Assembly (NCBI GenBank): GCA_947463915.1
Contig: CANHVO010000003.1
Location: 1-64,000 of the forward strand
DNA from: Planctomycetaceae bacterium
Lineage (GTDB): Bacteria; Planctomycetota; Planctomycetia; Pirellulales; Pirellulaceae
Direction of reading: 5' to 3'
Length of the DNA: 64,000 bases
The notes under the pieces were generated by a model. The model was not told the origin of the DNA, ran no database searches, and worked only from the letters and a program-made list of their open reading frames with translations. Made by a program: the position numbers and the translations under genes. Every line of letters starts with the position of its first letter. Position 1 is the first letter of the stretch. Shown piece by piece: positions 1 through 64,000 of the stretch.

Positions 1-36
1 GGACCTTAAATTCACTAAGATCAATTGCATCGCATC

Positions 37-55
37 CCCAGCCCGTTGGGCTGGG
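37..55. repeat. perfect GC-rich hairpin at left edge
   Basis: CCCAGCCC and GGGCTGGG form a perfect 8-bp stem around a 3-nt loop. No T-run follows on the plus strand, so a rho-independent terminator is not supported. It may belong to the dispersed intergenic hairpins common in this genome. No gene is seen in bases 1-179. Confidence 0.5.
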
Positions 56-179
56 CTATGTAAATTGCTGGGCCGCTGGCCCGGAAGCACAGAAAACGTG
101 CAACTTCAAAACTAGCGCGTCGTGCTGGCTCGGTATATCGGAATGAAAACCCAACAGAGCGAGCCGTAGGGAGTCCAAA

Positions 180-1367
180 ATGACCTCAATTACCTTGTTC
201 TCCAACGAGCGAGAAAAAGATCGCTTTCGCATCGCGTTTCGAGCGGCAAGTTTTATCTTTGCCATGATCGTACCGTTTCTAGTTGTCGCTCAAGTTTCGA
301 CCGCACAAGAAAAAGCAAGCCAAGAAAATTCAGCACCGAAAGCGGTGCCCGAAGCCGCCTCCAAATTCATCGAAAGGGCGAAAGCCGAAGGCGCATCGGT
401 TTGGATAGAAAATGGCAAATTGATCTTTTTTCATCAAGCCGAAGCGGACAGCGTGCAAGTCAAAATCACGACGCAAAGCAAGCCAATGAAGAAGATTGCA
501 GCGAGCGACGTTTGGACTTGCCAAGTAGCGTTGCCCAATGTCGAGAAAGGGATGATGAGCTATGGTTTTATTGCAACGACGAAGGGAAAGCCCGTGGGGG
601 GGGGCGGCCAGCGATTTTGGCGTGGCCCCAAAGCCCCTAAGCCATTGCGAGTTGGCGATTTGTTGACCGGCTCTGTCGAGCACCACGATTTCGAAAGTCT
701 TTCCTTAGGCGAGACGAGGACAGTCAGCGTGTATCTCCCAAGCCCTAGTCGCAAAATCGAGCTCGTCGTTTACATGTCGGACGGAGATGCCACTGAGGGC
801 TACGCACACATCTTGGAGCCGCTCATGGATTCAGGCGAGTTACCACCGATCGCTTTGATTGGGACGCATAGTGGTGTGTATCGCGGCGACATCGAATTGA
901 GCCGTGACGACACGCGTCGCAATGTCCGAGCACTTGAATACGTTCCCTCGCTCGATCCTAGTCGGTTTCAACAACATGAAACGTTCTTTACTCAAGAGGT
1001 ATTGAGTTGGGCTGAGACAAAGTACCCATTGCCGACTTCAGCGGAATCGCGAGTGGTATTCGGATTTTCCAACGGTGGATCTTTTTCGGCAACGATGGGG
1101 ATTCGTCATCCAGAACTCTACGGTTCGGTGATTGCATGCGCGATCGCCGGTGATCGGTATGATTTGAGCAAGAGCCCCAAGCTTTCAAATGAGTTCTTCT
1201 TGGTGACTGGCACATGGGATACTCGCTTTCATAGTAACGTAGAGTACTTGCACAAAACACTTAAGAGGGCGAAAGTGAAATGCAGTCTCGCCGTCCGCGC
1301 AGCAGATCATGACGGCAAAATGTGGCAGGAAGAATTCATCTCCGCCTTAAAAGCGATTGCCAAATAG
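180..1367 (+). CDS. secreted esterase, PF00756-type alpha/beta hydrolase
   Basis: A 395-residue exported hydrolase. An N-terminal hydrophobic stretch at about residues 20-42, ending near AQEKAS, looks like a signal peptide or anchor after a charged head. Residues 55-145 resemble the Ig-like (E-set) domain that precedes catalysis in enterochelin-esterase-like proteins. The catalytic half carries the nucleophile elbow GFSNGG (G-x-S-x-G with GG), a later acidic candidate in GTWDTRF and a C-terminal His in ADHDGK, so a Ser-Asp-His triad is plausible. The start follows AGGGAG by about 8 nt. Members of this family hydrolyse carboxyl esters such as siderophore, feruloyl or acetylated polysaccharide esters; the substrate cannot be read from sequence. 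It stands alone, with a likely separate promoter for the next gene. Confidence 0.8.
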   Translation: MTSITLFSNEREKDRFRIAFRAASFIFAMIVPFLVVAQVSTAQEKASQENSAPKAVPEAASKFIERAKAEGASVWIENGKLIFFHQAEADSVQVKITTQSKPMKKIAASDVWTCQVALPNVEKGMMSYGFIATTKGKPVGGGGQRFWRGPKAPKPLRVGDLLTGSVEHHDFESLSLGETRTVSVYLPSPSRKIELVVYMSDGDATEGYAHILEPLMDSGELPPIALIGTHSGVYRGDIELSRDDTRRNVRALEYVPSLDPSRFQQHETFFTQEVLSWAETKYPLPTSAESRVVFGFSNGGSFSATMGIRHPELYGSVIACAIAGDRYDLSKSPKLSNEFFLVTGTWDTRFHSNVEYLHKTLKRAKVKCSLAVRAADHDGKMWQEEFISALKAIAK

Positions 1368-1405
1368 CGAATTCGGACTCATTGTCGCACACAGTCTTCC
1401 GATAG

Positions 1406-1433
1406 TTGAAGTTCCACGGGGACTTGCTATATT
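1406..1433 (+). promoter_or_regulatory. candidate sigma-70-type promoter
   Basis: TTGAAG, a 16-bp spacer and TATATT lie about 65 bp ahead of the TTG start of the Cys-rich gene. This is a sequence match only. Confidence 0.35.
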
Positions 1434-1499
1434 CAAAGCGTGGAGGACGAGCTTTCGAGAGTTGGTCGGCATTTTTGTCGACGGGAAAGCTGAGTTGCA

Positions 1500-2225
1500 T
1501 TGATCGGTTTTGTTGGCGGAATCAAATTCAAGTTTCTATGGCATAAGGCAGTTGCGTGTTCGCTTCTGTTCTGTTTTTGTGCTGCCATCTTGCCAATTCC
1601 GGTCCCTACATTTCATGTTGCCGATTCGCTTGCGTCGGAAAGATTTCCCTGCAAGGGTAGTTCTTGTGGCTGCAAGTCGGCAGAACAATGCTGGACCAAT
1701 TGCTGTTGCAAATCACCGTCCCAGCGTCTGGCGTGGGCCCAAAAAAACCAAGTAACGCCACCGGAATACGCCGTCTTGGAGGATGCTCCACGAAAGAAAG
1801 CGGTTCAAACCACTTGCCCGGAAGAAACGGGCGGTGCAACCAAGGGAGAGAATTCGTGTTGCAGCAAAGTTAGCAAGGAATCGCCCAAAAAAAGCTGTTG
1901 CGTGGAGCGTCCTAATCATGAAACGAAGGTGAGCAGCAAATGCTGCGAGACCAAGACAACGGCTCAAAAGATAACTTCTCACAAGACCACAAATTCCAAG
2001 CAAGCGTTGGGTAAAAGGGAACGATCTGTGGTTGTGAGTATGCTCGCTTTGAAATGCCAAGGTGCAGACTCGGTTTTCACGCAGCTTCCATGGATGATAT
2101 CATCGGTTCGTATCGAGCCCATTTGTGTGGATCATTTAGACTCGCATCATTGGCCGTTTGCCAGGTTGCTTCTCTCCGTCGAATGCGAGCCGGATACTCC
2201 GCCACCCAAACGTCGATTCTCCTAG
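1500..2225 (+). CDS. Cys-rich, Lys-rich exported protein of unknown function
   Basis: A 241-residue protein that I do not recognise as a named family. It starts at TTG, with GGGAAAG upstream. Residues 14-36 are hydrophobic (signal peptide or anchor). The mature region has clustered cysteines: CKGSSCGCKS, CWTNCCC, SCCSKVS, KSCCVE and SKCCET, separated by Lys/Ser/Thr-rich low-complexity sequence. The C-terminal 60 residues have ordinary composition and end in PPPKRRFS. Repeated CC and CxC pairs suggest metal or disulfide chemistry, for example Cu or Zn binding, but this is inference. No partner gene is adjacent. Confidence 0.65.
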   Translation: MIGFVGGIKFKFLWHKAVACSLLFCFCAAILPIPVPTFHVADSLASERFPCKGSSCGCKSAEQCWTNCCCKSPSQRLAWAQKNQVTPPEYAVLEDAPRKKAVQTTCPEETGGATKGENSCCSKVSKESPKKSCCVERPNHETKVSSKCCETKTTAQKITSHKTTNSKQALGKRERSVVVSMLALKCQGADSVFTQLPWMISSVRIEPICVDHLDSHHWPFARLLLSVECEPDTPPPKRRFS

Positions 2226-2536
2226 GTTGTCGATTCGTCTCGCAGCAAACGAGCATTCGTGCCTGTGCTTGCAGTGACATCTCGCCCTATCTCTTTGCAA
2301 CTGCAAAAAATGAACTCGCGATCAATGCGTGAGATTCACGATCCATTGTAGTAACTTTGCACGAACGCACAGCCTGACGTAAACGGTCCGGTATGGCGTG
2401 CTTGCTCGGAGTTTCACTCGTCCTCCACAAGCGAGTTTTTCTTCCGTACCAAGCGCGCCGTTCCGAATCGGAAACGGTGGCCGTGGCGATGCCAACACTC
2501 TCACTCGCACTCATCCAAACAACAAAAAAACAAGTC
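2226..2536. other. intergenic stretch, no gene supported
   Basis: An open frame continues into the following DUF1559 gene from base 2393, but the residues before the pilin-like leader have no domain character, so I treat this as the leader region of the next gene. No clear hairpin or promoter is seen. Confidence 0.4.
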
Positions 2537-3649
2537 ATGAAAGTCCATTTTCCATTCACTCGTACGCTTCGGAAACACTGTGCGTTTACGTTGGTCGAGC
2601 TACTCGTGGTCATCGCAATCATCGGAATTCTCGTCGGGCTTTTGTTGCCAGCGGTTCAATCTGCCCGTGAGGCAGCCAGACGAATGCAGTGCGGCAATAA
2701 TATTCGTCAATTTGCGCTCGCGATGCACAGCTATGAATCGGCCTACCGAAAGTTTCCAATGCAAGGAACCGTCGATGTCGATTTTTCGGTCCAAGCTAGA
2801 CTGCTTCCCTTTGTCGAGCAAACCAACATTCACAATATGCTCGACTACACCAAGCCAGCCTTCAGCGGCCCTTTTAATGCCAAGGTTCCTAACCCTCTCT
2901 TTGTGAATGCGTTCGCTCAGTCCATTTCGTTTTTCCTGTGCCCAAGCGATCCGGCTCCTGGTGTATCCAGTGTTCCCGTAAATGGGACCAACTATTCCTA
3001 TGGCGGCATCAATTACATGGTCAGCTATGGCAGCGGGACCAGCACCAACTACGATCTGCGTTGGACAACGGACGGAGTCGTTTTCCAAAACTCGAGGCAA
3101 GGATTTCATAGTATCTCCGACGGAGCATCCAATACGATCATCTTGAGTGAAACGGTTCGAAGCGTGGGTGATGATGTCACGCTTCCACTAGGACAGATCC
3201 CGAAGTTTCCATATCAGCTAACATTGAACGGTTCCAGCGGCGTAAGCTCCGCGCTCAACTCGACCCCAGGGCTCCGGGCAACCGGTGGTGGCTGGTCAGG
3301 ATATGTGAACGCAAATGGGATGATCGCGAATCCTGATTTGAGCGTTTTTTGGAAATCGTTTAACACTTGGCGAGGCGGGGCAAGCACCGCATTGCGAGGA
3401 CGCGGAATCTCTTGGGCGTTTAATGGTTCGATCAATTCGTTGACCAATGGTTATCAACCTCCCAATAGCCGTATTCCTGATTTGGTAACGCACCATACTG
3501 GATTTTTTGGCCCACGAAGTTTCCATACAGGCGGAGCGAACGTAGCCAAGGCGGATGGTTCTGTCGAACTGCTTGCCAATGGAGTCGACGCTGGAATATG
3601 CCAGGCGCTGCATAGCTGCAACGGAGGCGAAGTTGTTAATAGCTATTAA
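2537..3649 (+). CDS. DUF1559 pseudopilin-like secreted protein (copy A)
   Basis: A 370-residue planctomycete DUF1559 protein. The ATG at 2537 was chosen because it puts a short basic head directly before the type IV pilin-like segment [20 protein letters not shown]; an upstream in-frame start would add 48 residues of unrelated sequence. The leader resembles type IV pilin/type II secretion pseudopilins cleaved before Phe, although the residue before Phe is Ala, not the usual Gly. The conserved helix [12 protein letters not shown] follows, and the C-terminus has the family's H-x9-DG motif ([12 protein letters not shown]). The family is massively expanded in planctomycetes and its function is not established; envelope assembly is the usual guess. 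Copies B, C and D are elsewhere in this window. Confidence 0.88.
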
Positions 3650-3708
3650 GCGATTTTCGGCAAATGTCCTCCCCCTCACCCAAATTCGGTAACGCTGTGA
3701 AGCAATTT

Positions 3709-3778
3709 GTAGCGAAACTCGTCAAGAGTTTCGGTGGTTTAGCAGATGCAGCCGAAAGTCTTGACGACTTTCGCTACA
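3709..3778. repeat. 70-bp dispersed inverted repeat, family R1, copy 1
   Basis: The left arm GTAGCGAAACTCGTCAAGA and the right arm TCTTGACGACTTTCGCTAC are near-complementary around a GATGCAGCC-containing centre. A copy of the same length is at 52119-52188 and a diverged, opposite-orientation copy at 5413-5470. It lies after the DUF1559 gene, in a repeat-filled gap. Confidence 0.75.
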
Positions 3779-3884
3779 CAAAAGGCCGACATTGACTTTT
3801 GATGTTTGTCGTTTTGTCCGGTTCGGGCTTGTCCCGACCGGACACCGTTTTGGTGTTCTAATGGGCCGCGCGATGAGAGCAACA

Positions 3885-3931
3885 CCTCCGGATTCGTCGC
3901 ACCGCCAAAGGCGGTGCGGCGAATCCGGAGG
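3885..3931. repeat. near-perfect 22-bp-arm hairpin
   Basis: A 22-bp arm beginning CCTCCGGATTCG pairs with its complement ending CGAATCCGGAGG around an AAA loop, with a single mismatch. It sits in the repeat-rich gap 3650-4126, where no gene is supported. Confidence 0.7.
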
Positions 3932-3954
3932 CAGGCAGTCGGGCGGCGTGACCG

Positions 3955-4010
3955 TAGAACGCCAAAGCTGCGGACGGGGGGGCAAGCCCCAGCCGTCCTG
4001 AAATGCTTCA
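3955..4010. repeat. dispersed repeat, family R2, copy 1
   Basis: It contains CCAAAGCTGCGGACGGGGGG and AGCCGTCCTGAAATGCTT. The reverse complement recurs at 7002-7055, so the family is mobile or recombinogenic. Directly after it, ACAGCGTTGCC matches the sequence flanking the R1 repeats (AACGCTGTGAAGCAA). Confidence 0.65.
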
Positions 4011-4126
4011 CAGCGTTGCCTAAAAGGGGCGAGTGGAGCTAAGTCAAAAACATTTGGGTAATGGCAAGGCTAATGCCGTACGTCCAATCTGTTGTCCAAC
4101 CACTTTTTTCAAAGCCACTTTTATCC

Positions 4127-5359
4127 ATGCACTTGTTACGATTCACGACTCACTCGGTCATCTTGATGTTTTTTTCCCAATTGGCTTGCGCCGAAACGCC
4201 GGCCGAAATTTACCAGCGGCGAGTCATTCCGTTGCTGCAGTCATCGAAGGCAAGTAGTTGCTCTGAATGCCATCTTCAAGGAGTCAAGCTGGATGACTTC
4301 CTCACCTCCGATCCTAAGAAGTCGTTTGCTTCGTTGCGGTCGCTTGGCTGGATTGATGTCGAGAATCCTCCGGAGTCCAAGTTGCTGCAGTTCATCGCCA
4401 AGAAGCCTGACAAATCAAGCGAACTGATGGATCAGGTCCGCAAGTCGGAACTCGAGGCCATTGGTCAGTGGATTGATGCTGCCGTCCGAGATCCTGACTC
4501 GTTGAACGTTCCGCTCCCAAAGCTCAACGACCTCAAACTGGACGAAACGTTGATCCAACATGCGAGAAAAGACCGCGTTCTTTCGCGTTTCGTCGATGTC
4601 GTTTGGTCGCAATTGGAGCGTTGCGCCAATTGTCACTCTCCAGAACGCAATGCGAAGCAAGTTGAAAAGAATGGATCGAAAATGAGTTGGATCGTTCCCA
4701 ATTCGCCGGGCGAGACACTCCAATTGCTAGAGGAAAGAAAGCTGATCGACATCGAACAACCTGAGGCAAGCTTGCTCAAGACAAAGGCCTTAGGGCTGGA
4801 CGATCATGGCGGTGGAGTGAAGTTTCCTGCAGAGGGACACACGGATCGAGAGTGGGGGTGTTTTCTGGAGGACTATGCCGCAATCAAACGAGCTCGCTAT
4901 AAGTCTTCGGGTGATGTACCAAAATTTGATTCCATTCGAACTTGGAGGACGGGCCTCCATCTTCGGATCAAGGAGTTGCCACAGCTACCGCCAGGACAAT
5001 ATGCGGTCATTCGGATGCATCGAATCAATGCGGTGGGCATGGTCGACGAGGAACCGATTGCGATCGGCGAGGGGCGAGTCTCGAAGGATGGGACAAGCTG
5101 GAGTTCTTCGATCATGATTCTGGAGCCTTCGAAGCAACGGCGATCGCAGGCAAATCCAAATTGGGTTGCTTTGTTACCAGAAGGGAGCCGTTATCAGCTT
5201 CGGTGGATTGTCGTTGACGACTCGACTTCTACGCTCGAAAAAATCATCTCGACGCGATCTGCCTCGCGAATCGAAATTGACTCGCTTTGGAAATCGGGGC
5301 ACAGTGCCGCCAAAACCATTTCGTTCGAGAACTTCGAACCGATTCAGTCGCAGAAGTGA
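4127..5359 (+). CDS. secreted protein with two CxxCH heme-binding motifs
   Basis: About 410 residues. The ATG at 4127 gives a typical signal peptide (MHLLRFTTHSVILMFFSQLA, then CAETPAEIY); an in-frame ATG at 4061 would add 22 residues. Two c-type heme motifs are visible: CSECH near the mature N-terminus and CANCH about 120 residues later. After each, the sequence runs ExKLLxxI-type, as in planctomycete cytochrome-c-domain proteins. The C-terminal half (from about residue 270) looks beta-rich and may be a binding domain. It is probably periplasmic and electron-transferring, or uses heme in carbohydrate oxidation as in planctomycete cytochrome-fusion proteins, but no partner dehydrogenase is adjacent. 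Cys, Cys and His are present in both motifs. Confidence 0.72.
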   Translation: MHLLRFTTHSVILMFFSQLACAETPAEIYQRRVIPLLQSSKASSCSECHLQGVKLDDFLTSDPKKSFASLRSLGWIDVENPPESKLLQFIAKKPDKSSELMDQVRKSELEAIGQWIDAAVRDPDSLNVPLPKLNDLKLDETLIQHARKDRVLSRFVDVVWSQLERCANCHSPERNAKQVEKNGSKMSWIVPNSPGETLQLLEERKLIDIEQPEASLLKTKALGLDDHGGGVKFPAEGHTDREWGCFLEDYAAIKRARYKSSGDVPKFDSIRTWRTGLHLRIKELPQLPPGQYAVIRMHRINAVGMVDEEPIAIGEGRVSKDGTSWSSSIMILEPSKQRRSQANPNWVALLPEGSRYQLRWIVVDDSTSTLEKIISTRSASRIEIDSLWKSGHSAAKTISFENFEPIQSQK

Positions 5360-5412
5360 ATGGCCGAATCGCCTTCGACAAGTGCTAAAAACACACTTTT
5401 CTGTAGGGAATG

Positions 5413-5470
5413 TCGTCAAGACTTCGGCTGCATCGCATAAACCACCGAAACTCTTGACGAGTTTCGCCAC
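5413..5470. repeat. dispersed repeat R1, diverged inverted copy
   Basis: GTCGTCAAGACTTCGGCTGC followed by CCGAAACTCTTGACGAG and TTTCGCCAC is the R1 repeat of 3709-3778 in the opposite orientation. It lies in the gap between the convergent heme protein and DUF1559 copy B. Confidence 0.6.
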
Positions 5471-5542
5471 AAATTGCTTCACGGCGTTCTCGTCCGCTGG
5501 TTCCTTCTGGGGACGCAATGCACCGGAGGCTCCTGTCTCCTG

Positions 5543-6550
5543 CTACTCGCCGATGACTTCGCCACCGGCCCTAGTTCCCAGTGCCCGCCACGTTACCGCT
5601 TCGATCGAGTTGCTAATGCTGCGAACAGAACTGTCCATGAACGCTACTTGAACAAGCCCAACGTGATGACTGCGGCTGGTAACGACGGCATACGTCGGAA
5701 CCGAGGTGGATCGCCCCTCTCGCATGCTATTGAAGTCAATATCGTAAGTTTTGTCGCCTACTACGTATGGGCATTTTGTGTTGGGAGTAAACGTCGTCGT
5801 AAAGCCAGTCTGATGGATTCGGGCGTCGACCCATTCCGTATGTCCTGAATCAACTTTGAACTCCCCACCAAACGTACCGAGTTGACTCGGCAGCGTTGGC
5901 ACAGCAGCCACACCAGACGGGTTGCCACCGTCGCGCAAGTAGGGCGTGAATGCTTTGACCTCCGCGATACCAAGCGTATTACTTAGTCCGTCTGTGATTT
6001 CCGGGATGCTGGTCGGTTTGTTAACTTGAAAGACACCGGTGCTCTGTCCGACGGGAGGTTGGTAGATATGCCATAGCCCGACGTTGCCCGCATAGTTCAA
6101 CGGATAGTGTGTGAAGGTCGGGCCATCTGGTCGCTCGCGATCGTTGGGTTCACTTGGGCAAAGTAAATAGGAAACCCTTACCTTGGCGACGTTAGGCTGC
6201 TGACTGATCGGGAGCTTGAAGTCGATCAGGTTTTGAAGATTGGACTGCTCACAGAATGGTAGCAGCTTGGTATGGAAGCTCCAATAAACGGAACTACCTG
6301 TGGAAACATAATCACCGAGGGGTGGAAATCGCCTTAATGCAGATTCGTGATTGTGCAATGCGATTCCGATCTGACGAAGATTGTTGGAGCATTGCATCCG
6401 GCGAGCCGCTTCGCGTGCGGATTGCACAGCAGGCAAAAGTAGCCCAACGAGAATCCCAATAATGGCAATGACCACCAGCAATTCGACCAAAGTAAAGGCG
6501 TTTTGATGGCGATTCTTCGATTTGGTATGGAACATGTGCCAGCGATTCAT
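5543..6550 (-). CDS. DUF1559 pseudopilin-like secreted protein (copy B)
   Basis: 335 residues. A basic head ([18 protein letters not shown]) precedes [18 protein letters not shown], again with Ala before the presumed cleavage site. [19 protein letters not shown] follows. The C-terminal family motif is altered to H-x9-DS ([12 protein letters not shown]) instead of H-x9-DG. The gene is convergent with the heme protein. It is the only minus-strand DUF1559 copy of the four and has no lipoprotein gene immediately after it, unlike copies C and D. Function unknown. Confidence 0.88.
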
Positions 6551-6631
6551 GGGTGCTTCAATCTAGTGTTTGGATGCAAAACTTCGACCCGGCATCGAGC
6601 CAAGCAGATCCGCATGTGTTTTTCGTGTCAA

Positions 6632-6709
6632 TTAGCCGATGGGCGCTAGCACCGGTTTTCAAATTGCTCGACATTTGTCGAGAACCGGGGCTAGCGCCCC
6701 ACGGCTATT
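6632..6709. repeat. long hairpin of the CTAGCGCC type
   Basis: TTAGCCGATGGGCGCTAGC and GCTAGCGCCCCACGGCTA are arms of an imperfect hairpin with an additional ACCGGTTTTC/GAGAACCGG extension. A related but degenerate element (AAAACCGGGGTTAGCGTCC) is at about 29520-29580. Confidence 0.6.
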
Positions 6710-7001
6710 GGTTTGTTTCTCTCGAAGACTCATGCCGAAATGCTTAGATCGCCTTGGACAAGCGAGTAAGTCGTCGCGACTTTCAAGAAGGGTAGCAAAA
6801 CCACAAGCGGGAGCTAGACAGTCACCAACCTCTTCCGTTGGTGCCGAATTATACCCTATCTCGTAAAGTTCGTTTTAAGATGCCGTGAAGAGCAAGTTAA
6901 GCATCTGCGGTTCAAAGAGCAAGCTACATCGGGAAACCTGACTAGTCGTTTGATCCCAAATTGCGTAGAACGTGCTGAACCCCAAAAGGGCAGCGGAGTA
7001 A

Positions 7002-7055
7002 AGCATTTCAGGACGGCAGGGGCTTGCCCCTCCGTCCGCAGCTTTGGAGTTCTAA
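7002..7055. repeat. dispersed repeat, family R2, copy 2
   Basis: This is the reverse complement of the element at 3955-4010 (AAGCATTTCAGGACGGC, CCGTCCGCAGCTTTGGAGTT). It lies inside the gene-free interval 6551-7365, which holds three separate hairpin elements and no convincing gene. Confidence 0.65.
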
Positions 7056-7118
7056 ATTCACATTGCCTGATCGCATGCCTTCGGGCTGTTGATTTAGTGC
7101 ATTTTCCAAATTCATTTC

Positions 7119-7183
7119 GTTTAACAGTCAGCCGTAGGCGTACTGTCAAAGCTGCAGAGTACGCCTTCGGCTGACTGTTAAAC
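7119..7183. repeat. hairpin repeat, GTTTAACAGTCAGCCG arms
   Basis: GTTTAACAGTCAGCCGTAGG and CCTTCGGCTGACTGTTAAAC pair almost perfectly, with inner GCGTACT/AGTACGC pairing. It lies about 180 bp upstream of the dehydrogenase gene and is probably an intergenic repeat, not a regulatory site. Confidence 0.6.
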
Positions 7184-7365
7184 GACTCAATCAACAAGCC
7201 CCGAGCTCGTTGGGGGCCAGTTAAAACCAAGCTGAGAAAGTGAGACGGCCTCTAAGCCCGAGCCGGACAAAACGATAAAAGGGGAATCAAGCTTTTGTCC
7301 GAAACGCATCGTTGTAATGATATTCCCAACGATTGTTCTTGACTGGAAACTGCACAAGGGAGAGT

Positions 7366-8370
7366 ATGTTGAAAATCGTACGTACGGATCGAGAACTTGA
7401 AATGACTCTGGTGGACGCTCGACTACGCGACTTGGGAGCGACGCTTGTGACATTGCCTGATGGCGTTTCGGAGGCTGAGTTGTCTCGAGAACTCGCCGAT
7501 GCGGATTTGCTGCTCATGTGTTACACCAGGATAAGTAGGAAAGTCCTTGAGAATGCGCCCCGTCTCAAAGCGATTATTAAGTATGGCGTTGGCATTGATG
7601 CAATCGATATCGATGCAGCTCGAGAGCGTGGCATTCCTGTCGTCAATATTCCGGACTATGCGGAGGAGACGGTAGCCGAGGGAGCTTTTGCATTGATGAT
7701 TGCGTTGGCCAAGCGATTTAAGACGATTCAACATGCCATGCAACAGGATGGCTGGGCTTGGCCGGAGTCGCGATGGTTGGCAAATGATCTCGCTGGCAAA
7801 ACCCTTGGCCTCGTCGGCGTAGGGCGCATCGGCACCAGCATGGCTCGTATGGCAGGCGCGTTCCGAATGCGGGTTGTGGGATACGACCCGCCTGCTAAGA
7901 ATATTTCAGCCGAGCGTTTTCACGACCTTGGTGATATGCTTGAAGAGTGCGATTTTGTTTCGGTGCATTGCGTGTTAAATGCCCAAACAAAAGGTCTGAT
8001 CGGTGAGGCCGAATTCTCTCGGATGAAACCCAGTGCGTTCCTAATCAACGTCTCGCGTGGCGAGATTGTGAACGAAATGGCACTTCTCCATGCATTGCAG
8101 TCTGGCAACATCGCAGGAGCAGCGCTTGATGTTTATGGGCAAGAACCGCTTACCAAAACCGGTCATCCACTTTCTGCTTTCTATGCGATGGACAATGTGC
8201 TTGTTTGGCCACACCTGACCTTTTACACGCAAGAGGCCATGCGCCGATTGGAGGAGGAAACGTTGGCGAGGTGCATCGAGGCCATCGAAGGACGCATGTT
8301 AACCGTGAAGTCGCATGACCCTCGACTTCGCGCTCAGACTGTGGGCGTGGTGTTTGAGCCGAAGTTGTGA
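7366..8370 (+). CDS. D-isomer-specific 2-hydroxyacid dehydrogenase, NAD-binding
   Basis: 334 residues. The ATG at 7366 directly follows the ribosome binding site GGGAGAG; an upstream TTG is in frame but unsupported. The N-terminal catalytic half ends in IIKYGVGIDAIDID. The Rossmann fold has LGLVGVGRIGTSMA, and an acidic residue in VGYDPP suits NAD. The family's catalytic Arg is in INVSRGEIVNE, the Glu in YGQEPL and the His in WPHLTFYT. The family includes phosphoglycerate, glyoxylate/hydroxypyruvate and lactate dehydrogenases. At 334 residues, with no ACT domain, it is not a full-length SerA, so a 2-ketoacid reductase role is more likely. Single-gene unit. Confidence 0.85.
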   Translation: MLKIVRTDRELEMTLVDARLRDLGATLVTLPDGVSEAELSRELADADLLLMCYTRISRKVLENAPRLKAIIKYGVGIDAIDIDAARERGIPVVNIPDYAEETVAEGAFALMIALAKRFKTIQHAMQQDGWAWPESRWLANDLAGKTLGLVGVGRIGTSMARMAGAFRMRVVGYDPPAKNISAERFHDLGDMLEECDFVSVHCVLNAQTKGLIGEAEFSRMKPSAFLINVSRGEIVNEMALLHALQSGNIAGAALDVYGQEPLTKTGHPLSAFYAMDNVLVWPHLTFYTQEAMRRLEEETLARCIEAIEGRMLTVKSHDPRLRAQTVGVVFEPKL

Positions 8371-8690
8371 ACCTAAACGCCTGGCCCTGCTGCTCGTCAA
8401 AGGATCTCTTGAGACGCGGTAGTGAGACAGTTACCTCGCGTTGCCATTTGTCGACGTAATCGATAGCTCGTTCCTCGACCGCTGGTTCCAACATTCTTTT
8501 CGGTGAACCATGTCGAGTGAGGTCCGTGACAAGCGATGGATTGCATTGGATTCCCCTAAGCCGGGACGTTGCAAGTGGATGTCACGAAATCCGCGACACA
8601 GCATTTTGTACCGACTTATGGACAACCAGCCGTCGGCCGTCGATGCCAATTTCTATGCAAGGCAAATCAAACTTAAAGTTTTTGTGAGTT
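8371..8690. other. gene-free stretch
   Basis: No supported gene or hairpin. An open frame from 8510 runs into the receiver-Fis gene, but the residues before its ATG at 8774 show no domain, and a sigma-54-like promoter lies inside that stretch. Confidence 0.45.
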
Positions 8691-8706
8691 GGGTACAGTT
8701 CTTGCC
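8691..8706 (+). promoter_or_regulatory. weak sigma-54-type -24/-12 promoter candidate
   Basis: GGGTACAGTTCTTGCC has GG-N10-GC spacing with an exact TTGC -12 element but two mismatches to TGGCAC at -24. It is 68 bp before the ATG of the receiver-Fis gene. Confidence 0.35.
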
Positions 8707-8773
8707 TAACTTGGCCGTCATCAAATGCCGCGTTCCGAAAATCAAGTTTGAGAGAAAAAGACAAGAGTTGTTG

Positions 8774-9361
8774 ATGAATCATTCCGAGCATTTTAGCGTC
8801 CTCATCGTAGGCAACGAACTTAACGCTTGGTCGGGACTCGCTAATGAACTTGTGCTAGAGGCAGATGTTATTGAAACCGCCGCGGACGCCAACGAGGCGC
8901 TCACAAAGTTCGCTGCCAGGAAACATGAGATGGTCCTAATCGATCTTCAAAAATATAGCATCTTAACCGAACTCGAATTGCTCGAGCGTATCATGCAATC
9001 CAATCCACAAAGCGCGGTGATTGTGATAACTGCCAATGGAAACGTCGAAGCAAGAGTAAACGCCATGAAGGCTGGCGCCTTCGACTGGATTGCGAAACCC
9101 GTCGATCTCAACTTTGTTCGTCAGCAAGTTCGGAAGGCTCGCCAACACTATCAGCTTCAGCGTGAAAATCAGAAAACCCAAGTCTCTCACCAGAATGGTC
9201 AAATGTGCAATTCACTTGCGAAAGCGATGAATGACTGCGAAAAAAACACAATCCTGCAGGCGCTCGAAAAATGCAATCTCCACCGGGAGAACACAGCGAA
9301 AATGCTGGAGATCAGCGTTCGATCGCTTCACTATAAGATGAGGAAACACGGCATTCACTAG
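8774..9361 (+). CDS. receiver-Fis regulator with incomplete acidic pocket
   Basis: 195 residues from the ATG at 8774 (AAGAG upstream). Residues 8-120 are a receiver domain with phospho-acceptor candidate D57 (VLID), T86 and K98 (WIAKPVD). The N-terminal acidic pair that binds Mg in standard receivers is replaced by G13-N14 in LIVGNELNAW, so phosphorylation may be lost or altered. Residues about 155-195 form a Fis-type helix-turn-helix (NTAKMLEISVRSLHYKM). There is no AAA+ domain, so it cannot by itself open a sigma-54 complex; it resembles ActR/RegA-type regulators. No kinase is adjacent. It precedes the 66-residue secreted protein and the RND pump, so it could regulate them (inference). Confidence 0.75.
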   Translation: MNHSEHFSVLIVGNELNAWSGLANELVLEADVIETAADANEALTKFAARKHEMVLIDLQKYSILTELELLERIMQSNPQSAVIVITANGNVEARVNAMKAGAFDWIAKPVDLNFVRQQVRKARQHYQLQRENQKTQVSHQNGQMCNSLAKAMNDCEKNTILQALEKCNLHRENTAKMLEISVRSLHYKMRKHGIH

Positions 9362-9381
9362 TGGTGCGATTCTTAGTTAAC

Positions 9382-9439
9382 GTGGGATAGGCTTCCAGCC
9401 TGTCGGTACTTCGGTTGACAGGCTGGAAACCTATCCCAC
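9382..9439. terminator. long perfect hairpin after receiver-Fis gene
   Basis: GTGGGATAGGCTTCCAGCC and its near-complement GGCTGGAAACCTATCCCAC form a stem of about 23 bp with one mismatch, 20 bp after the stop codon. There is no T-tract, so termination is a guess; it may be a dispersed repeat acting as a transcript end. Confidence 0.45.
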
Positions 9440-9599
9440 ATCAATAAAATCAGTTTTTTGATCAAGGTCAATTAGAGAAAACGGTACTAGTTATTGCGCA
9501 TCGGTCTGACGTTCCGTGATCCGGACGCACTAAGATTTTGAGCATTTGCCCGTGCGATCAATTCAACTCAATAGTTAACAATACGATGATTACGAATCC

Positions 9600-9666
9600 G
9601 TAGCCGAGGTCGCCATACTTTGGACGTACTGAAAGAGTTCCTCCAATCTCTGGCGAGATCGGCTAG
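9600..9666. repeat. hairpin repeat of the GTAGCCGA family (single copy)
   Basis: GTAGCCGAGGTCGCCATACT and TCTCTGGCGAGATCGGCTA are the two arms of the hairpin repeated at 18806-19150 and 22354-22437. It lies just after the 3' end of the minus-strand 66-residue gene. Confidence 0.65.
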
Positions 9667-9683
9667 GAAGATTCGGTTGCTTT

Positions 9684-9884
9684 TCATCGCTGAAGTAGTT
9701 CTCTCCCTAACATTCGCTTTGATTCCTCGTTGATTTTTTGCGCTTCGGTCTGTTCTTCGTCAATCACCAACGACACCTGAGTTTTGGTCTTCTGGCTTAG
9801 TTTTGATGAAGAGGAAGTTGATTCTGAATAGCTCGACGCCAGAATTGCCGTCAAAACCGACAACCAAATTGGTGAATTAAACAT
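9684..9884 (-). CDS. small secreted protein, 66 residues
   Basis: A small gene supported by a strong ribosome binding site (AAGGAG, 8 nt before the ATG at 9884) and by an upstream sigma-54-type promoter at 9956-9972. Residues 1-20 (MFNSPIWLSVLTAILASSYS) look like a signal peptide. The remainder is Ser-rich, then a charged, probably helical segment ending SKRMLGRELLQR. No family is recognised. Its position between the receiver-Fis regulator and the RND pump, divergent from the pump, suggests co-regulation with efflux. It could be an envelope stress or signalling peptide, but nothing in the sequence proves a role. Confidence 0.6.
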   Translation of the reverse strand: MFNSPIWLSVLTAILASSYSESTSSSSKLSQKTKTQVSLVIDEEQTEAQKINEESKRMLGRELLQR

Positions 9885-9955
9885 GTTTGCAACTCCTTAT
9901 TGCTTGTAATGAAATCTGCGTCGTTTAAAACGCACTGGACTACGCAGAGTTCAAA

Positions 9956-9972
9956 AGCATCTGCCGTGCCAT
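9956..9972 (-). promoter_or_regulatory. sigma-54-type -24/-12 promoter for small secreted protein
   Basis: Read on the minus strand it is TGGCACGGCAGATGC, an exact TGGCAC -24 element with GG-N10-GC spacing and a -12 ATGC (one mismatch to TTGC). It is 72 bp before the ATG of the 66-residue gene. The plus-strand sigma-54 site of the RND operon is 280 bp away, so the two promoters are divergent across 9973-10252. Confidence 0.6.
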
Positions 9973-10252
9973 TGGTCAAGAATGTGCGTCACCCTCTTTT
10001 TATGCCGCAGATTTAGTAGCAAAGGGAACATGCTGGAAGCGAAAAACATGGTCGTGCGACTCAATCCCAAAAAGTCACAACGGTTCATTGGTTCGATGAC
10101 TTGGCTGGTGCCGAGTAAAAATCGATCAAGCTGAGCAATGAATCACCGCGGACAGCCGCAAATTTTTTTTCGGGTGATGCATCCTGGCGTCTGAAGCAAG
10201 CTCTCAATTGGAAAAGCGTCTTTTTTTGCTGAGTGAACCATGAATGTTTACC

Positions 10253-10269
10253 TTGGCACAACTTTTGCC
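10253..10269 (+). promoter_or_regulatory. sigma-54-type -24/-12 promoter for RND operon
   Basis: TTGGCACAACTTTTGCC matches TGGCAC-N5-TTGC exactly with GG-N10-GC spacing. It would start transcription near 10280, about 115 nt before the adaptor ATG at 10397. An ATCACC/GGTGAT inverted repeat at 10142-10178, about 100 bp upstream, is a candidate activator site. The rest of 9973-10396 holds no gene. Confidence 0.7.
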
Positions 10270-10396
10270 TACTTGCGTCCGCCAGGCAATTACTTCCAAC
10301 GCAAGCAATTCAGCAATGCAATCCAAACGGCTTTGGGCCGGACGTGCACAGAACCAGCCCGACATGAGCCGCATAACGCGAAAACAACGAAAACAG

Positions 10397-11605
10397 ATGA
10401 GTCCAATTCGATCGAGGTTTCTCTTGCTCCTTCCATTGCTGTACTCGGTTCTTGGCTGCGAGAAGCCGAAGGAGGAGGTTCCGCACGAGCACCACAGGAT
10501 TTTGGTTACCAATCCGATGGTGAAAGACACCGTCAACACTCAGCAGTTCGTTTGCCAAATCCACTCTTATCGCCACATCGAGGTTCGCGCTTTGGAAAGT
10601 GGCTACCTCGAGGCGATCCAGGTCAAAGAGGGGCAGGCCGTAAAGAAGGGGGACTCTTTGTTCAAGGTAGTCACGACCCTCTACGAAGCTAGGCTGGAAG
10701 CTGAAATGGCCGAAGCTCAACTTGCTCAGATCGAGCTTGCAAACACCCAAAGGCTTTTTCAGCAAAACGTGGTTGCGCAACCGGAAGTTGCGCTGGCCCA
10801 AGCCAAGCTTGCCAAAGCAAATGCCAAAGTAAAGTTATCCCAGGCTGAATTGAATTTTGCTAATATTGCGGCTCCCTTTGATGGAATTATCGACCATCAG
10901 CGTCATCAGCAAGGCAGCTTGATTTCAGAGGGGGACATTCTAACGACTCTCTCGGACAACAGTGTGATGTGGGTTTATTTCAACGTTCCTGAGTCCCGGT
11001 ATCTTGACTATCAAGCGAGCCCCGACAAAGACAACATCAAGGTGGAACTGGTGCTTGCCAATGGTCAGAAGTTTTCGCAAGCAGGGAAAATTGCAGCAAT
11101 CGAAGCGGACTTCAATAACGAGACAGGAAATATCGCCTTTCGTGCGGATTTTCCGAATCCCGATCGACTTCTGCGTCATGGTCAGACTGGCACCATTTTG
11201 CTTAGCCGCATTGCCAAGGACGCTGTGGTCATACCTCAGCGTGCATCGTTCGATATCCTCTCAAAGAAATACGCATTTGTGGTCGAACCTAGTTCGAGCG
11301 ATCACGAACAGGGCGACAGTCAAGCAAGCGCAGCGGGCAATGCCGAAGCGCAGCCTTTGGCCGAGAACGGATCACATGAAAAGCAAAGTAGCGATGAAAA
11401 GCATGGTATATCTGGAATCGTTCGACAGCGTGAGATTGTGGTGCTGAGTGAGCAGGATGACATTTTTCTGATCAAGGAGGGACTTGGAGCCAACGACAAG
11501 ATCGTTCTAGAAGGTGTTCGCCAAGTTCGCGACGGTGAGGAAATTGAGTATGAGTATCAAACACCAGAACAAACACTCAAGCAACTCAAATTCCACGCAG
11601 AATAG
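10397..11605 (+). CDS. RND efflux periplasmic adaptor lipoprotein (AcrA/HlyD type)
   Basis: 402 residues from the ATG at 10397, which gives a lipoprotein signal (LLLLPLLYSVLGC, with the acylated Cys in LGC). An upstream in-frame start would place the sigma-54 promoter inside the gene. The order is signal peptide, biotinyl-lipoyl-like strand (VRALESGYLEAIQVKEGQAV), a helical hairpin of alternating A/K/Q-rich heptads (about residues 85-140), the second lipoyl half (APFDGIIDHQ), then beta-barrel and membrane-proximal domains. The C-terminal part carries an unusual low-complexity insertion rich in Ser, Glu, His and Gln before GISGIVRQREIV. It links the inner-membrane pump to the outer-membrane channel encoded downstream. 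First gene of a three-gene operon; 15 bp to the pump gene. Confidence 0.88.
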   Translation: MSPIRSRFLLLLPLLYSVLGCEKPKEEVPHEHHRILVTNPMVKDTVNTQQFVCQIHSYRHIEVRALESGYLEAIQVKEGQAVKKGDSLFKVVTTLYEARLEAEMAEAQLAQIELANTQRLFQQNVVAQPEVALAQAKLAKANAKVKLSQAELNFANIAAPFDGIIDHQRHQQGSLISEGDILTTLSDNSVMWVYFNVPESRYLDYQASPDKDNIKVELVLANGQKFSQAGKIAAIEADFNNETGNIAFRADFPNPDRLLRHGQTGTILLSRIAKDAVVIPQRASFDILSKKYAFVVEPSSSDHEQGDSQASAAGNAEAQPLAENGSHEKQSSDEKHGISGIVRQREIVVLSEQDDIFLIKEGLGANDKIVLEGVRQVRDGEEIEYEYQTPEQTLKQLKFHAE

Positions 11606-11620
11606 GTATCTTCGACAACC

Positions 11621-14600
11621 ATGTTTGCAAAAATCCTTCATCGGCCTGCGTTGGCTATCGTAATCTCGTTGATCATTTTATTCCTGGGTGGGTTGGCAAT
11701 CAAAACCTTGCCGATCTCACAGTTCCCAGATGTAGCACCTCCGAGCGTAGTGGTATCGGTTTCTTTCCCTGGTGCTAGCGCCAATGTTTTGGTCGACTCG
11801 GTGTTGGTGATTTTGGAACAATCGATCAATGGTGTTCAAGACATGCGTTACATGATCTCCGATGCCACAAGTGCAGGTGAAGCAACGATTCAAGTCGTCT
11901 TCGAACCTGGGACGAATCCTGACGTAGCGGTCATGAACGTAAATACGCGGGTTCAAGCCGTGAAGAATAATCTTCCTCCCATTGTTGATCGCGAGGGGAT
12001 TATCGTCATGCAGAACATGTCAAGCATGTTAATGTATGTAGACCTCTACAGCACGGACGAAAAGGTAGATCAGAACTTTCTCTACAACTTCGCAAATGTA
12101 AATGTTCTGCCAGAGATCAAACGCATTCAGGGTGTGGCACGACCGACAATCCTCGGCAACCGAGCGTATGCGATGCGGCTCGAATTGAATTTGGATCGGA
12201 TGCGAGCCTACGGTGTATCCGCCGAGGATGTGATGAAGGCGGTAGCTGAGCAAAGCATGATTGGTTCTCCAGGACGTCTTGGACAGGCTACCGGAACGAC
12301 GTCGCAAACGATTGAGTATGTGTTGACCTGGGGCGGGCGCTATGACAAACCAGAACAATATGAAAACATTATTCTCAAGGCAAACCCTGAGGGGGAAATC
12401 CTTCGCATGAAGGACATCTCCAAGGTCTCGTTGGGCTCTTCCTTTTACGATCTTTACTCGGACCTTGATGGCAAGCCGTCTGCGGCGATTGTACTCAAGC
12501 AAACCCCTGGTTCCAATGCTTCAGAAGTCATTGACAAAGTAAAGGAGAAGCTCAAGGAGATCCAAAGGGAATCGTTTCCACCTGGCATGGCCTATGAGAT
12601 CAGCTACGACGTATCAAGCTTTCTAGATGCGTCCATTGAGAAGGTTTTGCACACGCTTTTCGAAGCCTTCATTCTAGTATCACTTGTGGTCTTCCTGTTC
12701 CTCGGGGACCTTCGCAGCACGCTTATTCCGATCCTTGCGGTCCCGGTGTCCTTGATTGGCGCATTCTTTTTCATGCTGATGTTCGGTCTGTCGATTAACT
12801 TGATCACACTTTTTGCGCTCGTCCTAGCGATCGGGGTGGTGGTGGACGATGCGATCGTCGTCGTCGAAGCAGTGCACGAGAAAATGCATACAAAACACAT
12901 CGGCCCCTATCGAGCAACGCAGGAAGTAATGCACGAGATCAGTGGTGCCATTATTGCAATCACGATGACCATGACCGCGGTATTTGTGCCTGTCACTTTC
13001 ATGACTGGACCTGTGGGTGTTTTCTACCGGCAGTTCGGTTTGACCATGGCCATGTCAATCGTTCTTTCTGGCTTGGTCGCATTGACGCTGACACCTGTCC
13101 TGTGCGCAATGATCCTCCGACCTCACACTGCACACCGGGGCAACAATGCTTTGGTTGGATTTGTGAATCGCAGTATTCATAAAATCTCAGGCCGTTTTGC
13201 AAATGGGATACGCATCTTGCTTGCCATTCTGCTTGGATTTGCGGCGGGCTATGGTGTTTACCGACTACTGAATGTTGAGATAGTACACCACTTGCTTTCG
13301 GAGCAGATTCCGCTCAACGAAACGCTCATTTTGTGTATCTCTGTGGCTATGGCCTTGCTTTTCACTCTAACTTTTCGTTCGATACTTTCAGGTTCTGGTC
13401 CAAATGAAGTGAAGATCCGTGGTCCACTTGGGATGTGCCTCCATGTTTTTAATCGCATTGTCGAGTTTGTTACAAATGGTTACGCCGGAATTCTACGACT
13501 GGTCGTCCCTCGCCGCGTGTTGACCATGCTCATCGTTGGCGGATTCGGCTATGGTATATTTGTCGTGAACGGATTGCTACCTTCCGGATTTATCCCGCTC
13601 GAAGACCAAGGGGTCATCTATGGAATCATTCAGACACCACCAGGTTCCACTCTCGAGTACACGAACGCGAAGTCGCATGAATTGCAAGCGCTCTGCAAGT
13701 CGTTTGATGAAGTGACAACGGTGTCATCGATCGCTGGGTACGAGATTTTGACTCAAGGCCGAGGTTCGAACGCTGGTACGTGCCTCATCAACCTTAAGCC
13801 CTGGGTAGAAAGGAAGTTGACATCGAAAGAGATCATCGCAGAACTGGAGAAGAAGGCGAGCAAGATCGCCAATGTCAAACTTGAGTTCTATGAGCCACCC
13901 GCCGTTCCCGGCTTCGGTGCAGCCGGGGGTTTCTCCTTGAACTTGCTCGACAAGACCAACAGTGGCAACTACGCCCAGATGGGTGAGGTCACCGATAAAT
14001 TCATTGCGGCCTTAGAGAAACGCCCTGAACTTAAGGGTCTATTTACCTTCTTTGCAAGCGACTATCCGCAGTACGAGTTAGTCATTGACAATGACGCTGC
14101 CATGCAGAAAGGTATTTCGATTGCCGACGCGATGAACAACCTATCGATTGTTGTCGGCAGCACATGGGAACAGGGATTTGTGCGTTTCGGCCAGTTCTAC
14201 AAAGTTTACGTCCAGGCAGCGCCTGAGTTTCGGCGACTTCCAAGCGATCTCGACAACATGTTTGTCAAGAATGACAAAGGCGATATGGTACCGTACTCAG
14301 CATTCTTGAAGTTAAAAAAGAAGCAAGGCTTGAATGAAATCAGTCGCTATAACCTCTATACCACGGCTGCTATCCAGGGTGCACCCGCATCTGGCTATAG
14401 TACTGGCCAAGCGATCGCGGCGATCCAAGAAGTCGCTAGGGAATCGCTTCCTCGCGGATTCGATATTGACTGGCAGGGCCTTTCCTACGACGAAGCCAAA
14501 AAAGGGAACACGGCAATTTACATTTTTTTAATCGTGATTGTCTTCGTCTATTTGGTTTTGGTCGGTCAATACGAGAGTTTTCTGTTGCCTCTTGCCGTCA

Positions 14601-15079
14601 TCATCTCATTGCCGATCGGGCTTTTCGGCTCCTTTTTGTTTTTAAGAGCCATGGGCCTTTCCAACGATGTTTATGCCCAAATCGGCCTTGTCATGCTGGT
14701 TGGGCTGCTAGGCAAGAATGCAATCCTCATTGTGGAATTTGCAGTGCAGCGCCGTCATGAAGGAGTAAGCCTAATCGATGCCGGGGTTGAAGGCGGGAAG
14801 TTGCGATTCCGACCAATCTTGATGACTTCATTCGCCTTCATCGCAGGCATGATCCCTCTCGTTCGGGCGACAGGCCCAGGTGCAATCGGAAATAGGACCA
14901 TTGGTACGACTGCGGTCGGTGGGATGCTGTTAGGAACCGTCATTGGAGTGCTTGTCATCCCAGGGCTGTACTACCTTTTTGCAAAGATTGCGGACGGACG
15001 CAAAATCCTCAAGGACGAGACCGATCAGCCATTAAGCGAGCGCTTCGAACATGACTCGATCGTGGCTGACGGTCATTAG
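11621..15079 (+). CDS. RND family multidrug-type efflux pump (HAE1/AcrB type)
   Basis: 1152 residues, longer than the roughly 1030-1060 usual for AcrB-type pumps. The N-terminus has TM1 followed by QFPDVAPPSVVVSVSFPGAS, typical of HAE1 proteins. TM4 carries the proton-relay acidic pair in GVVVDDAIVVVEAV. A conserved Lys is in LVGLLGKNAILIVEFA (TM10). The second porter half starts after SGFIPLEDQGVIYG. The linker between TM6 and TM7 (about residues 500-631) is about 90 residues longer than in AcrB and contains two extra hydrophobic segments (ILLAILLGFAAGYGVY and LILCISVAMALLFTLTF), perhaps two added membrane helices. It is driven by proton motive force and works as a trimer with the adaptor and outer-membrane factor. 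Substrate unknown. Confidence 0.92.
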   Translation: MFAKILHRPALAIVISLIILFLGGLAIKTLPISQFPDVAPPSVVVSVSFPGASANVLVDSVLVILEQSINGVQDMRYMISDATSAGEATIQVVFEPGTNPDVAVMNVNTRVQAVKNNLPPIVDREGIIVMQNMSSMLMYVDLYSTDEKVDQNFLYNFANVNVLPEIKRIQGVARPTILGNRAYAMRLELNLDRMRAYGVSAEDVMKAVAEQSMIGSPGRLGQATGTTSQTIEYVLTWGGRYDKPEQYENIILKANPEGEILRMKDISKVSLGSSFYDLYSDLDGKPSAAIVLKQTPGSNASEVIDKVKEKLKEIQRESFPPGMAYEISYDVSSFLDASIEKVLHTLFEAFILVSLVVFLFLGDLRSTLIPILAVPVSLIGAFFFMLMFGLSINLITLFALVLAIGVVVDDAIVVVEAVHEKMHTKHIGPYRATQEVMHEISGAIIAITMTMTAVFVPVTFMTGPVGVFYRQFGLTMAMSIVLSGLVALTLTPVLCAMILRPHTAHRGNNALVGFVNRSIHKISGRFANGIRILLAILLGFAAGYGVYRLLNVEIVHHLLSEQIPLNETLILCISVAMALLFTLTFRSILSGSGPNEVKIRGPLGMCLHVFNRIVEFVTNGYAGILRLVVPRRVLTMLIVGGFGYGIFVVNGLLPSGFIPLEDQGVIYGIIQTPPGSTLEYTNAKSHELQALCKSFDEVTTVSSIAGYEILTQGRGSNAGTCLINLKPWVERKLTSKEIIAELEKKASKIANVKLEFYEPPAVPGFGAAGGFSLNLLDKTNSGNYAQMGEVTDKFIAALEKRPELKGLFTFFASDYPQYELVIDNDAAMQKGISIADAMNNLSIVVGSTWEQGFVRFGQFYKVYVQAAPEFRRLPSDLDNMFVKNDKGDMVPYSAFLKLKKKQGLNEISRYNLYTTAAIQGAPASGYSTGQAIAAIQEVARESLPRGFDIDWQGLSYDEAKKGNTAIYIFLIVIVFVYLVLVGQYESFLLPLAVIISLPIGLFGSFLFLRAMGLSNDVYAQIGLVMLVGLLGKNAILIVEFAVQRRHEGVSLIDAGVEGGKLRFRPILMTSFAFIAGMIPLVRATGPGAIGNRTIGTTAVGGMLLGTVIGVLVIPGLYYLFAKIADGRKILKDETDQPLSERFEHDSIVADGH

Positions 15080-15338
15080 CCAGGATGAGGAACTTCTGGA
15101 GGTAGCCACACAATTCGGACTACGAACAAACGCATGCAGGGTGAGTATCTTGGCTTACCCCTACAAGTTACGGCTGCCTCCACACAGTCTGCAAAATCTT
15201 GCACACTTCGTTTCAAAGTTGCAAACGAATATCTTTACATCACCCCAATACCCGTCAAGTAGTTGTAAACAGCGAGACGAAGATGGAGTTACTACCAGAC
15301 AGGGATTGTCCTGGGATTAACAGTCAAGGAATCGACAA

Positions 15339-16889
15339 ATGACGGTAACGGGCAAATTTCCGAGCAACAAGCTCACGAGGCGTTTTTTCGTTAGTTCGAT
15401 GGTTTCGGGACTTACGGCCGTAGGTGCGGGCTGCAAAATCCCTGGACTCTGTAGACCAGACCGAGCCCATCCAGTTCCGGATACATTCAACGGCGATATG
15501 AACTGGGACAGCTCTGCGTGCGTCGAGCTAAACGAGTTCTTCAATGACCCTATGCTAACGAGCTTGGTCTACCAAGCACTCGTCGATAACCAAGAGTTAA
15601 AGATCTTGGCACAGGACATTCGGATCGCGAACAACGAAGTTCTTGCTAGACGCGGTGCTTATTTCCCATTCGTTTTCTTTGGAGCCCGAGCGGGAGCAGA
15701 AAAGTCTGGTGATTTCACGCGAGAGGGGGCAGTCGAAAGCAATCTAATGGCTAGCGGAAAATCGTTTCCTGACCCGCTCCCCGATTTCCTGGTTGGAACA
15801 AATGTCTCGTGGGAGATCGATATCTGGAAAAAACTACGAAACGCTCGCAGTGCTGCTGCGCTTCGCTACTTGGGAACAAATGATGGTAGAAACTACGTTT
15901 TGACTCGTTTGATAGCGGATATCGCGGAAGAGTATTACGCTCTCTTGGCATTGGATAAGCAACTTGAAACGCTTGATAAGACGATTGAGCTTCAAGAAAA
16001 AAGCTTGGAGTTTGCAATGGCCAAAAAAGAGGCTGGTCGTGGAACTGAACTTGCCGTGCAACGGTTTCAAGCAGAAGTGCGAAAGAACCAGAGCGAGAAA
16101 CTAGTCATCGCGCAGGAGATTGTCGAAGCGGAGAATCGAATCAATTACATTGCCGGTCGCTTCCCTCAAAGGGTCGATCGTCGCTCGGTGGATTTCATCA
16201 ATCTGAATTTGCACTCATTGAGCGCCGGAGTTCCTGCGCAACTGCTTCAGAACCGCAATGATATTCGTCAAGCCGAACGGGAACTTGCTGCCGCGGGGCT
16301 CGAAGTGCAGGTGGCCCGGGCGAACTTTTATCCCTCCCTCAACATTAGTGCGGGCGTCGGCTATCGCGCCTTTGATGGCGGGTTTCTTTTCTCCACTCCA
16401 GCATCACTGGTTTACAACGCCTTTGGAGACGTGGTCGCGCCTCTTATCAATCGGGCGGCGATCAAGGCTGCTTACATGACTGCCAATGCAGAGCAATTGC
16501 AAGCGGTTTATCGATATCAGCAGACCGTATTGAATGCCTTTACAGAAGTGATGAACTTCATGAGTAAAGTCGAAAAGTATGGTCAAAGTATCGAGATTAA
16601 GAAGCAGCAGTTGGAATCGCTAGAAGCGTCCGTCGATTCCGCAACCAAGCTCTTTCAGAACGCACGAGCCGAATATGTCGAGGTACTTCTGGCGCAGCGC
16701 GATCTGCAGGATGCAAAGATCGTCATCATCGAAACCAAAAAGCAACAATTGGCCGCAATCGTCAACGCATATCAAGCTCTGGGGGGGGGTATGGTTCGAA
16801 ACTTCAGTACAACAAACTTCTTAGTTGCCAACAATAGTTTCGGCGAGAACACGAACGAAGTGGAAAATTCGCAGACAGAAACAAAATAA
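15339..16889 (+). CDS. outer-membrane efflux lipoprotein (TolC/NodT family)
   Basis: 516 residues. The N-terminal signal contains RRFF and a lipobox ending AVGAGC. Two repeated coiled halves are visible: one around VSWEIDIWKKLRNARSAA, where the family has W-(E/D)-(I/L)-D-L-F/W-G-(K/R), the second around LLQNRNDIRQAERELAAAGL. Long helices with A/Q/K/E heptads alternate with strands. This is the third component of the tripartite pump. It lies 259 bp after the pump gene; that gap contains no obvious gene and may hold its own promoter. A tandem 37-bp repeat array starts 5 bp after its stop codon. Confidence 0.9.
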   Translation: MTVTGKFPSNKLTRRFFVSSMVSGLTAVGAGCKIPGLCRPDRAHPVPDTFNGDMNWDSSACVELNEFFNDPMLTSLVYQALVDNQELKILAQDIRIANNEVLARRGAYFPFVFFGARAGAEKSGDFTREGAVESNLMASGKSFPDPLPDFLVGTNVSWEIDIWKKLRNARSAAALRYLGTNDGRNYVLTRLIADIAEEYYALLALDKQLETLDKTIELQEKSLEFAMAKKEAGRGTELAVQRFQAEVRKNQSEKLVIAQEIVEAENRINYIAGRFPQRVDRRSVDFINLNLHSLSAGVPAQLLQNRNDIRQAERELAAAGLEVQVARANFYPSLNISAGVGYRAFDGGFLFSTPASLVYNAFGDVVAPLINRAAIKAAYMTANAEQLQAVYRYQQTVLNAFTEVMNFMSKVEKYGQSIEIKKQQLESLEASVDSATKLFQNARAEYVEVLLAQRDLQDAKIVIIETKKQQLAAIVNAYQALGGGMVRNFSTTNFLVANNSFGENTNEVENSQTETK

Positions 16890-16893
16890 CCGC

Positions 16894-17065
16894 GTAGCCG
16901 ATCTCGCCCGAGTTTGGATAGAGTAAGCTCGTAGCCGATCTCGCCGCAGTTTGGATAGAGTAACCTCGTAGCCGATCTCGCCAGAGTTTGGATAGAGTAA
17001 CCTCGTAGCCGATCTCGCCAGAGTTTGGATAGAGTAAGCTCGTAGCCGATCTCGCCAGAGATCGG
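16894..17065. repeat. 37-bp tandem repeat array, GTAGCCGA family
   Basis: Four complete units at 16894, 16931, 16968 and 17005 and a partial one at 17042, each opening GTAGCCGATCTCGCC and continuing GAGTTTGGATAGAGTAA. Units abut without spacers, so it is not a CRISPR. It sits in the convergent gap between the outer-membrane factor and the NtrC-type gene. The remainder to 17253 shows no gene. Confidence 0.8.
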
Positions 17066-17253
17066 ACGCTTTCATGCGTTGAGATACCACGCAGCCAAAG
17101 TCAGGCCACTTCGGTTACCAATAGCGGATTGAAATTGTCCTGGGTGGCAAATTTTCATCCAGCGCTGGCTATTACGCGAAGTTCTGTCCCCATGCACAGC
17201 GCCCTGTGCAAACCGCCAACAACACATTCCCTCTACGCTCCTGGCGCTTACGT

Positions 17254-18726
17254 CTAATCCATTTCCAGCTTGGCGGATCTTTCAAGCGACATACCAAGAG
17301 CCTCCATCCGGGTCCTTAGAGTTGTTCGTGTGATCCCAAGGCGTTTGGCCGCATGCGTTAGATTACCATTGGTATGTTCTAAAACCTCAGCAAAGATCTT
17401 CTGATCTACTATCCCAATTAGTTCACGATGAATGTCGTCACAACCGGTAGCTAGTAGGCTGCGAGTGAGTTCAGACAAGTTTACCGTGCCATTTCGGCTG
17501 CTCCGCGTTTCAGTCGATTCCATTGCGCGAGCTCCCGTTTTGACTTGGGATTCTGGCTTGCGAACGGAATCGGGGAGATAAGCTGGAACGATCACGATCC
17601 CGGTGGCGAGTAGCAACGCGTATTTGACGACGCTTTGCAATTCACGAACGTTACCAGGCCAACGATACTGAGTCATTAGATTCAATGCCTCGGGGGAGTA
17701 ACCAGAGATCTCTTTCCCGAGTTCTTTGGCAAACCGACGTAAGAAAAAGTTGGCTAACAGGACAATGTCTTCGCCACGCTCGCGGAGGGGCGGCAGCTGA
17801 ATTGTGTAGACATTCAGACGATAAAACAGATCGCTTCGAAACTCTTTATCCTCCATAGCTTGTTGAAGGTTGCGGTTCGTTGCCGCCACAATCCGTGCGT
17901 TGGTGTGGATCGTCTCAAGGCTACCCACACGTTCGAAGGTTTGATCTTGCAAAACACGGAGCATCTTTGTTTGCATGAGGGGAGTCATGTCACCGATTTC
18001 GTCGAGGAATAGGGTGCCGTCGTTACAGAGTTCAAACTTGCCCACCTTCTTGCGTTCAGCCCCCGTAAATGCCCCTTTCTCATGACCAAACAGTTCACTT
18101 TCGAGTAAGTTCTCCGGTATCGCTGCACAATTGATCGCTAGGAAACGTCCCGCGGATCGCTGACTGTATTGATAGATAGCTCGTGCAATGACCTCTTTGC
18201 CCGTCCCACTTTCGCCCAAAATCAACACGGTTACGTTTTGACGAGCAACTCGGCCGATGGAACGATAAACTTCCTGCATGGCAGGACAGCTTCCGATCAA
18301 TGGATCGCAGGACGCATCTGTTTGCTGCTCATCGGTGGAGTCGTTCGGGACGACCGCTGGAGTCCGTGTCATTCGACTGGTTTCGGCCGCTTCCTCGACC
18401 AGTTTGATCAAACTATCGGGATCAAAGGGCTTAAGGATGTACTCGAACGCCCCTCGCTGCATCGCTTCGATCGCTGTTTGTGAAGTGCCTCGCCCTGTCA
18501 TGAGAATGATAGGGACTTTTGCATCGATAAGGTGCAATCTCTCAAATGTTTCCATTCCCGACATGTCCGGCAATCGGATATCGCACAGCACCACATCCGG
18601 CGTGGAGCTTCGGAACGCTTCCACACCTTGATGAGCCGTTAGACAAGTCGTGACTTGATCATCTGGAAACGTCATTTCGATGGTTTCAAGAATCATGGGC
18701 TCGTCATCAATAACTAGTAAACGCAT
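17254..18726 (-). CDS. NtrC-type sigma-54-dependent response regulator
   Basis: 490 residues with canonical order. The receiver (1-115) has D7/D8 acidic pocket, phospho-acceptor D49 ([13 protein letters not shown]) and K99 (ILKPFD). The central AAA+ domain has Walker A GESGTGKE at 171-178, the sigma-54-contacting loop GAFTGA at 218-223 and Walker B in [11 protein letters not shown], with [10 protein letters not shown] for nucleotide sensing. A C-terminal Fis-type helix-turn-helix ([19 protein letters not shown]) binds upstream sites. It remodels RNA polymerase-sigma-54 at -24/-12 promoters. The hybrid kinase upstream on the same strand, across a 416-bp repeat array, is the likely partner. Probable targets in this window are the sigma-54-type promoters at 9956, 10253 and 29736 (inference). 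Confidence 0.92.
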
Positions 18727-18771
18727 AAAATCGGTTGTCGCTGTTTTTGTCTATAGTGTGGAATTTCTTTG

Positions 18772-19150
18772 GTAGCCGATCTCGCCAGAGATAGGCATTT
18801 TCTTCGTAGCCGATCTCGCCAGAGATTGGAGGGTTACGGAATCGGTTGTTGGTGCATCCAAAGTCTGGCGACTTCGGCTACGGGGTTTCGGATCGTAGCC
18901 GATCTCGCCAGAGATTGGAGGATTGCGGAAAGGGTGTTGGCGTGTCCAAAGTCTGGCGACTTCGGCTACGGGGTTTCGGATCGTAGCCGATCTCGCCAGA
19001 GATTGGAGGGTTACGGAAAGGGTTGTTGGTGCGTCCAAAGTCTGGCGACTTCGGCTACGGGGTTTCGGATCGTAGCCGATCTCGCCAGAGATTGGAGGAT
19101 TGCGGAAAGGGTTGTTGTGCGTCCAAAGTCTGCCGACTTCTGCTACGGGG
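18772..19150. repeat. array of 88-89-bp hairpin repeats, GTAGCCGA family
   Basis: Four units start at 18806, 18895, 18983 and 19072, preceded by a short partial copy at 18772. Each unit folds as a hairpin: GTAGCCGATCTCGCCAGAG plus ATTGGA pairs imperfectly with TCCAAAGTCTGGCGACTTCGGCTAC-like sequence (given here in parts: TCCAAAGTCTGGCGA, then CTTCGGCTAC). It fills the gap between the kinase and the regulator and overlaps the last codons of the kinase gene at 19143-19150. If the two genes share a transcript, the array is transcribed. Confidence 0.82.
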
Positions 19151-21692
19151 TCTTCTCTTTGTCTAAGACTTCACGAACGAGTCGAAGCAATTGCTCGTCA
19201 GTGTACGGTTTTGCCAGGAAGCCTTCAATGTCGAGCAAACGACCTTCCTCGCGACTTGGGCGACGCAGCCCGCTACTGGTGATGATCTTGGCGCTGGAAT
19301 GGATAGCGCGCAGGGACTCTTTTACCTGTAGGCCATCCATATTGGGCATCATCATATCAAGAATAATGCAATCGATTTCCGCAAACTGGCGTTGGTACGT
19401 TGCGATCCCTTCCAAACCGCCATTGGCCACTAAAACGCGATAGTTGTTGGAGACCAAGGTTTCCTCGGCAGCTTCCAGTATCAAGGCTTCGTCGTCGATG
19501 AGCAGAATCAATTCGCCATTGCCAACAGGAATCACTGGCGACTTCATCGGAGCAGCCTCGAGCTTGTTGGTTATCTTCGAACTCGGCAACAAAATCATGA
19601 ATTTACTACCGCTCCCTTGCTCGCTGTAAACTGAGATATCGCCACCATAGGACCGCACGATTCCGATCGATGTTGCGAGCCCCAAACCGGTCCCTTGGCC
19701 CTGTGGTTTCGTCGTAAAGAACGGATCAAAAATCCGATCGATGATTCCCTTTGGGATTCCATGACCTGTATCTGAAACCGAAATAAGGATATGCAAACCT
19801 TCTTTTAGAATGTCGCTTCGTGAAGCTCGAGATGCATTTACCACAAAGTCTTCAGCCTCAATCAGCAACTCCCCGCCGTCGGGCATCGCGTCGCGAGCAT
19901 TGATGGCCAAGTTCATGACCACTTGTGACAACTCGGTGCTGTCGCCGTCAATACGATGGAGTGCAACGGGAACTGTCACTTTCAACTTAATGGATTGGGG
20001 TAATGTATGTCTGAGTATCTCTTCTAATTCCGATAGAATGGCAACGACATCGATCTGCTTCCAATCGGTTTTTTCTCCTCCAGCAAAAGCCAACAGTTTT
20101 TGGATCATTCTCGCGCCACGATCTGCACTTGCAATGATATTCTCCGTCAACCGTTCAGGGGATTTGCTTCCTCGTTGAAGCAATCTCGCACTCATGATGA
20201 TAGGGGTTAGAACATTGTTTAAGTCGTGCGCAACACCACCGGCCAACGTGCCAATGCTCTCTAGACGTTGAGAACGCCGCTCACGGGCTTCCTCGCGTAC
20301 GCGAGCCGTCACGTCGATCATGAGCAAGAGTTGAGCGACGGGCATATGATTGCTGTCGAAAATTAAAGAACGGCGTTGTTCGATCACAAGATCTTGACTG
20401 TCACTACCGGCCTTTGAAAACGTGGCGGTATGGGAGCCATTCTCCAATAAAATTTTCCGACCATCGCGCCATTCGCCTTCTCGCTGATTGAAGACCAATT
20501 CAACGATACTCTTCCCGATAGCGGTTGCTTTCGAGATTTCAAAGAGCCTTTCAGCTCCCTCATTCCAAGACTGGATACAATCATCGAGATCGCAAACAAC
20601 GATTCCTTCGTTTACTTTGTCGAGGATAGATGCATATTCCCGCTCGCGCGCTTTTAGCTTTTCAGTTTCTGAGATATCGCGGAACTTTATTGTGGCGATG
20701 TGGTCCTTCTCCAGCGTCGTCCAGACGACAGAACCTTCGCATTGCAATTGCACCCCATCGATTCGTTGAATGGGAAGCTTTGCCAAGGATTGCTCGCTTT
20801 GCCGACCACTGCTCTTTAGTTCATCACCACGGAATCCTGCCGGCAAAAAGTCTTTCAAGTTCCAGTTGCGACCTGCGTCTCGCTCTAAGTCCACCCCTAA
20901 AATTTTAGCCGCGGCAGGATTCATGTAGCGAATCGCAAGGTCGTCGCTGCAAGTCAATATTCCCTCGAAAGCAGACTCGATTACGGCTTGAAGCTCATGC
21001 TGATGTTTGACCAACTCGAGTTCCGCATGATCCCGTTTCCTGCGATCAACGACTGCTGCCAGTCCGACAATTGCAATTAGCGTTAAGGCTAAGAGATTGC
21101 CGATAGTGATGGTTGTGCGCGAAATTGCTGTGCGAGAACGCAGAAGAGCTTCGCCCTCCCGAAGCTTCCCTTCTTGGATTGCCAAAATGGACTGGCATGC
21201 TTGACGCGCACCTTCCATCGCCGCCTTGCCCCGGCCAGATTTGACAAGCGCCAGCACTTCATCACTAACTCGAATCTCGCGTTCGCGGCCCCTTAGCTCG
21301 ATTGTTGCGGCAAGGTGCGCTTGCTGCTTTTGGAATGAATCGCCCAACGCAATCACGTGCGCTCGCGTTTGAGGATCTTCGGACGCTCGATCCGATAGCT
21401 TCTCTAAATATTCTGTGGCTTTTCGAACGCCAGAATAATGGGGCTCCAGAAAAGCCGGATCACCAGTCAACAAGAATCCTCGTTGTCCAGTTTCAGCGTC
21501 CGTCATCGCTGAAAGTACTTCCTGGGTCGCCTCTCGCACCTCATAAGCCTGAGACGCAGTTTCCTCCGTTCTTCGAATCGCAAGGGTGTTTATAAAAGTA
21601 ACGATCGCAAATACCGCCACTGCGAGAAAAGCCGTGATGATGGCGGAGGGTAGCAAATACCCTTTGGCATTTAGTTTCAACGGGGGGAGCAA
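19143..21692 (-). CDS. CHASE3-PAS-PAS hybrid histidine kinase
   Basis: 849 residues starting at TTG (TAAGG about 10 nt upstream; no better ATG in frame). TM1 is at 13-36. A CHASE3 sensor (about 40-190) contains DAETGQRGFLLTG, and TM2 is at about 194-215. There are two PAS domains (about 228-345 and 350-465). HisKA has H489 in GGVAHDLNN, and HATPase follows with NLAINARDAM, DTGHGI and GTGLGLA. A C-terminal receiver has acidic pocket LLIDDE, D779 (IILDMMMPNMDG) and K828 (LAKPYT). It is a membrane sensor with an additional receiver, able to run a phosphorelay. Likely cognate regulator: the NtrC-type protein next on the strand. The last codons overlap the hairpin array. Confidence 0.9.
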   Translation of the reverse strand: MLPPLKLNAKGYLLPSAIITAFLAVAVFAIVTFINTLAIRRTEETASQAYEVREATQEVLSAMTDAETGQRGFLLTGDPAFLEPHYSGVRKATEYLEKLSDRASEDPQTRAHVIALGDSFQKQQAHLAATIELRGREREIRVSDEVLALVKSGRGKAAMEGARQACQSILAIQEGKLREGEALLRSRTAISRTTITIGNLLALTLIAIVGLAAVVDRRKRDHAELELVKHQHELQAVIESAFEGILTCSDDLAIRYMNPAAAKILGVDLERDAGRNWNLKDFLPAGFRGDELKSSGRQSEQSLAKLPIQRIDGVQLQCEGSVVWTTLEKDHIATIKFRDISETEKLKAREREYASILDKVNEGIVVCDLDDCIQSWNEGAERLFEISKATAIGKSIVELVFNQREGEWRDGRKILLENGSHTATFSKAGSDSQDLVIEQRRSLIFDSNHMPVAQLLLMIDVTARVREEARERRSQRLESIGTLAGGVAHDLNNVLTPIIMSARLLQRGSKSPERLTENIIASADRGARMIQKLLAFAGGEKTDWKQIDVVAILSELEEILRHTLPQSIKLKVTVPVALHRIDGDSTELSQVVMNLAINARDAMPDGGELLIEAEDFVVNASRASRSDILKEGLHILISVSDTGHGIPKGIIDRIFDPFFTTKPQGQGTGLGLATSIGIVRSYGGDISVYSEQGSGSKFMILLPSSKITNKLEAAPMKSPVIPVGNGELILLIDDEALILEAAEETLVSNNYRVLVANGGLEGIATYQRQFAEIDCIILDMMMPNMDGLQVKESLRAIHSSAKIITSSGLRRPSREEGRLLDIEGFLAKPYTDEQLLRLVREVLDKEKTP

Positions 21693-21973
21693 TGATGTCG
21701 CCTTATCTTACGGATTTGCAAAAAAATCGAGTATCACCAATTCCCGGTTTGTTCTCGATTTGTGTCTCATTCGCTGAATTGGAGCCGCACCGATTGCTTT
21801 GGCATGCAAAGTGCATACCAAAAAAACTCGTTTTGTGTAGGCTTTTTCGATCCTTGTAAAGCACGGTGATTCAGCTGGTTATTCACATTACCAAACATGT
21901 TAGCGTGGCGAGGGCCTATTCGGTATCCACTGGCAAATGGTGGGGGTGCAATTGGCCAACGCTTTTTGGGCCA

Positions 21974-22291
21974 ATGCAACTGCAACTGGAGAATGTTCGG
22001 GCACGGCAAGCGAGACTTGTTGCCGCCGCGACTTCCGGTAAGGAGTCGGAAACGTGGTATGCCGCGGAGAAATATCTGCTGCTTATCGAAGCAGATGCGG
22101 CCGCTGCGGAGAAGTTCGCTTTGGAAGCAGTCAATCAAATATCCAATGGAATGGGGAGTGAAGCGCTGGCATCTGCCGAAGCGGCAGTAGCGTTGGAATC
22201 GAAGCACAGGAACAGTAAGACGTGGAGACCGCTGCGCGAAGCCATTGTCGCCGAATTGGCTCAAAATGCTGGCGGTTGTCCGGGGGGCTAG
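21974..22291 (+). CDS. small helical protein of unknown function
   Basis: 105 residues from the ATG at 21974; an upstream in-frame start at 21866 would add residues without character. Composition and codon use look coding, while the opposite strand reads less naturally. The sequence is Ala/Glu-rich and helical (AAEKYLLLIEADAAAAEKFA, then SAEAAVALESKHR), which could be a short coiled or TPR-like bundle. There is no signal peptide and no known family. It lies divergent from the hybrid kinase, so a shared regulatory region is possible. Confidence is limited by the weak ribosome binding site. Confidence 0.42.
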   Translation: MQLQLENVRARQARLVAAATSGKESETWYAAEKYLLLIEADAAAAEKFALEAVNQISNGMGSEALASAEAAVALESKHRNSKTWRPLREAIVAELAQNAGGCPGG

Positions 22292-22353
22292 TCCGGGCCG
22301 ATCAAAGTTTGGTCGGTTCGGCTTATTCTAGTCCAATCTATGGAAATTCTAAG

Positions 22354-22437
22354 GTAGCCGAAGTTGCCAGACTTTGGACGCAGACAAATGCATCCAATCT
22401 CTGGCGAGATCGGCTACGTTATGGTGAGATCGGCTAC
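22354..22437. repeat. hairpin repeat of GTAGCCGA family plus extra half copies
   Basis: GTAGCCGAAGTTGCCAGACT pairs with TCTCTGGCGAGATCGGCTAC, followed by another GAGATCGGCTACGTTATGG unit. Same family as 9600, 16894 and 18806. Confidence 0.7.
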
Positions 22438-22587
22438 GTTATGGCGAAACATTGATTCGATATTAAGCTCCGGTGGACGCATGATCGGTGCCCAAAATGA
22501 ACTTGCATCGGATGCATTCTGACTGCTATCCAAGATGGTCTGATCGAATGAACGATTGGAAACAGAATTCAGTAAGGAGACATCGCT

Positions 22588-23451
22588 TTGAATGCAAGGT
22601 ACAACAGTGCGCCTCAGCCACATCTGGTCGTAGCTGGCTTAATGGCAATGGCCATGGGTATCTATTATTTTGCAATTCAAAGCAACTCGCCCTCTTCGTC
22701 ACCAAGTGTCGAAAACTTTGAATCTGTGGACGGTTCTCCTGCGTGGTCCGGCGAATCGCCAAACGAAATGCATATGACCACGGGGGTTTCAGCGGAAAAT
22801 GGCGAGTCAGAAATCCTACCTCCTACCCAATCCATGGTTTCGCATCGAAGCGATCGAGAACAACCATCGCGGGCAACGATTGCAAGCCCTCTGGAATTCG
22901 GTCGAAACGGGACGGATTTCTCACAAACTGCTTCCCCACCTTTACAGGGAGATATTCAGGTCTTTTTTTCACCCAAGGGTGGATGCACGACGGCTATCGT
23001 CGCGGAATTGAATCGAGCACAGCATCAGGTTATGGTTCAGGCCTATTCCTTTACATCGGAACCAATTGCTGCTGCGTGTGTGGCTGCGCACCATCGTGGT
23101 GTGCAAGTTTTTGCAGTACTGGATAAGAGTCAAGAATCGGAGCAGTATTCCGCCGCCGACTTTTTAGTCAATTCTGGGATCACTACCTTGATTGATAGCC
23201 AACATGCGATCGCTCACAACAAAGTCATCTTGATTGATGGGCAAACGCTAATTACAGGAAGCTTCAACTTTACCACCAATGCGGAGCAATCCAACGCTGA
23301 GAATCTGCTGATCATTCGCAATCATCCTGCTCTTTACCACGAATACGAAAAGAATCTGCAGCACCATGCGGAACACAGTAAACCGCACGTGCCTCGCGGA
23401 TCTGTGAATAATTCTGCTGATCGCGGAAGCCATCCTTCGAAAAAGCGATAA
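22588..23451 (+). CDS. membrane-anchored phospholipase D-family nuclease-like protein
   Basis: 287 residues. The start is TTG at 22588, decided by an excellent AAGGAG 9 nt upstream. A hydrophobic segment at about 12-31 anchors or exports it. A Ser/Glu-rich linker (about 35-115) leads to a single PLD domain with the HKD signature H-N-K-(x4)-D in AHNKVILIDGQTLITGSFNF, then SNAENLLII. Proteins of this layout (Nuc-type, one HKD motif, N-terminal anchor) act as dimers that cut phosphodiester bonds in DNA or lipids. The C-terminus is His/Lys-rich. It lies between the kinase pair and the CheB/CheR kinase but has no evident functional link. Whether it is a nuclease or a lipase is not decided by sequence. 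Confidence 0.8.
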   Translation: MNARYNSAPQPHLVVAGLMAMAMGIYYFAIQSNSPSSSPSVENFESVDGSPAWSGESPNEMHMTTGVSAENGESEILPPTQSMVSHRSDREQPSRATIASPLEFGRNGTDFSQTASPPLQGDIQVFFSPKGGCTTAIVAELNRAQHQVMVQAYSFTSEPIAAACVAAHHRGVQVFAVLDKSQESEQYSAADFLVNSGITTLIDSQHAIAHNKVILIDGQTLITGSFNFTTNAEQSNAENLLIIRNHPALYHEYEKNLQHHAEHSKPHVPRGSVNNSADRGSHPSKKR

Positions 23452-23600
23452 TCTCTCTCGAGTGAAACCGAGAAAAGTCGTTGGTCTGAATTTAGCCGAG
23501 TCGGTCAATCTCACGCCGCTTCGCGATCCAGATTGAGTGCGTCAAGACGCGTTTCTTCCGCAGATGCTTTGTTTCAGGCACAATAGCTGTATCTAGAAAA

Positions 23601-23616
23601 CGGCACGTGATGTGCG
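23601..23616 (+). promoter_or_regulatory. weak sigma-54-type promoter candidate
   Basis: CGGCACGTGATGTGCG keeps GG-N10-GC with CGGCAC and GTGC, two mismatches from consensus. It is about 230 bp before the CheB/CheR kinase ATG, with a hairpin repeat in between, which weakens the link. Confidence 0.25.
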
Positions 23617-23644
23617 ACACGTGCTAGCACTGGTCCTTTGGCTA

Positions 23645-23744
23645 CAGCCGACAAAAATAAGCCTGAGCGCTGGCCGAGTTCTTTCGGCTAGCAAAAATCG
23701 GCTAGCGTCTAAGGCTCATGAAAACGAATCCGACATGTCGGCTG
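23645..23744. repeat. long imperfect inverted repeat
   Basis: The outer arms CAGCCGACA and TGTCGGCTG enclose TAAGCCTGAGCGCTGGCCGA and CGGCTAGCGTCTAAGGCT, which partly pair. It occupies most of the gene-free interval 23452-23845. Confidence 0.5.
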
Positions 23745-23845
23745 TGACCTATTGGGCATTACCAGCTTGACATTGCAAGTGTATCTCGAACCCAAGCGTC
23801 AATTCTAGGGGCAAAGCGGTTTCCTAAAAGAGGATATAACTCAAC

Positions 23846-26800
23846 ATGAACCTACCTGAGCAGTTTTCGTCCGGCTCAAGAGCCTCGCCTTCGTTTGTGG
23901 TTGGTATCGGGGCGTCGGCCGGCGGATTAGAGTCACTGGAAAAACTATTTCAGAATTTACCCGCCGACACCGGCATGGCTTTTGTCATCATTCAGCACTT
24001 GTCGCCCGACTTTAAGAGCATGATGTATGAGTTGCTGGCACGCGATACGAAGATGGATATCCACCGCGCCGAAGACGGGATGCATCTCGAGGCCAATAAC
24101 ATATATTTGTTGCCGCCCAAAAAAGAGATCATTATTGCCGGCGGAGAACTTCATCTGATCGATAAGGACTTGAGCAAGGGCCTTACCTTGCCGATCGATC
24201 GCTTCTTTGAATCGCTCGCTCGCGAGTGCGGTCCACGTGGGATTGCGATCATTCTTTCGGGTAGCGGCTCGGACGGATCGAGAGGGATTCGGGATCTCTC
24301 TCAAGCAGGCGCCTTGGTTATTTGCGAAAGCGAGACCACCGCCAAGTTCGATGGCATGCCGTTGAGTGCGCAAGCGACCGGACTTGTGGATATGGTTCTC
24401 TCGCCTCAGGAGATGGGCAAAGCGTTGATCCAGCACGCCGCCAACCCACTCGATGCCAAAAAGAGTGGCGATTTGGCTTATCGAACGGAACAGGATCGAT
24501 TGGGGCTACGCGGAGCTGATGCGATTTATGAACTCTTTCGCCACGAATACGATTTAGATTTCTCTGTCTATAAGGAAGCGACCGTTCAGCGAAGGATTAG
24601 CCGGCGTGTTGCTATGTCGGAAACGCCGAACATTGACAGTTACGCGGAACGGCTACGGAACGACAAATCGGAACTCAACTCACTCTATCAAGACTTGCTA
24701 ATCGGTGTGACTCAGTTCTTTCGCGATGAAGAACCTTTCCAATACCTTCAGGAGACAGTTTTGCCCGAATTGCTGAGAAAGCGAGCGCTGGACAGGACAA
24801 TTCGCATTTGGGTTTCGGCTTGTGCGACGGGTGAAGAAGCGTACTCATTGGCTATTCTGTTTCATGAGGCGTTCGAAGCTGCCGGTCGGCCACCTCAGCT
24901 TAAGATTTTCGCGACGGATGTTCACAAGAAATCGTTGCATCAGGCTGGGCGGGGAATCTTCCGAGAGGAGTCGATGAAGCATGTTTCAAATCAACGTCGA
25001 AACCGCTATTTCGTTAGGCACAACGATGTCTACCAAATATCGAATGACATTCGCGAAATGATTGTCTTTGCTCCACATAACTTGTTGAGAGACGCCCCCT
25101 TTACTGATTTAGATCTAGTCTCATGCCGCAACTTGTTGATCTACTTTCAGCCTCCCGCTCAGACGAAAGCGCTTTCCTTGTTCCACTTCGGCCTGAACAC
25201 CGGTGGGATCTTGTTCTTGGGAAGCAGCGAATCGCCCGGGGAGCTTGCAAGCGAGTTCGAAACGATCCATGACCGCAATAAGGTCTTTCGCAAATGGCGA
25301 CAAGCACGGTTGCCAGCGGAAATCCGAGTTCCATCCGTTCGTACAGTAGGTCTCGGTTCACCTTCTGCTGCACTTCGAAGTTTTGCGATTCCCAACAAGA
25401 CTGCCGACGTAGGGTTGCTAAAAGTTTACGATCATTTGCTCAGCAAATACATGCCACCCAGCTTGCTCATTAACGAAAAACGCGAGCTGGTGGACAGTTT
25501 TGGTGGGGCGGAAAAGCTATTACGTCTCCCGTCGCGTCGCCCCTCTTTGGATGTGTTGGATCTCATCGATCCCGGCTTGCGAACGACGCTGGTCGGAGCG
25601 CTCCAGAGAGTATTGAAGACGGAGTCTCAAGTTTGCTTCTCAGGCGTAAAGATGACGGGAGAGTCTGGGGAGCACACCTATAATCTAACTGTGGAGCCAT
25701 TCCAAAACCCTTCCTCGCATGCGATCCAGTACTTGCTAACTTTCGATCCCGTAGAGCAAGTGGTTCCGATAGATGCGTCGGAATTTGAAAAAGCCCCTGA
25801 TGTCAACGAGATTTCGAAATCGCACATGCAGCAATTGGAAGAGGACCTGCGTTACACCAAAGAAAATCTCCAGGCCACCATCGAAGAGCTCGAGACCAGC
25901 AACGAAGAGCTTCAAGCCACCAATGAAGAGTTAGTAGCTTCGAATGAAGAGCTGCAAAGTACTAACGAAGAACTCCACTCCGTCAACGAAGAACTCTATT
26001 CGGTTAATGCTGAACACCAACGCAAAATTGGCGAATTAGCCGAGGTGAATCACGACATGTACCACCTACTTGAGAATACCGATGTCGCAACGATATTCCT
26101 TGACCGCGATCTGCGTATTCGCAAATTCACATCGCGCATACGTCGGATCTTCGACCTGATGGATCAAGACGTCGGTCGCCCAATCTCCAGCTTCGCGCAT
26201 CGAATCCAGCTTGACGATATGCTGGATCGTATCAAGCAAGTCAGTGAAAATGGTGATCTGTTCGAGTCCGAAGTTCACACCGCAGATGGGATTTGCTACT
26301 TGCTACGCATTCTTCCGCATCGCGTGGACCAGTCGATTCATGGAATCGTAATCGTACTCGTGGACTTAGCACCACTTGAAGATCTCCGGGGCCGATTGCG
26401 ATGGATGTCTTCCATCGTGGAGTCGACAGATGACGCGATTGTTGGTGAAGATTTGAATGGCATTATCACTAGCTGGAATGCCGGGGCTCAGAGTCTTTAT
26501 GGGTACTCGGCTGGAGAAGCCGTTGGAAAGCACGTATCTCTACTTGTTCCTGTCGGGCGCGAAGCCGAAATAGAAGATTACTTGACGCATGTCAAGAATG
26601 GAGAGTCCGTTAAAACCTTTGAAACCATTCGCATTCGCCGGGATGGAGAGCAGGTCTATGTTTCGCTGACCATCTCGGCGGTTCGCGATGCCCTCAATCG
26701 AGTGATCGGATTATCAAAAATAGCTCGCGATGTTACGGAACGAGTGGATGTGGAGGCAAAACTGCGTGACCAAGCGAAACAGCGGGACATGTTTTTGGCG

Positions 26801-27916
26801 ATGCTTTCGCATGAGTTGCGAAATCCGTTGAGTGCAGTGCTGACAGCAAGCCACTATTTGAGCGACCAACGGGCGACGCCGACCAACCATCCTCGCGCTA
26901 TCGCAACAATCCAACGCCAGGCGTCGATGATGGCGTCGTTGCTAGATGACTTACTCGATGTTTCGCGGATCTCGCTTGGCAAAATCGAGTTGACGTTGAG
27001 CGTCTTCAACCTCGTCGATCTGATTGAATCGATTCGGGAGACGACCTTACCCGAGATCACGTGCCACCAAGCGAACCTTCAGTTCGTTATCGAGGACCAA
27101 GAGCTGTTTGTGCACGCGGATTGGTCTCGCTTAATTCAAGTGCACGTTAACTTGATCCACAACGCAGCAAAATACTCCCCGCCCGGCAGCCCCATTGATG
27201 TGACGATGAAAGCGGAAGACGGAATGGCGGTGGTGACGGTCCGCGACGAAGGTTCTGGGATTCCAGCGGATTTCTTGCCTAAAATCTTTGAACCCTTTGT
27301 CCAATCGGATGAAACACTTGACCGCTCCGAAGGAGGTTTGGGGGTAGGCTTAACACTCGTAAAATCCCTGGTCGAATTGCATCGCGGAAGCATCGAAGCT
27401 TTCAGTGAGGGGCGGGATAGCGGCAGTACTTTTTTGTTAAAGATCCCACTGACAAATCCTCGCCTTTCTGGGAGAGAGCCTCCTAAAAGTGTTTCGACGG
27501 GCCTCCAGCCAAAGGATGGACAATCGCAAACGAAATTCAACTCAAAACGAATCGTTCTTGTTGAGGACATCGATGACAATCGAGAGATGCTCCAGTCAAT
27601 CCTGGAACTCGACGGACACGAAGTCGTTTCTGCCATGGATGGGGAGGCGGGATGCGATGCAATCCGTAGTTTTAAGCCGGATATTGCGTTGATCGATATC
27701 GGCTTGCCAGGTATCGACGGTTACGAGGTTGCACGCAAGGTTCGCCTTGATTCTTCCTGCGAGAAAGTTCGACTCGTTGCACTAACCGGCTACGGTCAAA
27801 GCTCTGATATAGCAAACGCTCGAGCAGCTGGCTTCGACGAGCATCTAGTAAAGCCGGTCGATCCTACTGCTTTGGCGAAGATTATTGAATGGCACGAGCC
27901 GCCTACCGTGGATTGA
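23846..27916 (+). CDS. CheB-CheR-PAS-histidine kinase-receiver fusion
   Basis: 1356 residues, cytoplasmic (no membrane segment). A CheB-like methylesterase domain (about 15-200) has S24 (IGASAGG), H51 (IIQHLSPDF) and D143 (SGSGSDG) as triad candidates, but no N-terminal receiver. A CheR-like methyltransferase (about 225-490) has WVSACATGEEAYSLA. A heptad coiled coil full of SNEELQATNEE-type repeats (about 655-740) leads into two PAS domains. HisKA has H989 (SHELRNP) and HATPase follows with NAAKYSPPG and GGLGVGLTLV. A C-terminal receiver has D1284 (LIDIGLPGIDG). The ribosome binding site AGAGG precedes the ATG. Such fusions are known in many phyla, usually as orphan sensors. No chemoreceptor gene is nearby. 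The CsrA-receiver gene follows. Confidence 0.92.
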   Translation: MNLPEQFSSGSRASPSFVVGIGASAGGLESLEKLFQNLPADTGMAFVIIQHLSPDFKSMMYELLARDTKMDIHRAEDGMHLEANNIYLLPPKKEIIIAGGELHLIDKDLSKGLTLPIDRFFESLARECGPRGIAIILSGSGSDGSRGIRDLSQAGALVICESETTAKFDGMPLSAQATGLVDMVLSPQEMGKALIQHAANPLDAKKSGDLAYRTEQDRLGLRGADAIYELFRHEYDLDFSVYKEATVQRRISRRVAMSETPNIDSYAERLRNDKSELNSLYQDLLIGVTQFFRDEEPFQYLQETVLPELLRKRALDRTIRIWVSACATGEEAYSLAILFHEAFEAAGRPPQLKIFATDVHKKSLHQAGRGIFREESMKHVSNQRRNRYFVRHNDVYQISNDIREMIVFAPHNLLRDAPFTDLDLVSCRNLLIYFQPPAQTKALSLFHFGLNTGGILFLGSSESPGELASEFETIHDRNKVFRKWRQARLPAEIRVPSVRTVGLGSPSAALRSFAIPNKTADVGLLKVYDHLLSKYMPPSLLINEKRELVDSFGGAEKLLRLPSRRPSLDVLDLIDPGLRTTLVGALQRVLKTESQVCFSGVKMTGESGEHTYNLTVEPFQNPSSHAIQYLLTFDPVEQVVPIDASEFEKAPDVNEISKSHMQQLEEDLRYTKENLQATIEELETSNEELQATNEELVASNEELQSTNEELHSVNEELYSVNAEHQRKIGELAEVNHDMYHLLENTDVATIFLDRDLRIRKFTSRIRRIFDLMDQDVGRPISSFAHRIQLDDMLDRIKQVSENGDLFESEVHTADGICYLLRILPHRVDQSIHGIVIVLVDLAPLEDLRGRLRWMSSIVESTDDAIVGEDLNGIITSWNAGAQSLYGYSAGEAVGKHVSLLVPVGREAEIEDYLTHVKNGESVKTFETIRIRRDGEQVYVSLTISAVRDALNRVIGLSKIARDVTERVDVEAKLRDQAKQRDMFLAMLSHELRNPLSAVLTASHYLSDQRATPTNHPRAIATIQRQASMMASLLDDLLDVSRISLGKIELTLSVFNLVDLIESIRETTLPEITCHQANLQFVIEDQELFVHADWSRLIQVHVNLIHNAAKYSPPGSPIDVTMKAEDGMAVVTVRDEGSGIPADFLPKIFEPFVQSDETLDRSEGGLGVGLTLVKSLVELHRGSIEAFSEGRDSGSTFLLKIPLTNPRLSGREPPKSVSTGLQPKDGQSQTKFNSKRIVLVEDIDDNREMLQSILELDGHEVVSAMDGEAGCDAIRSFKPDIALIDIGLPGIDGYEVARKVRLDSSCEKVRLVALTGYGQSSDIANARAAGFDEHLVKPVDPTALAKIIEWHEPPTVD

Positions 27917-28117
27917 GTCATTTGTCAAAAATCATCATCTCGCTGCGGACGCATCTGCTAGCAAACTCAAAAAACAACTGGCAATCGACCTTGACTCCAG
28001 AGTGCGATTGCATTCCATTAAGAGCCAATCGGATTGTAGCACGGCGAGAAGGATATCACTCAATCAGCAGTTAGTTTTCGGCTGAACCCCCGCGATGCCG
28101 GGCGTGACACAAACCAA

Positions 28118-28142
28118 CCGGACATTTTCAAACAATGTTCGG
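28118..28142. promoter_or_regulatory. inverted repeat upstream of CsrA-receiver gene
   Basis: CCGGACATT and AATGTTCGG are 9-bp arms (one mismatch) separated by 7 bp, about 84 bp before the ATG at 28226. It could be an operator or an mRNA hairpin. Nothing else notable lies in 27917-28225. Confidence 0.35.
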
Positions 28143-28225
28143 AAATCATGGAATGAGCCGAGGAGCGAACCTAGGTCACCAATGATGGTGCGTCCTGGAA
28201 AGGCTTCGGTTACGGAGACCAAAGA

Positions 28226-29101
28226 ATGTTAGTGCTTTCTCGTCGTGCCAGTGAGACCATTCGTTTTCCCCAGCTTGGGATATCAGTTTCTATTCTCTCG
28301 GTCAAGGGAAATCGGGTTCAAGTTGGCGTCGATGCCCCAGCTCAGATTCAAATTGTTCGGAAGGAACTCGAGTCAGTTGCTGATACGAACGGAAAAGATG
28401 GAATGGCGAACTCGATCGTCAGCAATTCACTCGCCAGTGTAAAGTCATCCGAAGAAAAACATGCATTGAAGAATCGCTTAAACCGAGCAATGCTCGCGTT
28501 GCAACTTACCCAAAAACAGCTTTCGGCAGGGCAGTTGGAATCAGCCGACAAAACTCTTGCTTTTGCGTTAGCCAGATTGGCGGAACTAGAGGACGGATCT
28601 TGTTCGAAAAATGAATGCGAGATAGCTTCAACGTTTGCAGATTCATTTCCTGCACCAAAGGAAATGTCAGGCGGCTCAACTATGTCGCTATCAAGTCGCG
28701 CTACAGCAAAACCTATCGAAGTTTTGCTAGTTGAAGACGATCTGAACGAACAAGCGCTTTTGAGAACGCTTTTGGAAATGGAAGGATACCGTGTCCATAC
28801 CGCTAAGAACGGGCGCGAAGCTTTGGAATGCCTAAGTCGCAGTAGGCCGGTCTGTGTACTACTCGATATGATGATGCCTGAATGTGATGGTGCAGAGACG
28901 CTTGAGCGTATTCGAGCGATTTCTCGATTCAACGAACTTCCTGTTTATGCTGTCAGTGGCACCTCTCCCGAATCTGTGGGCGTCTCCGTTGGAACGGATG
29001 GGGTCGACGATTGGTTTCCTAAGCCACTCAATGCGTCACGCTTGGTCCAGCACATGCGCCGACGATTCTCTGACCTAGGTAATGTAAATAGTGCCTACTG
29101 A
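28226..29101 (+). CDS. CsrA-like RNA-binding domain fused to a receiver domain
   Basis: 291 residues. Residues 1-50 align with CsrA/RsmA: MLVLSRRASETI, GNRVQVGVDAP and VRKEL. L4, R6 and the RNA-contacting Arg (R45, equal to R44 of E. coli CsrA after a one-residue insertion) are kept; the usual His before it is Val. Residues 75-122 form a helical segment (KNRLNRAMLALQLTQKQLS), then an unstructured linker. Residues 164-285 are a complete receiver with E170/D171/D172, phospho-acceptor D214 (VLLDMMMPECDG), S244 in place of Thr, and K266 (FPKPLN). CsrA dimers bind GGA motifs in mRNA leaders. Here phosphorylation could gate RNA binding or dimerisation (inference). It follows the CheB/CheR kinase, a possible phosphodonor. 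The start is fixed by the CsrA N-terminus. Confidence 0.88.
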   Translation: MLVLSRRASETIRFPQLGISVSILSVKGNRVQVGVDAPAQIQIVRKELESVADTNGKDGMANSIVSNSLASVKSSEEKHALKNRLNRAMLALQLTQKQLSAGQLESADKTLAFALARLAELEDGSCSKNECEIASTFADSFPAPKEMSGGSTMSLSSRATAKPIEVLLVEDDLNEQALLRTLLEMEGYRVHTAKNGREALECLSRSRPVCVLLDMMMPECDGAETLERIRAISRFNELPVYAVSGTSPESVGVSVGTDGVDDWFPKPLNASRLVQHMRRRFSDLGNVNSAY

Positions 29102-29151
29102 TGCGTCTGGCTGTTTCCATCTTTGAATTCTGGCGAACTGACATCTGATCC

Positions 29152-29406
29152 TCAGTCGATTGGCAGTTCGCGAACGACGATAAGGTTGCTCACTATACGT
29201 CTACTGGTACACCTTCTTACGACCTCCTGGGCAACTTGCTTAATGTGATGGGAGTCGCAGCTCCCGCGGATCACGATTCCATCATCGGAAACTGCAATTG
29301 CAAATGACCGCACTTGATTGCCAAGGATTTCAGCAGCGTCCATTTGCAAGTCCAGTGCGTACAAGTCGTTTTCGCTAGGATTGCTGCTTTCTCCCGCAGA
29401 TGTCAT
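29152..29406 (-). CDS. small BON-domain-like protein
   Basis: 84 residues, convergent with the CsrA-receiver gene. After a polar N-terminus, residues 33-84 follow the BON pattern: a strand with a central Asp-Gly (AIAVSDDGIVIRGSCDS), a helix (KQVAQEVVRRCT) and a final strand (IVSNLIVVREL). BON domains bind phospholipids or other envelope components and are often periplasmic, but no signal peptide is visible here. The ATG at 29406 has only a modest ribosome binding site (AGAAGA). A GG-N10-GC match with an exact TTGC lies about 60 bp upstream on the minus strand, though its -24 element is poor. Confidence 0.6.
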   Translation of the reverse strand: MTSAGESSNPSENDLYALDLQMDAAEILGNQVRSFAIAVSDDGIVIRGSCDSHHIKQVAQEVVRRCTSRRIVSNLIVVRELPID

Positions 29407-29519
29407 TTGAGATCTTCTGGCCTCACTAAGGGTAACGTAACACGATAGTTAACAATGGAATGATTCAGCAAATGCTGTTCCCCAAGTTAGCCGTCTTACG
29501 TTCCTTCTGGTTTTTAGCA

Positions 29520-29580
29520 TTAGTCCCGGCTCTCGCCGAATATCGAGCAATTGGAAAACCGGGGTTAGCGTCCAACGGCG
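29520..29580. repeat. degenerate hairpin repeat related to 6632-6709
   Basis: GTCCCGGCTCTCGCCGAATA and AAAACCGGGGTTAGCGTCC with an internal TCGAGCAATT mirror the CTAGCGCC-type hairpin at 6632-6709. It lies in the divergent gap between the BON-like gene and the 65-residue peptide gene. Confidence 0.4.
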
Positions 29581-29735
29581 TATCATCGCGGAAAACCGTC
29601 CCCGTTCAAATATTGTTCGGGGCTGCTATTTTTTGACCAGCGGGCTCATATCCGACGGGATGCCTTTTGGCTTTTCCCCCTACAAATACCGAATCTCCAA
29701 TGGTTAGAGGACGAAAATTGAGGAGATTGCTCGAG

Positions 29736-29752
29736 TGGCACGAAGGTTGCAT
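29736..29752 (+). promoter_or_regulatory. consensus sigma-54 -24/-12 promoter for secreted peptide
   Basis: TGGCACGAAGGTTGCAT matches TGGCACG-N4-TTGCA exactly. Transcription would start near 29762, about 130 nt before the peptide ATG. An AATCTCC/GGAGATT inverted repeat at 29692-29728 sits just upstream. Confidence 0.75.
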
Positions 29753-29894
29753 TTCTACTTAGATCAGTTGCAGCTCCTTGTTGTTCAACAAGCGGTTGAT
29801 GTTGAGTTTTCCCGTGGTGTGCGACTTTGCTCAACCTCAAGCCGATCTTTCTAGAGTTGTACGGAAAAGTCGCGTAAGAAAAGGAAGTGGTACT

Positions 29895-30092
29895 ATGTTA
29901 CGATCTGTTCGCATGATGTTCATGTTGGTTGTCGCCACAGTGCTGACTGTCTCTGCGGCAAACGCTTCGCCAAGTCTTGTCCGCGATTCCGTGTCGCGTC
30001 ACAATCACGCTGAGCAAGGTTTCTTTCAAGGGAACCCTCACGCTGGATCGCACCATTTCGCAACACCTCAGCGTTGGTTTCGACTTAGGTAG
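29895..30092 (+). CDS. 65-residue secreted peptide under sigma-54 control
   Basis: The ATG at 29895 follows AAGGAAG by 7 nt; a longer in-frame opening from 29778 would run through the promoter leader and is rejected. Residues 1-24 are a clear signal peptide (MLRSVRMMFMLVVATVLTVS, then AANA before SPSL). The mature peptide of about 41 residues is basic and His-rich with aromatic residues near the end (SRHNHAEQGFFQGNPHAGSH, then PQRWFRLR). No family is recognised. The promoter (29736), ribosome binding site, gene and terminator (30250) make a complete monocistronic unit, which strengthens the call. A role as a signalling, antimicrobial or metal-binding peptide is only a guess. Confidence 0.65.
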   Translation: MLRSVRMMFMLVVATVLTVSAANASPSLVRDSVSRHNHAEQGFFQGNPHAGSHHFATPQRWFRLR

Positions 30093-30160
30093 ATGACGCG
30101 AGGCAGATCGGATTTATTGACAATCTGTCCGATCCTATAGAGGTAAACGTACTTTTGAAA

Positions 30161-30192
30161 AAGGAGGTGTGGAATAAATGATTTTTCGTTGA
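30161..30192 (+). promoter_or_regulatory. perfect Shine-Dalgarno with a 4-codon frame
   Basis: AAGGAGGT at 30161-30168 is followed after 9 nt by ATG ATT TTT CGT TGA. The match to the anti-SD is the best in the window but only a tetrapeptide follows. It lies between the peptide gene and the terminator, so it is probably in the same transcript. Confidence 0.5.
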
Positions 30193-30249
30193 GTCGGATT
30201 CGATGAGGAAGCTGCGTCGAGTTTCTAAAGAGATCCCAAATCCTTTTTG

Positions 30250-30288
30250 GCCAGCGAAAGCAATTGCTCCCGCTGGCTGCTTTTTTTT
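30250..30288 (+). terminator. rho-independent terminator
   Basis: GCCAGCG (30250-30256) pairs perfectly with CGCTGGC (30271-30277) and is followed by TG, C and a run of eight T. It closes the sigma-54 peptide transcription unit. Confidence 0.8.
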
Positions 30289-30335
30289 AGAGAGTTAGCG
30301 GTGCAGACTACAGCTCAATGCAAAGGGTTGCTAAA

Positions 30336-31925
30336 TCAGCGGAAAGCGCGCGACAATCGTTGTCCATTCGACGAGATTTCAGACCGCAGTTGATCGATCT
30401 CTCGTAACTCTTGATCGAGGTCAATTTCCGATTTACTAGTCGCAATCCCTTTGGCTTGTTCGCTCGCTAACGAAGCGTGCTCGATCGCATGTTCCAGTAG
30501 TTCCAGTTTTTTCCTCAGCAGATGGGCCTGCATCTGCTGGTAGGGCCGTAAATCAAAGGATCGAAGCGCATACCCGACCTCTAACTTGCGCGACCACTCT
30601 TCGAGGATCGGGATCCAAAGCAATGCACGTTTGTAATCTCGACTCGTTGCACCCGACAATACCTCTGTCCTGGCAAGACGCATTTCCTCAAGTACCTCCC
30701 TCGGTGATGGATAGTAGGCATAACATGCAACGACGCTAAAGGCGACCAATCCGGCCAAGCAGGTTATCCCCACAACCCGCGGCGAAACGGCGCGATTCCA
30801 ACCGCTCTGTTTTATGTACGTGGCCCCGAAGTTTTCTGTTTCTTGTCGCTCCATCCAGCCTTGGAGTCGAAGCCTTACCACCCATCCGAATATCGCCATC
30901 ACGAGCAGCACACCGACACCGATGCGATCGACCACTCCAATGGACTCGGCTAGTTTGCTAAAGAGGAGTTCCGCAGTTAGTCCCTGGCTTGAATGCAAAG
31001 GGTTGGTGTAAACGTCGAATGCATGAGTATGTCCAGCGGGCTCGACACCGGGCGGTATCAGAGGTCGCTCTACTGCATAGGCAAAGCCAACTATCACAAG
31101 GAACAATACGGTAAACCAGGTCAGTGTTGGTTTGATTCCATAATTCGAAGCAATCCACCATAGCGTCGCGAAATTCACGCCGGTGCCTAACAGCAGCAGG
31201 CAAAAGGCCGCACCAGGCGAGTTTCCATGAGCGAACATCATCCCAAGCTGACTCATCGTTAGCATCGGTGGAGCGTAAATCGGAATCGCCACGACCGCCA
31301 TTTTCAATGGTGCTAACGGATCAAGTTGTTCGACAGAGCTTTGCAATGCGCCATGTGGCAGCAGAAATCCGAGAAGAAACAATCCCAAGAGAGCGACGAC
31401 CGTCAACCCGCCGGTCGGTCCGCACAGTTCTCGAGCCATGTACAAAAACGTCAACGCTACTCGGCGAAGTCCGATCACTTCTGGATCCTTCGGAGGATCC
31501 ATCGGTTTCCAACTCGTCAATCGGTCCCACACCATCCCCAATGCAGTCACTACCCCCAAAGAAGCGAGTGCAAAGCCGATAATCACGTACGGTCTGGTTA
31601 GCGTTAACCCGTAAAGCAACGAAAGGGGATTGAATAACGGTGCCGAAAGCGCAAATGCCGTGATGGCTCCGGGGCGAATTCCCATTCGCTTCATTTCACG
31701 CAAAATCGGAATGACGCCGATCGAGCAAACCGGTAACAGCATGCCGATCAACCAGGATTGTGGTAACGATCGCCAGCCATTGCCGCCAAACAATCGAAGG
31801 GTGCCAGCGGTGCCCAAATAGTATCGGAGCAGCCCAGCAATAAACAGCCCAACAATCATCGTTGGTGCCGCCGAGGCTAACCCTTGAACGAAGCGCATAA
31901 AACCGCCAGCAAGCATTACATCCAT
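30336..31925 (-). CDS. predicted permease, ArsP/YraQ (PF03773) type
   Basis: 529 residues from the ATG at 31925 (GGAAACC upstream); an upstream in-frame start would overlap the preceding gene. It has at least eight hydrophobic segments, including PTMIVGLFIAGLLRYYLG, SWLIGMLLPVCSIGVIPIL and a long central loop. The pattern G-x-L-P-V-C-S-x-G-V-x-P and FALSAPLFNPLSLLYG are characteristic of this permease family. The C-terminal 120 residues are a charged helical domain not typical of ArsP. Relatives export organoarsenicals or are of unknown substrate. Last gene of the minus-strand DUF58-MoxR operon, 28 bp after the lipoprotein gene. How it relates to the upstream genes is unclear. Confidence 0.78.
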   Translation of the reverse strand: MDVMLAGGFMRFVQGLASAAPTMIVGLFIAGLLRYYLGTAGTLRLFGGNGWRSLPQSWLIGMLLPVCSIGVIPILREMKRMGIRPGAITAFALSAPLFNPLSLLYGLTLTRPYVIIGFALASLGVVTALGMVWDRLTSWKPMDPPKDPEVIGLRRVALTFLYMARELCGPTGGLTVVALLGLFLLGFLLPHGALQSSVEQLDPLAPLKMAVVAIPIYAPPMLTMSQLGMMFAHGNSPGAAFCLLLLGTGVNFATLWWIASNYGIKPTLTWFTVLFLVIVGFAYAVERPLIPPGVEPAGHTHAFDVYTNPLHSSQGLTAELLFSKLAESIGVVDRIGVGVLLVMAIFGWVVRLRLQGWMERQETENFGATYIKQSGWNRAVSPRVVGITCLAGLVAFSVVACYAYYPSPREVLEEMRLARTEVLSGATSRDYKRALLWIPILEEWSRKLEVGYALRSFDLRPYQQMQAHLLRKKLELLEHAIEHASLASEQAKGIATSKSEIDLDQELREIDQLRSEISSNGQRLSRAFR

Positions 31926-31953
31926 TGTATGGTTTCCGAAATGATAGTTTGTT

Positions 31954-32406
31954 TCAATTAATCGTATTGGTAGCTGGCAGTTTGGCGTGTGATTCGCGAA
32001 GCAAAACAACAAACCGCTCGATATCCTCACGGCAATCGCTCAGAGAAATGTCTTCCGCACTGAGATGATGCCGAAGAGTCTCACTCAATTCGTAAAGGGG
32101 TACCCATTCGAGTTCAGGCAAATCGGTATCGGCGGCCACTTCCGGTACCCACGTAATCAGGTCCGACAATTCGTCACGGGTTGTTTCGAGCGACTCCTTG
32201 GTTTCGAGTAGGCCGAGACGTTGTTCAATCTTTTGCGCTGCGTCTTCCATACTTTGTGGCCAATGAGGCGGCAATTCGTGATCCATTTCATGCAGGGACT
32301 CCTTTTCTGCTACACAACCCAAGCTGGAGGCTGTTAGTAGTAAAATGAAGCTCCACCATCGGCGGATTGGAAACACTTGTCTTAGCAACTTATGTGACTG
32401 ATTCAT
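31954..32406 (-). CDS. small lipoprotein, helical, unknown function
   Basis: 150 residues. The signal peptide ends in a lipobox (FILLLTASSLGC; Cys in LGC). The mature protein is acidic, helical and His/Glu-rich (HEMDHELPPHWPQSMEDAAQ). Its start overlaps the MoxR stop by 4 bp (ATGA), so translation is coupled. No family is recognised. Placed between MoxR and a permease, it may be an envelope accessory factor of either. Confidence 0.7.
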   Translation of the reverse strand: MNQSHKLLRQVFPIRRWWSFILLLTASSLGCVAEKESLHEMDHELPPHWPQSMEDAAQKIEQRLGLLETKESLETTRDELSDLITWVPEVAADTDLPELEWVPLYELSETLRHHLSAEDISLSDCREDIERFVVLLRESHAKLPATNTIN

Positions 32407-33359
32407 CGGTAGCTTGGCGCTTCTACTTCCTTCAAAATGGACTCGATAACACTCGAAGCGGGTTGACCTCGCGTGATCAAACGAACACCTACAACTGGGA
32501 TGGCTACGGCTTTAATATCGTCAGGAATGACAAAGTCGCGATTCTGGAGCAACGCCCAGGCGCGGGCGACTCGCTGCCAAATCAGCATGCCTCTAGGACT
32601 CAGGCCAAGCGAGACCGATTCATGGTTTCTTGTGGCTTCGCATAGATCTACGAGATACTCTTGAACCGCAGGCGCAATACGAATTCCCTGAGCATGATTT
32701 TGAAGCGCTTGCAGCGTGTCTAGGCTTAACGATTCGCACGAGTCTGATGTACTGTTATGCTGCGAGTCGACTTGATTGAGGATCGCAATTTGTGCAGCAC
32801 GATCTGGGTAGCCAATTTCGAGCTTCATCGAAAATCGATCGAGTTGAGCCTCTGGCAAGGGATAAGCTCCATGACTTTCAATCGGATTCTGCGTGGCGAT
32901 CACAAAGAATACCGGTGACAAAGGCCGAGACTCGCCGTCAATGGTTACCTGTCGCTCCGCCATCGCTTCGAACAAGGCGCTTTGAGTTCGTGGAGTCGTT
33001 CGGTTGATTTCGTCCGCCAGAAGAATGTCGGAAAACACAGGGCCATGATGGAATTCGAACTCGCGCGTCTTCTGGTTGAACATGTTGAACCCAGTCACGT
33101 CCGTCGGCAGCAAGTCCGGCGTACATTGGATTCGAGCGAACTTGGCGCCAAAACAGCGAGCAATGGCTTTGGCTAAGGTTGTTTTTCCCAGACCAGGCAG
33201 GTCATCGAGCAGTAAGTGCCCGCCCGCCAATAAGCATGCGATCACCAATTCCATGCGGTCGGCTTTACCTAGCAAAACCTGATTGAGTCGCGAACGAAGC
33301 AAATCGATTGAGTGCTTGTCATTGGTGGAAGTTGAAATGGGTTCGTGAATCGCACTCAT
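32403..33359 (-). CDS. MoxR-family AAA+ ATPase
   Basis: 318 residues. Walker A is in DDLPGLGKTTLAKAI, Walker B and its neighbours in ILLADEINRTTPRTQSALFE, and sensor 1 in FFVIATQNPIE. A C-terminal lid has SPRGMLIWQRVARAWALL, the MoxR hallmark. MoxR proteins act as chaperone-like ATPases assembling or activating partners that often have von Willebrand or DUF58 domains, which are encoded here just upstream. It overlaps the transglutaminase-like gene by 4 bp (ATGA) and the lipoprotein gene by 4 bp. Order within the operon: DUF58, transglutaminase-like, MoxR, lipoprotein, permease. Confidence 0.9.
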   Translation of the reverse strand: MSAIHEPISTSTNDKHSIDLLRSRLNQVLLGKADRMELVIACLLAGGHLLLDDLPGLGKTTLAKAIARCFGAKFARIQCTPDLLPTDVTGFNMFNQKTREFEFHHGPVFSDILLADEINRTTPRTQSALFEAMAERQVTIDGESRPLSPVFFVIATQNPIESHGAYPLPEAQLDRFSMKLEIGYPDRAAQIAILNQVDSQHNSTSDSCESLSLDTLQALQNHAQGIRIAPAVQEYLVDLCEATRNHESVSLGLSPRGMLIWQRVARAWALLQNRDFVIPDDIKAVAIPVVGVRLITRGQPASSVIESILKEVEAPSYR

Positions 33360-35818
33360 GCCAATTGCCCTTCGGTCATTCGTTTACTTCCTCGTCGTAA
33401 CGCTTTTGTTGTTAGTCCATGCCAAACGCTGGCAATCGCCGCTTGATCGTTCTTCGACAGTCGACTTGTTCCACCAAACCAGATTCGATCTGCCGACTCC
33501 AAATAAAGCTGTACGTGATAACTGAGATCGCTTGGCAGGATCGTTCGGAAACGATGAAGATGTTCTCTGAGCAGAATCCCCTTTGCCCTCGGGATACCGG
33601 CAAGTCGGCAGCGTAGTTCGAGAAGCCAAGTTAACCAGGAGATGCGCAGTCGATCATTTAGTAGAAACAGGACTGGAAACGCAATCCAACTCGCCCATTC
33701 GACCAGCAAGCTTCTCAGCAAGAAAAGGCACAGTGCGGCTGATGAAAATGCCAGTGTCCACATTGCGATTGCCCAGCGATTTTGTTTTATTCGATACCAG
33801 ATGCTGGCAGAATACGGTGGGGTCTGGTAACCCGGTGATGGCTCAAGAGGAATCCAATAACCATGCCCAACATCGATTTCTAACCATGCGTGAGCATCGC
33901 TGGGCAAGATGGCAATTTCTCCTTCACGAGCGACATAGTGATTTGGATTTGCGTAAAAACCAGCGACGAATCGCGTGCGATAGCCGAGATGGTCCAGCAT
34001 CAGAGTTGCTGCTGTGGCAAAGAGATAATCTGGGCCGCGTCGATCAAGCAAAAACTGGTTCAATACCCCAGACTCCGAATTTGCGATCGAGTCCCTTAAA
34101 ACCGATTCATTGGTACGATCAAGCACAAACTGAGAGCGCAAGCCGGATACGACGGACTGAACTTGTTGCCAACCGCGTGGCAGATTGCCTGCATAATCAT
34201 GAGCCAATTGGTTGAGTGCGAGCTGGCAGTTGTCTGATAGCTGCTTGTGGGATCTCCCTGGAGAACAGTTACGCACCAAGTCCTCAAGTCTTTCCAGATC
34301 GATTCGGCTGTTGATCATCCTGACGACCGTGTAGTCCGGTACGTGTTCGCGATTGGGCATCATCAAACAATCGTCGAACGAGATCTCAAAAAAGTCTTGT
34401 TGGTCGATTTGGTCGATGCACCACAACTGCATCCCCTGTCGCGAAGGGATTGTTGGCGAGCGATAGCGCGTAAACTTGATAGCCTCTGGGAGCGAGTCAA
34501 CGAACGGGCTTATTGAGTTCTGTACCGATGTTCCACCAGGACCATACCAACTCTGCTTTCCAATGACGGTGCATTCGATCGCTCGGGTAGAGGCACTGGA
34601 ATTTACTTCGGCGTTCGACCAAGTGGCACCATCAAAGTGAGAGAATCGTTGTGCTGCCAAGTGCGTACCGCTCTCGCCTTGCCAAAACATCAGCGATTCC
34701 CCCACCAAGTCATCTACCGGTTTGCGCTCATCCGGCAGTTCGCGTTCGATACTAAACTCCGAGCCGCTCGCAGATCGGTTGCCTTCGGTAGACTTTCCGT
34801 CTTCGCTCTCCCTGTTCTGAGGCGACAGGGCTTGTGCACGCTCCACACGTTGCAGTCTCTTCTTTGGCTCGCCAAACTCATCGCTAAAGACATCAAAAAG
34901 ACTTGGTTTCTCCGAGTCCAGGAATATGTCGGTCTCAACGGCACCGAAGGAAGTCGCGTGCTTTTTTGCCGCGACGAGAGCGTCGCCGTTTCCTACTCCG
35001 CTTCGGGCTGCCGAGTCCTTGCCTGTCGTGCCACCGCTGGTTGGCATCAACTCCGCCTTGAGTTTCCTGATCACAGGAATACGGCCAGCAACAAACGACG
35101 ATCCAACCAAGAAAACAATACATCCAAACAGAGTGAACACGATACGCTGAAACCTAGCTGGCTGGATTCCAACCGCTGCCGCCGTTTCCACCTGGGACCA
35201 GTAATTGTTGACCAACCACCAAAGGCACAGAATGCCCCACAGTAGAGAGAACCACAAAGCGAATGGTGAATCCGATATGAAAGTTGCGAATAGCGTCAGG
35301 AAGCCGCTGCAGATTACCGACAAACTTAACGTTCGCATTTGAAAGGAAAGCAACGCTATTGCTAAACTGCCCCATCCCAAGCAAGTTAGCATTACCATCT
35401 CGAACCCGTTGCCATTTCCCAGTTGTTTTGCGATCGGATTTGCAATCCAAGGCGTTGCGACAGAAGCGATCATGAATAGAACACTCCATGTGTTCGACTT
35501 CGTGGACCAAAGCTCCTTTGCCCCGACGTCCTGTCTCGGCACCGAACGTCTTACGAGCCATGCGGATAGCAGCAGAAAAAAAAGACAGCAGACGGATTCG
35601 ATGGCAATCACGATCAAGCTGTCGTAACTCAGCCGACGATGCGTTAGCAATAGAATGGCAACAATTGCCATGCTAATCGTTCCTGTTCGGCGACGTTCGA
35701 GTTCTCTTGAGTCTCGAGTGATTGAATCAACAGCCCGCCTACGTACGAGCCTCTCGAGCTTGGGTACGACCTCGTTGCTAGCTGCGGATGACGACGCGTG
35801 AAGCAAAATGTTAGACAT
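33356..35818 (-). CDS. membrane transglutaminase-like protein, catalytic Cys replaced
   Basis: 820 residues from the ATG at 35818, supported by GGAGA 8 nt upstream and an 8-bp overlap with DUF58. The N-terminal region has several membrane segments (about residues 50-210) and one before residue 710; a soluble transglutaminase-like core lies at about 540-670. Active-site context: DRRGPDYLFATAATL stands where active enzymes have G-x-C-x-x-FA, so the Cys is Asp. H and W remain in DAHAWLEID, and the last triad position reads WIPLEPS (Glu for Asp). It is therefore probably non-catalytic. This DUF3488-type architecture accompanies MoxR/DUF58 pairs in many bacteria, with unclear role. Confidence 0.82.
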   Translation of the reverse strand: MSNILLHASSSAASNEVVPKLERLVRRRAVDSITRDSRELERRRTGTISMAIVAILLLTHRRLSYDSLIVIAIESVCCLFFLLLSAWLVRRSVPRQDVGAKELWSTKSNTWSVLFMIASVATPWIANPIAKQLGNGNGFEMVMLTCLGWGSLAIALLSFQMRTLSLSVICSGFLTLFATFISDSPFALWFSLLWGILCLWWLVNNYWSQVETAAAVGIQPARFQRIVFTLFGCIVFLVGSSFVAGRIPVIRKLKAELMPTSGGTTGKDSAARSGVGNGDALVAAKKHATSFGAVETDIFLDSEKPSLFDVFSDEFGEPKKRLQRVERAQALSPQNRESEDGKSTEGNRSASGSEFSIERELPDERKPVDDLVGESLMFWQGESGTHLAAQRFSHFDGATWSNAEVNSSASTRAIECTVIGKQSWYGPGGTSVQNSISPFVDSLPEAIKFTRYRSPTIPSRQGMQLWCIDQIDQQDFFEISFDDCLMMPNREHVPDYTVVRMINSRIDLERLEDLVRNCSPGRSHKQLSDNCQLALNQLAHDYAGNLPRGWQQVQSVVSGLRSQFVLDRTNESVLRDSIANSESGVLNQFLLDRRGPDYLFATAATLMLDHLGYRTRFVAGFYANPNHYVAREGEIAILPSDAHAWLEIDVGHGYWIPLEPSPGYQTPPYSASIWYRIKQNRWAIAMWTLAFSSAALCLFLLRSLLVEWASWIAFPVLFLLNDRLRISWLTWLLELRCRLAGIPRAKGILLREHLHRFRTILPSDLSYHVQLYLESADRIWFGGTSRLSKNDQAAIASVWHGLTTKALRRGSKRMTEGQLA

Positions 35819-37082
35819 GAACGGTCTCCGATAGCCAATGGTTGAGTTGGCTGGTGATGTCCTTGTCGAGATCGATGAGTCGAGACGCGTCACGACGCTG
35901 CCTCAATCCTCTGCTGTGCATTCCGATCTCCACGTTCACAAAGGCTGAGGGATGTTCGGATTCGCTTTGGCATGGCGGCGAGATCGAAATCCAACAAACG
36001 CCGTTCCCTTTCGGAGAATCGCTCCTCGAAAAAGCTTGACTTTTTGCTGAATCCGACGGGCCATCTAAAGGTATTTCTGCCAATTGTTGCATGGTCGGTT
36101 TTCTGCCTGCCGCACTTTCGGAGACTCCGCATAGCTTTCGATCGATGAGCAATCGATACGGTAGATGTCTTGCTGAGAGTAATTCGACAAGACTTGCGGC
36201 GATGCGGACGCGCCACGCCAAATTCTCGCGGCTCTCCAAGTCTGTGCCTTGGCAACGCGATGTTGACAAGTGAAGTTCGATGGATTGGTTTTGAGGACCG
36301 CCCCGCTCGCAGACAACAAGATAATCTTGTCGTGCGGAATGCGCCCAATGAATGTTCTTGAGCGTATCGCCTCTTCGGAAATCGCGAACCCCGAGAAAGT
36401 CTCCATGGGTTGACGTTCGATTGCCGACACCAAGGTCTGAGAGTTGGTCACCCGTAAACTCAAATTCCTCTGAAATCGGAATCAACAGAGGAAGCACGGT
36501 GACCGGACTCAAATCTCGAATCTCACGTCTCGCGGTCCAAATTCCAAATGGAAATGCACAAGTAATCTTTGGCCCTTGCTTGGGATAGCGTCCTCGGTAC
36601 TCTGCTGAAATCGGCAATCGATACGTTGCGGTGGAGAACGCTGGAATACGCTCAAGAGCTGCCTCGGGTAAGGCTGAATTGTTATCGGAGCCGGCCTTGG
36701 CCGACGATTCTGCAAGATACCCTTCGACCATCAATCCCATGATCGGCAGGGGCAAGTAATTTCGAACGCTCAGTTGCAAATAGGAAGATTCTCGCTCATG
36801 CAATTCACCGCAAGCTGGATGAAGCTTGCAATTGACACAACGCGTTGCCAGCCACGGAAACCCCATTCCAAATGCGATTACTGCCGATAAACCTGCCGCG
36901 AGAGTCCAGCCCATGGGACTGAAAAACGCGCCCACCAAGATGCTTGCCAGGGTAGCTAAAACGAACCAGCCAATAGGCTCTTTGAGCCAATACACAAAAC
37001 GATTTGCCCAGGGACAAAAGTCGGTTGTCAGCAATTGCGACAATCGGCTGGTTGCCTTGGTCACTTCACCGGCCATCGCCAT
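35811..37082 (-). CDS. DUF58 membrane protein
   Basis: 423 residues from the ATG at 37082 (GAAGGTG upstream); a TTG at 37154 is an alternative. Two adjacent membrane segments (WFVLATLASILVGAFFSPMG, then LAAGLSAVIAFGMG) precede a cysteine pair region. The DUF58 hallmark R-x-(F/Y)-x-x-G-D-x-x-(K/R)-x-I-x-W is present as VRDFRRGDTLKNIHWAHSAR, and a C-terminal helical region follows. DUF58 proteins contain a von Willebrand-like fold and pair with MoxR ATPases. First gene of the operon; its stop overlaps the transglutaminase-like start. Confidence 0.85.
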   Translation of the reverse strand: MAMAGEVTKATSRLSQLLTTDFCPWANRFVYWLKEPIGWFVLATLASILVGAFFSPMGWTLAAGLSAVIAFGMGFPWLATRCVNCKLHPACGELHERESSYLQLSVRNYLPLPIMGLMVEGYLAESSAKAGSDNNSALPEAALERIPAFSTATYRLPISAEYRGRYPKQGPKITCAFPFGIWTARREIRDLSPVTVLPLLIPISEEFEFTGDQLSDLGVGNRTSTHGDFLGVRDFRRGDTLKNIHWAHSARQDYLVVCERGGPQNQSIELHLSTSRCQGTDLESRENLAWRVRIAASLVELLSARHLPYRLLIDRKLCGVSESAAGRKPTMQQLAEIPLDGPSDSAKSQAFSRSDSPKGNGVCWISISPPCQSESEHPSAFVNVEIGMHSRGLRQRRDASRLIDLDKDITSQLNHWLSETVHV

Positions 37083-37301
37083 AATGAACGCACCTTCGGT
37101 ACGAGAGACCCCTTGCAGAAATGAACTTGTGCCATCGCTTTGGTGAGCTATCAACTAGCCAAGGGCGATGTGCTTAGCGGAGCAGCCCAGGCTGTCCCTT
37201 TTCAATGACCATCACTTCGATGCTTTGAATTTGAGTCACACCACGTGGCAAAACCATCAGGCCAATTGCGTCAACCACAAACAAAACAAACAACGCGCGA
37301 T

Positions 37302-37757
37302 CTAGGCGACGGGTGGTCCTCGGACAGAAAGTCCGTAAAGAAAAATGGCAGCAGTCGGGGTGCTGTCACGGTCAATGCACAATCGCTGCGTTGGTAGCGG
37401 TTTCCAATCGATCACCTGAGTGAACGTGAACAACGCATTGCGAGTTGCAAAGAAATTCTGGCAGATACTACAGTGATCGCAATCATGCTCATCGGCTGGA
37501 GATGGCTGCTTTGATTCATGGCTTGCATTTTGGGAGCGGTCACAATGTTGATGGTGACAACTGCAAGACTTCGCCTCCAATTGAGCAATCGACGAGTTTT
37601 GATGCTTTTTGGCCGTCGTGCAACCTACGTGAACTAACCCTATCCAATTGCTTATCAGCAACGCAGTTAGAACAAGGTAAGTTGTGAAAGTACGCGAGGG
37701 CAAAGGCTGGATCCCAGGGTTGCGATAAACAACGAAAGGCAATCGATTGCAGGACAT
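37302..37757 (-). CDS. membrane-anchored Cys/His-rich protein
   Basis: 151 residues. One hydrophobic segment at about 25-42 (YLVLTALLISNWIGLVHVG). The soluble part has clustered CSCHHQHC and a DEHDCDHCSICQNFF motif, as found in DUF2946-like or similar small Cys/His membrane proteins of planctomycetes. The C-terminus ends SVRGPPVA, and RGPP is common at the end of such proteins. These are often near metal-transport or Fur-regulated genes; here a SmtB-type sensor, a His-rich protein and a ZIP transporter are within 12 kb. Metal binding is inferred from residue content only. Confidence 0.65.
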   Translation of the reverse strand: MSCNRLPFVVYRNPGIQPLPSRTFTTYLVLTALLISNWIGLVHVGCTTAKKHQNSSIAQLEAKSCSCHHQHCDRSQNASHESKQPSPADEHDCDHCSICQNFFATRNALFTFTQVIDWKPLPTQRLCIDRDSTPTAAIFLYGLSVRGPPVA

Positions 37758-37906
37758 TGAGAGCGGAACGGTCCTGCGCCGGAAGATCTGATTCTCGCTG
37801 GTTCATACGAAATGTCAAGCATTACGGTTCATGACGCTCTACCTCGAATAAATGAGTTCATGTTGATCAATGATTTTCTTTCGCCTTCTTAAAGGCTTGA
37901 CGGACT

Positions 37907-37950
37907 AGTCTCAAAGGCCTGTCGGCCAAGTCTCAAAGGCCTGTCGGCCA
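37907..37950. repeat. two tandem 22-bp repeats
   Basis: AGTCTCAAAGGCCTGTCGGC (plus CA) occurs twice in direct tandem, preceded by a degenerate copy starting near 37894. It lies in the gene-free gap 37758-38200. Confidence 0.6.
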
Positions 37951-37970
37951 GGTAATGGCGAACTGTTTAG

Positions 37971-38091
37971 TCACCCTCCCACTGGGAGGGTCGAGCGTAG
38001 CGAGGGGAGGGTGAAGTGCCAGCAGCCAATGAGCAAGTCACTTCACCCTCCCCGGGCCGAAGGCCCGCCCCTCCCAAAAAAGGGAGGGTGA
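37971..38091. repeat. TCACCCTCCC-type inverted repeat
   Basis: TCACCCTCCCACTGGGAGGG and CCCTCCCAAAAAAGGGAGGG are nested hairpins, with outer arms TCACCCTCCC and GGGAGGGTGA. Related sequence is at 42708-42862, and the CACCTCTCCC repeats at 49275 and 50071 are of similar build. Confidence 0.65.
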
Positions 38092-38143
38092 CTTGGCCGA
38101 GATTTCCAAAATTCACTTGACGAAACGATCAAGTATCGTAAAG

Positions 38144-38186
38144 TTGACGGACGGTCAATCAGTCGGTTGATCGATTGAGCGACTGA
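38144..38186. promoter_or_regulatory. palindromes ahead of ArsR-family gene, operator candidates
   Basis: TTGAC-N5-GTCAA at 38144-38158 and a perfect TCAGTCG-N14-CGACTGA at 38159-38186 lie just before the GTG at 38201. ArsR/SmtB repressors usually bind palindromes in their own promoter. They do not match the classical SmtB 12-2-12 sequence. Confidence 0.35.
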
Positions 38187-38200
38187 ATGGGGTGCGATAG

Positions 38201-38575
38201 GTGCGGTTGAACGACGAGAATGACCAGGAAGAAGAGGTTGGCTGCGTGGGCGAGCAGCACGAAAGTGCGATATCCGTTGAGCAGCCTGCTGATGACAAGA
38301 TTTGTGGTCGAGCAGCGGGGATTTTTCGCGCGCTCGGGGACTTGAGTCGGCTTCGTCTTCTCTCGTTATTAGCCCAGAGGGAAATGTGTGTAACCGAACT
38401 GACTGAGCGACTCAAGGACAATCTTCCAGCGGTGTCGCAACGGCTCAAACTGCTGCGGGGAGAGCGCATCGTCTCGACGCGACGGCAGGGGAAGCACATC
38501 TATTACCGGTTAACGGACAGCCATATTGCACATTTGATTGCCAATGGTTTAGCTCATGGCGAAGAGCCTGACTAG
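38201..38575 (+). CDS. ArsR/SmtB-family zinc-type metal sensor repressor
   Basis: 124 residues with a GTG start. A winged helix-turn-helix (RALGDLSRLRLLSLLAQREM, then CVTELTERL and PAVSQRLKLL) is followed by the wing GERIVSTRRQGKHIYYRL. The C-terminal helix carries D-x-H-(x10)-H-x-x-E (DSHIAHLIANGLAHGEE), which matches exactly the spacing of the alpha-5 zinc site of SmtB/CzrA (D104, H106, H117, E120 in SmtB). Apo-repressors bind DNA and release it on zinc or related divalent metal. The His-rich protein gene follows after 47 bp and is the likely regulated partner. Confidence 0.85.
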   Translation: MRLNDENDQEEEVGCVGEQHESAISVEQPADDKICGRAAGIFRALGDLSRLRLLSLLAQREMCVTELTERLKDNLPAVSQRLKLLRGERIVSTRRQGKHIYYRLTDSHIAHLIANGLAHGEEPD

Positions 38576-38621
38576 CAAGCGTGTATTCTCGGATCACAAT
38601 TTCGAAGGGAAAGAACAAAAA

Positions 38622-38966
38622 ATGAGTCATCAACACGATAATCATAGCCATGTCCATGGAGCCAACTGCGGGCATACCGCGATCCAACATGGCGATCACG
38701 TTGACTTCTTACACGATGGTCATTTGCACCATCAAACGGCTTCCGGAGTCGTCGAAGAGCACACTCTTGAGGTGACAGCTGCAAACCCAACCAGCTGCTC
38801 TAACGGCCATGCATGCAGCGGCCACGATGCGGCGCACGTTCATGGTCCAGGGTGTGGCCACGAAGCGGTTCCTCACGGTGACCACATTGACTACTTGGTT
38901 GATGGTCATCTGCACCATCAGCACAATGGGCATTGCGACAATCATGGTGTCGTAAGCCTCGTATAG
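38622..38966 (+). CDS. His-rich metal-binding protein with internal duplication
   Basis: 114 residues from the ATG at 38622 (GAAGGGAAAG upstream). No signal peptide. A 29-residue module occurs twice: H-V-H-G-x-x-C-G-H-x-A-x-x-H-G-D-H, then D-(F/Y)-L-x-D-G-H-L-H-H-Q, at about residues 10-38 and 71-99. Each has one Cys and about nine His. A linker with CSNGHACSGHDAAH lies between. It is probably a cytoplasmic zinc or other divalent-metal buffer or chaperone, controlled by the SmtB-type repressor encoded 47 bp upstream (inference from context). Similar His-rich modules occur beside cation transporters in other bacteria. Confidence 0.8.
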   Translation: MSHQHDNHSHVHGANCGHTAIQHGDHVDFLHDGHLHHQTASGVVEEHTLEVTAANPTSCSNGHACSGHDAAHVHGPGCGHEAVPHGDHIDYLVDGHLHHQHNGHCDNHGVVSLV

Positions 38967-39451
38967 CTCGGCGACTAGCTAGGCAACAAAATTGGCGGCG
39001 ACGCCGTTTTGTCGCAACTCCGCCTTAGCCGTGTTAGCCCAATTGGCGTTGAATTAAGCCTGTACTCGTAGCTGAAGTTGTAAAACTTCCTGGAGTTCGA
39101 GGCGATTAAGGAACTCTCACGAGATTCCACTACTTGCTAACTCAACGCCTTCGCCGTGCTAGCCGGCTCTTTCGCCCGGATGTCTCGATTTTCTGCATTC
39201 GATCCGTGCCGGTTTGTTTGGCTGGACTTGATTGTTCATCGCTGCGATTCTCCGACTCTTCGGCCAGCATTCCCAATGATATTGCCGATACCCGCTCCGG
39301 CATCTTCTCTTTTCTCCATCACCCTGGCCTTGTCTCCATCATCCTGGTCGATGGGCGATTGCGTTGTCATAGCGACGGCCTGAAAAGGCCGTCCTAGTTG
39401 CTGATTGTTGCCAACCGAAGCAATAAAAACAATATCGCACAAGATTTCCTC
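38967..39451. other. gene-free stretch with repeats
   Basis: No supported gene. It contains a dispersed repeat at 39061-39150 (CTCGTAGCTGAAGTTG, AACTCTCACGAGATTCCACT) that recurs at 53670-53765, and a perfect GACGGCC-N6-GGCCGTC hairpin at 39374-39393. Confidence 0.45.
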
Positions 39452-39479
39452 TTGCATAACAATTGCATATTCGTATTAT
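39452..39479 (+). promoter_or_regulatory. promoter overlapped by a TGCA-N7-TGCA element
   Basis: TTGCAT, a 16-bp spacer and TATTAT form a plausible promoter about 235 bp before the propeller gene. TGCA-N7-TGCA (39453-39467) overlaps it. The same element with the same flank TTGCATATTC occurs at 49192-49211 ahead of the ZIP gene. It is a candidate Fur/Zur-type operator. Nothing else stands out between 39480 and 39713. Confidence 0.35.
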
Positions 39480-39713
39480 AAGCATAAGCAACGTTGGTTG
39501 CGTTTGGTTTCGAAGTTCGAAGTTTGGACTTTCAAGGCGATTGCTAGCGCAGCTCCGAACGCGTTTCGGGCAATGCGAGGAATCCTCCACGATCGTTGAG
39601 CCAATACCAAGACCGCTTGCTTAATCGCTGCCGGAACTCAAGGAGTTATCTCTCAAAGAGTTCGATTTCATTTCCCTTAGTCGTTCACTTAGTCAATGAA
39701 GGAATCCAGTGGC

Positions 39714-41087
39714 ATGAATACCACTCTGCGAAGCGTATCTTTGTTTCTCGCTTGCGCCCTACCGAGCGCCGCAATGGCTCAATCCAAACAGGAGGGTAGC
39801 TCAAACAACAAGGCGCCTCGACCTGTGAGCCGATTGATTTGGCAAGACAATGCGGACCAAACCGTCCGATGGGGTGATTTGCTGCGAAGCGCGGAAGGCT
39901 TTTCGATCAAATCACAAGCTGTTTCTGGGTTTCCCAAGCTCGATGCGGCGAAACAGAGTTTCGTTCAAATGGAGGATGTCATGGGGTTGGTGGTCGTTGG
40001 GGTTCACGACAACGACAACGGCAATTTCCAAAGCGGATGGGTCGCGATGAATTCGGGCGTTGAAGAGGAGGAGCACGGCAACCATTCGCATTGGCACTAC
40101 AAGAAGCAGCCCACGGTAGCCGTTTCGAAACTTGACGCCGATCAAGGCAACCCGGCGCATGTCTACGAATACCAGGGAGATGTTATTCTGGCAAATGACA
40201 AAAAGAACGGCTTCACGATCCTGCCGTCGCTCGCTTTGCTCAAGTCTCCATCTGCTTCTGCCGCTCGCTTCTATTCCGGTGGTGGAAATCACATCACCTT
40301 AGCGGCGGTTGATCGCAAGGTTTGTTATGCAACTTGGGCGGACCGGGATGGCGACAATCAAGGTCGTGTTGACGTTGTCCCGATCAATAGCACGTCAGCT
40401 CAATCTGGATATCGGATAAGGCTGCCAAGCGGTGGCTTGCACGGCGCGACATCCAATTCAGGTCGGGTTTTCTTTGCTCCATCCGACGGTATATGCTGGG
40501 TAGACGCGGACACGGCATTGGCCAGAAACGAAAAGACGACGGAAGTCCATCATCTCACATTGGGTGAAGACGCAGTAACAGGCAAGCCGAATCGCACCGG
40601 CGCATTCGCAAACCATGAACAATATGTTTTGTTCACGACAGGAGCCAAAGACGCTGCCTCTCTTTGCATGATTGATGCCAAATCGCCAAAGCCTTCTGTG
40701 ATGAAGTTGTCGGTGCCGACTGCTGAAGGTCTTTCGCTGACGACACCTAAGTGCGTGAAGACGCTAGCTGGCAAGCACTACGCGTTCCTATTTAGCGACC
40801 GACGTGGCAGCGAGGCGATTGAAACATTGACAATTGTCGATCTCGATCCCAATGGGGATGGAAGTTTGGCCGATGCAAAAATCGCCAAAACGATGCCGGT
40901 AGGGGCAAGCAAAATCGAGGGGCACAGTGGGCACCATGAGATTTGCTTCTCTGCCAATCGTCGTATGGCTTTCTTGACCAATCCAGGGGATGGTTCGATT
41001 TGGGTTGTGTCGTTGGCAAGTCTCGAAGTCGAGAGCAAGAACCAGGTAGCAGGAACACCGACACACATTCTCGCGATCGGTGGCTAA
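39714..41087 (+). CDS. secreted beta-propeller protein with His-rich loop
   Basis: 457 residues from the ATG at 39714 (AAGGAATCC upstream), giving a signal peptide MNTTLRSVSLFLACALPSAA ending near AMAQ. The body is beta-rich with repeated blade-like segments (GGGNHITLAAVDRKVCYATW, GGLHGATSNSGRVFFAPS, GHSGHHEICFSANRRMAFLT). Residues around 110-125 form an acidic/His loop (EEEEHGNHSHWHYKK). The arrangement recalls AztD-type periplasmic zinc metallochaperones, which are propellers with a flexible His-rich loop; I infer this from shape and neighbours, not from a confirmed match. A shared upstream element with the ZIP transporter supports a metal role. Confidence 0.6.
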   Translation: MNTTLRSVSLFLACALPSAAMAQSKQEGSSNNKAPRPVSRLIWQDNADQTVRWGDLLRSAEGFSIKSQAVSGFPKLDAAKQSFVQMEDVMGLVVVGVHDNDNGNFQSGWVAMNSGVEEEEHGNHSHWHYKKQPTVAVSKLDADQGNPAHVYEYQGDVILANDKKNGFTILPSLALLKSPSASAARFYSGGGNHITLAAVDRKVCYATWADRDGDNQGRVDVVPINSTSAQSGYRIRLPSGGLHGATSNSGRVFFAPSDGICWVDADTALARNEKTTEVHHLTLGEDAVTGKPNRTGAFANHEQYVLFTTGAKDAASLCMIDAKSPKPSVMKLSVPTAEGLSLTTPKCVKTLAGKHYAFLFSDRRGSEAIETLTIVDLDPNGDGSLADAKIAKTMPVGASKIEGHSGHHEICFSANRRMAFLTNPGDGSIWVVSLASLEVESKNQVAGTPTHILAIGG

Positions 41088-41223
41088 TCGCGGCGTCGAC
41101 TTGGCAAATTCAAAAGCGGGAAAATGGCTAACGACACATGTTTGAGTTGGGGCAGCAGATTTCAATCCGCCTTTCCATTTACAGCGGTTTCTTAAAACAG
41201 GGTTTTGTTAAAGGGTGTACGAA

Positions 41224-42261
41224 ATGAAGATGTCTTTTATTAGGTCACAACGCCGGGCATTCACTCTTGTCGAGTTGTTGGTGGTGATTGCAATGATCGG
41301 GATTTTGGTTGGGCTATTGTTGCCAGCTGTGCAATCGGCACGCGAAGCCGCAAGACGGATGCAATGCTCCAACAACCTGCGGCAGCTTGGACTCGCAACT
41401 TTAAACTATGAATCCACCTTCAAGCGGCTGCCGGGGTTAACGGGCTCAAGTTCTTTTTCTCCGCAGGCTAGGATTCTCCCTTATATCGAGCAGGGAAATC
41501 TTTCGAACTTGATCGATTACAGCATCCCGCTGTATGTCGGGCCGGCATTCGCTGCTAGGCTCAATCCTTTGCATCGAGTTGCCGCGGGTACGGTTTTGCC
41601 TGTTTTTCAATGCCCGAGCGATCCGGCGGATCCGTTCTTTGACTCACTTCTTCCAGATGGAACGGTCGCCAAAGTAGCCGGCTTGAACTACATGTATTCC
41701 TACGGTAGCGGCACTGGTACAAACTACGACGACCGCTATCAGACAGACGGATTTGTTTGGGAAAACTCCTTCGCGCGACTCGCCGCGATCACAGACGGCC
41801 TGAGCAACACCGTCATGCTCTCAGAGACGCTCAAGGGCGACAAAATTGTTTCGACAGGGGCGATGCCAAAAGCACCGCATCGTCGAATCGGTTCGTGGAA
41901 CGGCTCCTCGTCGAATCCGCCTGGTGTGCCTGGATTTGTGCTGGGTGGGACCATTCGCGATCCGGACTTGGCTGCGATTTCCGCCACGATAACTTCATGG
42001 CGCGGACTTCGTGGTGAAAACTGGATTCGCGGCGTTCCCTACTCGGTTGTAGCAAACGGCTATCTGACGCCCAACAGTCGTATCCCCGATGTCAACGTTC
42101 ACGGACGCGGTTGGTTTGCACCTCGCAGCATGCATACGGGCGGAGCTCAAGTGACTTTAGGAGATGGAAGTACACACCTGCTAAGCGACAGTATCGATCG
42201 AGCGATTCATATCGCCTTGCACTCGTCGAATGCGGGCGACACCGCAAGAATTGACAACTGA
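41224..42261 (+). CDS. DUF1559 pseudopilin-like secreted protein (copy C)
   Basis: 345 residues from the ATG at 41224 (AAAGGG upstream; a GTG at 41215 is an alternative). The head MKMSFIRSQRRA precedes [18 protein letters not shown], with Ala before the presumed cleavage site. It has [20 protein letters not shown] and the C-terminal H-x9-DG motif HTGGAQVTLGDG. Overall order of conserved blocks is closest to copy A (SYGSGTGTNYDDRYQTDG versus [18 protein letters not shown]). A small lipoprotein gene follows after 29 bp, as after copy D. Function of the family unknown. Confidence 0.88.
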   Translation: MKMSFIRSQRRAFTLVELLVVIAMIGILVGLLLPAVQSAREAARRMQCSNNLRQLGLATLNYESTFKRLPGLTGSSSFSPQARILPYIEQGNLSNLIDYSIPLYVGPAFAARLNPLHRVAAGTVLPVFQCPSDPADPFFDSLLPDGTVAKVAGLNYMYSYGSGTGTNYDDRYQTDGFVWENSFARLAAITDGLSNTVMLSETLKGDKIVSTGAMPKAPHRRIGSWNGSSSNPPGVPGFVLGGTIRDPDLAAISATITSWRGLRGENWIRGVPYSVVANGYLTPNSRIPDVNVHGRGWFAPRSMHTGGAQVTLGDGSTHLLSDSIDRAIHIALHSSNAGDTARIDN

Positions 42262-42290
42262 CGTTGGGTATGCAAAGCAGAAAGATAGAC

Positions 42291-42683
42291 ATGCGATACA
42301 TTGCCTTTTTTCTCGTGTGCAGCCATTTGTTCCTAAGTGGTTGCGGCGCAAAGCCGACGCATGTCGTTGGTGGAACAGCCGGCAGTTTAACTGCCGGCGA
42401 GTTACCGATTCCCGACTTCGAGATCAAGGTTTACAAGACGGGCAGTAGCGTCCCTTTGGGATTTGGGACCTCCGGAAAAGATGGCACGTTTCGGCTGGTG
42501 GACCCCAAAGGAGAGGGCTCGTTATGGCTAGCGCCCGGCGAGTATGTCTTCACACTCGAGTCGCTCGGTCCAGTTCGCCCTCCTTTGTCGCCTGCCTACA
42601 TGAACGTAACCAAGACACCTCTCAAGGTGAACTGGAAAGAGGCCGACCAGTCGCTTGAACTAAAAATCCCTGCCTTCAAATGA
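42291..42683 (+). CDS. small lipoprotein paired with DUF1559 copy C
   Basis: 130 residues from the ATG at 42291. Lipobox in FFLVCSHLFLSGC. The mature protein is beta-rich with a transthyretin-like or carboxypeptidase-regulatory pattern (LGFGTSGKDGTFRLVDPKGE, then LAPGEYVFTLES), typical of planctomycete lipoproteins with a peptidase-associated-like fold. It is probably co-transcribed with DUF1559 copy C. The codons for AGSLTAG contain a perfect GCCGGCAG-N5-CTGCCGGC hairpin (42378-42398). No enzymatic motif. Confidence 0.72.
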   Translation: MRYIAFFLVCSHLFLSGCGAKPTHVVGGTAGSLTAGELPIPDFEIKVYKTGSSVPLGFGTSGKDGTFRLVDPKGEGSLWLAPGEYVFTLESLGPVRPPLSPAYMNVTKTPLKVNWKEADQSLELKIPAFK

Positions 42684-42707
42684 ACTTTTGTGCCAGGAGC
42701 AAGGAAA

Positions 42708-42862
42708 GTCACCCTCCCAAGTGAAAGTCGACTTCCCTCAGGAAAAGTCACCCTCCCTCGGGGAGGGTCAGCCGCAAGGCTGGGGAGGGTGAACTGATTT
42801 GAACGATTGCTGTCGGCACTTCACCTTCCCCTCGCTCGACCCTCCCTTAAGGGAGGGTGGCT
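42708..42862. repeat. TCACCCTCCC-type repeats
   Basis: Three GTCACCCTCCC or equivalent motifs and GGGGAGGGTCAGCCGC / GGCTGGGGAGGGTGA arms form nested hairpins in the gap before the propeller/EF-hand gene. Related to 37971-38091. Confidence 0.55.
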
Positions 42863-42894
42863 AACCCCAATCTTCCACTCACAGGAACATCAAA

Positions 42895-44514
42895 ATGTCA
42901 AAACGATTTTCAAGACTATTTGCTTGCGCTTTATACTTTGGCTTCTCCATCTCAGCACAGGTTGCATTTGCAGATTGGCCATCGTTTCGAAACGGCGGGG
43001 CTTCGCACGTTGCCTCGAATCTGGCAACGTCATGGTCGTCGAATCAAGGAATCGCGTGGCAGCGAGAGTTGATCGGCTATGGCCAATCCACTCCCGTTGT
43101 GCGCGACGACAAGATCTATTTGGTCGCAGTCGAGGGTGCGATGAAAGACAACTGCGTCATTCAATGCCTCGACATGAAGAGCGGTAACGAATTGTGGAAG
43201 TACTCTTTCGAGTCCTCAAACAAGGCACCATCAAATTACGCAGCCTCGCGAGCGGCGCCGACACCGATCGTCGACAACGACGCGGTCTACTCATTCTTTG
43301 AAAGTGGCGATGTCGTTGCCGTCGATCACAAAGGCAAGAGACTATGGCAGCGCAACTTAACTGCCGACTATGGCAAATTCGAGAACGGCCATGGACTGGG
43401 AGCCTCTCCAGTGCAAGCGAAAGGGCAAATGATTCTCAACATCGAGCACAAAGGTCCTTCTTATTTGCTCGCCCTAGACAACAAGACTGGAGCAACGGTT
43501 TGGAAGACCGATCGCCCCTCTTCGTCCTCGTGGTCATCGCCCATTGTGGTAGATGAGCAGGGTAGCGAAACGGTCATCGTTAGTTCTGCTGGAACGGTGA
43601 TGGCTTACAACGCAGCGAATGGGACACAACTCTGGGATGTTGGCGGTTTGGATGGCAACTCGGTGCCCTCACCAACCATTCATGGTTCGAAGCTCTTGGT
43701 CGGAGCACGGTTGCCAGAGTTTGCGGACGAAAACGGTGGAGGTGGTCAATCCAACTGCTGTATCAATTTAGCAAAGCTGACCGAGGGCAAGCCTGAGTTT
43801 CTATGGCGAGCAGAGAAAGTTACCAGCGATTACGCGAGCCCCGTCGTATGCAGTGATTGCGCTTACTACATTAGCAAGGCTGGTATTCTGTTTTGCCTAG
43901 ATGTTAACAGCGGAAAATTGCACTATTCCAAGCGACTTGGAACACAATGTTGGGGGACGCCCATCGTATCGCAAGATCGCATTTACTTCTTTGGCAAGGA
44001 TGGAAAAACACTGGTGCTCAAATCCGGTACCGAGTACGAAGTGCTCGCAACCAACCAGCTATGGGATCCCGCCAATCCACCTAAGCCAGAAACCTATGTT
44101 GAGGGAACTAGATCGGAGCGGCGAGGAACGACCGAGGGAGGCCCAGCACCCGAAGGAAGTTCTGCGAGTTCGGGAAGCCCGAGCGGAAATCGCGGCAGCG
44201 GCCGAGGCGGTCCTGGAGGAGCAGGCGGTCCAGGAGGCGGCATGATGGCAATGTTGGCAGCCGCGGACAAGAATGGGGATGGCGCATTGAGCGCTGTGGA
44301 GATTCCGGTCGACTTCAAACCGATGCTTGCACGCATCGACAAGAACGGAGACGGCAGTCTGGATAAAGACGAGATGAAGGCGATGGCTGAAAGCTTCGCG
44401 GCACGGCGAGCCGATTCCGCATCCGAAGCTCGCGATCCAATCGTCTATGGAGCAGTAGCATCCGAGGGCAAGATCCTCATTCGAACCGGGACAAGACTCT
44501 ACTGTATTCAATAA
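42895..44514 (+). CDS. secreted PQQ-type beta-propeller with two EF-hands
   Basis: 539 residues. Signal peptide to about residue 26 (CALYFGFSISAQVAFA), then DWPSFRNGG, the usual start of planctomycete outer-membrane-assembly-like propellers. PQQ-like blades with (L/V)-x-x-(L/V)-D-x-x-T/S-G-x-x-(V/L)-W appear as CLDMKSGNELWKY, ALDNKTGATVWK and AYNAANGTQLW. A Gly/Ser/Pro-rich linker (about 405-450) is followed by EF-hand loops DKNGDGALSAVEI and DKNGDGSLDKDEM, which bind calcium. The last strand (GKILIRTGTRLYCIQ) closes the propeller, so the EF-hands are inserted before the final blade. No PQQ dehydrogenase active-site residues are evident, so a scaffold or binding role is likely. Confidence 0.82.
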   Translation: MSKRFSRLFACALYFGFSISAQVAFADWPSFRNGGASHVASNLATSWSSNQGIAWQRELIGYGQSTPVVRDDKIYLVAVEGAMKDNCVIQCLDMKSGNELWKYSFESSNKAPSNYAASRAAPTPIVDNDAVYSFFESGDVVAVDHKGKRLWQRNLTADYGKFENGHGLGASPVQAKGQMILNIEHKGPSYLLALDNKTGATVWKTDRPSSSSWSSPIVVDEQGSETVIVSSAGTVMAYNAANGTQLWDVGGLDGNSVPSPTIHGSKLLVGARLPEFADENGGGGQSNCCINLAKLTEGKPEFLWRAEKVTSDYASPVVCSDCAYYISKAGILFCLDVNSGKLHYSKRLGTQCWGTPIVSQDRIYFFGKDGKTLVLKSGTEYEVLATNQLWDPANPPKPETYVEGTRSERRGTTEGGPAPEGSSASSGSPSGNRGSGRGGPGGAGGPGGGMMAMLAAADKNGDGALSAVEIPVDFKPMLARIDKNGDGSLDKDEMKAMAESFAARRADSASEARDPIVYGAVASEGKILIRTGTRLYCIQ

Positions 44515-44568
44515 TCCCTGGTCTGAAACTCGCCATCGCGAGTTGGCAGAATAGCATGCACGCAAAAC

Positions 44569-45060
44569 TCAGTTTAACTGCGCCATTTGGGCTGTGACAT
44601 ACGACGCAAAGCAAACCCAGCCTAAATGCGGAAGATGGCAGCAGACACTGAGCCAAATTTTTTGCCATGCGACAGTGGAAACCAATACCACCAAAAGCAA
44701 TGCTAGGGTGACTGCAATGCCGGTTGACAGCCACAAATAGTGCAAGTAGGTAAAGCAAAACGTGTAGCTCATGTTCAATACAAGAGCTCCTAAAATCAAA
44801 CCAACCTGTTGCGCCTTCCACTTGATCGGTTGATTGGATGCCAGCGATGCGGCCGTGCCCAGGCCTGCAAGCATAAAGATGGTCGTCCAAATCAAGCCGA
44901 TCTTTTTTTCAACTGTGCGAGGCAGGATCTCAGGACGTACCAATGATCGAAACCACTCGCTTTGTGTATCGTTGGGTAGTTGAGCCAGAAACAGAGCGAT
45001 AACGGCCACGAGTAAGCACAACAGGGTGGTTCGCAAATGAGTACGTTGGAATGGATTCAT
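44569..45060 (-). CDS. tspO: TspO/MBR-family membrane protein
   Basis: 163 residues with five hydrophobic segments. The family pattern is visible: WFRSLVRPEILPRTVEKKIG, then IWTTIFMLAGLGTAASLAS in place of (V/I)W-x-x-x-(Y/L)-x-x-x-G-x-A, and LGALVLNMSYTFCFTYLHY. The C-terminal LPHLGWVCFASYVTAQMAQL fits P-x-x-x-W-x-x-(F/Y)-(A/L)-x-x-L/A-N. TspO proteins bind porphyrins and related hydrophobic ligands and respond to stress. Convergent with the PQQ/EF-hand gene. A single-gene unit. Confidence 0.8.
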   Translation of the reverse strand: MNPFQRTHLRTTLLCLLVAVIALFLAQLPNDTQSEWFRSLVRPEILPRTVEKKIGLIWTTIFMLAGLGTAASLASNQPIKWKAQQVGLILGALVLNMSYTFCFTYLHYLWLSTGIAVTLALLLVVLVSTVAWQKIWLSVCCHLPHLGWVCFASYVTAQMAQLN

Positions 45061-45333
45061 GCTGGCTTTGGTGGGTTAAGAGGTTGTTGAATCAGTCATG
45101 GCTATTGGTAAACAGATTTCCTCAATTTGGGAAGTGATTATTCAAAATCAATCCACCCCCTATTGTCGTTATCGCCATGAATTGCGATCCCGCCTCCAAT
45201 CGGCCGTGCGGCGTTGATCGGATTGCCGCTATTGGCAGAAAAACCAATCGTCTTGACTCGAGATGTTGTGATCGCAGGGTTTGAGTGGACAACCAACGTG
45301 CAGTCCATACCGATCAAAAACGAAGTGGGTCCG

Positions 45334-46119
45334 TCAGTTTTTCGGTCTGTCAAACGTTCCTGCTGGCAGCTCTTCGTTGTGGGTCACTTTCGTAAGTTTC
45401 ATGACCTGGGTTTGGCCAAGGACTTTTTGGGTGGTTGTAAACGGCATCCTCACACCATCCACTTCACGAAACTCATCAAAAGCCATTTCGACTGCGATGG
45501 CTCCCATCGGGCTAGTGATCTGCATCTTGGATTGCACTAGCAGTTTTGATTTTTTATCAAAATAGTTTGTCTGTAAATGGGTTGAGTCTTTGGGTTTGAG
45601 CTCAACCACCCACGTATCTTTCTCTCCGACTTTCTCTGTGCCTATCGTCTTGACCGACTCATACAGATCCTTCCATTGGGCATCTGACTCAAAGAGGGCT
45701 CTCCTCATTGTTTCCTTCTTTTCTTCGCCAGCAAGTATTCGGTTGCCGCTGATCACCGAGGACTCCCAAGCGGTTTCGCCGTCCGTTCCTTGCATGATCT
45801 CGCCAATCCCGGGAATCTCCATGCGCACCATTAGTTTATTGGGGGCTTGTTGTATGGTGGTGAGATTGCCCGTGATGCCGGCTTCCTTCATTTCGATCGT
45901 ACCCTCGGAACGCCGTGTGCGGAACTTCTTAAGGTTTGCATTGACGCCGATCGCGTCCGCATACGCTTCCATCAGACTTTCGCCTGAGGGCATTTCCGCA
46001 GTTTCGCTATTCGATTGAGCGGGAGTTTTCGCAACTTTTTCTTGAGCCAAGAGTCTCGGCGACCATAGAGACAGACAGGCCAATGCGAGAGCGGCGAATT
46101 TAAAACGTGTGTAGTTCAT
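45334..46119 (-). CDS. LolA-like / outer-membrane lipoprotein-sorting-like protein
   Basis: 261 residues. Signal peptide ends near LLAQEKVA. The mature protein is a half-barrel-type beta-rich fold: FRTRRSEGTIEMKEAGI, KLMVRMEIPGIGEIMQGTDG, AWESS, then LKPKDSTHLQTNYFDKKSKL and a C-terminal MAFDEFREVDGVRMPFTTTQ. The repeated G-x-x-(V/I)-x-x-x-x-(D/N)-G and F-D-x-x-(T/S)-x-L patterns fit LolA/LolB or DUF4292-like lipid-binding proteins. Lies 63 bp after the S41-like gene on the same strand and is probably its operon partner. Confidence 0.72.
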   Translation of the reverse strand: MNYTRFKFAALALACLSLWSPRLLAQEKVAKTPAQSNSETAEMPSGESLMEAYADAIGVNANLKKFRTRRSEGTIEMKEAGITGNLTTIQQAPNKLMVRMEIPGIGEIMQGTDGETAWESSVISGNRILAGEEKKETMRRALFESDAQWKDLYESVKTIGTEKVGEKDTWVVELKPKDSTHLQTNYFDKKSKLLVQSKMQITSPMGAIAVEMAFDEFREVDGVRMPFTTTQKVLGQTQVMKLTKVTHNEELPAGTFDRPKN

Positions 46120-46182
46120 GGGATTGACCTTTTGGAAAGATTGTTAACAAATTGAGACGAACAGTAGTTTAGGTTTTTGTGA

Positions 46183-47643
46183 TTATCGAACTGGCTTGTC
46201 TGAGCGTATCCACCGTATGGCTGCTTCCACATCCAAGTCTCGCCCCTCGAGCAACGATTTGCTATCGAGTTCGATAATTTCATTTGGAACCACGCCATTG
46301 GACTCGAGAGACTTGCCGCCGGCAGACGTGTAGCTGGCAAAGGCATATTGAAAACCAGAACCGTAAGCAAGCTTTTCAACAATAGATGGAAGTGCCATCC
46401 CAGCCGATGGTCTGCCAAAGACTCTTGCTCGGCCAATGTCTTGTAGGCCGCCCGCCAGAATCTCGGAGGTGGACATCGATAGTTCATCCACTAGGACTGC
46501 GACTTTCCCTTGAAACGTCTGCTCGCGAGGAATCAACGTAAAACGCAATGCCGCATCGCGCGTGTTCATGGTCCCGAGGTACACACCTTCTTCTCTGACC
46601 AAAAAGCCCCCCAGTGAAGAAGCCATAAAGGCGATGCCGCCTGGATTCCCGCGTAGATCAACGATAAGACCAGGTGCATTCGATTGTTCGGAAAGCAATT
46701 GACTCAGTTGGGGAATGACGCTGGGCGGATCGAAGAAACTGCTCAGCTGGAAGTAGGCGATCTCACTGTCGACAACCCGCGTGTTGCACTCGACAAAAAA
46801 CGGTGGCAGATTTCCTAGTACGGCTCGTTTTCCAGCAGGCTGGCTGAAAACGAGTTCTGTTTCCGTTTCGACGCCGTTTGCATCGGACCAAACAAAGAGG
46901 GAGGACTTGCCGATATCACCTTTCTCCACCGAGTTTAGTACCAGTTGTTTCAATAGCGTCGGGGAGTAGGCGGGAGAGTCCAGTTCGTCGATCTTGTTTA
47001 ACTGGTCGATGATGGGTTTGCCATTGATGTTCAACAGAACCCAACCTTGCTTCACTTCTTTCATGCCTGCGGGCGATGTAGGATTCACTCGCCATACGGT
47101 TGGTTTTTGGTCCACCATTCGCAAGGAAACACCGATCGAACCACTGCGATCTTCGTTTGAGCCCAACGGCTCATATTGCGACGCGGGAATAATCCCGAAG
47201 TGGGATTGCTTGAGTCGCCCTAGCATCTCGTTCAGGATCTGGTCCGCCTGGGCCGCGTCGCTCGCCGTTGCGATCCGAGGCTCAAACTCTTCACGAATCC
47301 GTTTCCAATCCAGTCCATTGGGGTTGTTTTCCCAGTGTTTGGAATCGATCGTTTTCCATACTTGTTCAAAGGCTAAAAGGAAAAGATCTCGGGGGCTATC
47401 TTGTGCGGGCGCATCCTCGCGGTTCAGCGACAGGGGACCGTCGTCGATCGGTTCGTCGGGGGTATGCACCTGCTCGGTTTGGAGCAAGTCTGGAATGGTG
47501 CCTTGAATTGACGAGGCCGCGGAAGCCTTTGTCGTGTATAGGGATCGATATCCGAATCCGACTCCTTGGACGACGACCAAAAACCCTAACATGCCAAACA
47601 AAAACGCACTCATTCGGACCGAAAATGAACTTTTGCAACTCAT
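46183..47643 (-). CDS. S41-family peptidase-like protein with altered dyad
   Basis: 486 residues. The ATG follows GGAGAATT. N-terminal membrane segment at about 11-30. The middle includes a PDZ-like part (GWVLLNINGKPIIDQL). The S41 core has VDLRGNPGG, then the nucleophile motif LVDELSMSTSEILAGGLQDI. The catalytic Ser (third position of SMSTS) is kept, but the position that is Lys in C-terminal processing proteases 25 residues later is Met (GRPSAGMALPS). It may use the tricorn-like Ser-His-Glu arrangement or be inactive. It probably acts in the periplasm. Likely operon with the LolA-like gene. Confidence 0.8.
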   Translation of the reverse strand: MSCKSSFSVRMSAFLFGMLGFLVVVQGVGFGYRSLYTTKASAASSIQGTIPDLLQTEQVHTPDEPIDDGPLSLNREDAPAQDSPRDLFLLAFEQVWKTIDSKHWENNPNGLDWKRIREEFEPRIATASDAAQADQILNEMLGRLKQSHFGIIPASQYEPLGSNEDRSGSIGVSLRMVDQKPTVWRVNPTSPAGMKEVKQGWVLLNINGKPIIDQLNKIDELDSPAYSPTLLKQLVLNSVEKGDIGKSSLFVWSDANGVETETELVFSQPAGKRAVLGNLPPFFVECNTRVVDSEIAYFQLSSFFDPPSVIPQLSQLLSEQSNAPGLIVDLRGNPGGIAFMASSLGGFLVREEGVYLGTMNTRDAALRFTLIPREQTFQGKVAVLVDELSMSTSEILAGGLQDIGRARVFGRPSAGMALPSIVEKLAYGSGFQYAFASYTSAGGKSLESNGVVPNEIIELDSKSLLEGRDLDVEAAIRWIRSDKPVR

Positions 47644-47795
47644 CGGAATTCTCCAACAACTCGTGACGATTTATTAGGCCGCTAGTACATAGCCGTCGAA
47701 ACCGAGCGGTCAGAGCGCAAAAAAATCTAAAATTTTCGACCATGCGTCTCGCCATATGGGTGCGATCCCAAGACGGAACCTCTTTTGAACAATGA

Positions 47796-48206
47796 AGACA
47801 TGAGATCGTCATCGTTCTCAACACAGCAGATCGAATTGAAACCGAGGAGATGGAGGAGCTAAAGCGATTCATCCTGCATCTGAATCCGTACGCCCAAATC
47901 CTGCAGAGTCAGTTTGGGCAAGTGGAATTGAAGAGTGTTCTTGGTACGGGGACCTACAACGAGGAATGGGCCGAAGGGCATCCGAACTGGCTAGCTGTCC
48001 CTCGCGGTTCCGAGCAAAGCGAAGTGGACGAATATGGAGTCGAGTCCTTTATCTTTGAAGCACGCAGTCCTTTTCATCCTGAGCGATTTGTACTGGCCTT
48101 GAGCATTGACGATGGGACCTTAGCGGGCGTTATGAGGTCCAATGGTTACTGCTGGATCGCGACTCATCATTCAGAAGCGTGGATATGGCCGCTATGGTCG
48201 TGGTGA
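47796..48206 (+). pseudogene. remnant of a CobW/COG0523 GTPase, C-terminal domain
   Basis: From 47796 the frame reads RHEIVIVLNTADRIETEE, matching the end of a COG0523 G domain where NKxD is expected; here it is NTAD. It then follows the CobW C-terminal domain: HLNPYAQIL, EYGVESFIFEARSPFHPERF and VMRSNGYCWIAT. A stop codon lies at 47793 and no Walker A or CxCC metal motif is found upstream. The 3' end is cut: after WIATHH the frame enters the 3' end of the ZIP gene and stops at 48206. An ATG at 47850 could still express 118 residues. COG0523 proteins are metallochaperones, several of them zinc-regulated, so this remnant sits in fitting company. Confidence 0.72.
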
Positions 48207-49156
48207 TCATGATTGTGGCCGGAATGGTTTCCATGTGCGGCGTCGTCCAACGCCTGGCCGCTATGGTTATCGCCGCTGTGGTTATGGCCAGGCAAATTCT
48301 CGATACCGATGGCAATCGCGACGCCGAGCAAAAACGCCGTGGTCAACTTACCGCGGTCGTGTGAGTGAAAAGCGACTTCGGGAAGCAAGTCAGCCAACGC
48401 GATGCCGATAAAAAAGCCAGCTGAGATCGTTAAGCCCCAGCCGAGAATGCTCGAACCTGGCGCAAACGAGGTGGCTCCAAAATAGAAGGCCATGGCGCCT
48501 GCCGGACACGCGAGCGAGAACGCGATGTTCGCCGCATTCTGCGCTCCCTTGGGCCAATTCTGTTTGTTCATTACGGACGTGATCGCAAAAGCATCCAGTG
48601 GCTTGTGAAGCAGAACAGCTAAGAAAGTCCCTAAACCGGCTAACCCCAGCCAAGATCCATGGGCGGCATCAGCAATCACGCTACTCGCAAGCGCCACTCC
48701 ATCGACCAGGGTGTGTAAGAGAAGTCCCAAGAAAAGACCTGCCCAACTGATCCCTTTGATCTCGGAATCTTGAATCGCGTGACCATGATCACAGCCCACA
48801 TGTTGATGAGCATGTCCAGTCGTCTCCACCCCCGCATCGCTTTCCGCAACCACCTGCACGCTGTGATCGTGGGTGTGGAAGAGGCGAATGAGCAGGAACA
48901 TGACCGTTAATCCGATCAAGGCACCAGTACCGGCCTGCGAATAGGACTGCAAGACTTCGCCGCCATGAGGTAGCAAGTGCAGCATCGCAATGCCTATCAT
49001 CAAGCCACCGACGCCACTCATCAGCATCTGCGTTCGAAGGTGGGTCATTCGGAGCAAGGACGACAATTTTCCGCCCGCAACCGAAGCGGCGGCGATCAAC
49101 AAACAATACAGTAGGAGCAAAAAGGAAGGTGGCATCAAAGGCGATTCTCGTGGCAT
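48167..49156 (-). CDS. ZIP-family divalent metal transporter, His-rich
   Basis: About 329 residues from the ATG at 49156; alternatives are TTG 49168 and ATG 49135. Eight hydrophobic segments. The metal-binding helices are visible as LGLLLHTLVDGVALA (TM4) and LAVLLHKPLDAFAI (TM5). A His-rich loop between TM3 and TM4 contains HTHDHS and GHAHQHVGCDHGHA. The C-terminal tail is unusually His-rich (GHNHSGDNHSGQALDD, then HGNHSGHNHDHHDHSGH). ZIP proteins import Zn, Fe or Mn down gradients. Its 3' end overlaps the CobW remnant on the other strand. A TGCA-N7-TGCA element at 49192 lies just upstream. Confidence 0.88.
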   Translation of the reverse strand: MPRESPLMPPSFLLLLYCLLIAAASVAGGKLSSLLRMTHLRTQMLMSGVGGLMIGIAMLHLLPHGGEVLQSYSQAGTGALIGLTVMFLLIRLFHTHDHSVQVVAESDAGVETTGHAHQHVGCDHGHAIQDSEIKGISWAGLFLGLLLHTLVDGVALASSVIADAAHGSWLGLAGLGTFLAVLLHKPLDAFAITSVMNKQNWPKGAQNAANIAFSLACPAGAMAFYFGATSFAPGSSILGWGLTISAGFFIGIALADLLPEVAFHSHDRGKLTTAFLLGVAIAIGIENLPGHNHSGDNHSGQALDDAAHGNHSGHNHDHHDHSGHIHASE

Positions 49157-49190
49157 TGGAAACAACAATCAAGCCGCATAGCATACGCTC

Positions 49191-49211
49191 ATGCAATGAT
49201 TTTGCATATTC
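49191..49211 (-). promoter_or_regulatory. palindrome ahead of ZIP gene, possible metal-regulator operator
   Basis: ATGCAA-N5-TTGCAT is a perfect palindrome (49191-49207). It contains TGCA-N7-TGCA and is followed by ATTC, as at 39453-39472. It lies 35 bp before the ZIP start. This is the size of a Fur/Zur-family box, but no Fur-type regulator is encoded in the window. Confidence 0.4.
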
Positions 49212-49274
49212 CAGAACCGGCTGAAAATTCCGGTGGCAAAGGTGGATCTTTGCATGGTTTCAATGCTACAAAGG

Positions 49275-49579
49275 TTCTCCGGATCAACCAGCACACGCAA
49301 TTTCGTCACCTCTCCCAACGGAGTTCGTCACCTCTCCCAAACGAGTTTGTCACCTCTCCCAACGGAGTTGGGGGAGGTCGAATGGAGCCTTCAGCGACAT
49401 TCGGGAGGGGGCTTGAGCTCTGCAGGAGGCTCCTTGGAGCCAATTCGAAGCCGTACCCCCTCCCGGAAGCTGTACATACACCCTCCCACTCCCTCCCCCT
49501 CCCGGACGAGGCTAGCGCCCGTCCGACCTCCCCCAGCGAAGCTGGGAGAGGTGACTCTTGCTGCGCTGGGAGAGGTGAC
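49275..49579. repeat. long direct repeat R5, copy 1
   Basis: It begins TTCTCCGGATCAACCAGCAC, contains three TCACCTCTCCCAA motifs, GAATGGAGCCTTCAGCGAC, GAGGCTAGCGCCCGTCCGAC and ends GGGAGAGGTGAC. It is strongly similar to 50071-50352 and includes a roughly 25-bp insertion relative to it. It abuts the 3' end of the DUF559 gene. Confidence 0.85.
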
Positions 49580-49580
49580 G

Positions 49581-49997
49581 TTACCGGCTTTTTGGGGAGT
49601 TAGTTAAGCGATGGGAGCGCATTCCGGATCGCACTTCAATATGTGGTCCATAGGTTGGCTTCAATCCCATCGATTTTGCGATCGCGATTGCAACGGCTTC
49701 GACATCGTCGATCACTTCTTCGTTGGAGAATCGCAGAACTCGCCATCCCTGTGCTTCAAGATACTGTTGACGATGAGTATCATCCTCGTACGTATAATCG
49801 TGATATCCACCATCGATTTCCACGATCAGTGCCAACTCGCAGCATGCAAAGTCAGCGACAAACGGGTGGACAGGGTGTTGTCGACGAAACTTTTTGTTGC
49901 ACAGCCGGTTGGCTCGCAGAACACTCCAAACCAAGGATTCCGCCCTTGTTTGGCGATTTCGTAACTCGCGAGCTTTGCGAATCAATTCCGTTGTCAT
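49581..49997 (-). CDS. DUF559 (very-short-patch-repair-like) endonuclease
   Basis: 138 residues from the ATG at 49997, chosen for GAGGAG upstream; the frame stays open to 50114 but that part enters repeat copy 2. The family features are clear: ARELRNRQTRAESLVWSVLR, KKFRRQHPVHPFVADFAC, then the PD-(D/E)xK-like core LIVEIDGGYHDYTYEDDTHR, and QGWRVLRFSNEEV. DUF559 proteins are related to Vsr-type nucleases and are usually solitary, of unknown biological role. The gene is bracketed by the long R5 direct repeats, which suggests that repeat and gene move or duplicate together. Confidence 0.82.
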   Translation of the reverse strand: MTTELIRKARELRNRQTRAESLVWSVLRANRLCNKKFRRQHPVHPFVADFACCELALIVEIDGGYHDYTYEDDTHRQQYLEAQGWRVLRFSNEEVIDDVEAVAIAIAKSMGLKPTYGPHIEVRSGMRSHRLTNSPKSR

Positions 49998-50070
49998 CGG
50001 TTGGAGCTCCTCGTAACCATCAGGGTTGGGGAACCAAGAAACAGGATTTTCGGCATTATCGACGATGAGA

Positions 50071-50352
50071 TTCTCCGGATCAACCAGCACACGCAACTTC
50101 GTCACCTCTCCCAACCGAGATTGTCACCTCTCCCAATGGAGTTGGTCACCTCTCCCAACGGAGTTGGGGGAGGTCGAATGGAGCCTTCAGCGACATTCGG
50201 GAGGGGGCTTGAGCTCTGCAGGAGGCTCCTTGGAGCCAATTCGAAGCCGTACCCCGCCCCGAAGCCTTACCCCTCCCGGACGAGGCTAGCGCCCGTCCGA
50301 CCTCCCCCAGCGAAGCTGGGAGAGGTGGCTTTTGCTGTGTTGGGAGAGGTGA
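50071..50352. repeat. long direct repeat R5, copy 2
   Basis: Strongly similar to 49275-49579 over its whole length and in the same orientation. Its first bases encode, on the minus strand, the LRVLVDPEN extension of the DUF559 frame; the same bases occur at the left end of copy 1. The rest of 50353-50556 has no gene. Confidence 0.85.
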
Positions 50353-50556
50353 CTCCGGGGCGATGGCCCCTAAAAAGCCATAGCTCGACGGCAGCTTGCC
50401 AGCATTAGCAGACGTTTGCCCCCGAAGCAAAACGGAAAACCCGCTTTCCTCCTGCTTTTTCATTGGCTAAGTCCGCAGAAAACAATATAATCAGTCGGTT
50501 CAATACAGTGGGACTGCGATTGCATCTTGCTACTTTCGCCAAAAAAGGTGGTACAC

Positions 50557-51576
50557 ATGAGCCGTCATGGGAATCGGGTTACTTCGAAGAGCGGATTCAC
50601 CCTCGTCGAACTTTTGGTTGTTATCGCGATTATTGGAATGTTGGTTGGTCTGCTTCTTCCCGCGGTGCAATCCGCCAGAGAAGCGGCCAGAGCCATGCAG
50701 TGCAAAAACAACTTGCACCAGCTCGCATTGGCGGTCGACATGTTTCATGATGCGCAGAAAGCATACCCGCCCGCTCGATACCAACCGCGACCAGGCGACT
50801 TGCCTCCATTCGAATGCGGTGGCAAAGAAACAACTTGGCTCGTACGGATCATGCCCTATTTAGAGGCCGCCAATATGGAGCAACGATGGGATTACTCGAT
50901 TCCCTATGGAGACCACGCAGAACAAGTTCGCACTCAAACCCTTCCGGCATTTTGCTGCCCAGCTCGTCGATCAGCGAGTGACGCAGTCGGAATAGGCCAA
51001 TTGGTCGGTTCTGGAACGGTGTGGATTACACTGCCATGCGGCTGTCGGATTCCAGTTAAGGGGAGCGCGCCGGCCACTGGCACGGTTGGCGATTACGGTG
51101 GCAACCACGGTGACATATCACCTGGGGCCAGTGGACTAGCAACCGATTTCAGCTTTGGTGGCAATGGAAACGGAATCATCATTTCAAGCCGAGCGAATTG
51201 CATCAATGGCAGTCCGAGAAACTGGGCGGACCGCATTCGGCATTCGAGTGTGACGGACGGATTAAGCAACACGATTGTAACCGGCGAAATGCACGTTCCG
51301 ATTGGAAAACTGGGCCAGTCACCTCAAGATGCCTTCATCTTCAACGGCGATAACGTGTTTAATATGACTCGACTTGGTGGTCCAACGATGCCGATCGTCA
51401 AGGACTTGAGAAGCGAAGGAAACAGTTTGGTTCAATGGGGCAGCTGGCACGTTGGATTCTGTCAATTCGCATTCGCTGATGGCAGCGTTCGAGCGATTAG
51501 CACCAGTATCGATACCGATACATTGGGTCGATTTTGCAATCGAGCCGATGGCCAACCCGTCAGTGCACAAGACTAA
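50557..51576 (+). CDS. DUF1559 pseudopilin-like secreted protein (copy D)
   Basis: 339 residues from the ATG at 50557 (AAAGGTGG upstream). Head [13 protein letters not shown], then [18 protein letters not shown]. It is the only one of the four copies with the canonical Gly before the cleavage site. [20 protein letters not shown] follows and the C-terminal motif is H-x9-DG ([12 protein letters not shown]). The central region has several Cys (CPARRS and CGCRI) not seen in copies A-C. Lipoprotein gene follows after 1 bp, so the two are translated together. Confidence 0.88.
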
Positions 51577-51577
51577 T

Positions 51578-52063
51578 ATGCAACTGAATTTACTACTTCC
51601 CCTTTTTGCGATTCTGTTTTTTGTAAGTGTGGGATGTGGCGATGGTCGCCCACCTGCTTACCCAGCCAAAGGAAGAGTCGTCTTTGCGGACGGCTCGCCT
51701 GTGAAGGTTGGGACAGTCGAAACAAAGTCGAGACTGCATGGAGTTCAAGCCACCGCGTCAATCGAACTCGACGGAAGTTTTGTATTCACGACGTACGCGA
51801 AGGATGACGGTGCCGTCGCGGGACCACACGATTTGGTTGTGGTTCAGTTCGTACAAGCAGAGAATATCATTAATCATAAGCCCTCTACGCTTGGGGTTGT
51901 GAACCCAAAGCACGCATCGTATGCAACCTCTGGTCTGCAAATCGAGATTTCGCCAAACAAGCAAAACGAGTTGGTGATCGAGGTCGAAGGAGTGCCCAAA
52001 CCCAAGAATGGGAATGCCAAAAGCGATCACGAGCAAGGGATCGGCGGGCACACCAAGGAGTAG
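51578..52063 (+). CDS. small lipoprotein paired with DUF1559 copy D
   Basis: 161 residues from the ATG at 51578. Lipobox in LFAILFFVSVGC. Beta-sandwich pattern AKGRVVFADGSPVKVGTVET, then ASIELDGSFVFTTYAKDDGA, which is the planctomycete carboxypeptidase-regulatory-like lipoprotein type. The C-terminus is charged (KNGNAKSDHEQGIGGHTKE). It starts 1 bp after DUF1559 copy D ends, repeating the arrangement at 41224-42683. Confidence 0.78.
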   Translation: MQLNLLLPLFAILFFVSVGCGDGRPPAYPAKGRVVFADGSPVKVGTVETKSRLHGVQATASIELDGSFVFTTYAKDDGAVAGPHDLVVVQFVQAENIINHKPSTLGVVNPKHASYATSGLQIEISPNKQNELVIEVEGVPKPKNGNAKSDHEQGIGGHTKE

Positions 52064-52118
52064 GCAACGTCCCCGTTGGACAACGCGGCGAAGCACTCTA
52101 TAGCGGAAGATGCATTTT

Positions 52119-52188
52119 GTAGCGAAACTCGTCAAGAGTTTCGGTCGTCAAGGCGATGCAGCCAAAAGTCTTGACGACTTTCGCTACA
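52119..52188. repeat. 70-bp dispersed inverted repeat R1, copy 2
   Basis: Same 70-bp length and strongly similar to 3709-3778 (GTAGCGAAACTCGTCAAGAG, then TCTTGACGACTTTCGCTACA). It lies immediately upstream of the DUF1501 gene. The in-frame ATG at 52156 falls inside it and is therefore not used as a start. Confidence 0.75.
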
Positions 52189-52263
52189 CAAATGCCTGCC
52201 TACTACCATACAATGTCGGGATTAAAACCGTTTTTTGTAATGGTCAAATCATTGGATCGGCAC

Positions 52264-53664
52264 ATGGACAAATCACCCGTTGGTCTCTCGCGCCGCGCGT
52301 TTGTCAATCTCGCAGGAGCGTCCGCGTGCGCGCTAACCATCGCGGGCTTTGACCAAAAAAGATTGGCCACCGGGGCGAAAACTCTCGATTTCCAGCCGAT
52401 TCGATCGTGCATCTTTTTGTTCTATTATGGTGGGCCAAGTCATATCGATACGTACGACATGAAGCCCAACGCGCCTGCTGAAATACGAGGTGATTTTCGG
52501 CCGATTTCCACGAACGTCCCAGGCCTACAGATTTGTGAACATTTGCCACGTATGGCTCGGGTCATGGACAAAGTGGCTGTCATCCGAAGCGTCCATCACA
52601 GCGCAACTTTACACGACTCAGCATCGATCCATGCATTAACCGGCCGGCCACTGGATGGAACTGATCGCGAATTGTTTGAACCTATACCGCAGTTTTACCC
52701 CAGTTATGGTAGCGCGGTAGCGTACATGAAACCGCAAACGGCTTCGCACGTTCCTTATGCAGCTTTGCCGTTTGTGTTTCAAAACGTGGTTCCCACGCCT
52801 TGCCAGGGAGGTGGGATGCTGGGCAATACTTGGGACCCACTACGGATTGATGTCGATCCGATTGCAAAGCACTATCTCGCCGACGCATTAGGGCTTCGCG
52901 ATGGAATGAATTTGGGGCGAATGGCCGAGCGACGTGGATTGTTGTCGCAACTCAACGCTTCGCATCGATCGCTGGATTCCATGAGTCGCTATCATGATCG
53001 AGCCTTGCAACTGATCGAGTCCGAATCGATTCGCAATGCGTTGGACATTTCTCGCGAACCGGAGTCGGTACGACAGCGTTACGGTTTTGGCAGCGATCCC
53101 ACCGACAAAGGAGAGGTCAACGGCGGTGGCGCCGAAATGGGTTTCGCAAGACAAATGCGAGGCCAGAATCTATTGCTTGCTCGTCGACTGGTTGAGGCAG
53201 GGGTTCAGTTCATCAATATCTATGACTGTAAGCAGCAAGGGCAAAACTGGGACGCACATGCAAATGGCTCCAGTCAGCATAAAAACTATCTGCTCCCACA
53301 GGCCGACCAATCCCTTTCTGCATTAATCGAAGATCTCGATCAGCGAGGGCTTCTTGAGTCAACACTTATTGTGGCCTCAGGTGAATTTGGAAGGACTCCG
53401 AAAATCAATACCACGGCGGGCCGCGACCACTGGCCTCATTGCTATTCCGTTGTAATGGCTGGGGGCGGCGTTTGTGGTGGAGCGATCTATGGTGCTAGCG
53501 ATAAACAAGGTGGCTATCCCATCAGCGATCCGGTCACACCTGGCGACATAGCAGCGAGCATTTATTGGCGATTCGGTATCAACCATTCCGTGGACATCCA
53601 CGATCCACTTGGCCGGCCTCATCGACTAGCAATCGGCGAACCGCTTCGCAAGCTTTTTGTGTAG
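52264..53664 (+). CDS. DUF1501 secreted protein with Tat-like signal
   Basis: 466 residues from the ATG at 52264; earlier in-frame ATGs at 52156 (inside a dispersed repeat) and 52213 are less likely. The twin-arginine-like signal SRRAFVNLAGASACALTIAG fits cofactor-carrying or folded export. The DUF1501 body has LFYYGGPSHIDTYDMKPNAP, then VMDKVAVIRSVHH, HALTGRPLDGTD, EFGRTPKINTTAGRDHWPHC and a C-terminal RPHRLAIGEPLRKLF. This is a sulfatase/alkaline-phosphatase-like fold, widespread in planctomycetes and usually paired with a DUF1549/DUF1553 cytochrome partner, which is absent here. Substrate unknown. Confidence 0.88.
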   Translation: MDKSPVGLSRRAFVNLAGASACALTIAGFDQKRLATGAKTLDFQPIRSCIFLFYYGGPSHIDTYDMKPNAPAEIRGDFRPISTNVPGLQICEHLPRMARVMDKVAVIRSVHHSATLHDSASIHALTGRPLDGTDRELFEPIPQFYPSYGSAVAYMKPQTASHVPYAALPFVFQNVVPTPCQGGGMLGNTWDPLRIDVDPIAKHYLADALGLRDGMNLGRMAERRGLLSQLNASHRSLDSMSRYHDRALQLIESESIRNALDISREPESVRQRYGFGSDPTDKGEVNGGGAEMGFARQMRGQNLLLARRLVEAGVQFINIYDCKQQGQNWDAHANGSSQHKNYLLPQADQSLSALIEDLDQRGLLESTLIVASGEFGRTPKINTTAGRDHWPHCYSVVMAGGGVCGGAIYGASDKQGGYPISDPVTPGDIAASIYWRFGINHSVDIHDPLGRPHRLAIGEPLRKLFV

Positions 53665-53669
53665 TCCGG

Positions 53670-53765
53670 TCCTCGTAGAGGAATCCGCTCCTCGTAGAGG
53701 AAGTTGTGAAACTTCCTTGATTTTTAGGGGCCGGCGGAACTCTCACGAGATTCTGCTACTTGTTA
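53670..53765. repeat. dispersed repeat R3, second copy
   Basis: CTCGTAGAGGAAGTTGTGAA, then GGAACTCTCACGAGATTCTG and TACTTGTTAACTCAACTCC match 39061-39150. It lies in the convergent gap between DUF1501 and aspS. Confidence 0.55.
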
Positions 53766-53788
53766 ACTCAACTCCACCGGTTTTAGCT

Positions 53789-55573
53789 CTACTGAGGCTT
53801 TGGGCCGTCGTTGGTGAACTTGATCCCGAGTTCGCGAAGTTGCTTGGCGGAAACTTCGGATGGAGCCCCCATCATGAGGTCTTCTGCCTTTTGGTTCATC
53901 GGGAACAAGATAACCTCGCGGATATTGGGTTCGTCCGCCAGCAACATCACAATACGATCTACGCCTGGAGCAGAGCCACCGTGAGGCGGTGCGCCGAATT
54001 TGAAGGCGTTGATCATGCCTCGGAACTTTTCGTCGACCAAACTACGATCGTATCCAGCCAGCTCAAAAGCCTTGTACATGATGTCGGGTTTGTGATTTCG
54101 GATCGCGCCCGATGAGAGCTCGATACCGTTACAAACGATGTCGTATTGGTATGCCAGGATATCTAGCGGGTTCATTGTCATGAGCGCTTCCATCTCCCCT
54201 TGGGGCATGGAGAATGGATTATGGCTGAAGATGACCTTTTGTTCTACTTCGTCGAACTCGTACATAGGAAAGTCGACGATCCAACAGAATTTGAAGGTGT
54301 TCTTTTCGATCAGATCGAGTTCGACGCCGACACGGGTACGAGCCAGCCCTGCAAGTTTGGCGGCCTCCAAAGGTTTACCGCAAGAAAAGAAAACTCCATC
54401 GTCGGGTCCGAGTCCCATTTGCTTGACGATTAGGGCAACTCGTTCGGGGCCGAGGTTTTTGGCGATGCCGCCGCCACCTTCGCCACCTTTGAAGTTGATG
54501 TAACCAAGGCCTGCAAAGCCTTCGTCTTTGGCCCATTGGTTGGTGCCGTCAAAGAAGCTTCGTGCTCGGACACCTGCACCAGGAGCTGGGATGGCGCGAA
54601 CGACCGACCCATCCTCGATCGCCTTGGCGAAGACAGCGAAGCCGCCACCGCGGAAAATTTCGGTTACGTCAGAAATCTCGATTGGGTTACGCAAGTCGGG
54701 TTTGTCGTTCCCATATTTCAACATCGAATCCTTGTAAGCGATGCGTGGAAATGGCGGGGTAGTCACATCGCGTTCGCCCGAGAACTCTTCGAAGACGCCG
54801 TAAAGGACGGGTTCGATGGCGGCGAATACGTCCTCTTGAGTGACGAAACTCATTTCAAAGTCGAGCTGATAAAATTCGCCAGGCGATCGATCGGCCCGAG
54901 CGTCTTCGTCGCGGAAACAAGGAGCGATTTGGAAGTAGCGGTCAAAGCCGGCCACCATGAGCAATTGTTTGAACATTTGCGGAGCTTGTGGCAACGCATA
55001 AAACTTGCCTGGGTGGATTCGGGATGGAACCAAAAAATCGCGAGCACCTTCCGGGCTCGAAGCCGTCAGGATAGGTGTTTGGAATTCCGTGAATCCTTGG
55101 TCGATCATTCGTCGGCGGAGACTAGCGATGACGTTGCTCCGTAGAACGATATTGGCGTGAAGTTTTTCGCGGCGAAGATCGAGGAAGCGATTTCGTAAAC
55201 GAATTTCTTCAGGATATTCTGCGTTTCCGAAGACGGGTAAGGGAAGGTCGGCGGCTTCGGACAAAAGTTCAATGGCGGTGGCGCGGACTTCGATTTCACC
55301 GGTGACTAGATTCGGGTTGATAGCATCGTCGGCGCGTGCATTCACTTTGCCGTCAACTCGTATCACCGATTCGCTGCGGAGGGATTCGGCTAGCGGAAAT
55401 GCAGCACTGTCTTTTTCGACAACGATTTGCGAAATTCCATAGTGGTCGCGCAAATCGATGAACAATAAGTTGCCGAAGTCTCTCTTGCGATAGACCCAAC
55501 CGGACAGACGAACATTTTGCCCCACGGAATCTTTTCGGAGCTGTGCGCAATGATGTGTGCGGTATGCGTGCAT
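53789..55573 (-). CDS. aspS: aspartyl-tRNA synthetase
   Basis: 594 residues from the ATG at 55573 ([20 protein letters not shown]), the normal bacterial length. It has an OB-fold anticodon domain with [19 protein letters not shown], class II motif 2 [20 protein letters not shown], the bacterial GAD insertion (about 290-410), and motif 3 in [18 protein letters not shown]. It charges tRNA-Asp. The residue following RKRD in the OB-fold, which separates discriminating (Leu in E. coli) from non-discriminating (His) enzymes, is Phe, so tRNA-Asn use cannot be excluded. Single-gene unit, convergent with DUF1501. Confidence 0.95.
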
Positions 55574-55749
55574 TAAATTGTCGAATAGTGAGGGGTGCGT
55601 GCGGAAAAGTGGTCGCAATTGAACGGAAAGCAACTTATCGATAAGCTTGCCGATTCTCAACCCCAACGACTAATTGGACAGGATTTCTCCGGCGCCGTAT
55701 GATCGCACTTGCGGGTCATGACGCTCATTCAAAAAACAGCCCAACTTCT

Positions 55750-56358
55750 ATGATTTTACTGATCGATAACTACGACTCATTTACCTATAACCTGGTTCAG
55801 CGGTTAGGGGAGATCGACGCGTCGCTGGATGTCCGAATTTATCGCAACGATGAGTTGTCCATCGAGGAGATTCGCAAGATGCGGCCGGAGCGGATCATTT
55901 TGTCTCCAGGTCCTTGCACTCCAAATGAGGCTGGAATTTGTGTTCCGGTGATTGAGCAATTGCATTCCGAATTCCCAATTTTGGGTGTCTGTCTTGGTCA
56001 TCAATCAATTGGTCAGGCTTTTGGTGGAGAAATCGTGCGTGCCAAGCAGTTGATGCACGGAAAGACGGATCGGATTCAGCATGACGGCAAAGGGATGTTT
56101 GAAGGTTTAGACAATCCATTTGTGGCTACACGTTATCATTCCTTGGTCATTTCGCCCGAAAGTCTGCCTAATTGTCTTGAGGTTTCCGCTTGGGTTCACG
56201 ATACGCTTGGAAATCGGATTATTATGGGGGTCAGGCATAAAGAGTACGCAATTGAGGGCTGGCAATTTCATCCAGAGAGTTTCTTGACCGAGCCTGGTCC
56301 TAGATTGCTTGAGAGGTTTCTCACTTGGACTGGTCGTTCGGCCGTTTTGCATCCATGA
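55750..56358 (+). CDS. pabA: aminodeoxychorismate/anthranilate synthase, glutamine amidotransferase subunit
   Basis: 202 residues from the ATG at 55750 (MILLIDNYDSFTYNLVQRLG); an upstream in-frame ATG at 55699 adds 17 atypical residues. The class I glutaminase nucleophile is in LGVCLGHQSIGQAFGG (Cys) and the catalytic His-x-Glu in WQFHPESFLTE. It supplies ammonia from glutamine for 4-amino-4-deoxychorismate (folate) or anthranilate (tryptophan) synthesis; PabA and TrpG cannot be told apart by motif. The pairing with aroD-aroE downstream places it in a chorismate-linked cluster. Confidence 0.9.
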   Translation: MILLIDNYDSFTYNLVQRLGEIDASLDVRIYRNDELSIEEIRKMRPERIILSPGPCTPNEAGICVPVIEQLHSEFPILGVCLGHQSIGQAFGGEIVRAKQLMHGKTDRIQHDGKGMFEGLDNPFVATRYHSLVISPESLPNCLEVSAWVHDTLGNRIIMGVRHKEYAIEGWQFHPESFLTEPGPRLLERFLTWTGRSAVLHP

Positions 56359-56424
56359 TTTGCTGCTGCCTTTTGAATTTTGCGTCGAATCCTTTTTATC
56401 CTCCGCTAGATTAATCTGTCTGAA

Positions 56425-57966
56425 ATGCTCTGCGTAACCATTGCCCGAACTCGCCATAAACACACGATTGCAGAGCATTTACAAGTTGCCGAACAAGGTG
56501 CGAAGCTTGTCGAATTGCGGTTGGACTATATTGGCCGAAGCATTGATTTGAGCCGGTTGCTCAAGAATCGCCCGACGCCTGTGGTGCTGACTTGTCGTCG
56601 AAAAGAGGATGGCGGACGATGGGATCGGACGGAAGAGGAACGATTGATGCTCTTGCGTTCGGCCATCGCGATGGGGGTGGAATATGTGGATTTGGAAGAG
56701 GACATCGCAACCAAAATCCCTCGCTATGGCAAGACCAAGCGAATCGTCAGTGTCCACAATTTTGAAGGAACGCCTGTTGATTTGCAAACAATACATTCTG
56801 GTTTGGCGAAGCTGGATGCAGACATCGTAAAGATTGCGGTTCAAGCGAATTCGTTTGGCGATACGATTCGGATGCTGGAATTAATGAAATCGGCATCGGT
56901 GCCCACGATTGGGATTAGCATGGGCGATTATGGCACGCCGAGCCGCATTTTGGCGACGCGATACGGTGCCCCCTTTACTTTTTGCGTTTTCAGTGCGGAT
57001 CGCAAGGTGGCACCGGGCCAGCTCAGTTTTGATCAAATGAAATCGATTTTTCGCGCTGATTCCATCGACTCGGAGACGCAACTTTACGGAGTTGTTGCGG
57101 ATCCAGTTGCCCATTCCTACAGCCCTTTGATCCACAATGCGTCGTTCTTGGCAAACAAGCTGAATTTTAGATACGTGCCGTTTCGGGTTCCTGCCGAGGA
57201 GTTGGAGCTGTTTTTGTCGTGGTGCAAAGAAGAGAAGATTGGTGGTTTGAGCGTTACCATTCCGCACAAGCAGTCGATTTTGCCGATGTTAAGCCAGGCT
57301 GAATCAGCAGCCCAGGGAATTGGTGCTTGCAACACCGTCGTTTTTGCGAAAAACGAAGACAAGGAGCTCATTGGTTACAACACCGATTATCGGGCAGCCA
57401 TGGATTGTCTCACAGAAGCGATGGCGAAATGGACAGGCAAGCAAGAGCCATTCGAGCGGGAGTCGGTTTTGATATTGGGAGCTGGCGGCGTTTCGCGGGC
57501 GATCGGATACGGACTTGCACAGCGTCGAGCCAATATTACGATCACAAGCCGAAACAAGATGGCCTCCGAAGCGTTGGCAAAGCACCTGAATTGCCGCTGG
57601 GTGAATTGGGAGGAACGCCACGAGATCGAACCCAAAATCCTCGTTAATGGAACGCCAGTTGGCATGTTTCCCGAGATGGATGAGACCCCGTTTCAAACGA
57701 AAAACTTGCAAGGGAAAACACTGGTTTTTGACACCGTCTACAATCCTGAGCAGACATTGTTTCTCAAGGGGGCAAAGGCAGCAGGCTGCCCAGTGATTTC
57801 CGGATTGCAGATGTTTGTAAGGCAAGCGGCGTATCAATATCGTCTGTTTACCGGTTTGGAACCGCCGATTGACGTCATGGTCAAGACTTTGAAGAAAGCG
57901 ATCTCGCCTGTCAATTACCAGGATTTGGAAGAGGACGACGACCAGGATTCGAAGGCCGATTTTTAG
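56425..57966 (+). CDS. aroDE: bifunctional 3-dehydroquinate dehydratase / shikimate dehydrogenase
   Basis: 513 residues. Residues 1-215 are type I dehydroquinase: LVELRLDYI, catalytic His in IVSVHNFEGTP, Schiff-base Lys in DADIVKIAVQAN. Residues 216-500 are shikimate dehydrogenase: DPVAHSYSPLIHNASFLANK, catalytic Lys in SVTIPHKQSI, substrate Asp in GYNTDYRAAM, NADP loop LILGAGGVSRAIGYG, and a C-terminal QAAYQYRLFTG. Together they convert 3-dehydroquinate to dehydroshikimate and then shikimate. Type I plus AroE fusions are typical of plants, chlamydiae and planctomycetes. Lies 66 bp after pabA; yraN starts directly after its stop. Confidence 0.93.
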   Translation: MLCVTIARTRHKHTIAEHLQVAEQGAKLVELRLDYIGRSIDLSRLLKNRPTPVVLTCRRKEDGGRWDRTEEERLMLLRSAIAMGVEYVDLEEDIATKIPRYGKTKRIVSVHNFEGTPVDLQTIHSGLAKLDADIVKIAVQANSFGDTIRMLELMKSASVPTIGISMGDYGTPSRILATRYGAPFTFCVFSADRKVAPGQLSFDQMKSIFRADSIDSETQLYGVVADPVAHSYSPLIHNASFLANKLNFRYVPFRVPAEELELFLSWCKEEKIGGLSVTIPHKQSILPMLSQAESAAQGIGACNTVVFAKNEDKELIGYNTDYRAAMDCLTEAMAKWTGKQEPFERESVLILGAGGVSRAIGYGLAQRRANITITSRNKMASEALAKHLNCRWVNWEERHEIEPKILVNGTPVGMFPEMDETPFQTKNLQGKTLVFDTVYNPEQTLFLKGAKAAGCPVISGLQMFVRQAAYQYRLFTGLEPPIDVMVKTLKKAISPVNYQDLEEDDDQDSKADF

Positions 57967-58521
57967 ATGATGGCAAAAAAATTGGACGGCAAAAAAGTTG
58001 TTTTACCCCTGAAATCTTTTTGCCATCGAATGTTTTTGCCGAATTCAGCAGCGACAAGCAACGCATTTGCTTATCTAAATCGCCAATGGAGAACTTGGCG
58101 TTTGTCACGCCCATACCCGAACAGGGTGGCTGGTGAGTCCGTCGGAGCTTATGGCGAGCGGGTCGCGGCCATTTTTCTGGAACGCAACGGCTACATCATT
58201 CTGGAGAGGTCATACCGGCTGAAGTCGGGCGAGATCGATGTGATTGCGGTTTGGGAGAGGCGTGTGGTGGTTTTCGTGGAGGTGAAAACTTGGGCGGAAC
58301 GCAAGGAAAACACCGGTGGCCCGAGTGACGCGGTCGACGAGACCAAGCAGGAGAAGATATCGAAAACGGCCATGCATTACATGAAACGCCATCGACTTTT
58401 GGAATCCGCTGGTCGTGCGGACGTGATTGAAATCGTCTTGGGGAATGCCCCGAATCGGCCGTTCATTCGGCATTTTGAGAATGCGTTTGAAGCGGTTGGC
58501 GAATTTCAGATGTTCTCGTGA
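57967..58521 (+). CDS. yraN: YraN-family (UPF0102) nuclease-like protein
   Basis: Up to 184 residues. The core (about 60-180) is typical: GAYGERVAAIFLERNGYIIL, LKSGEIDVIAV, VVVFVEVKTW and the terminal block with FQMFS. The E-x(n)-D-x(n)-E-V-K residues are those of a restriction-endonuclease-like fold. The family is linked to DNA uptake or Holliday-junction processing by inference in the literature. The apparent first 25 residues lie inside a dispersed repeat (ATGGCAAAAAAATTGGACGG; family R6, also at 58553), so the real start may be further inside, for example near 58030. The ATG directly follows the aroDE stop. Confidence 0.82.
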   Translation: MMAKKLDGKKVVLPLKSFCHRMFLPNSAATSNAFAYLNRQWRTWRLSRPYPNRVAGESVGAYGERVAAIFLERNGYIILERSYRLKSGEIDVIAVWERRVVVFVEVKTWAERKENTGGPSDAVDETKQEKISKTAMHYMKRHRLLESAGRADVIEIVLGNAPNRPFIRHFENAFEAVGEFQMFS

Positions 58522-58552
58522 GTTGGTGTACCGCCTCTAGGCGGAAGTGCGG

Positions 58553-58640
58553 CTGGCAAAAAAATTGGAGGGCAAAAAAATTGCTTCACGCCCGAGTCTG
58601 CTTGCCCCCGAAGTCTTTTTGCCACTCCGTTTTTGCCAAA
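58553..58640. repeat. dispersed repeat R6, second copy
   Basis: TGGCAAAAAAATTGGAGGGC, AAAAAAATTGCTTCACG and GTCTTTTTGCCACTCCG resemble the sequence at 57968-58045, where ATGGCAAAAAAATTGGACGG and AATCTTTTTGCCATCG flank the yraN start. Each has hairpin-like GGCAAAAA/TTTTTGCC arms. Confidence 0.6.
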
Positions 58641-58659
58641 TTGAGGCTGGGGCTGACTA

Positions 58660-59124
58660 CTAGTTCTGGCTGCAAACCTGCAGTCTTAACTCCCAGTCCA
58701 GTTCGTTTTCGCTTGTGACTTTTGTCAAGCTTACGATCGCCAGGACAAGTGGACTTTGCTCCTCCATTTTCCAGTGGAACTGTAGATTCAAAACAAGCAA
58801 TTTCTCCGAGTGCGTTACCCATTGAACAGCTCCCCTTAGCACTTGGCTGACAGTCCCTCGGTTACCCGCAATTGGGCCTTCGTAGGTCAGGTAGATCGGG
58901 CGGTGGTCGGGTAATTGCGTTGCGGCAGTTGCTTTTCCCCAGTCCTGAGGTGGTGCGGAAACTTCAAAAGTCAGTAACTGCGTTTTTTCAGGAGAGGGTT
59001 GTTCCACGAGCAGGTCCCAGTGGGACTTGCGATTTGAGCCCGAGGGGAATTGGTGATAGAGGACGACAAATTGCAAACTTGGAAAATTTTTTCCGAATTC
59101 TTCAAGAGTTGAGTTTCCACCCAT
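58660..59124 (-). CDS. LigD 3'-phosphoesterase-domain-like protein
   Basis: 154 residues, one domain. The sequence FVVLYHQFPSGSNRKSHWDL, then DHRPIYLTYEGPIAGNRG, follows the pattern HWDL(M/L)(V/L)E, LPDHR and YL-x-YEGP(V/I)-(S/A)G-x-RG of the DNA-ligase-D N-terminal (PE) domain used as a standalone protein in planctomycetes. The LigD PE domain trims 3'-phosphates or 3'-ribonucleotides with a His/Asp metal site; the His of SHWD is kept. No ligase or Ku gene is nearby. The ATG at 59124 has only a poor ribosome binding site. Convergent with yraN. Confidence 0.68.
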   Translation of the reverse strand: MGGNSTLEEFGKNFPSLQFVVLYHQFPSGSNRKSHWDLLVEQPSPEKTQLLTFEVSAPPQDWGKATAATQLPDHRPIYLTYEGPIAGNRGTVSQVLRGAVQWVTHSEKLLVLNLQFHWKMEEQSPLVLAIVSLTKVTSENELDWELRLQVCSQN

Positions 59125-59510
59125 ATGGTTCGGAACCTTTCCCGGTTCTTGGCATCCAATTGGACGTCAAAGGCCACAAAATCGTCGTGTTCTGTGGGTG
59201 ATGACGAATGTAGGAGACTGGTTTCTGCAAAATATGCAGCTTTTTCCATCGCAAGGAAGTCGGTTCGACCCATTCTTTAGGGTGGTTTCGTACCGTTTTG
59301 CCGTTGTTGAACTGCGATGGGGGGTAGCACAAGTTTGCATCCATATCCTACGCAACTATACTAAAAAACGATTCGTCGCGCGGCCCCCAGAACGATTAAT
59401 GTGGATTAATCCACCTTTGAGCAGACTTGGGGCGAGCAGCAATTTTCATAGCCTTGCGGGATTTGTTTCTCGTGAGGGGTTCCTGGTTACCTTTGCACTG
59501 AGGGTTGGTG
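59125..59510. other. gene-free gap before giant protein
   Basis: Frames open on both strands here lack signal peptides, domains and ribosome binding sites and partly run into the neighbouring genes. No hairpin or consensus promoter is clear. Confidence 0.4.
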
Positions 59511-62500
59511 ATGACCATCCGCTGGTTTCGCAACAAGAATTCGGTTCAATTCAATACTCGCGCTCAGGCAGAGGCACGCGCTCAAGCGAAAAGTAGCGAA
59601 CAAAAGCGAGGTAAGCTCCGTCGCTTTTTGCTTGAGATGTTGGAGCCTAGACAGTTGATGGCGGTGGGGCCGCAGCTGATAGGCATTCAGCCGAACAACA
59701 GCGATCTGTTAGAAAATGGCGAGACGTTGGTTCAGTCGCCGCGGGAGCTTCGTTTTCGCTTTGACGATGCTCAGGTCATTGATCAGGCGACCATAAACGG
59801 TATCCGCATCACGCGGTCTGGTGGTGATGGTACGTTTGGGCTGGCGTCGGTTCAAAGCGATTTCGGCAGCAATGGTAAGGTGAATATTCAATTGACTGCC
59901 ACTGAGCTTGGCAAGTCGTACAACGTGGTTGTTTCGCAGTCATTGGTTTTGGGGTTGGGGGCTGCGCCGAACGTATCGGTAACGGGGGGTCTGCTCTCGA
60001 TCGTTCTGAATGGCAATCCTTCTTCGCCGACGACGGCAGACCAGTTGGTGAGCGCGCTCAACACCAGTGCTTCGGGAGTCTCCGCGAAGATCAACGGTGG
60101 CCTAGGGTCGACTCCCATTGGGACCAACGCTGTTTCGGGCTACTCGCCACTGCGGCTTAATAGTGTGAACGATGTGGTGGTGGTTCCTGGGGCTGTTTTG
60201 GTGGGCCAAAGTCCGGATGAAAACGAGGTCACGGTACGGTTCGCGGAGAATTTGACCGATGACAATTATCGAGTTGAGATATTCGGTTTTGATGACCCAG
60301 GCCTTGGTATCGTCGGTTTGAGAAATGTCTCCAAGACCGGTGGTTTGGGAGACTTCTTTAAGCCATCGGATCCGCGAACGCGACAGGACACGATTGATTT
60401 CCGATTGGATCTTGGGCCTTTGGTGCTTGCCGTTGTTCCGCAGCCGGTGAGCAGGGTTAACGGTCAGTTGCAGCAGCTGCGCGACACGATTGTTGTGCAT
60501 TTCGATTCAGACAAACTGCTGGTTGAGAATGGTGCCGATGGCAATCCTACGGCCCGCTCGGTTGAGAACCCAGCGTTCTACAAATTGATTCTTACCGCGG
60601 ACACCGTTCGAAGCACGGACGATGTCACTGTCTCTCCAGAGAAAGTGACCTACAACGCGGCGACTAACACGGCTACATTGCGATTCAATAGAGACATCAA
60701 TGATTTAGGTGGAACCGGCGTTGGACCGGCAACCTTCCGATTGCGAATCGGCACACGTGAAACAACGGCCATGCAGCCGGTGCGGCAAGAGGCTGCAGCG
60801 ACTGTTATTTCCGATTTGAACACTGCTGGGGTGGTCAAGTTGAGGTTTACGTCAAAACAAATTGGTGAGTTGGGAAGTGGCGTTCAAGTCGCGTTCACCA
60901 ATACCGGAAACGCGGGGCCGTCGGTAACGACCGCGGGGCGCGTCGTCAACGTGAATATTGGTGGTTTAGCGGTAACAGCTCAGGAGGTGTTCGATGCAAT
61001 TCGAGTTTCTCCTGCTGCGGCTGCATTGGTAAGTGTTGACCTTGAGCCAGGCAGTAATCCGGCAGCAATTGTCGGCAACCGAACGCTTTCCTACTCGCCG
61101 CTTACCTTGTTGGGGTTGGGTAGCTCGTTTGATACCGCTACCGAACTTGGGGCAATCGGTTCGGCCTTCACAACTCAGACGAACCTGATTCTTTCTTCGT
61201 CGATTGACCCAGAGAAATTCGTCTTGGATCTTCCAGGTGCTGTTGACGATCCGGGGCAGCGAAACTTGGCCTCCAATCTTGTGGGTGGATTCGAGGACCA
61301 CGTTAATCCGACTTTTGGTGCGGACGCGACTGACGGTATTACGACGATCTATTACAACTTTAGGTCGACTTATGCCTTTACTAACAGCGGCAATCCACTG
61401 ACCAACGCGATCACTGCGGATCAGAAGGCCCGTACTCGAGAGGTTCTCTCGCTTTGGGCGAAGTATATCGGCGTGCAGTTTGTGGAAACTGCGGATTTGG
61501 GAATGACTTTTGCCTCAGGTACGGTTTCGAGCCTGCGGGCTGTCGGAGGGACACAGTTCCAAGACGAAAGCGCGCAAGGATTTGGCGTTCGAATCGACAA
61601 GACGTTCCAGAATTCGCTTGTCGTTCTTTCGGCGACCAATAATTGGGGGACCGAGTACGGCGCCAGTTACACTCGCACCATGGCGGCCGCGGTGGGTATG
61701 GCGCTAGGGCTTCAGCATGCTGGTGATTTGCCTGAAACCACCCTAATGCGTTTGGATCCTACCTTCCTTGCAGGGTCCGGGCCTTTGACGGATATCAATG
61801 ATATTCAGTTGACTGCGAACGATGAGAGATATGAGCCAGTGCTACCTGGCAACCAAGACGTATTGCATGGCAGGTACCTGCATCGGCCCGACGGATCGGA
61901 TATCGATCTTTATCGATTCGAAGTGAGTCTCGAGGCTGGTCGGTCGGGTCTTTTGACAGTAGAAACCTACGCGGAGCGATTGACCAACAGCAGTGCACTC
62001 AACACGAACTTGCAGCTCTACCGTCAAACGCAAGCCCGTGCTAGCACCTATCTGGGTAACGTTGCGCTGGAATTGCAATTTGAAGCGGTGAGGTCGGGTG
62101 CCCAGGGCAATCAATTGCAGATTTTCTTCACGCAAACAAGTCGCGGTGATGCATCAAAGCCGAGTGTTTTGACGTTTCCTAACGCGATCAGTATTGACTT
62201 GAACGCCACGCCGGGAGCGGAGAGCACGGTTCAGGACATCATCGATGCAATTCGATCTTCGCCAGCAGCTAGCTCGCTCGTCCGTGTCAGTTTGACGAAG
62301 GGCTTGGGCTTAGAAAACACTCGGGTCGGCAACAATGTTTTGACTCAAAATCCAGTCGTGCTTACAGGCGGCAAGATCGAGCTGATCTCTCAAAACGATG
62401 ATTACTTTAGCCAAGATTCGTTGATGAAAAGGAGCTTGTCGTCTGGCGTTTACTACATTGGGGTTAGTGCGAGCGGCAACGATAATTACAACGCATCGAT

Positions 62501-64000
62501 TCCTGGAACGGGCTTTGGTGGCCAATCGCAAGGCAACTATGAATTGCGATTGGAGTTCCGTACTGCCGTAGAAGGTTCAGACACGATTCAAGACCTTGCG
62601 GGTGCAAACGGCAGTTCGATCGGGCTTGATGGGGATGGAGATGGGGTTCCTGGCGGAACATACAATTTCTGGTTTCAAACCAGACCTCTCGACCGTACCT
62701 TGAGTTTTAACGCAGGCGGCAGTAGTGCCATCGAAGGTCGAACCGTAACGGTAACGGGGGCAAATGGTATCGTTCAAACGTTTGAATTCAGTAGCGATTT
62801 GAACGTATCTCCAGGCCGAATTCGTATTCAGTATTCCAACGCAAGCACCCCTGCTCAGATGGCGAGTGCCCTGGCTACCGCAATCAACTCGCGGACCCAA
62901 CTGGGCGTTGTGGCAACCCCTACTGGTGCCAATCTGCGACTGACCGGAGAAAGAACAATTGTTGTTGATCCGCTTCTCAATTTGATCGACGTAAATGGAA
63001 GGACGATTTTTGTCGATAAGTCTGCAGGCCCAAATGCGGACGGAAGTCTTGCAAGGCCGTTCAATAACATTTCTTCTTCGCTCGTGCCAAACGCGTTCGG
63101 TGCGACGCACCCTGGTGACATTGTTCGCATTGTTGGCAATGGTGGAACAGACGCGAACTTGGCGACCGTGGGCGATAACTTTGCTTACGAAATCGGTTTA
63201 GGTTTGCTGCCCGGCTCGGTTTTGTCGGATGGTGCGACGATGGATGTGCCTCGAGGGGTAACGACCATGATCGACGCTGGTGCCGTCTTTAAGTTGCGAA
63301 ATGCTCGAATTGGTGTTGGTAGTTCTAATCTGAATATCGATCGATCAGTGGGCACTCTGCAAGTTTTGGGTTCCCCGCTACTTTTGGATGCTGCAGGCAA
63401 TTCAGTACCAAACACGAGCGGTGGTCGAGCCGAAGGCCGTGTCTTCTTCACATCCTGGCTCGACGAGTCTATCGGTCTTGATAACTACCAACCGACCACT
63501 TCTCCGGCCGCTGGCAATTGGGGAGGGATTTCGTTGCGCCGTGATGTCGACAGTTCCGCAGGGCGGCAGGATCTCGAAGACCAGGGCATTTTCTTAAATT
63601 ACATTAGTCATGCCGACATTCGGTACGGTGGTGGTACGGTCAACGTTGAATCCGTTTCCCAACCGGTCAATCCCATCGAGTTTGTCGGTTCACGACCGAC
63701 GATTGTAAACAATATCGTCACTCGAAGTTCAGGGGCAGCAATTAGCGCTGCACCTAGCAGTTTCGAAGAAACCAATTTCAATGAGCCGCGATTTCAAATC
63801 AATGGTTCCTTTGTCAGTGACTACAATCGCGTTGGCCCGGATATCCATCGAAACACGCTGCTGAACAATTCCATCAATGGACTCTTTATTAAGGTCGATG
63901 CTCAAGGGTTAAATGTTCCCGGGCGTTTTGACGACATCGACATCGTGCATGTCCTGACGGATACGTTGCTTGTCAGTGGCGCGGTTGGCGGAGCGATTTT
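59511..64000 (+). CDS. giant LEPR-type surface protein, truncated by window edge
   Basis: An open frame of at least 1496 codons with no stop before the right end; the ATG at 59511 follows AGGGTTGG. Residues 44-51 read LEPRQLMA, the planctomycete LEPR signature that sits in place of a classical signal in giant exported proteins, after a basic head. Beyond it, repeated beta-sandwich modules occur (VVVPGAVLVGQSPDENEVTV), along with V/A-D-A-I-R-rich modules near 540 and 900 (TAQEVFDAIRVSP, TVQDIIDAIRSSP). A matrixin-like metalloprotease remnant lies around 640-745 (TTIYYNFRSTY, then AAAVGMALGLQHAGD). A C-terminal region from about 1160 resembles the start of a right-handed beta-helix (TIFVDKSAGPNADGSLARPF, GDIVRIVGNGG). 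It is probably an adhesin or surface-layer protein. Confidence 0.88.
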   Translation, partial: MTIRWFRNKNSVQFNTRAQAEARAQAKSSEQKRGKLRRFLLEMLEPRQLMAVGPQLIGIQPNNSDLLENGETLVQSPRELRFRFDDAQVIDQATINGIRITRSGGDGTFGLASVQSDFGSNGKVNIQLTATELGKSYNVVVSQSLVLGLGAAPNVSVTGGLLSIVLNGNPSSPTTADQLVSALNTSASGVSAKINGGLGSTPIGTNAVSGYSPLRLNSVNDVVVVPGAVLVGQSPDENEVTVRFAENLTDDNYRVEIFGFDDPGLGIVGLRNVSKTGGLGDFFKPSDPRTRQDTIDFRLDLGPLVLAVVPQPVSRVNGQLQQLRDTIVVHFDSDKLLVENGADGNPTARSVENPAFYKLILTADTVRSTDDVTVSPEKVTYNAATNTATLRFNRDINDLGGTGVGPATFRLRIGTRETTAMQPVRQEAAATVISDLNTAGVVKLRFTSKQIGELGSGVQVAFTNTGNAGPSVTTAGRVVNVNIGGLAVTAQEVFDAIRVSPAAAALVSVDLEPGSNPAAIVGNRTLSYSPLTLLGLGSSFDTATELGAIGSAFTTQTNLILSSSIDPEKFVLDLPGAVDDPGQRNLASNLVGGFEDHVNPTFGADATDGITTIYYNFRSTYAFTNSGNPLTNAITADQKARTREVLSLWAKYIGVQFVETADLGMTFASGTVSSLRAVGGTQFQDESAQGFGVRIDKTFQNSLVVLSATNNWGTEYGASYTRTMAAAVGMALGLQHAGDLPETTLMRLDPTFLAGSGPLTDINDIQLTANDERYEPVLPGNQDVLHGRYLHRPDGSDIDLYRFEVSLEAGRSGLLTVETYAERLTNSSALNTNLQLYRQTQARASTYLGNVALELQFEAVRSGAQGNQLQIFFTQTSRGDASKPSVLTFPNAISIDLNATPGAESTVQDIIDAIRSSPAASSLVRVSLTKGLGLENTRVGNNVLTQNPVVLTGGKIELISQNDDYFSQDSLMKRSLSSGVYYIGVSASGNDNYNASIPGTGFGGQSQGNYELRLEFRTAVEGSDTIQDLAGANGSSIGLDGDGDGVPGGTYNFWFQTRPLDRTLSFNAGGSSAIEGRTVTVTGANGIVQTFEFSSDLNVSPGRIRIQYSNASTPAQMASALATAINSRTQLGVVATPTGANLRLTGERTIVVDPLLNLIDVNGRTIFVDKSAGPNADGSLARPFNNISSSLVPNAFGATHPGDIVRIVGNGGTDANLATVGDNFAYEIGLGLLPGSVLSDGATMDVPRGVTTMIDAGAVFKLRNARIGVGSSNLNIDRSVGTLQVLGSPLLLDAAGNSVPNTSGGRAEGRVFFTSWLDESIGLDNYQPTTSPAAGNWGGISLRRDVDSSAGRQDLEDQGIFLNYISHADIRYGGGTVNVESVSQPVNPIEFVGSRPTIVNNIVTRSSGAAISAAPSSFEETNFNEPRFQINGSFVSDYNRVGPDIHRNTLLNNSINGLFIKVDAQGLNVPGRFDDIDIVHVLTDTLLVSGAVGGAI

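Follow-up and report, generated by a model that had tools for sequence, protein, structure and literature searches.

A planctomycete CsrA-receiver fusion carrying a DHp-like hairpin as a candidate output of a phosphorelay

We describe a planctomycete protein in which a CsrA domain, a hairpin resembling a DHp module and a receiver domain are joined in a single polypeptide. It is encoded in a 64,000-nt stretch of a Planctomycetaceae genome, here called the window, and its features are listed in Table 1. On balance we favor the reading that it is a response regulator with CsrA as its output and a built-in phosphotransfer module. Phosphate would pass from H989 of a hybrid kinase via D1284 of that kinase and H79 of the hairpin to D214 of the fusion protein, altering the grip of CsrA on mRNA. 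This reading builds on the three domains, their conservation, a recurrent kinase neighbor, the decay of the receiver where that neighbor is lost, and a match between H79 and hybrid kinases.

Table 1. Features of the fusion gene and of the adjoining kinase gene in the window.
Feature	Position in window	Strand	Details and basis
Putative partner hybrid kinase, CheB-CheR-PAS-HisKA-HATPase-receiver, 1356 aa	23846..27916	+	Pfam; H989, D1284, K1336; neighborhood conservation
C-terminal receiver of the kinase, residues 1236-1347, proposed relay intermediate	27551..27886	+	Pfam; association of hybrid kinases with H79
309-bp intergenic stretch, kinase to fusion	27917..28225	+	Coordinates
csrA-DHp-like-receiver fusion gene	28226..29101	+	291 aa, ATG start; ORF list and Pfam
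CsrA domain, residues 1-48	28226..28369	+	Pfam; R6 and R45 invariant across 104 fusions
DHp-like helical hairpin, residues 65-122	28418..28591	+	hhalign against HisKA alignment, AlphaFold2, conservation
H79 codon	28460..28462	+	Aligned with the phospho-acceptor His of HisKA
Receiver domain, residues 166-277	28721..29056	+	Pfam; E170/D171/D172, D214, S244, K266

Domains of the fusion protein and their distribution

The original prediction was that the N-terminal 50 or so residues of this protein are a CsrA domain and that a complete receiver follows. Both domains were recovered by Pfam scan above their cut-offs: CsrA (PF02599) at residues 1-48 (E=2.6e-13, 50.2 bits against 27) and Response_reg (PF00072) at residues 166-277 (E=1.7e-22, 80.1 bits against 30.2). 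The residues named in that prediction are present as well, namely L4, R6 and R45 (the equivalent of R44) in the CsrA part, and the acid pair region E170/D171/D172, the phospho-acceptor D214 and K266 in the receiver, where S244 is also in place. The NCBIfam CsrA models match too, but score under their equivalog cut-offs (50.6 bits, cut-off 70.1), as expected since the CsrA domain is divergent. PF02599 is nevertheless matched by all 45 aligned members of the family, and a comparison of 104 distinct fusions showed R6, G34, A37 and R45 to be invariant and L4 to be kept in 100. Chance similarity of the CsrA part is ruled out by the Pfam match, the 45 matching members and these invariant residues. 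The same Pfam scan found neither an ANTAR domain (PF03861) nor HATPase_c in the fusion protein, which without an ATPase domain is not a histidine kinase.

The segment between CsrA and the receiver had been described as a helical linker. AlphaFold2 (monomer, 48-sequence alignment, mean pLDDT 84) does predict two helices there, at residues 65-100 and 104-122, but the segment appears to be more than a linker, namely a DHp-like module with a near-universal histidine, H79, in its first helix. We assessed conservation in 77 sequences chosen for H79 and an intact receiver, so that the histidine is present in 77 of 77 by selection. The best conserved part of the hairpin is H-x-x-R-N-x-L, with R82, N83 and L85 each found in 73/77; the window protein has H79-x-x-K82-N83-x-L85. 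Profile-profile alignment with hhalign to HisKA domains taken from kinases at the fusion loci placed H79 on the phospho-acceptor histidine (probability 96.9, score 48.1). The best of 100 column-shuffled decoys scored 18.4 and the reversed profile 9.8, and decoy probabilities were at most 16.0. Thus, the hairpin shows the H-box histidine followed by N at +4 on a helical hairpin by which DHp/HisKA domains are recognized.

Single-sequence Pfam matches to the hairpin were weak, with HisKA in 4/45 members and SPOB_a in 1/45, and the window protein itself gave no HisKA match in this way. A hairpin-only profile run against PDB sequences returned repeat proteins and designed helices only, and no histidine kinase or phosphotransferase. 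A Foldseek search with the whole AlphaFold2 model was dominated by the receiver and is uninformative on the hairpin. The residue following H79 differs from the conserved acid of autophosphorylating kinases. Taken together, the hairpin resembles a third conserved module of DHp type that is without an ATPase domain.

The source genome (7.6 Mb, 99% complete) contains eight CsrA matches, five of them short genes and three of them fusions; the two further fusions, like the conserved hairpin domain with H79, go beyond the original prediction. One of them (L008) is oriented divergently to another CheB-CheR kinase. The other (L007:364-1215, G000:C355) begins with TTG and is missing both the Asp and the Lys of the receiver as well as the H79 of the hairpin. 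The same decay is seen in its orthologues from Pirellula-type genomes (L108, L109, L112, L114, L120), which suggests a conserved aspartate-less version of the protein. These decayed-receiver fusions, which have no adjoining kinase, may be constitutive or respond to another signal. Two of the short csrA genes, L004 and L005 (G000:C268 and G000:C461), are identical over the stretch read, reflecting either duplication or assembly redundancy. FliW was not found in the source genome, and control of the fusion by FliW was set aside on that ground.

A search for CsrA-plus-receiver architectures across planctomycetes, proposed along with the original prediction, yielded the 104 distinct fusions in the class Planctomycetia (duplicates removed). 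In a search of the order and the phylum with PF02599 only, fusions were swamped by short CsrAs in the E-value ranking; a combined CsrA-plus-hairpin profile was effective. With this profile full-length fusions were found in at least about 55 of the 297 genomes of the order (a hand count among scored candidates). Several genomes from a second Planctomycetia order have them as well, and no full-length match was obtained in the other sampled classes of the phylum. In a non-exhaustive scan of about 85,000 prokaryote species genomes for two peptide patterns, every full-length fusion came from a planctomycete record, in most cases from Pirellulaceae or Pirellulales. An assembly artefact or accidental read-through is ruled out, the architecture being found in more than 100 distinct sequences and three times in the source genome.

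Neighboring kinases and the conserved histidine

The fusion gene had been noted to lie directly after a CheB-CheR kinase gene. This gene is on the same strand and stops 309 bp before the fusion ATG, and a simple scan of the gap detected no sigma-70-like promoter and no intrinsic terminator. The adjacency is repeated over dozens of genomes. Among intact-receiver fusions with enough flank, 32/46 have a kinase or CheB-CheR gene within 1 kb, 21 of these 32 neighbors being CheB-CheR kinases, as compared to 1/45 short csrA genes (Fisher p=2e-12; the adjacency p-values are overstated, related sequences being non-independent). Within 1.5 kb such a gene was found for 61/85 intact-receiver fusions and for only 1/19 fusions with a decayed receiver. 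The remaining 24/85 intact-receiver fusions have no kinase within this distance, and thus the partner does not always adjoin. Among 33 further loci, which include genomes of the second order, a hand count gave 26 whose 1.5-kb flank carries a kinase or CheB-CheR gene. The two genes may be on the same strand, with the kinase on either side of the fusion, or be convergent or divergent, and co-transcription by itself is therefore not enough to explain the adjacency. In the window, a second hybrid kinase (CHASE3-PAS-HisKA-HATPase-receiver, 19146-21707, minus strand) precedes the CheB-CheR kinase by about 2 kb, and positions 22588-23451 on the plus strand encode a phospholipase-D-like (PLDc_2) protein that has a hydrophobic segment at its N terminus and may be an exported nuclease or lipase.

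The presence of H79 was found to follow the type of the neighboring kinase. Counting complete neighboring kinases only, the kinase is a hybrid in 51/53 cases where the fusion carries H79 and in 0/5 where it does not (Fisher p=4.6e-6, uncorrected for phylogeny), and Pfam confirmed that the five non-hybrid kinases have no receiver. In both exceptions (L220 and L348) Pfam detected a single-domain receiver gene beside the kinase in the same cluster. The tree implies about three independent losses of H79, each matched by kinase type. Tree-based tests of H79 against receiver decay and against hybrid kinase both pointed in the expected direction with too few independent pairs for significance.

Two loci show fusions with and without the histidine close together. 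Planctomycetes bacterium K23_9 carries both designs within about 12 kb (L225, L113), an H79-bearing fusion with a hybrid CheB-CheR kinase and an H79-less fusion with a non-hybrid one. At L353:8462-15803 two CsrA-receiver fusions, one with the His and one without, lie on either side of a CheB-CheR gene and a HisKA-HATPase-receiver gene. These two genes may be one split kinase, and for the H79-less copy the pair was not scored as a complete kinase.

Proposed phosphorelay and alternative explanations

We propose that the hybrid kinase autophosphorylates on H989 and passes the phosphate to D1284 in its own receiver. The DHp-like hairpin of the CsrA protein would take it from D1284 on H79 and hand it to D214 of the fusion's own receiver. 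Phosphorylation of D214 would then change the grip of the CsrA dimer on GGA-type mRNA sites, and binding may rise or fall. With kinases that lack a receiver, phosphate is expected to go directly to the Asp of the fusion, and H79 would be dispensable. Control of CsrA by phosphorylation, put forward in the original prediction, is supported as the most likely role, yet we infer the phosphotransfer itself, as well as the RNA binding and the direction of the effect, from sequence. Control in this manner without any sRNA, as that prediction envisaged, is plausible.

The direct transfer from H989 to D214 that was first suggested is unlikely to be the principal route here, and a relay of four steps is a better fit, because the kinase has its own receiver with D1284 and because H79 tracks hybrid kinases. 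The source genome has ten ordinary Hpt matches, and its hybrid kinases could therefore relay elsewhere. A two-step scheme, in which the hairpin is a dimerization leftover of a kinase ancestor and H79 is non-catalytic, would agree with the eight H79-less, intact-receiver fusions that still adjoin kinases, where transfer to the receiver must be possible without H79, and the kinase adjacency stands whatever H79 does. We nevertheless regard this scheme as rather unlikely, as about 95% or more of the H79-bearing family retain each of H79, R82 and N83 while the rest of the hairpin drifts, and H79 is missing in all five proteins whose complete neighboring kinase has no receiver.

H79 could instead act as a phosphatase or drain, removing phosphate from D214 or from the kinase receiver and so resetting the system. 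H-x-x-x-N is like the H-box residues that take part in DHp phosphatase reactions, and hybrid kinases are often bidirectional. On its own, such a role leaves unexplained why H79 is retained only with hybrid kinases or separate receiver genes, and we consider it improbable.

The invariant residues of the CsrA part, together with L4, fall in the two regions that contact RNA in E. coli CsrA according to mutagenesis and structures. The family's RNA-contact residues belong to beta1 (L4, R6) and beta5 (R44, here R45), and because R6 and R45 are invariant the CsrA part has likely retained RNA binding. The fusions share an F-P-x-L-G loop in this part (residues 14-19, window 28266-28283; F in 94/104, P in 102/104) at the place where I-G-D is the usual sequence in short CsrAs of the same genome. 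That the domain has given up RNA and serves as a dimer scaffold only, or binds another protein, might be argued from its divergence (50 bits, under the NCBIfam equivalog cut-offs), its missing C-terminal helix and this loop, absent from the same-genome short CsrAs, but is highly improbable given R6, R45, G34 and A37 invariant and L4 in 100/104 across 104 divergent fusions.

Relation to known systems

Among global regulators of bacterial mRNA, CsrA is the best known; the controls known for it are sRNA sponges and FliW. Stand-alone CsrA/RsmA proteins are normally about 60 aa long; the fusion matches them over its N-terminal 48 residues, with the key RNA-contact residues retained, and differs in carrying two signaling modules, in having the C-terminal helix replaced and F-P-x-L-G in place of I-G-D, and in occurring in a genome with no FliW. 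The logic that leads from a hybrid kinase to CsrA is shared with the BarA/UvrY (GacS/GacA)-CsrB-CsrA cascade. In that cascade CsrA is titrated by an sRNA made through the response regulator (PMC4682653), whereas in the fusion receiver and CsrA are a single polypeptide.

A receiver joined to an RNA-binding output is also found in the ANTAR response regulators (AmiR, EutV type, PdtaR; examples are listed in PMC12471899). These act by antitermination through an ANTAR helix bundle C-terminal to the receiver, whereas in the fusion CsrA is N-terminal and the DHp-like module lies between. In the same 2025 review E. coli CsrA is entered as an "orphan RR" with a C-terminal RNA-binding domain, a label at odds with the structure of this protein, a stand-alone CsrA without a receiver. 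Our literature search found no paper describing CsrA as the output of a receiver protein; automated domain lists in supplements may contain the architecture.

The Spo0F-Spo0B-Spo0A, CckA-ChpT-CtrA and Pak-SdrG-PhyT-PhyR relays are of the His-Asp-His-Asp kind, and their second histidine belongs to a helical module of DHp type that has no kinase activity (PMC9981736, PMC5898713). The relay proposed for the fusion would follow the logic of these DHp-type phosphotransferases (Spo0B, ChpT, PhyT). Those relays use a separate phosphotransferase, and their output is transcription or an anti-sigma partner switch, whereas in the fusion one polypeptide combines the putative phosphotransfer module, which has no ATPase-like domain, with its terminal receiver and CsrA. 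The separate single-domain receivers at L220 and L348 recall the Spo0F-Spo0B arrangement.

It is an evenly balanced question whether the fusions form a widespread planctomycete class in which CsrA output, DHp-like hairpin and terminal receiver in one protein let the complete His-Asp-His-Asp relay of a hybrid kinase control translation directly, needing neither sRNA nor FliW. The K23_9 pair offers a natural comparison: the design that has the histidine module goes with a hybrid kinase and the one that lacks it with a non-hybrid kinase, which bears on why relays gain an extra step. If the reading is true, a large family with CsrA itself as the phosphorelay output would be a different route linking sensing to translation. 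The recurring sensor-kinase neighbors suggest that sensing is wired directly to mRNA control without an intermediate small RNA, and the fusion family may account for the use of many CsrA copies by planctomycetes.
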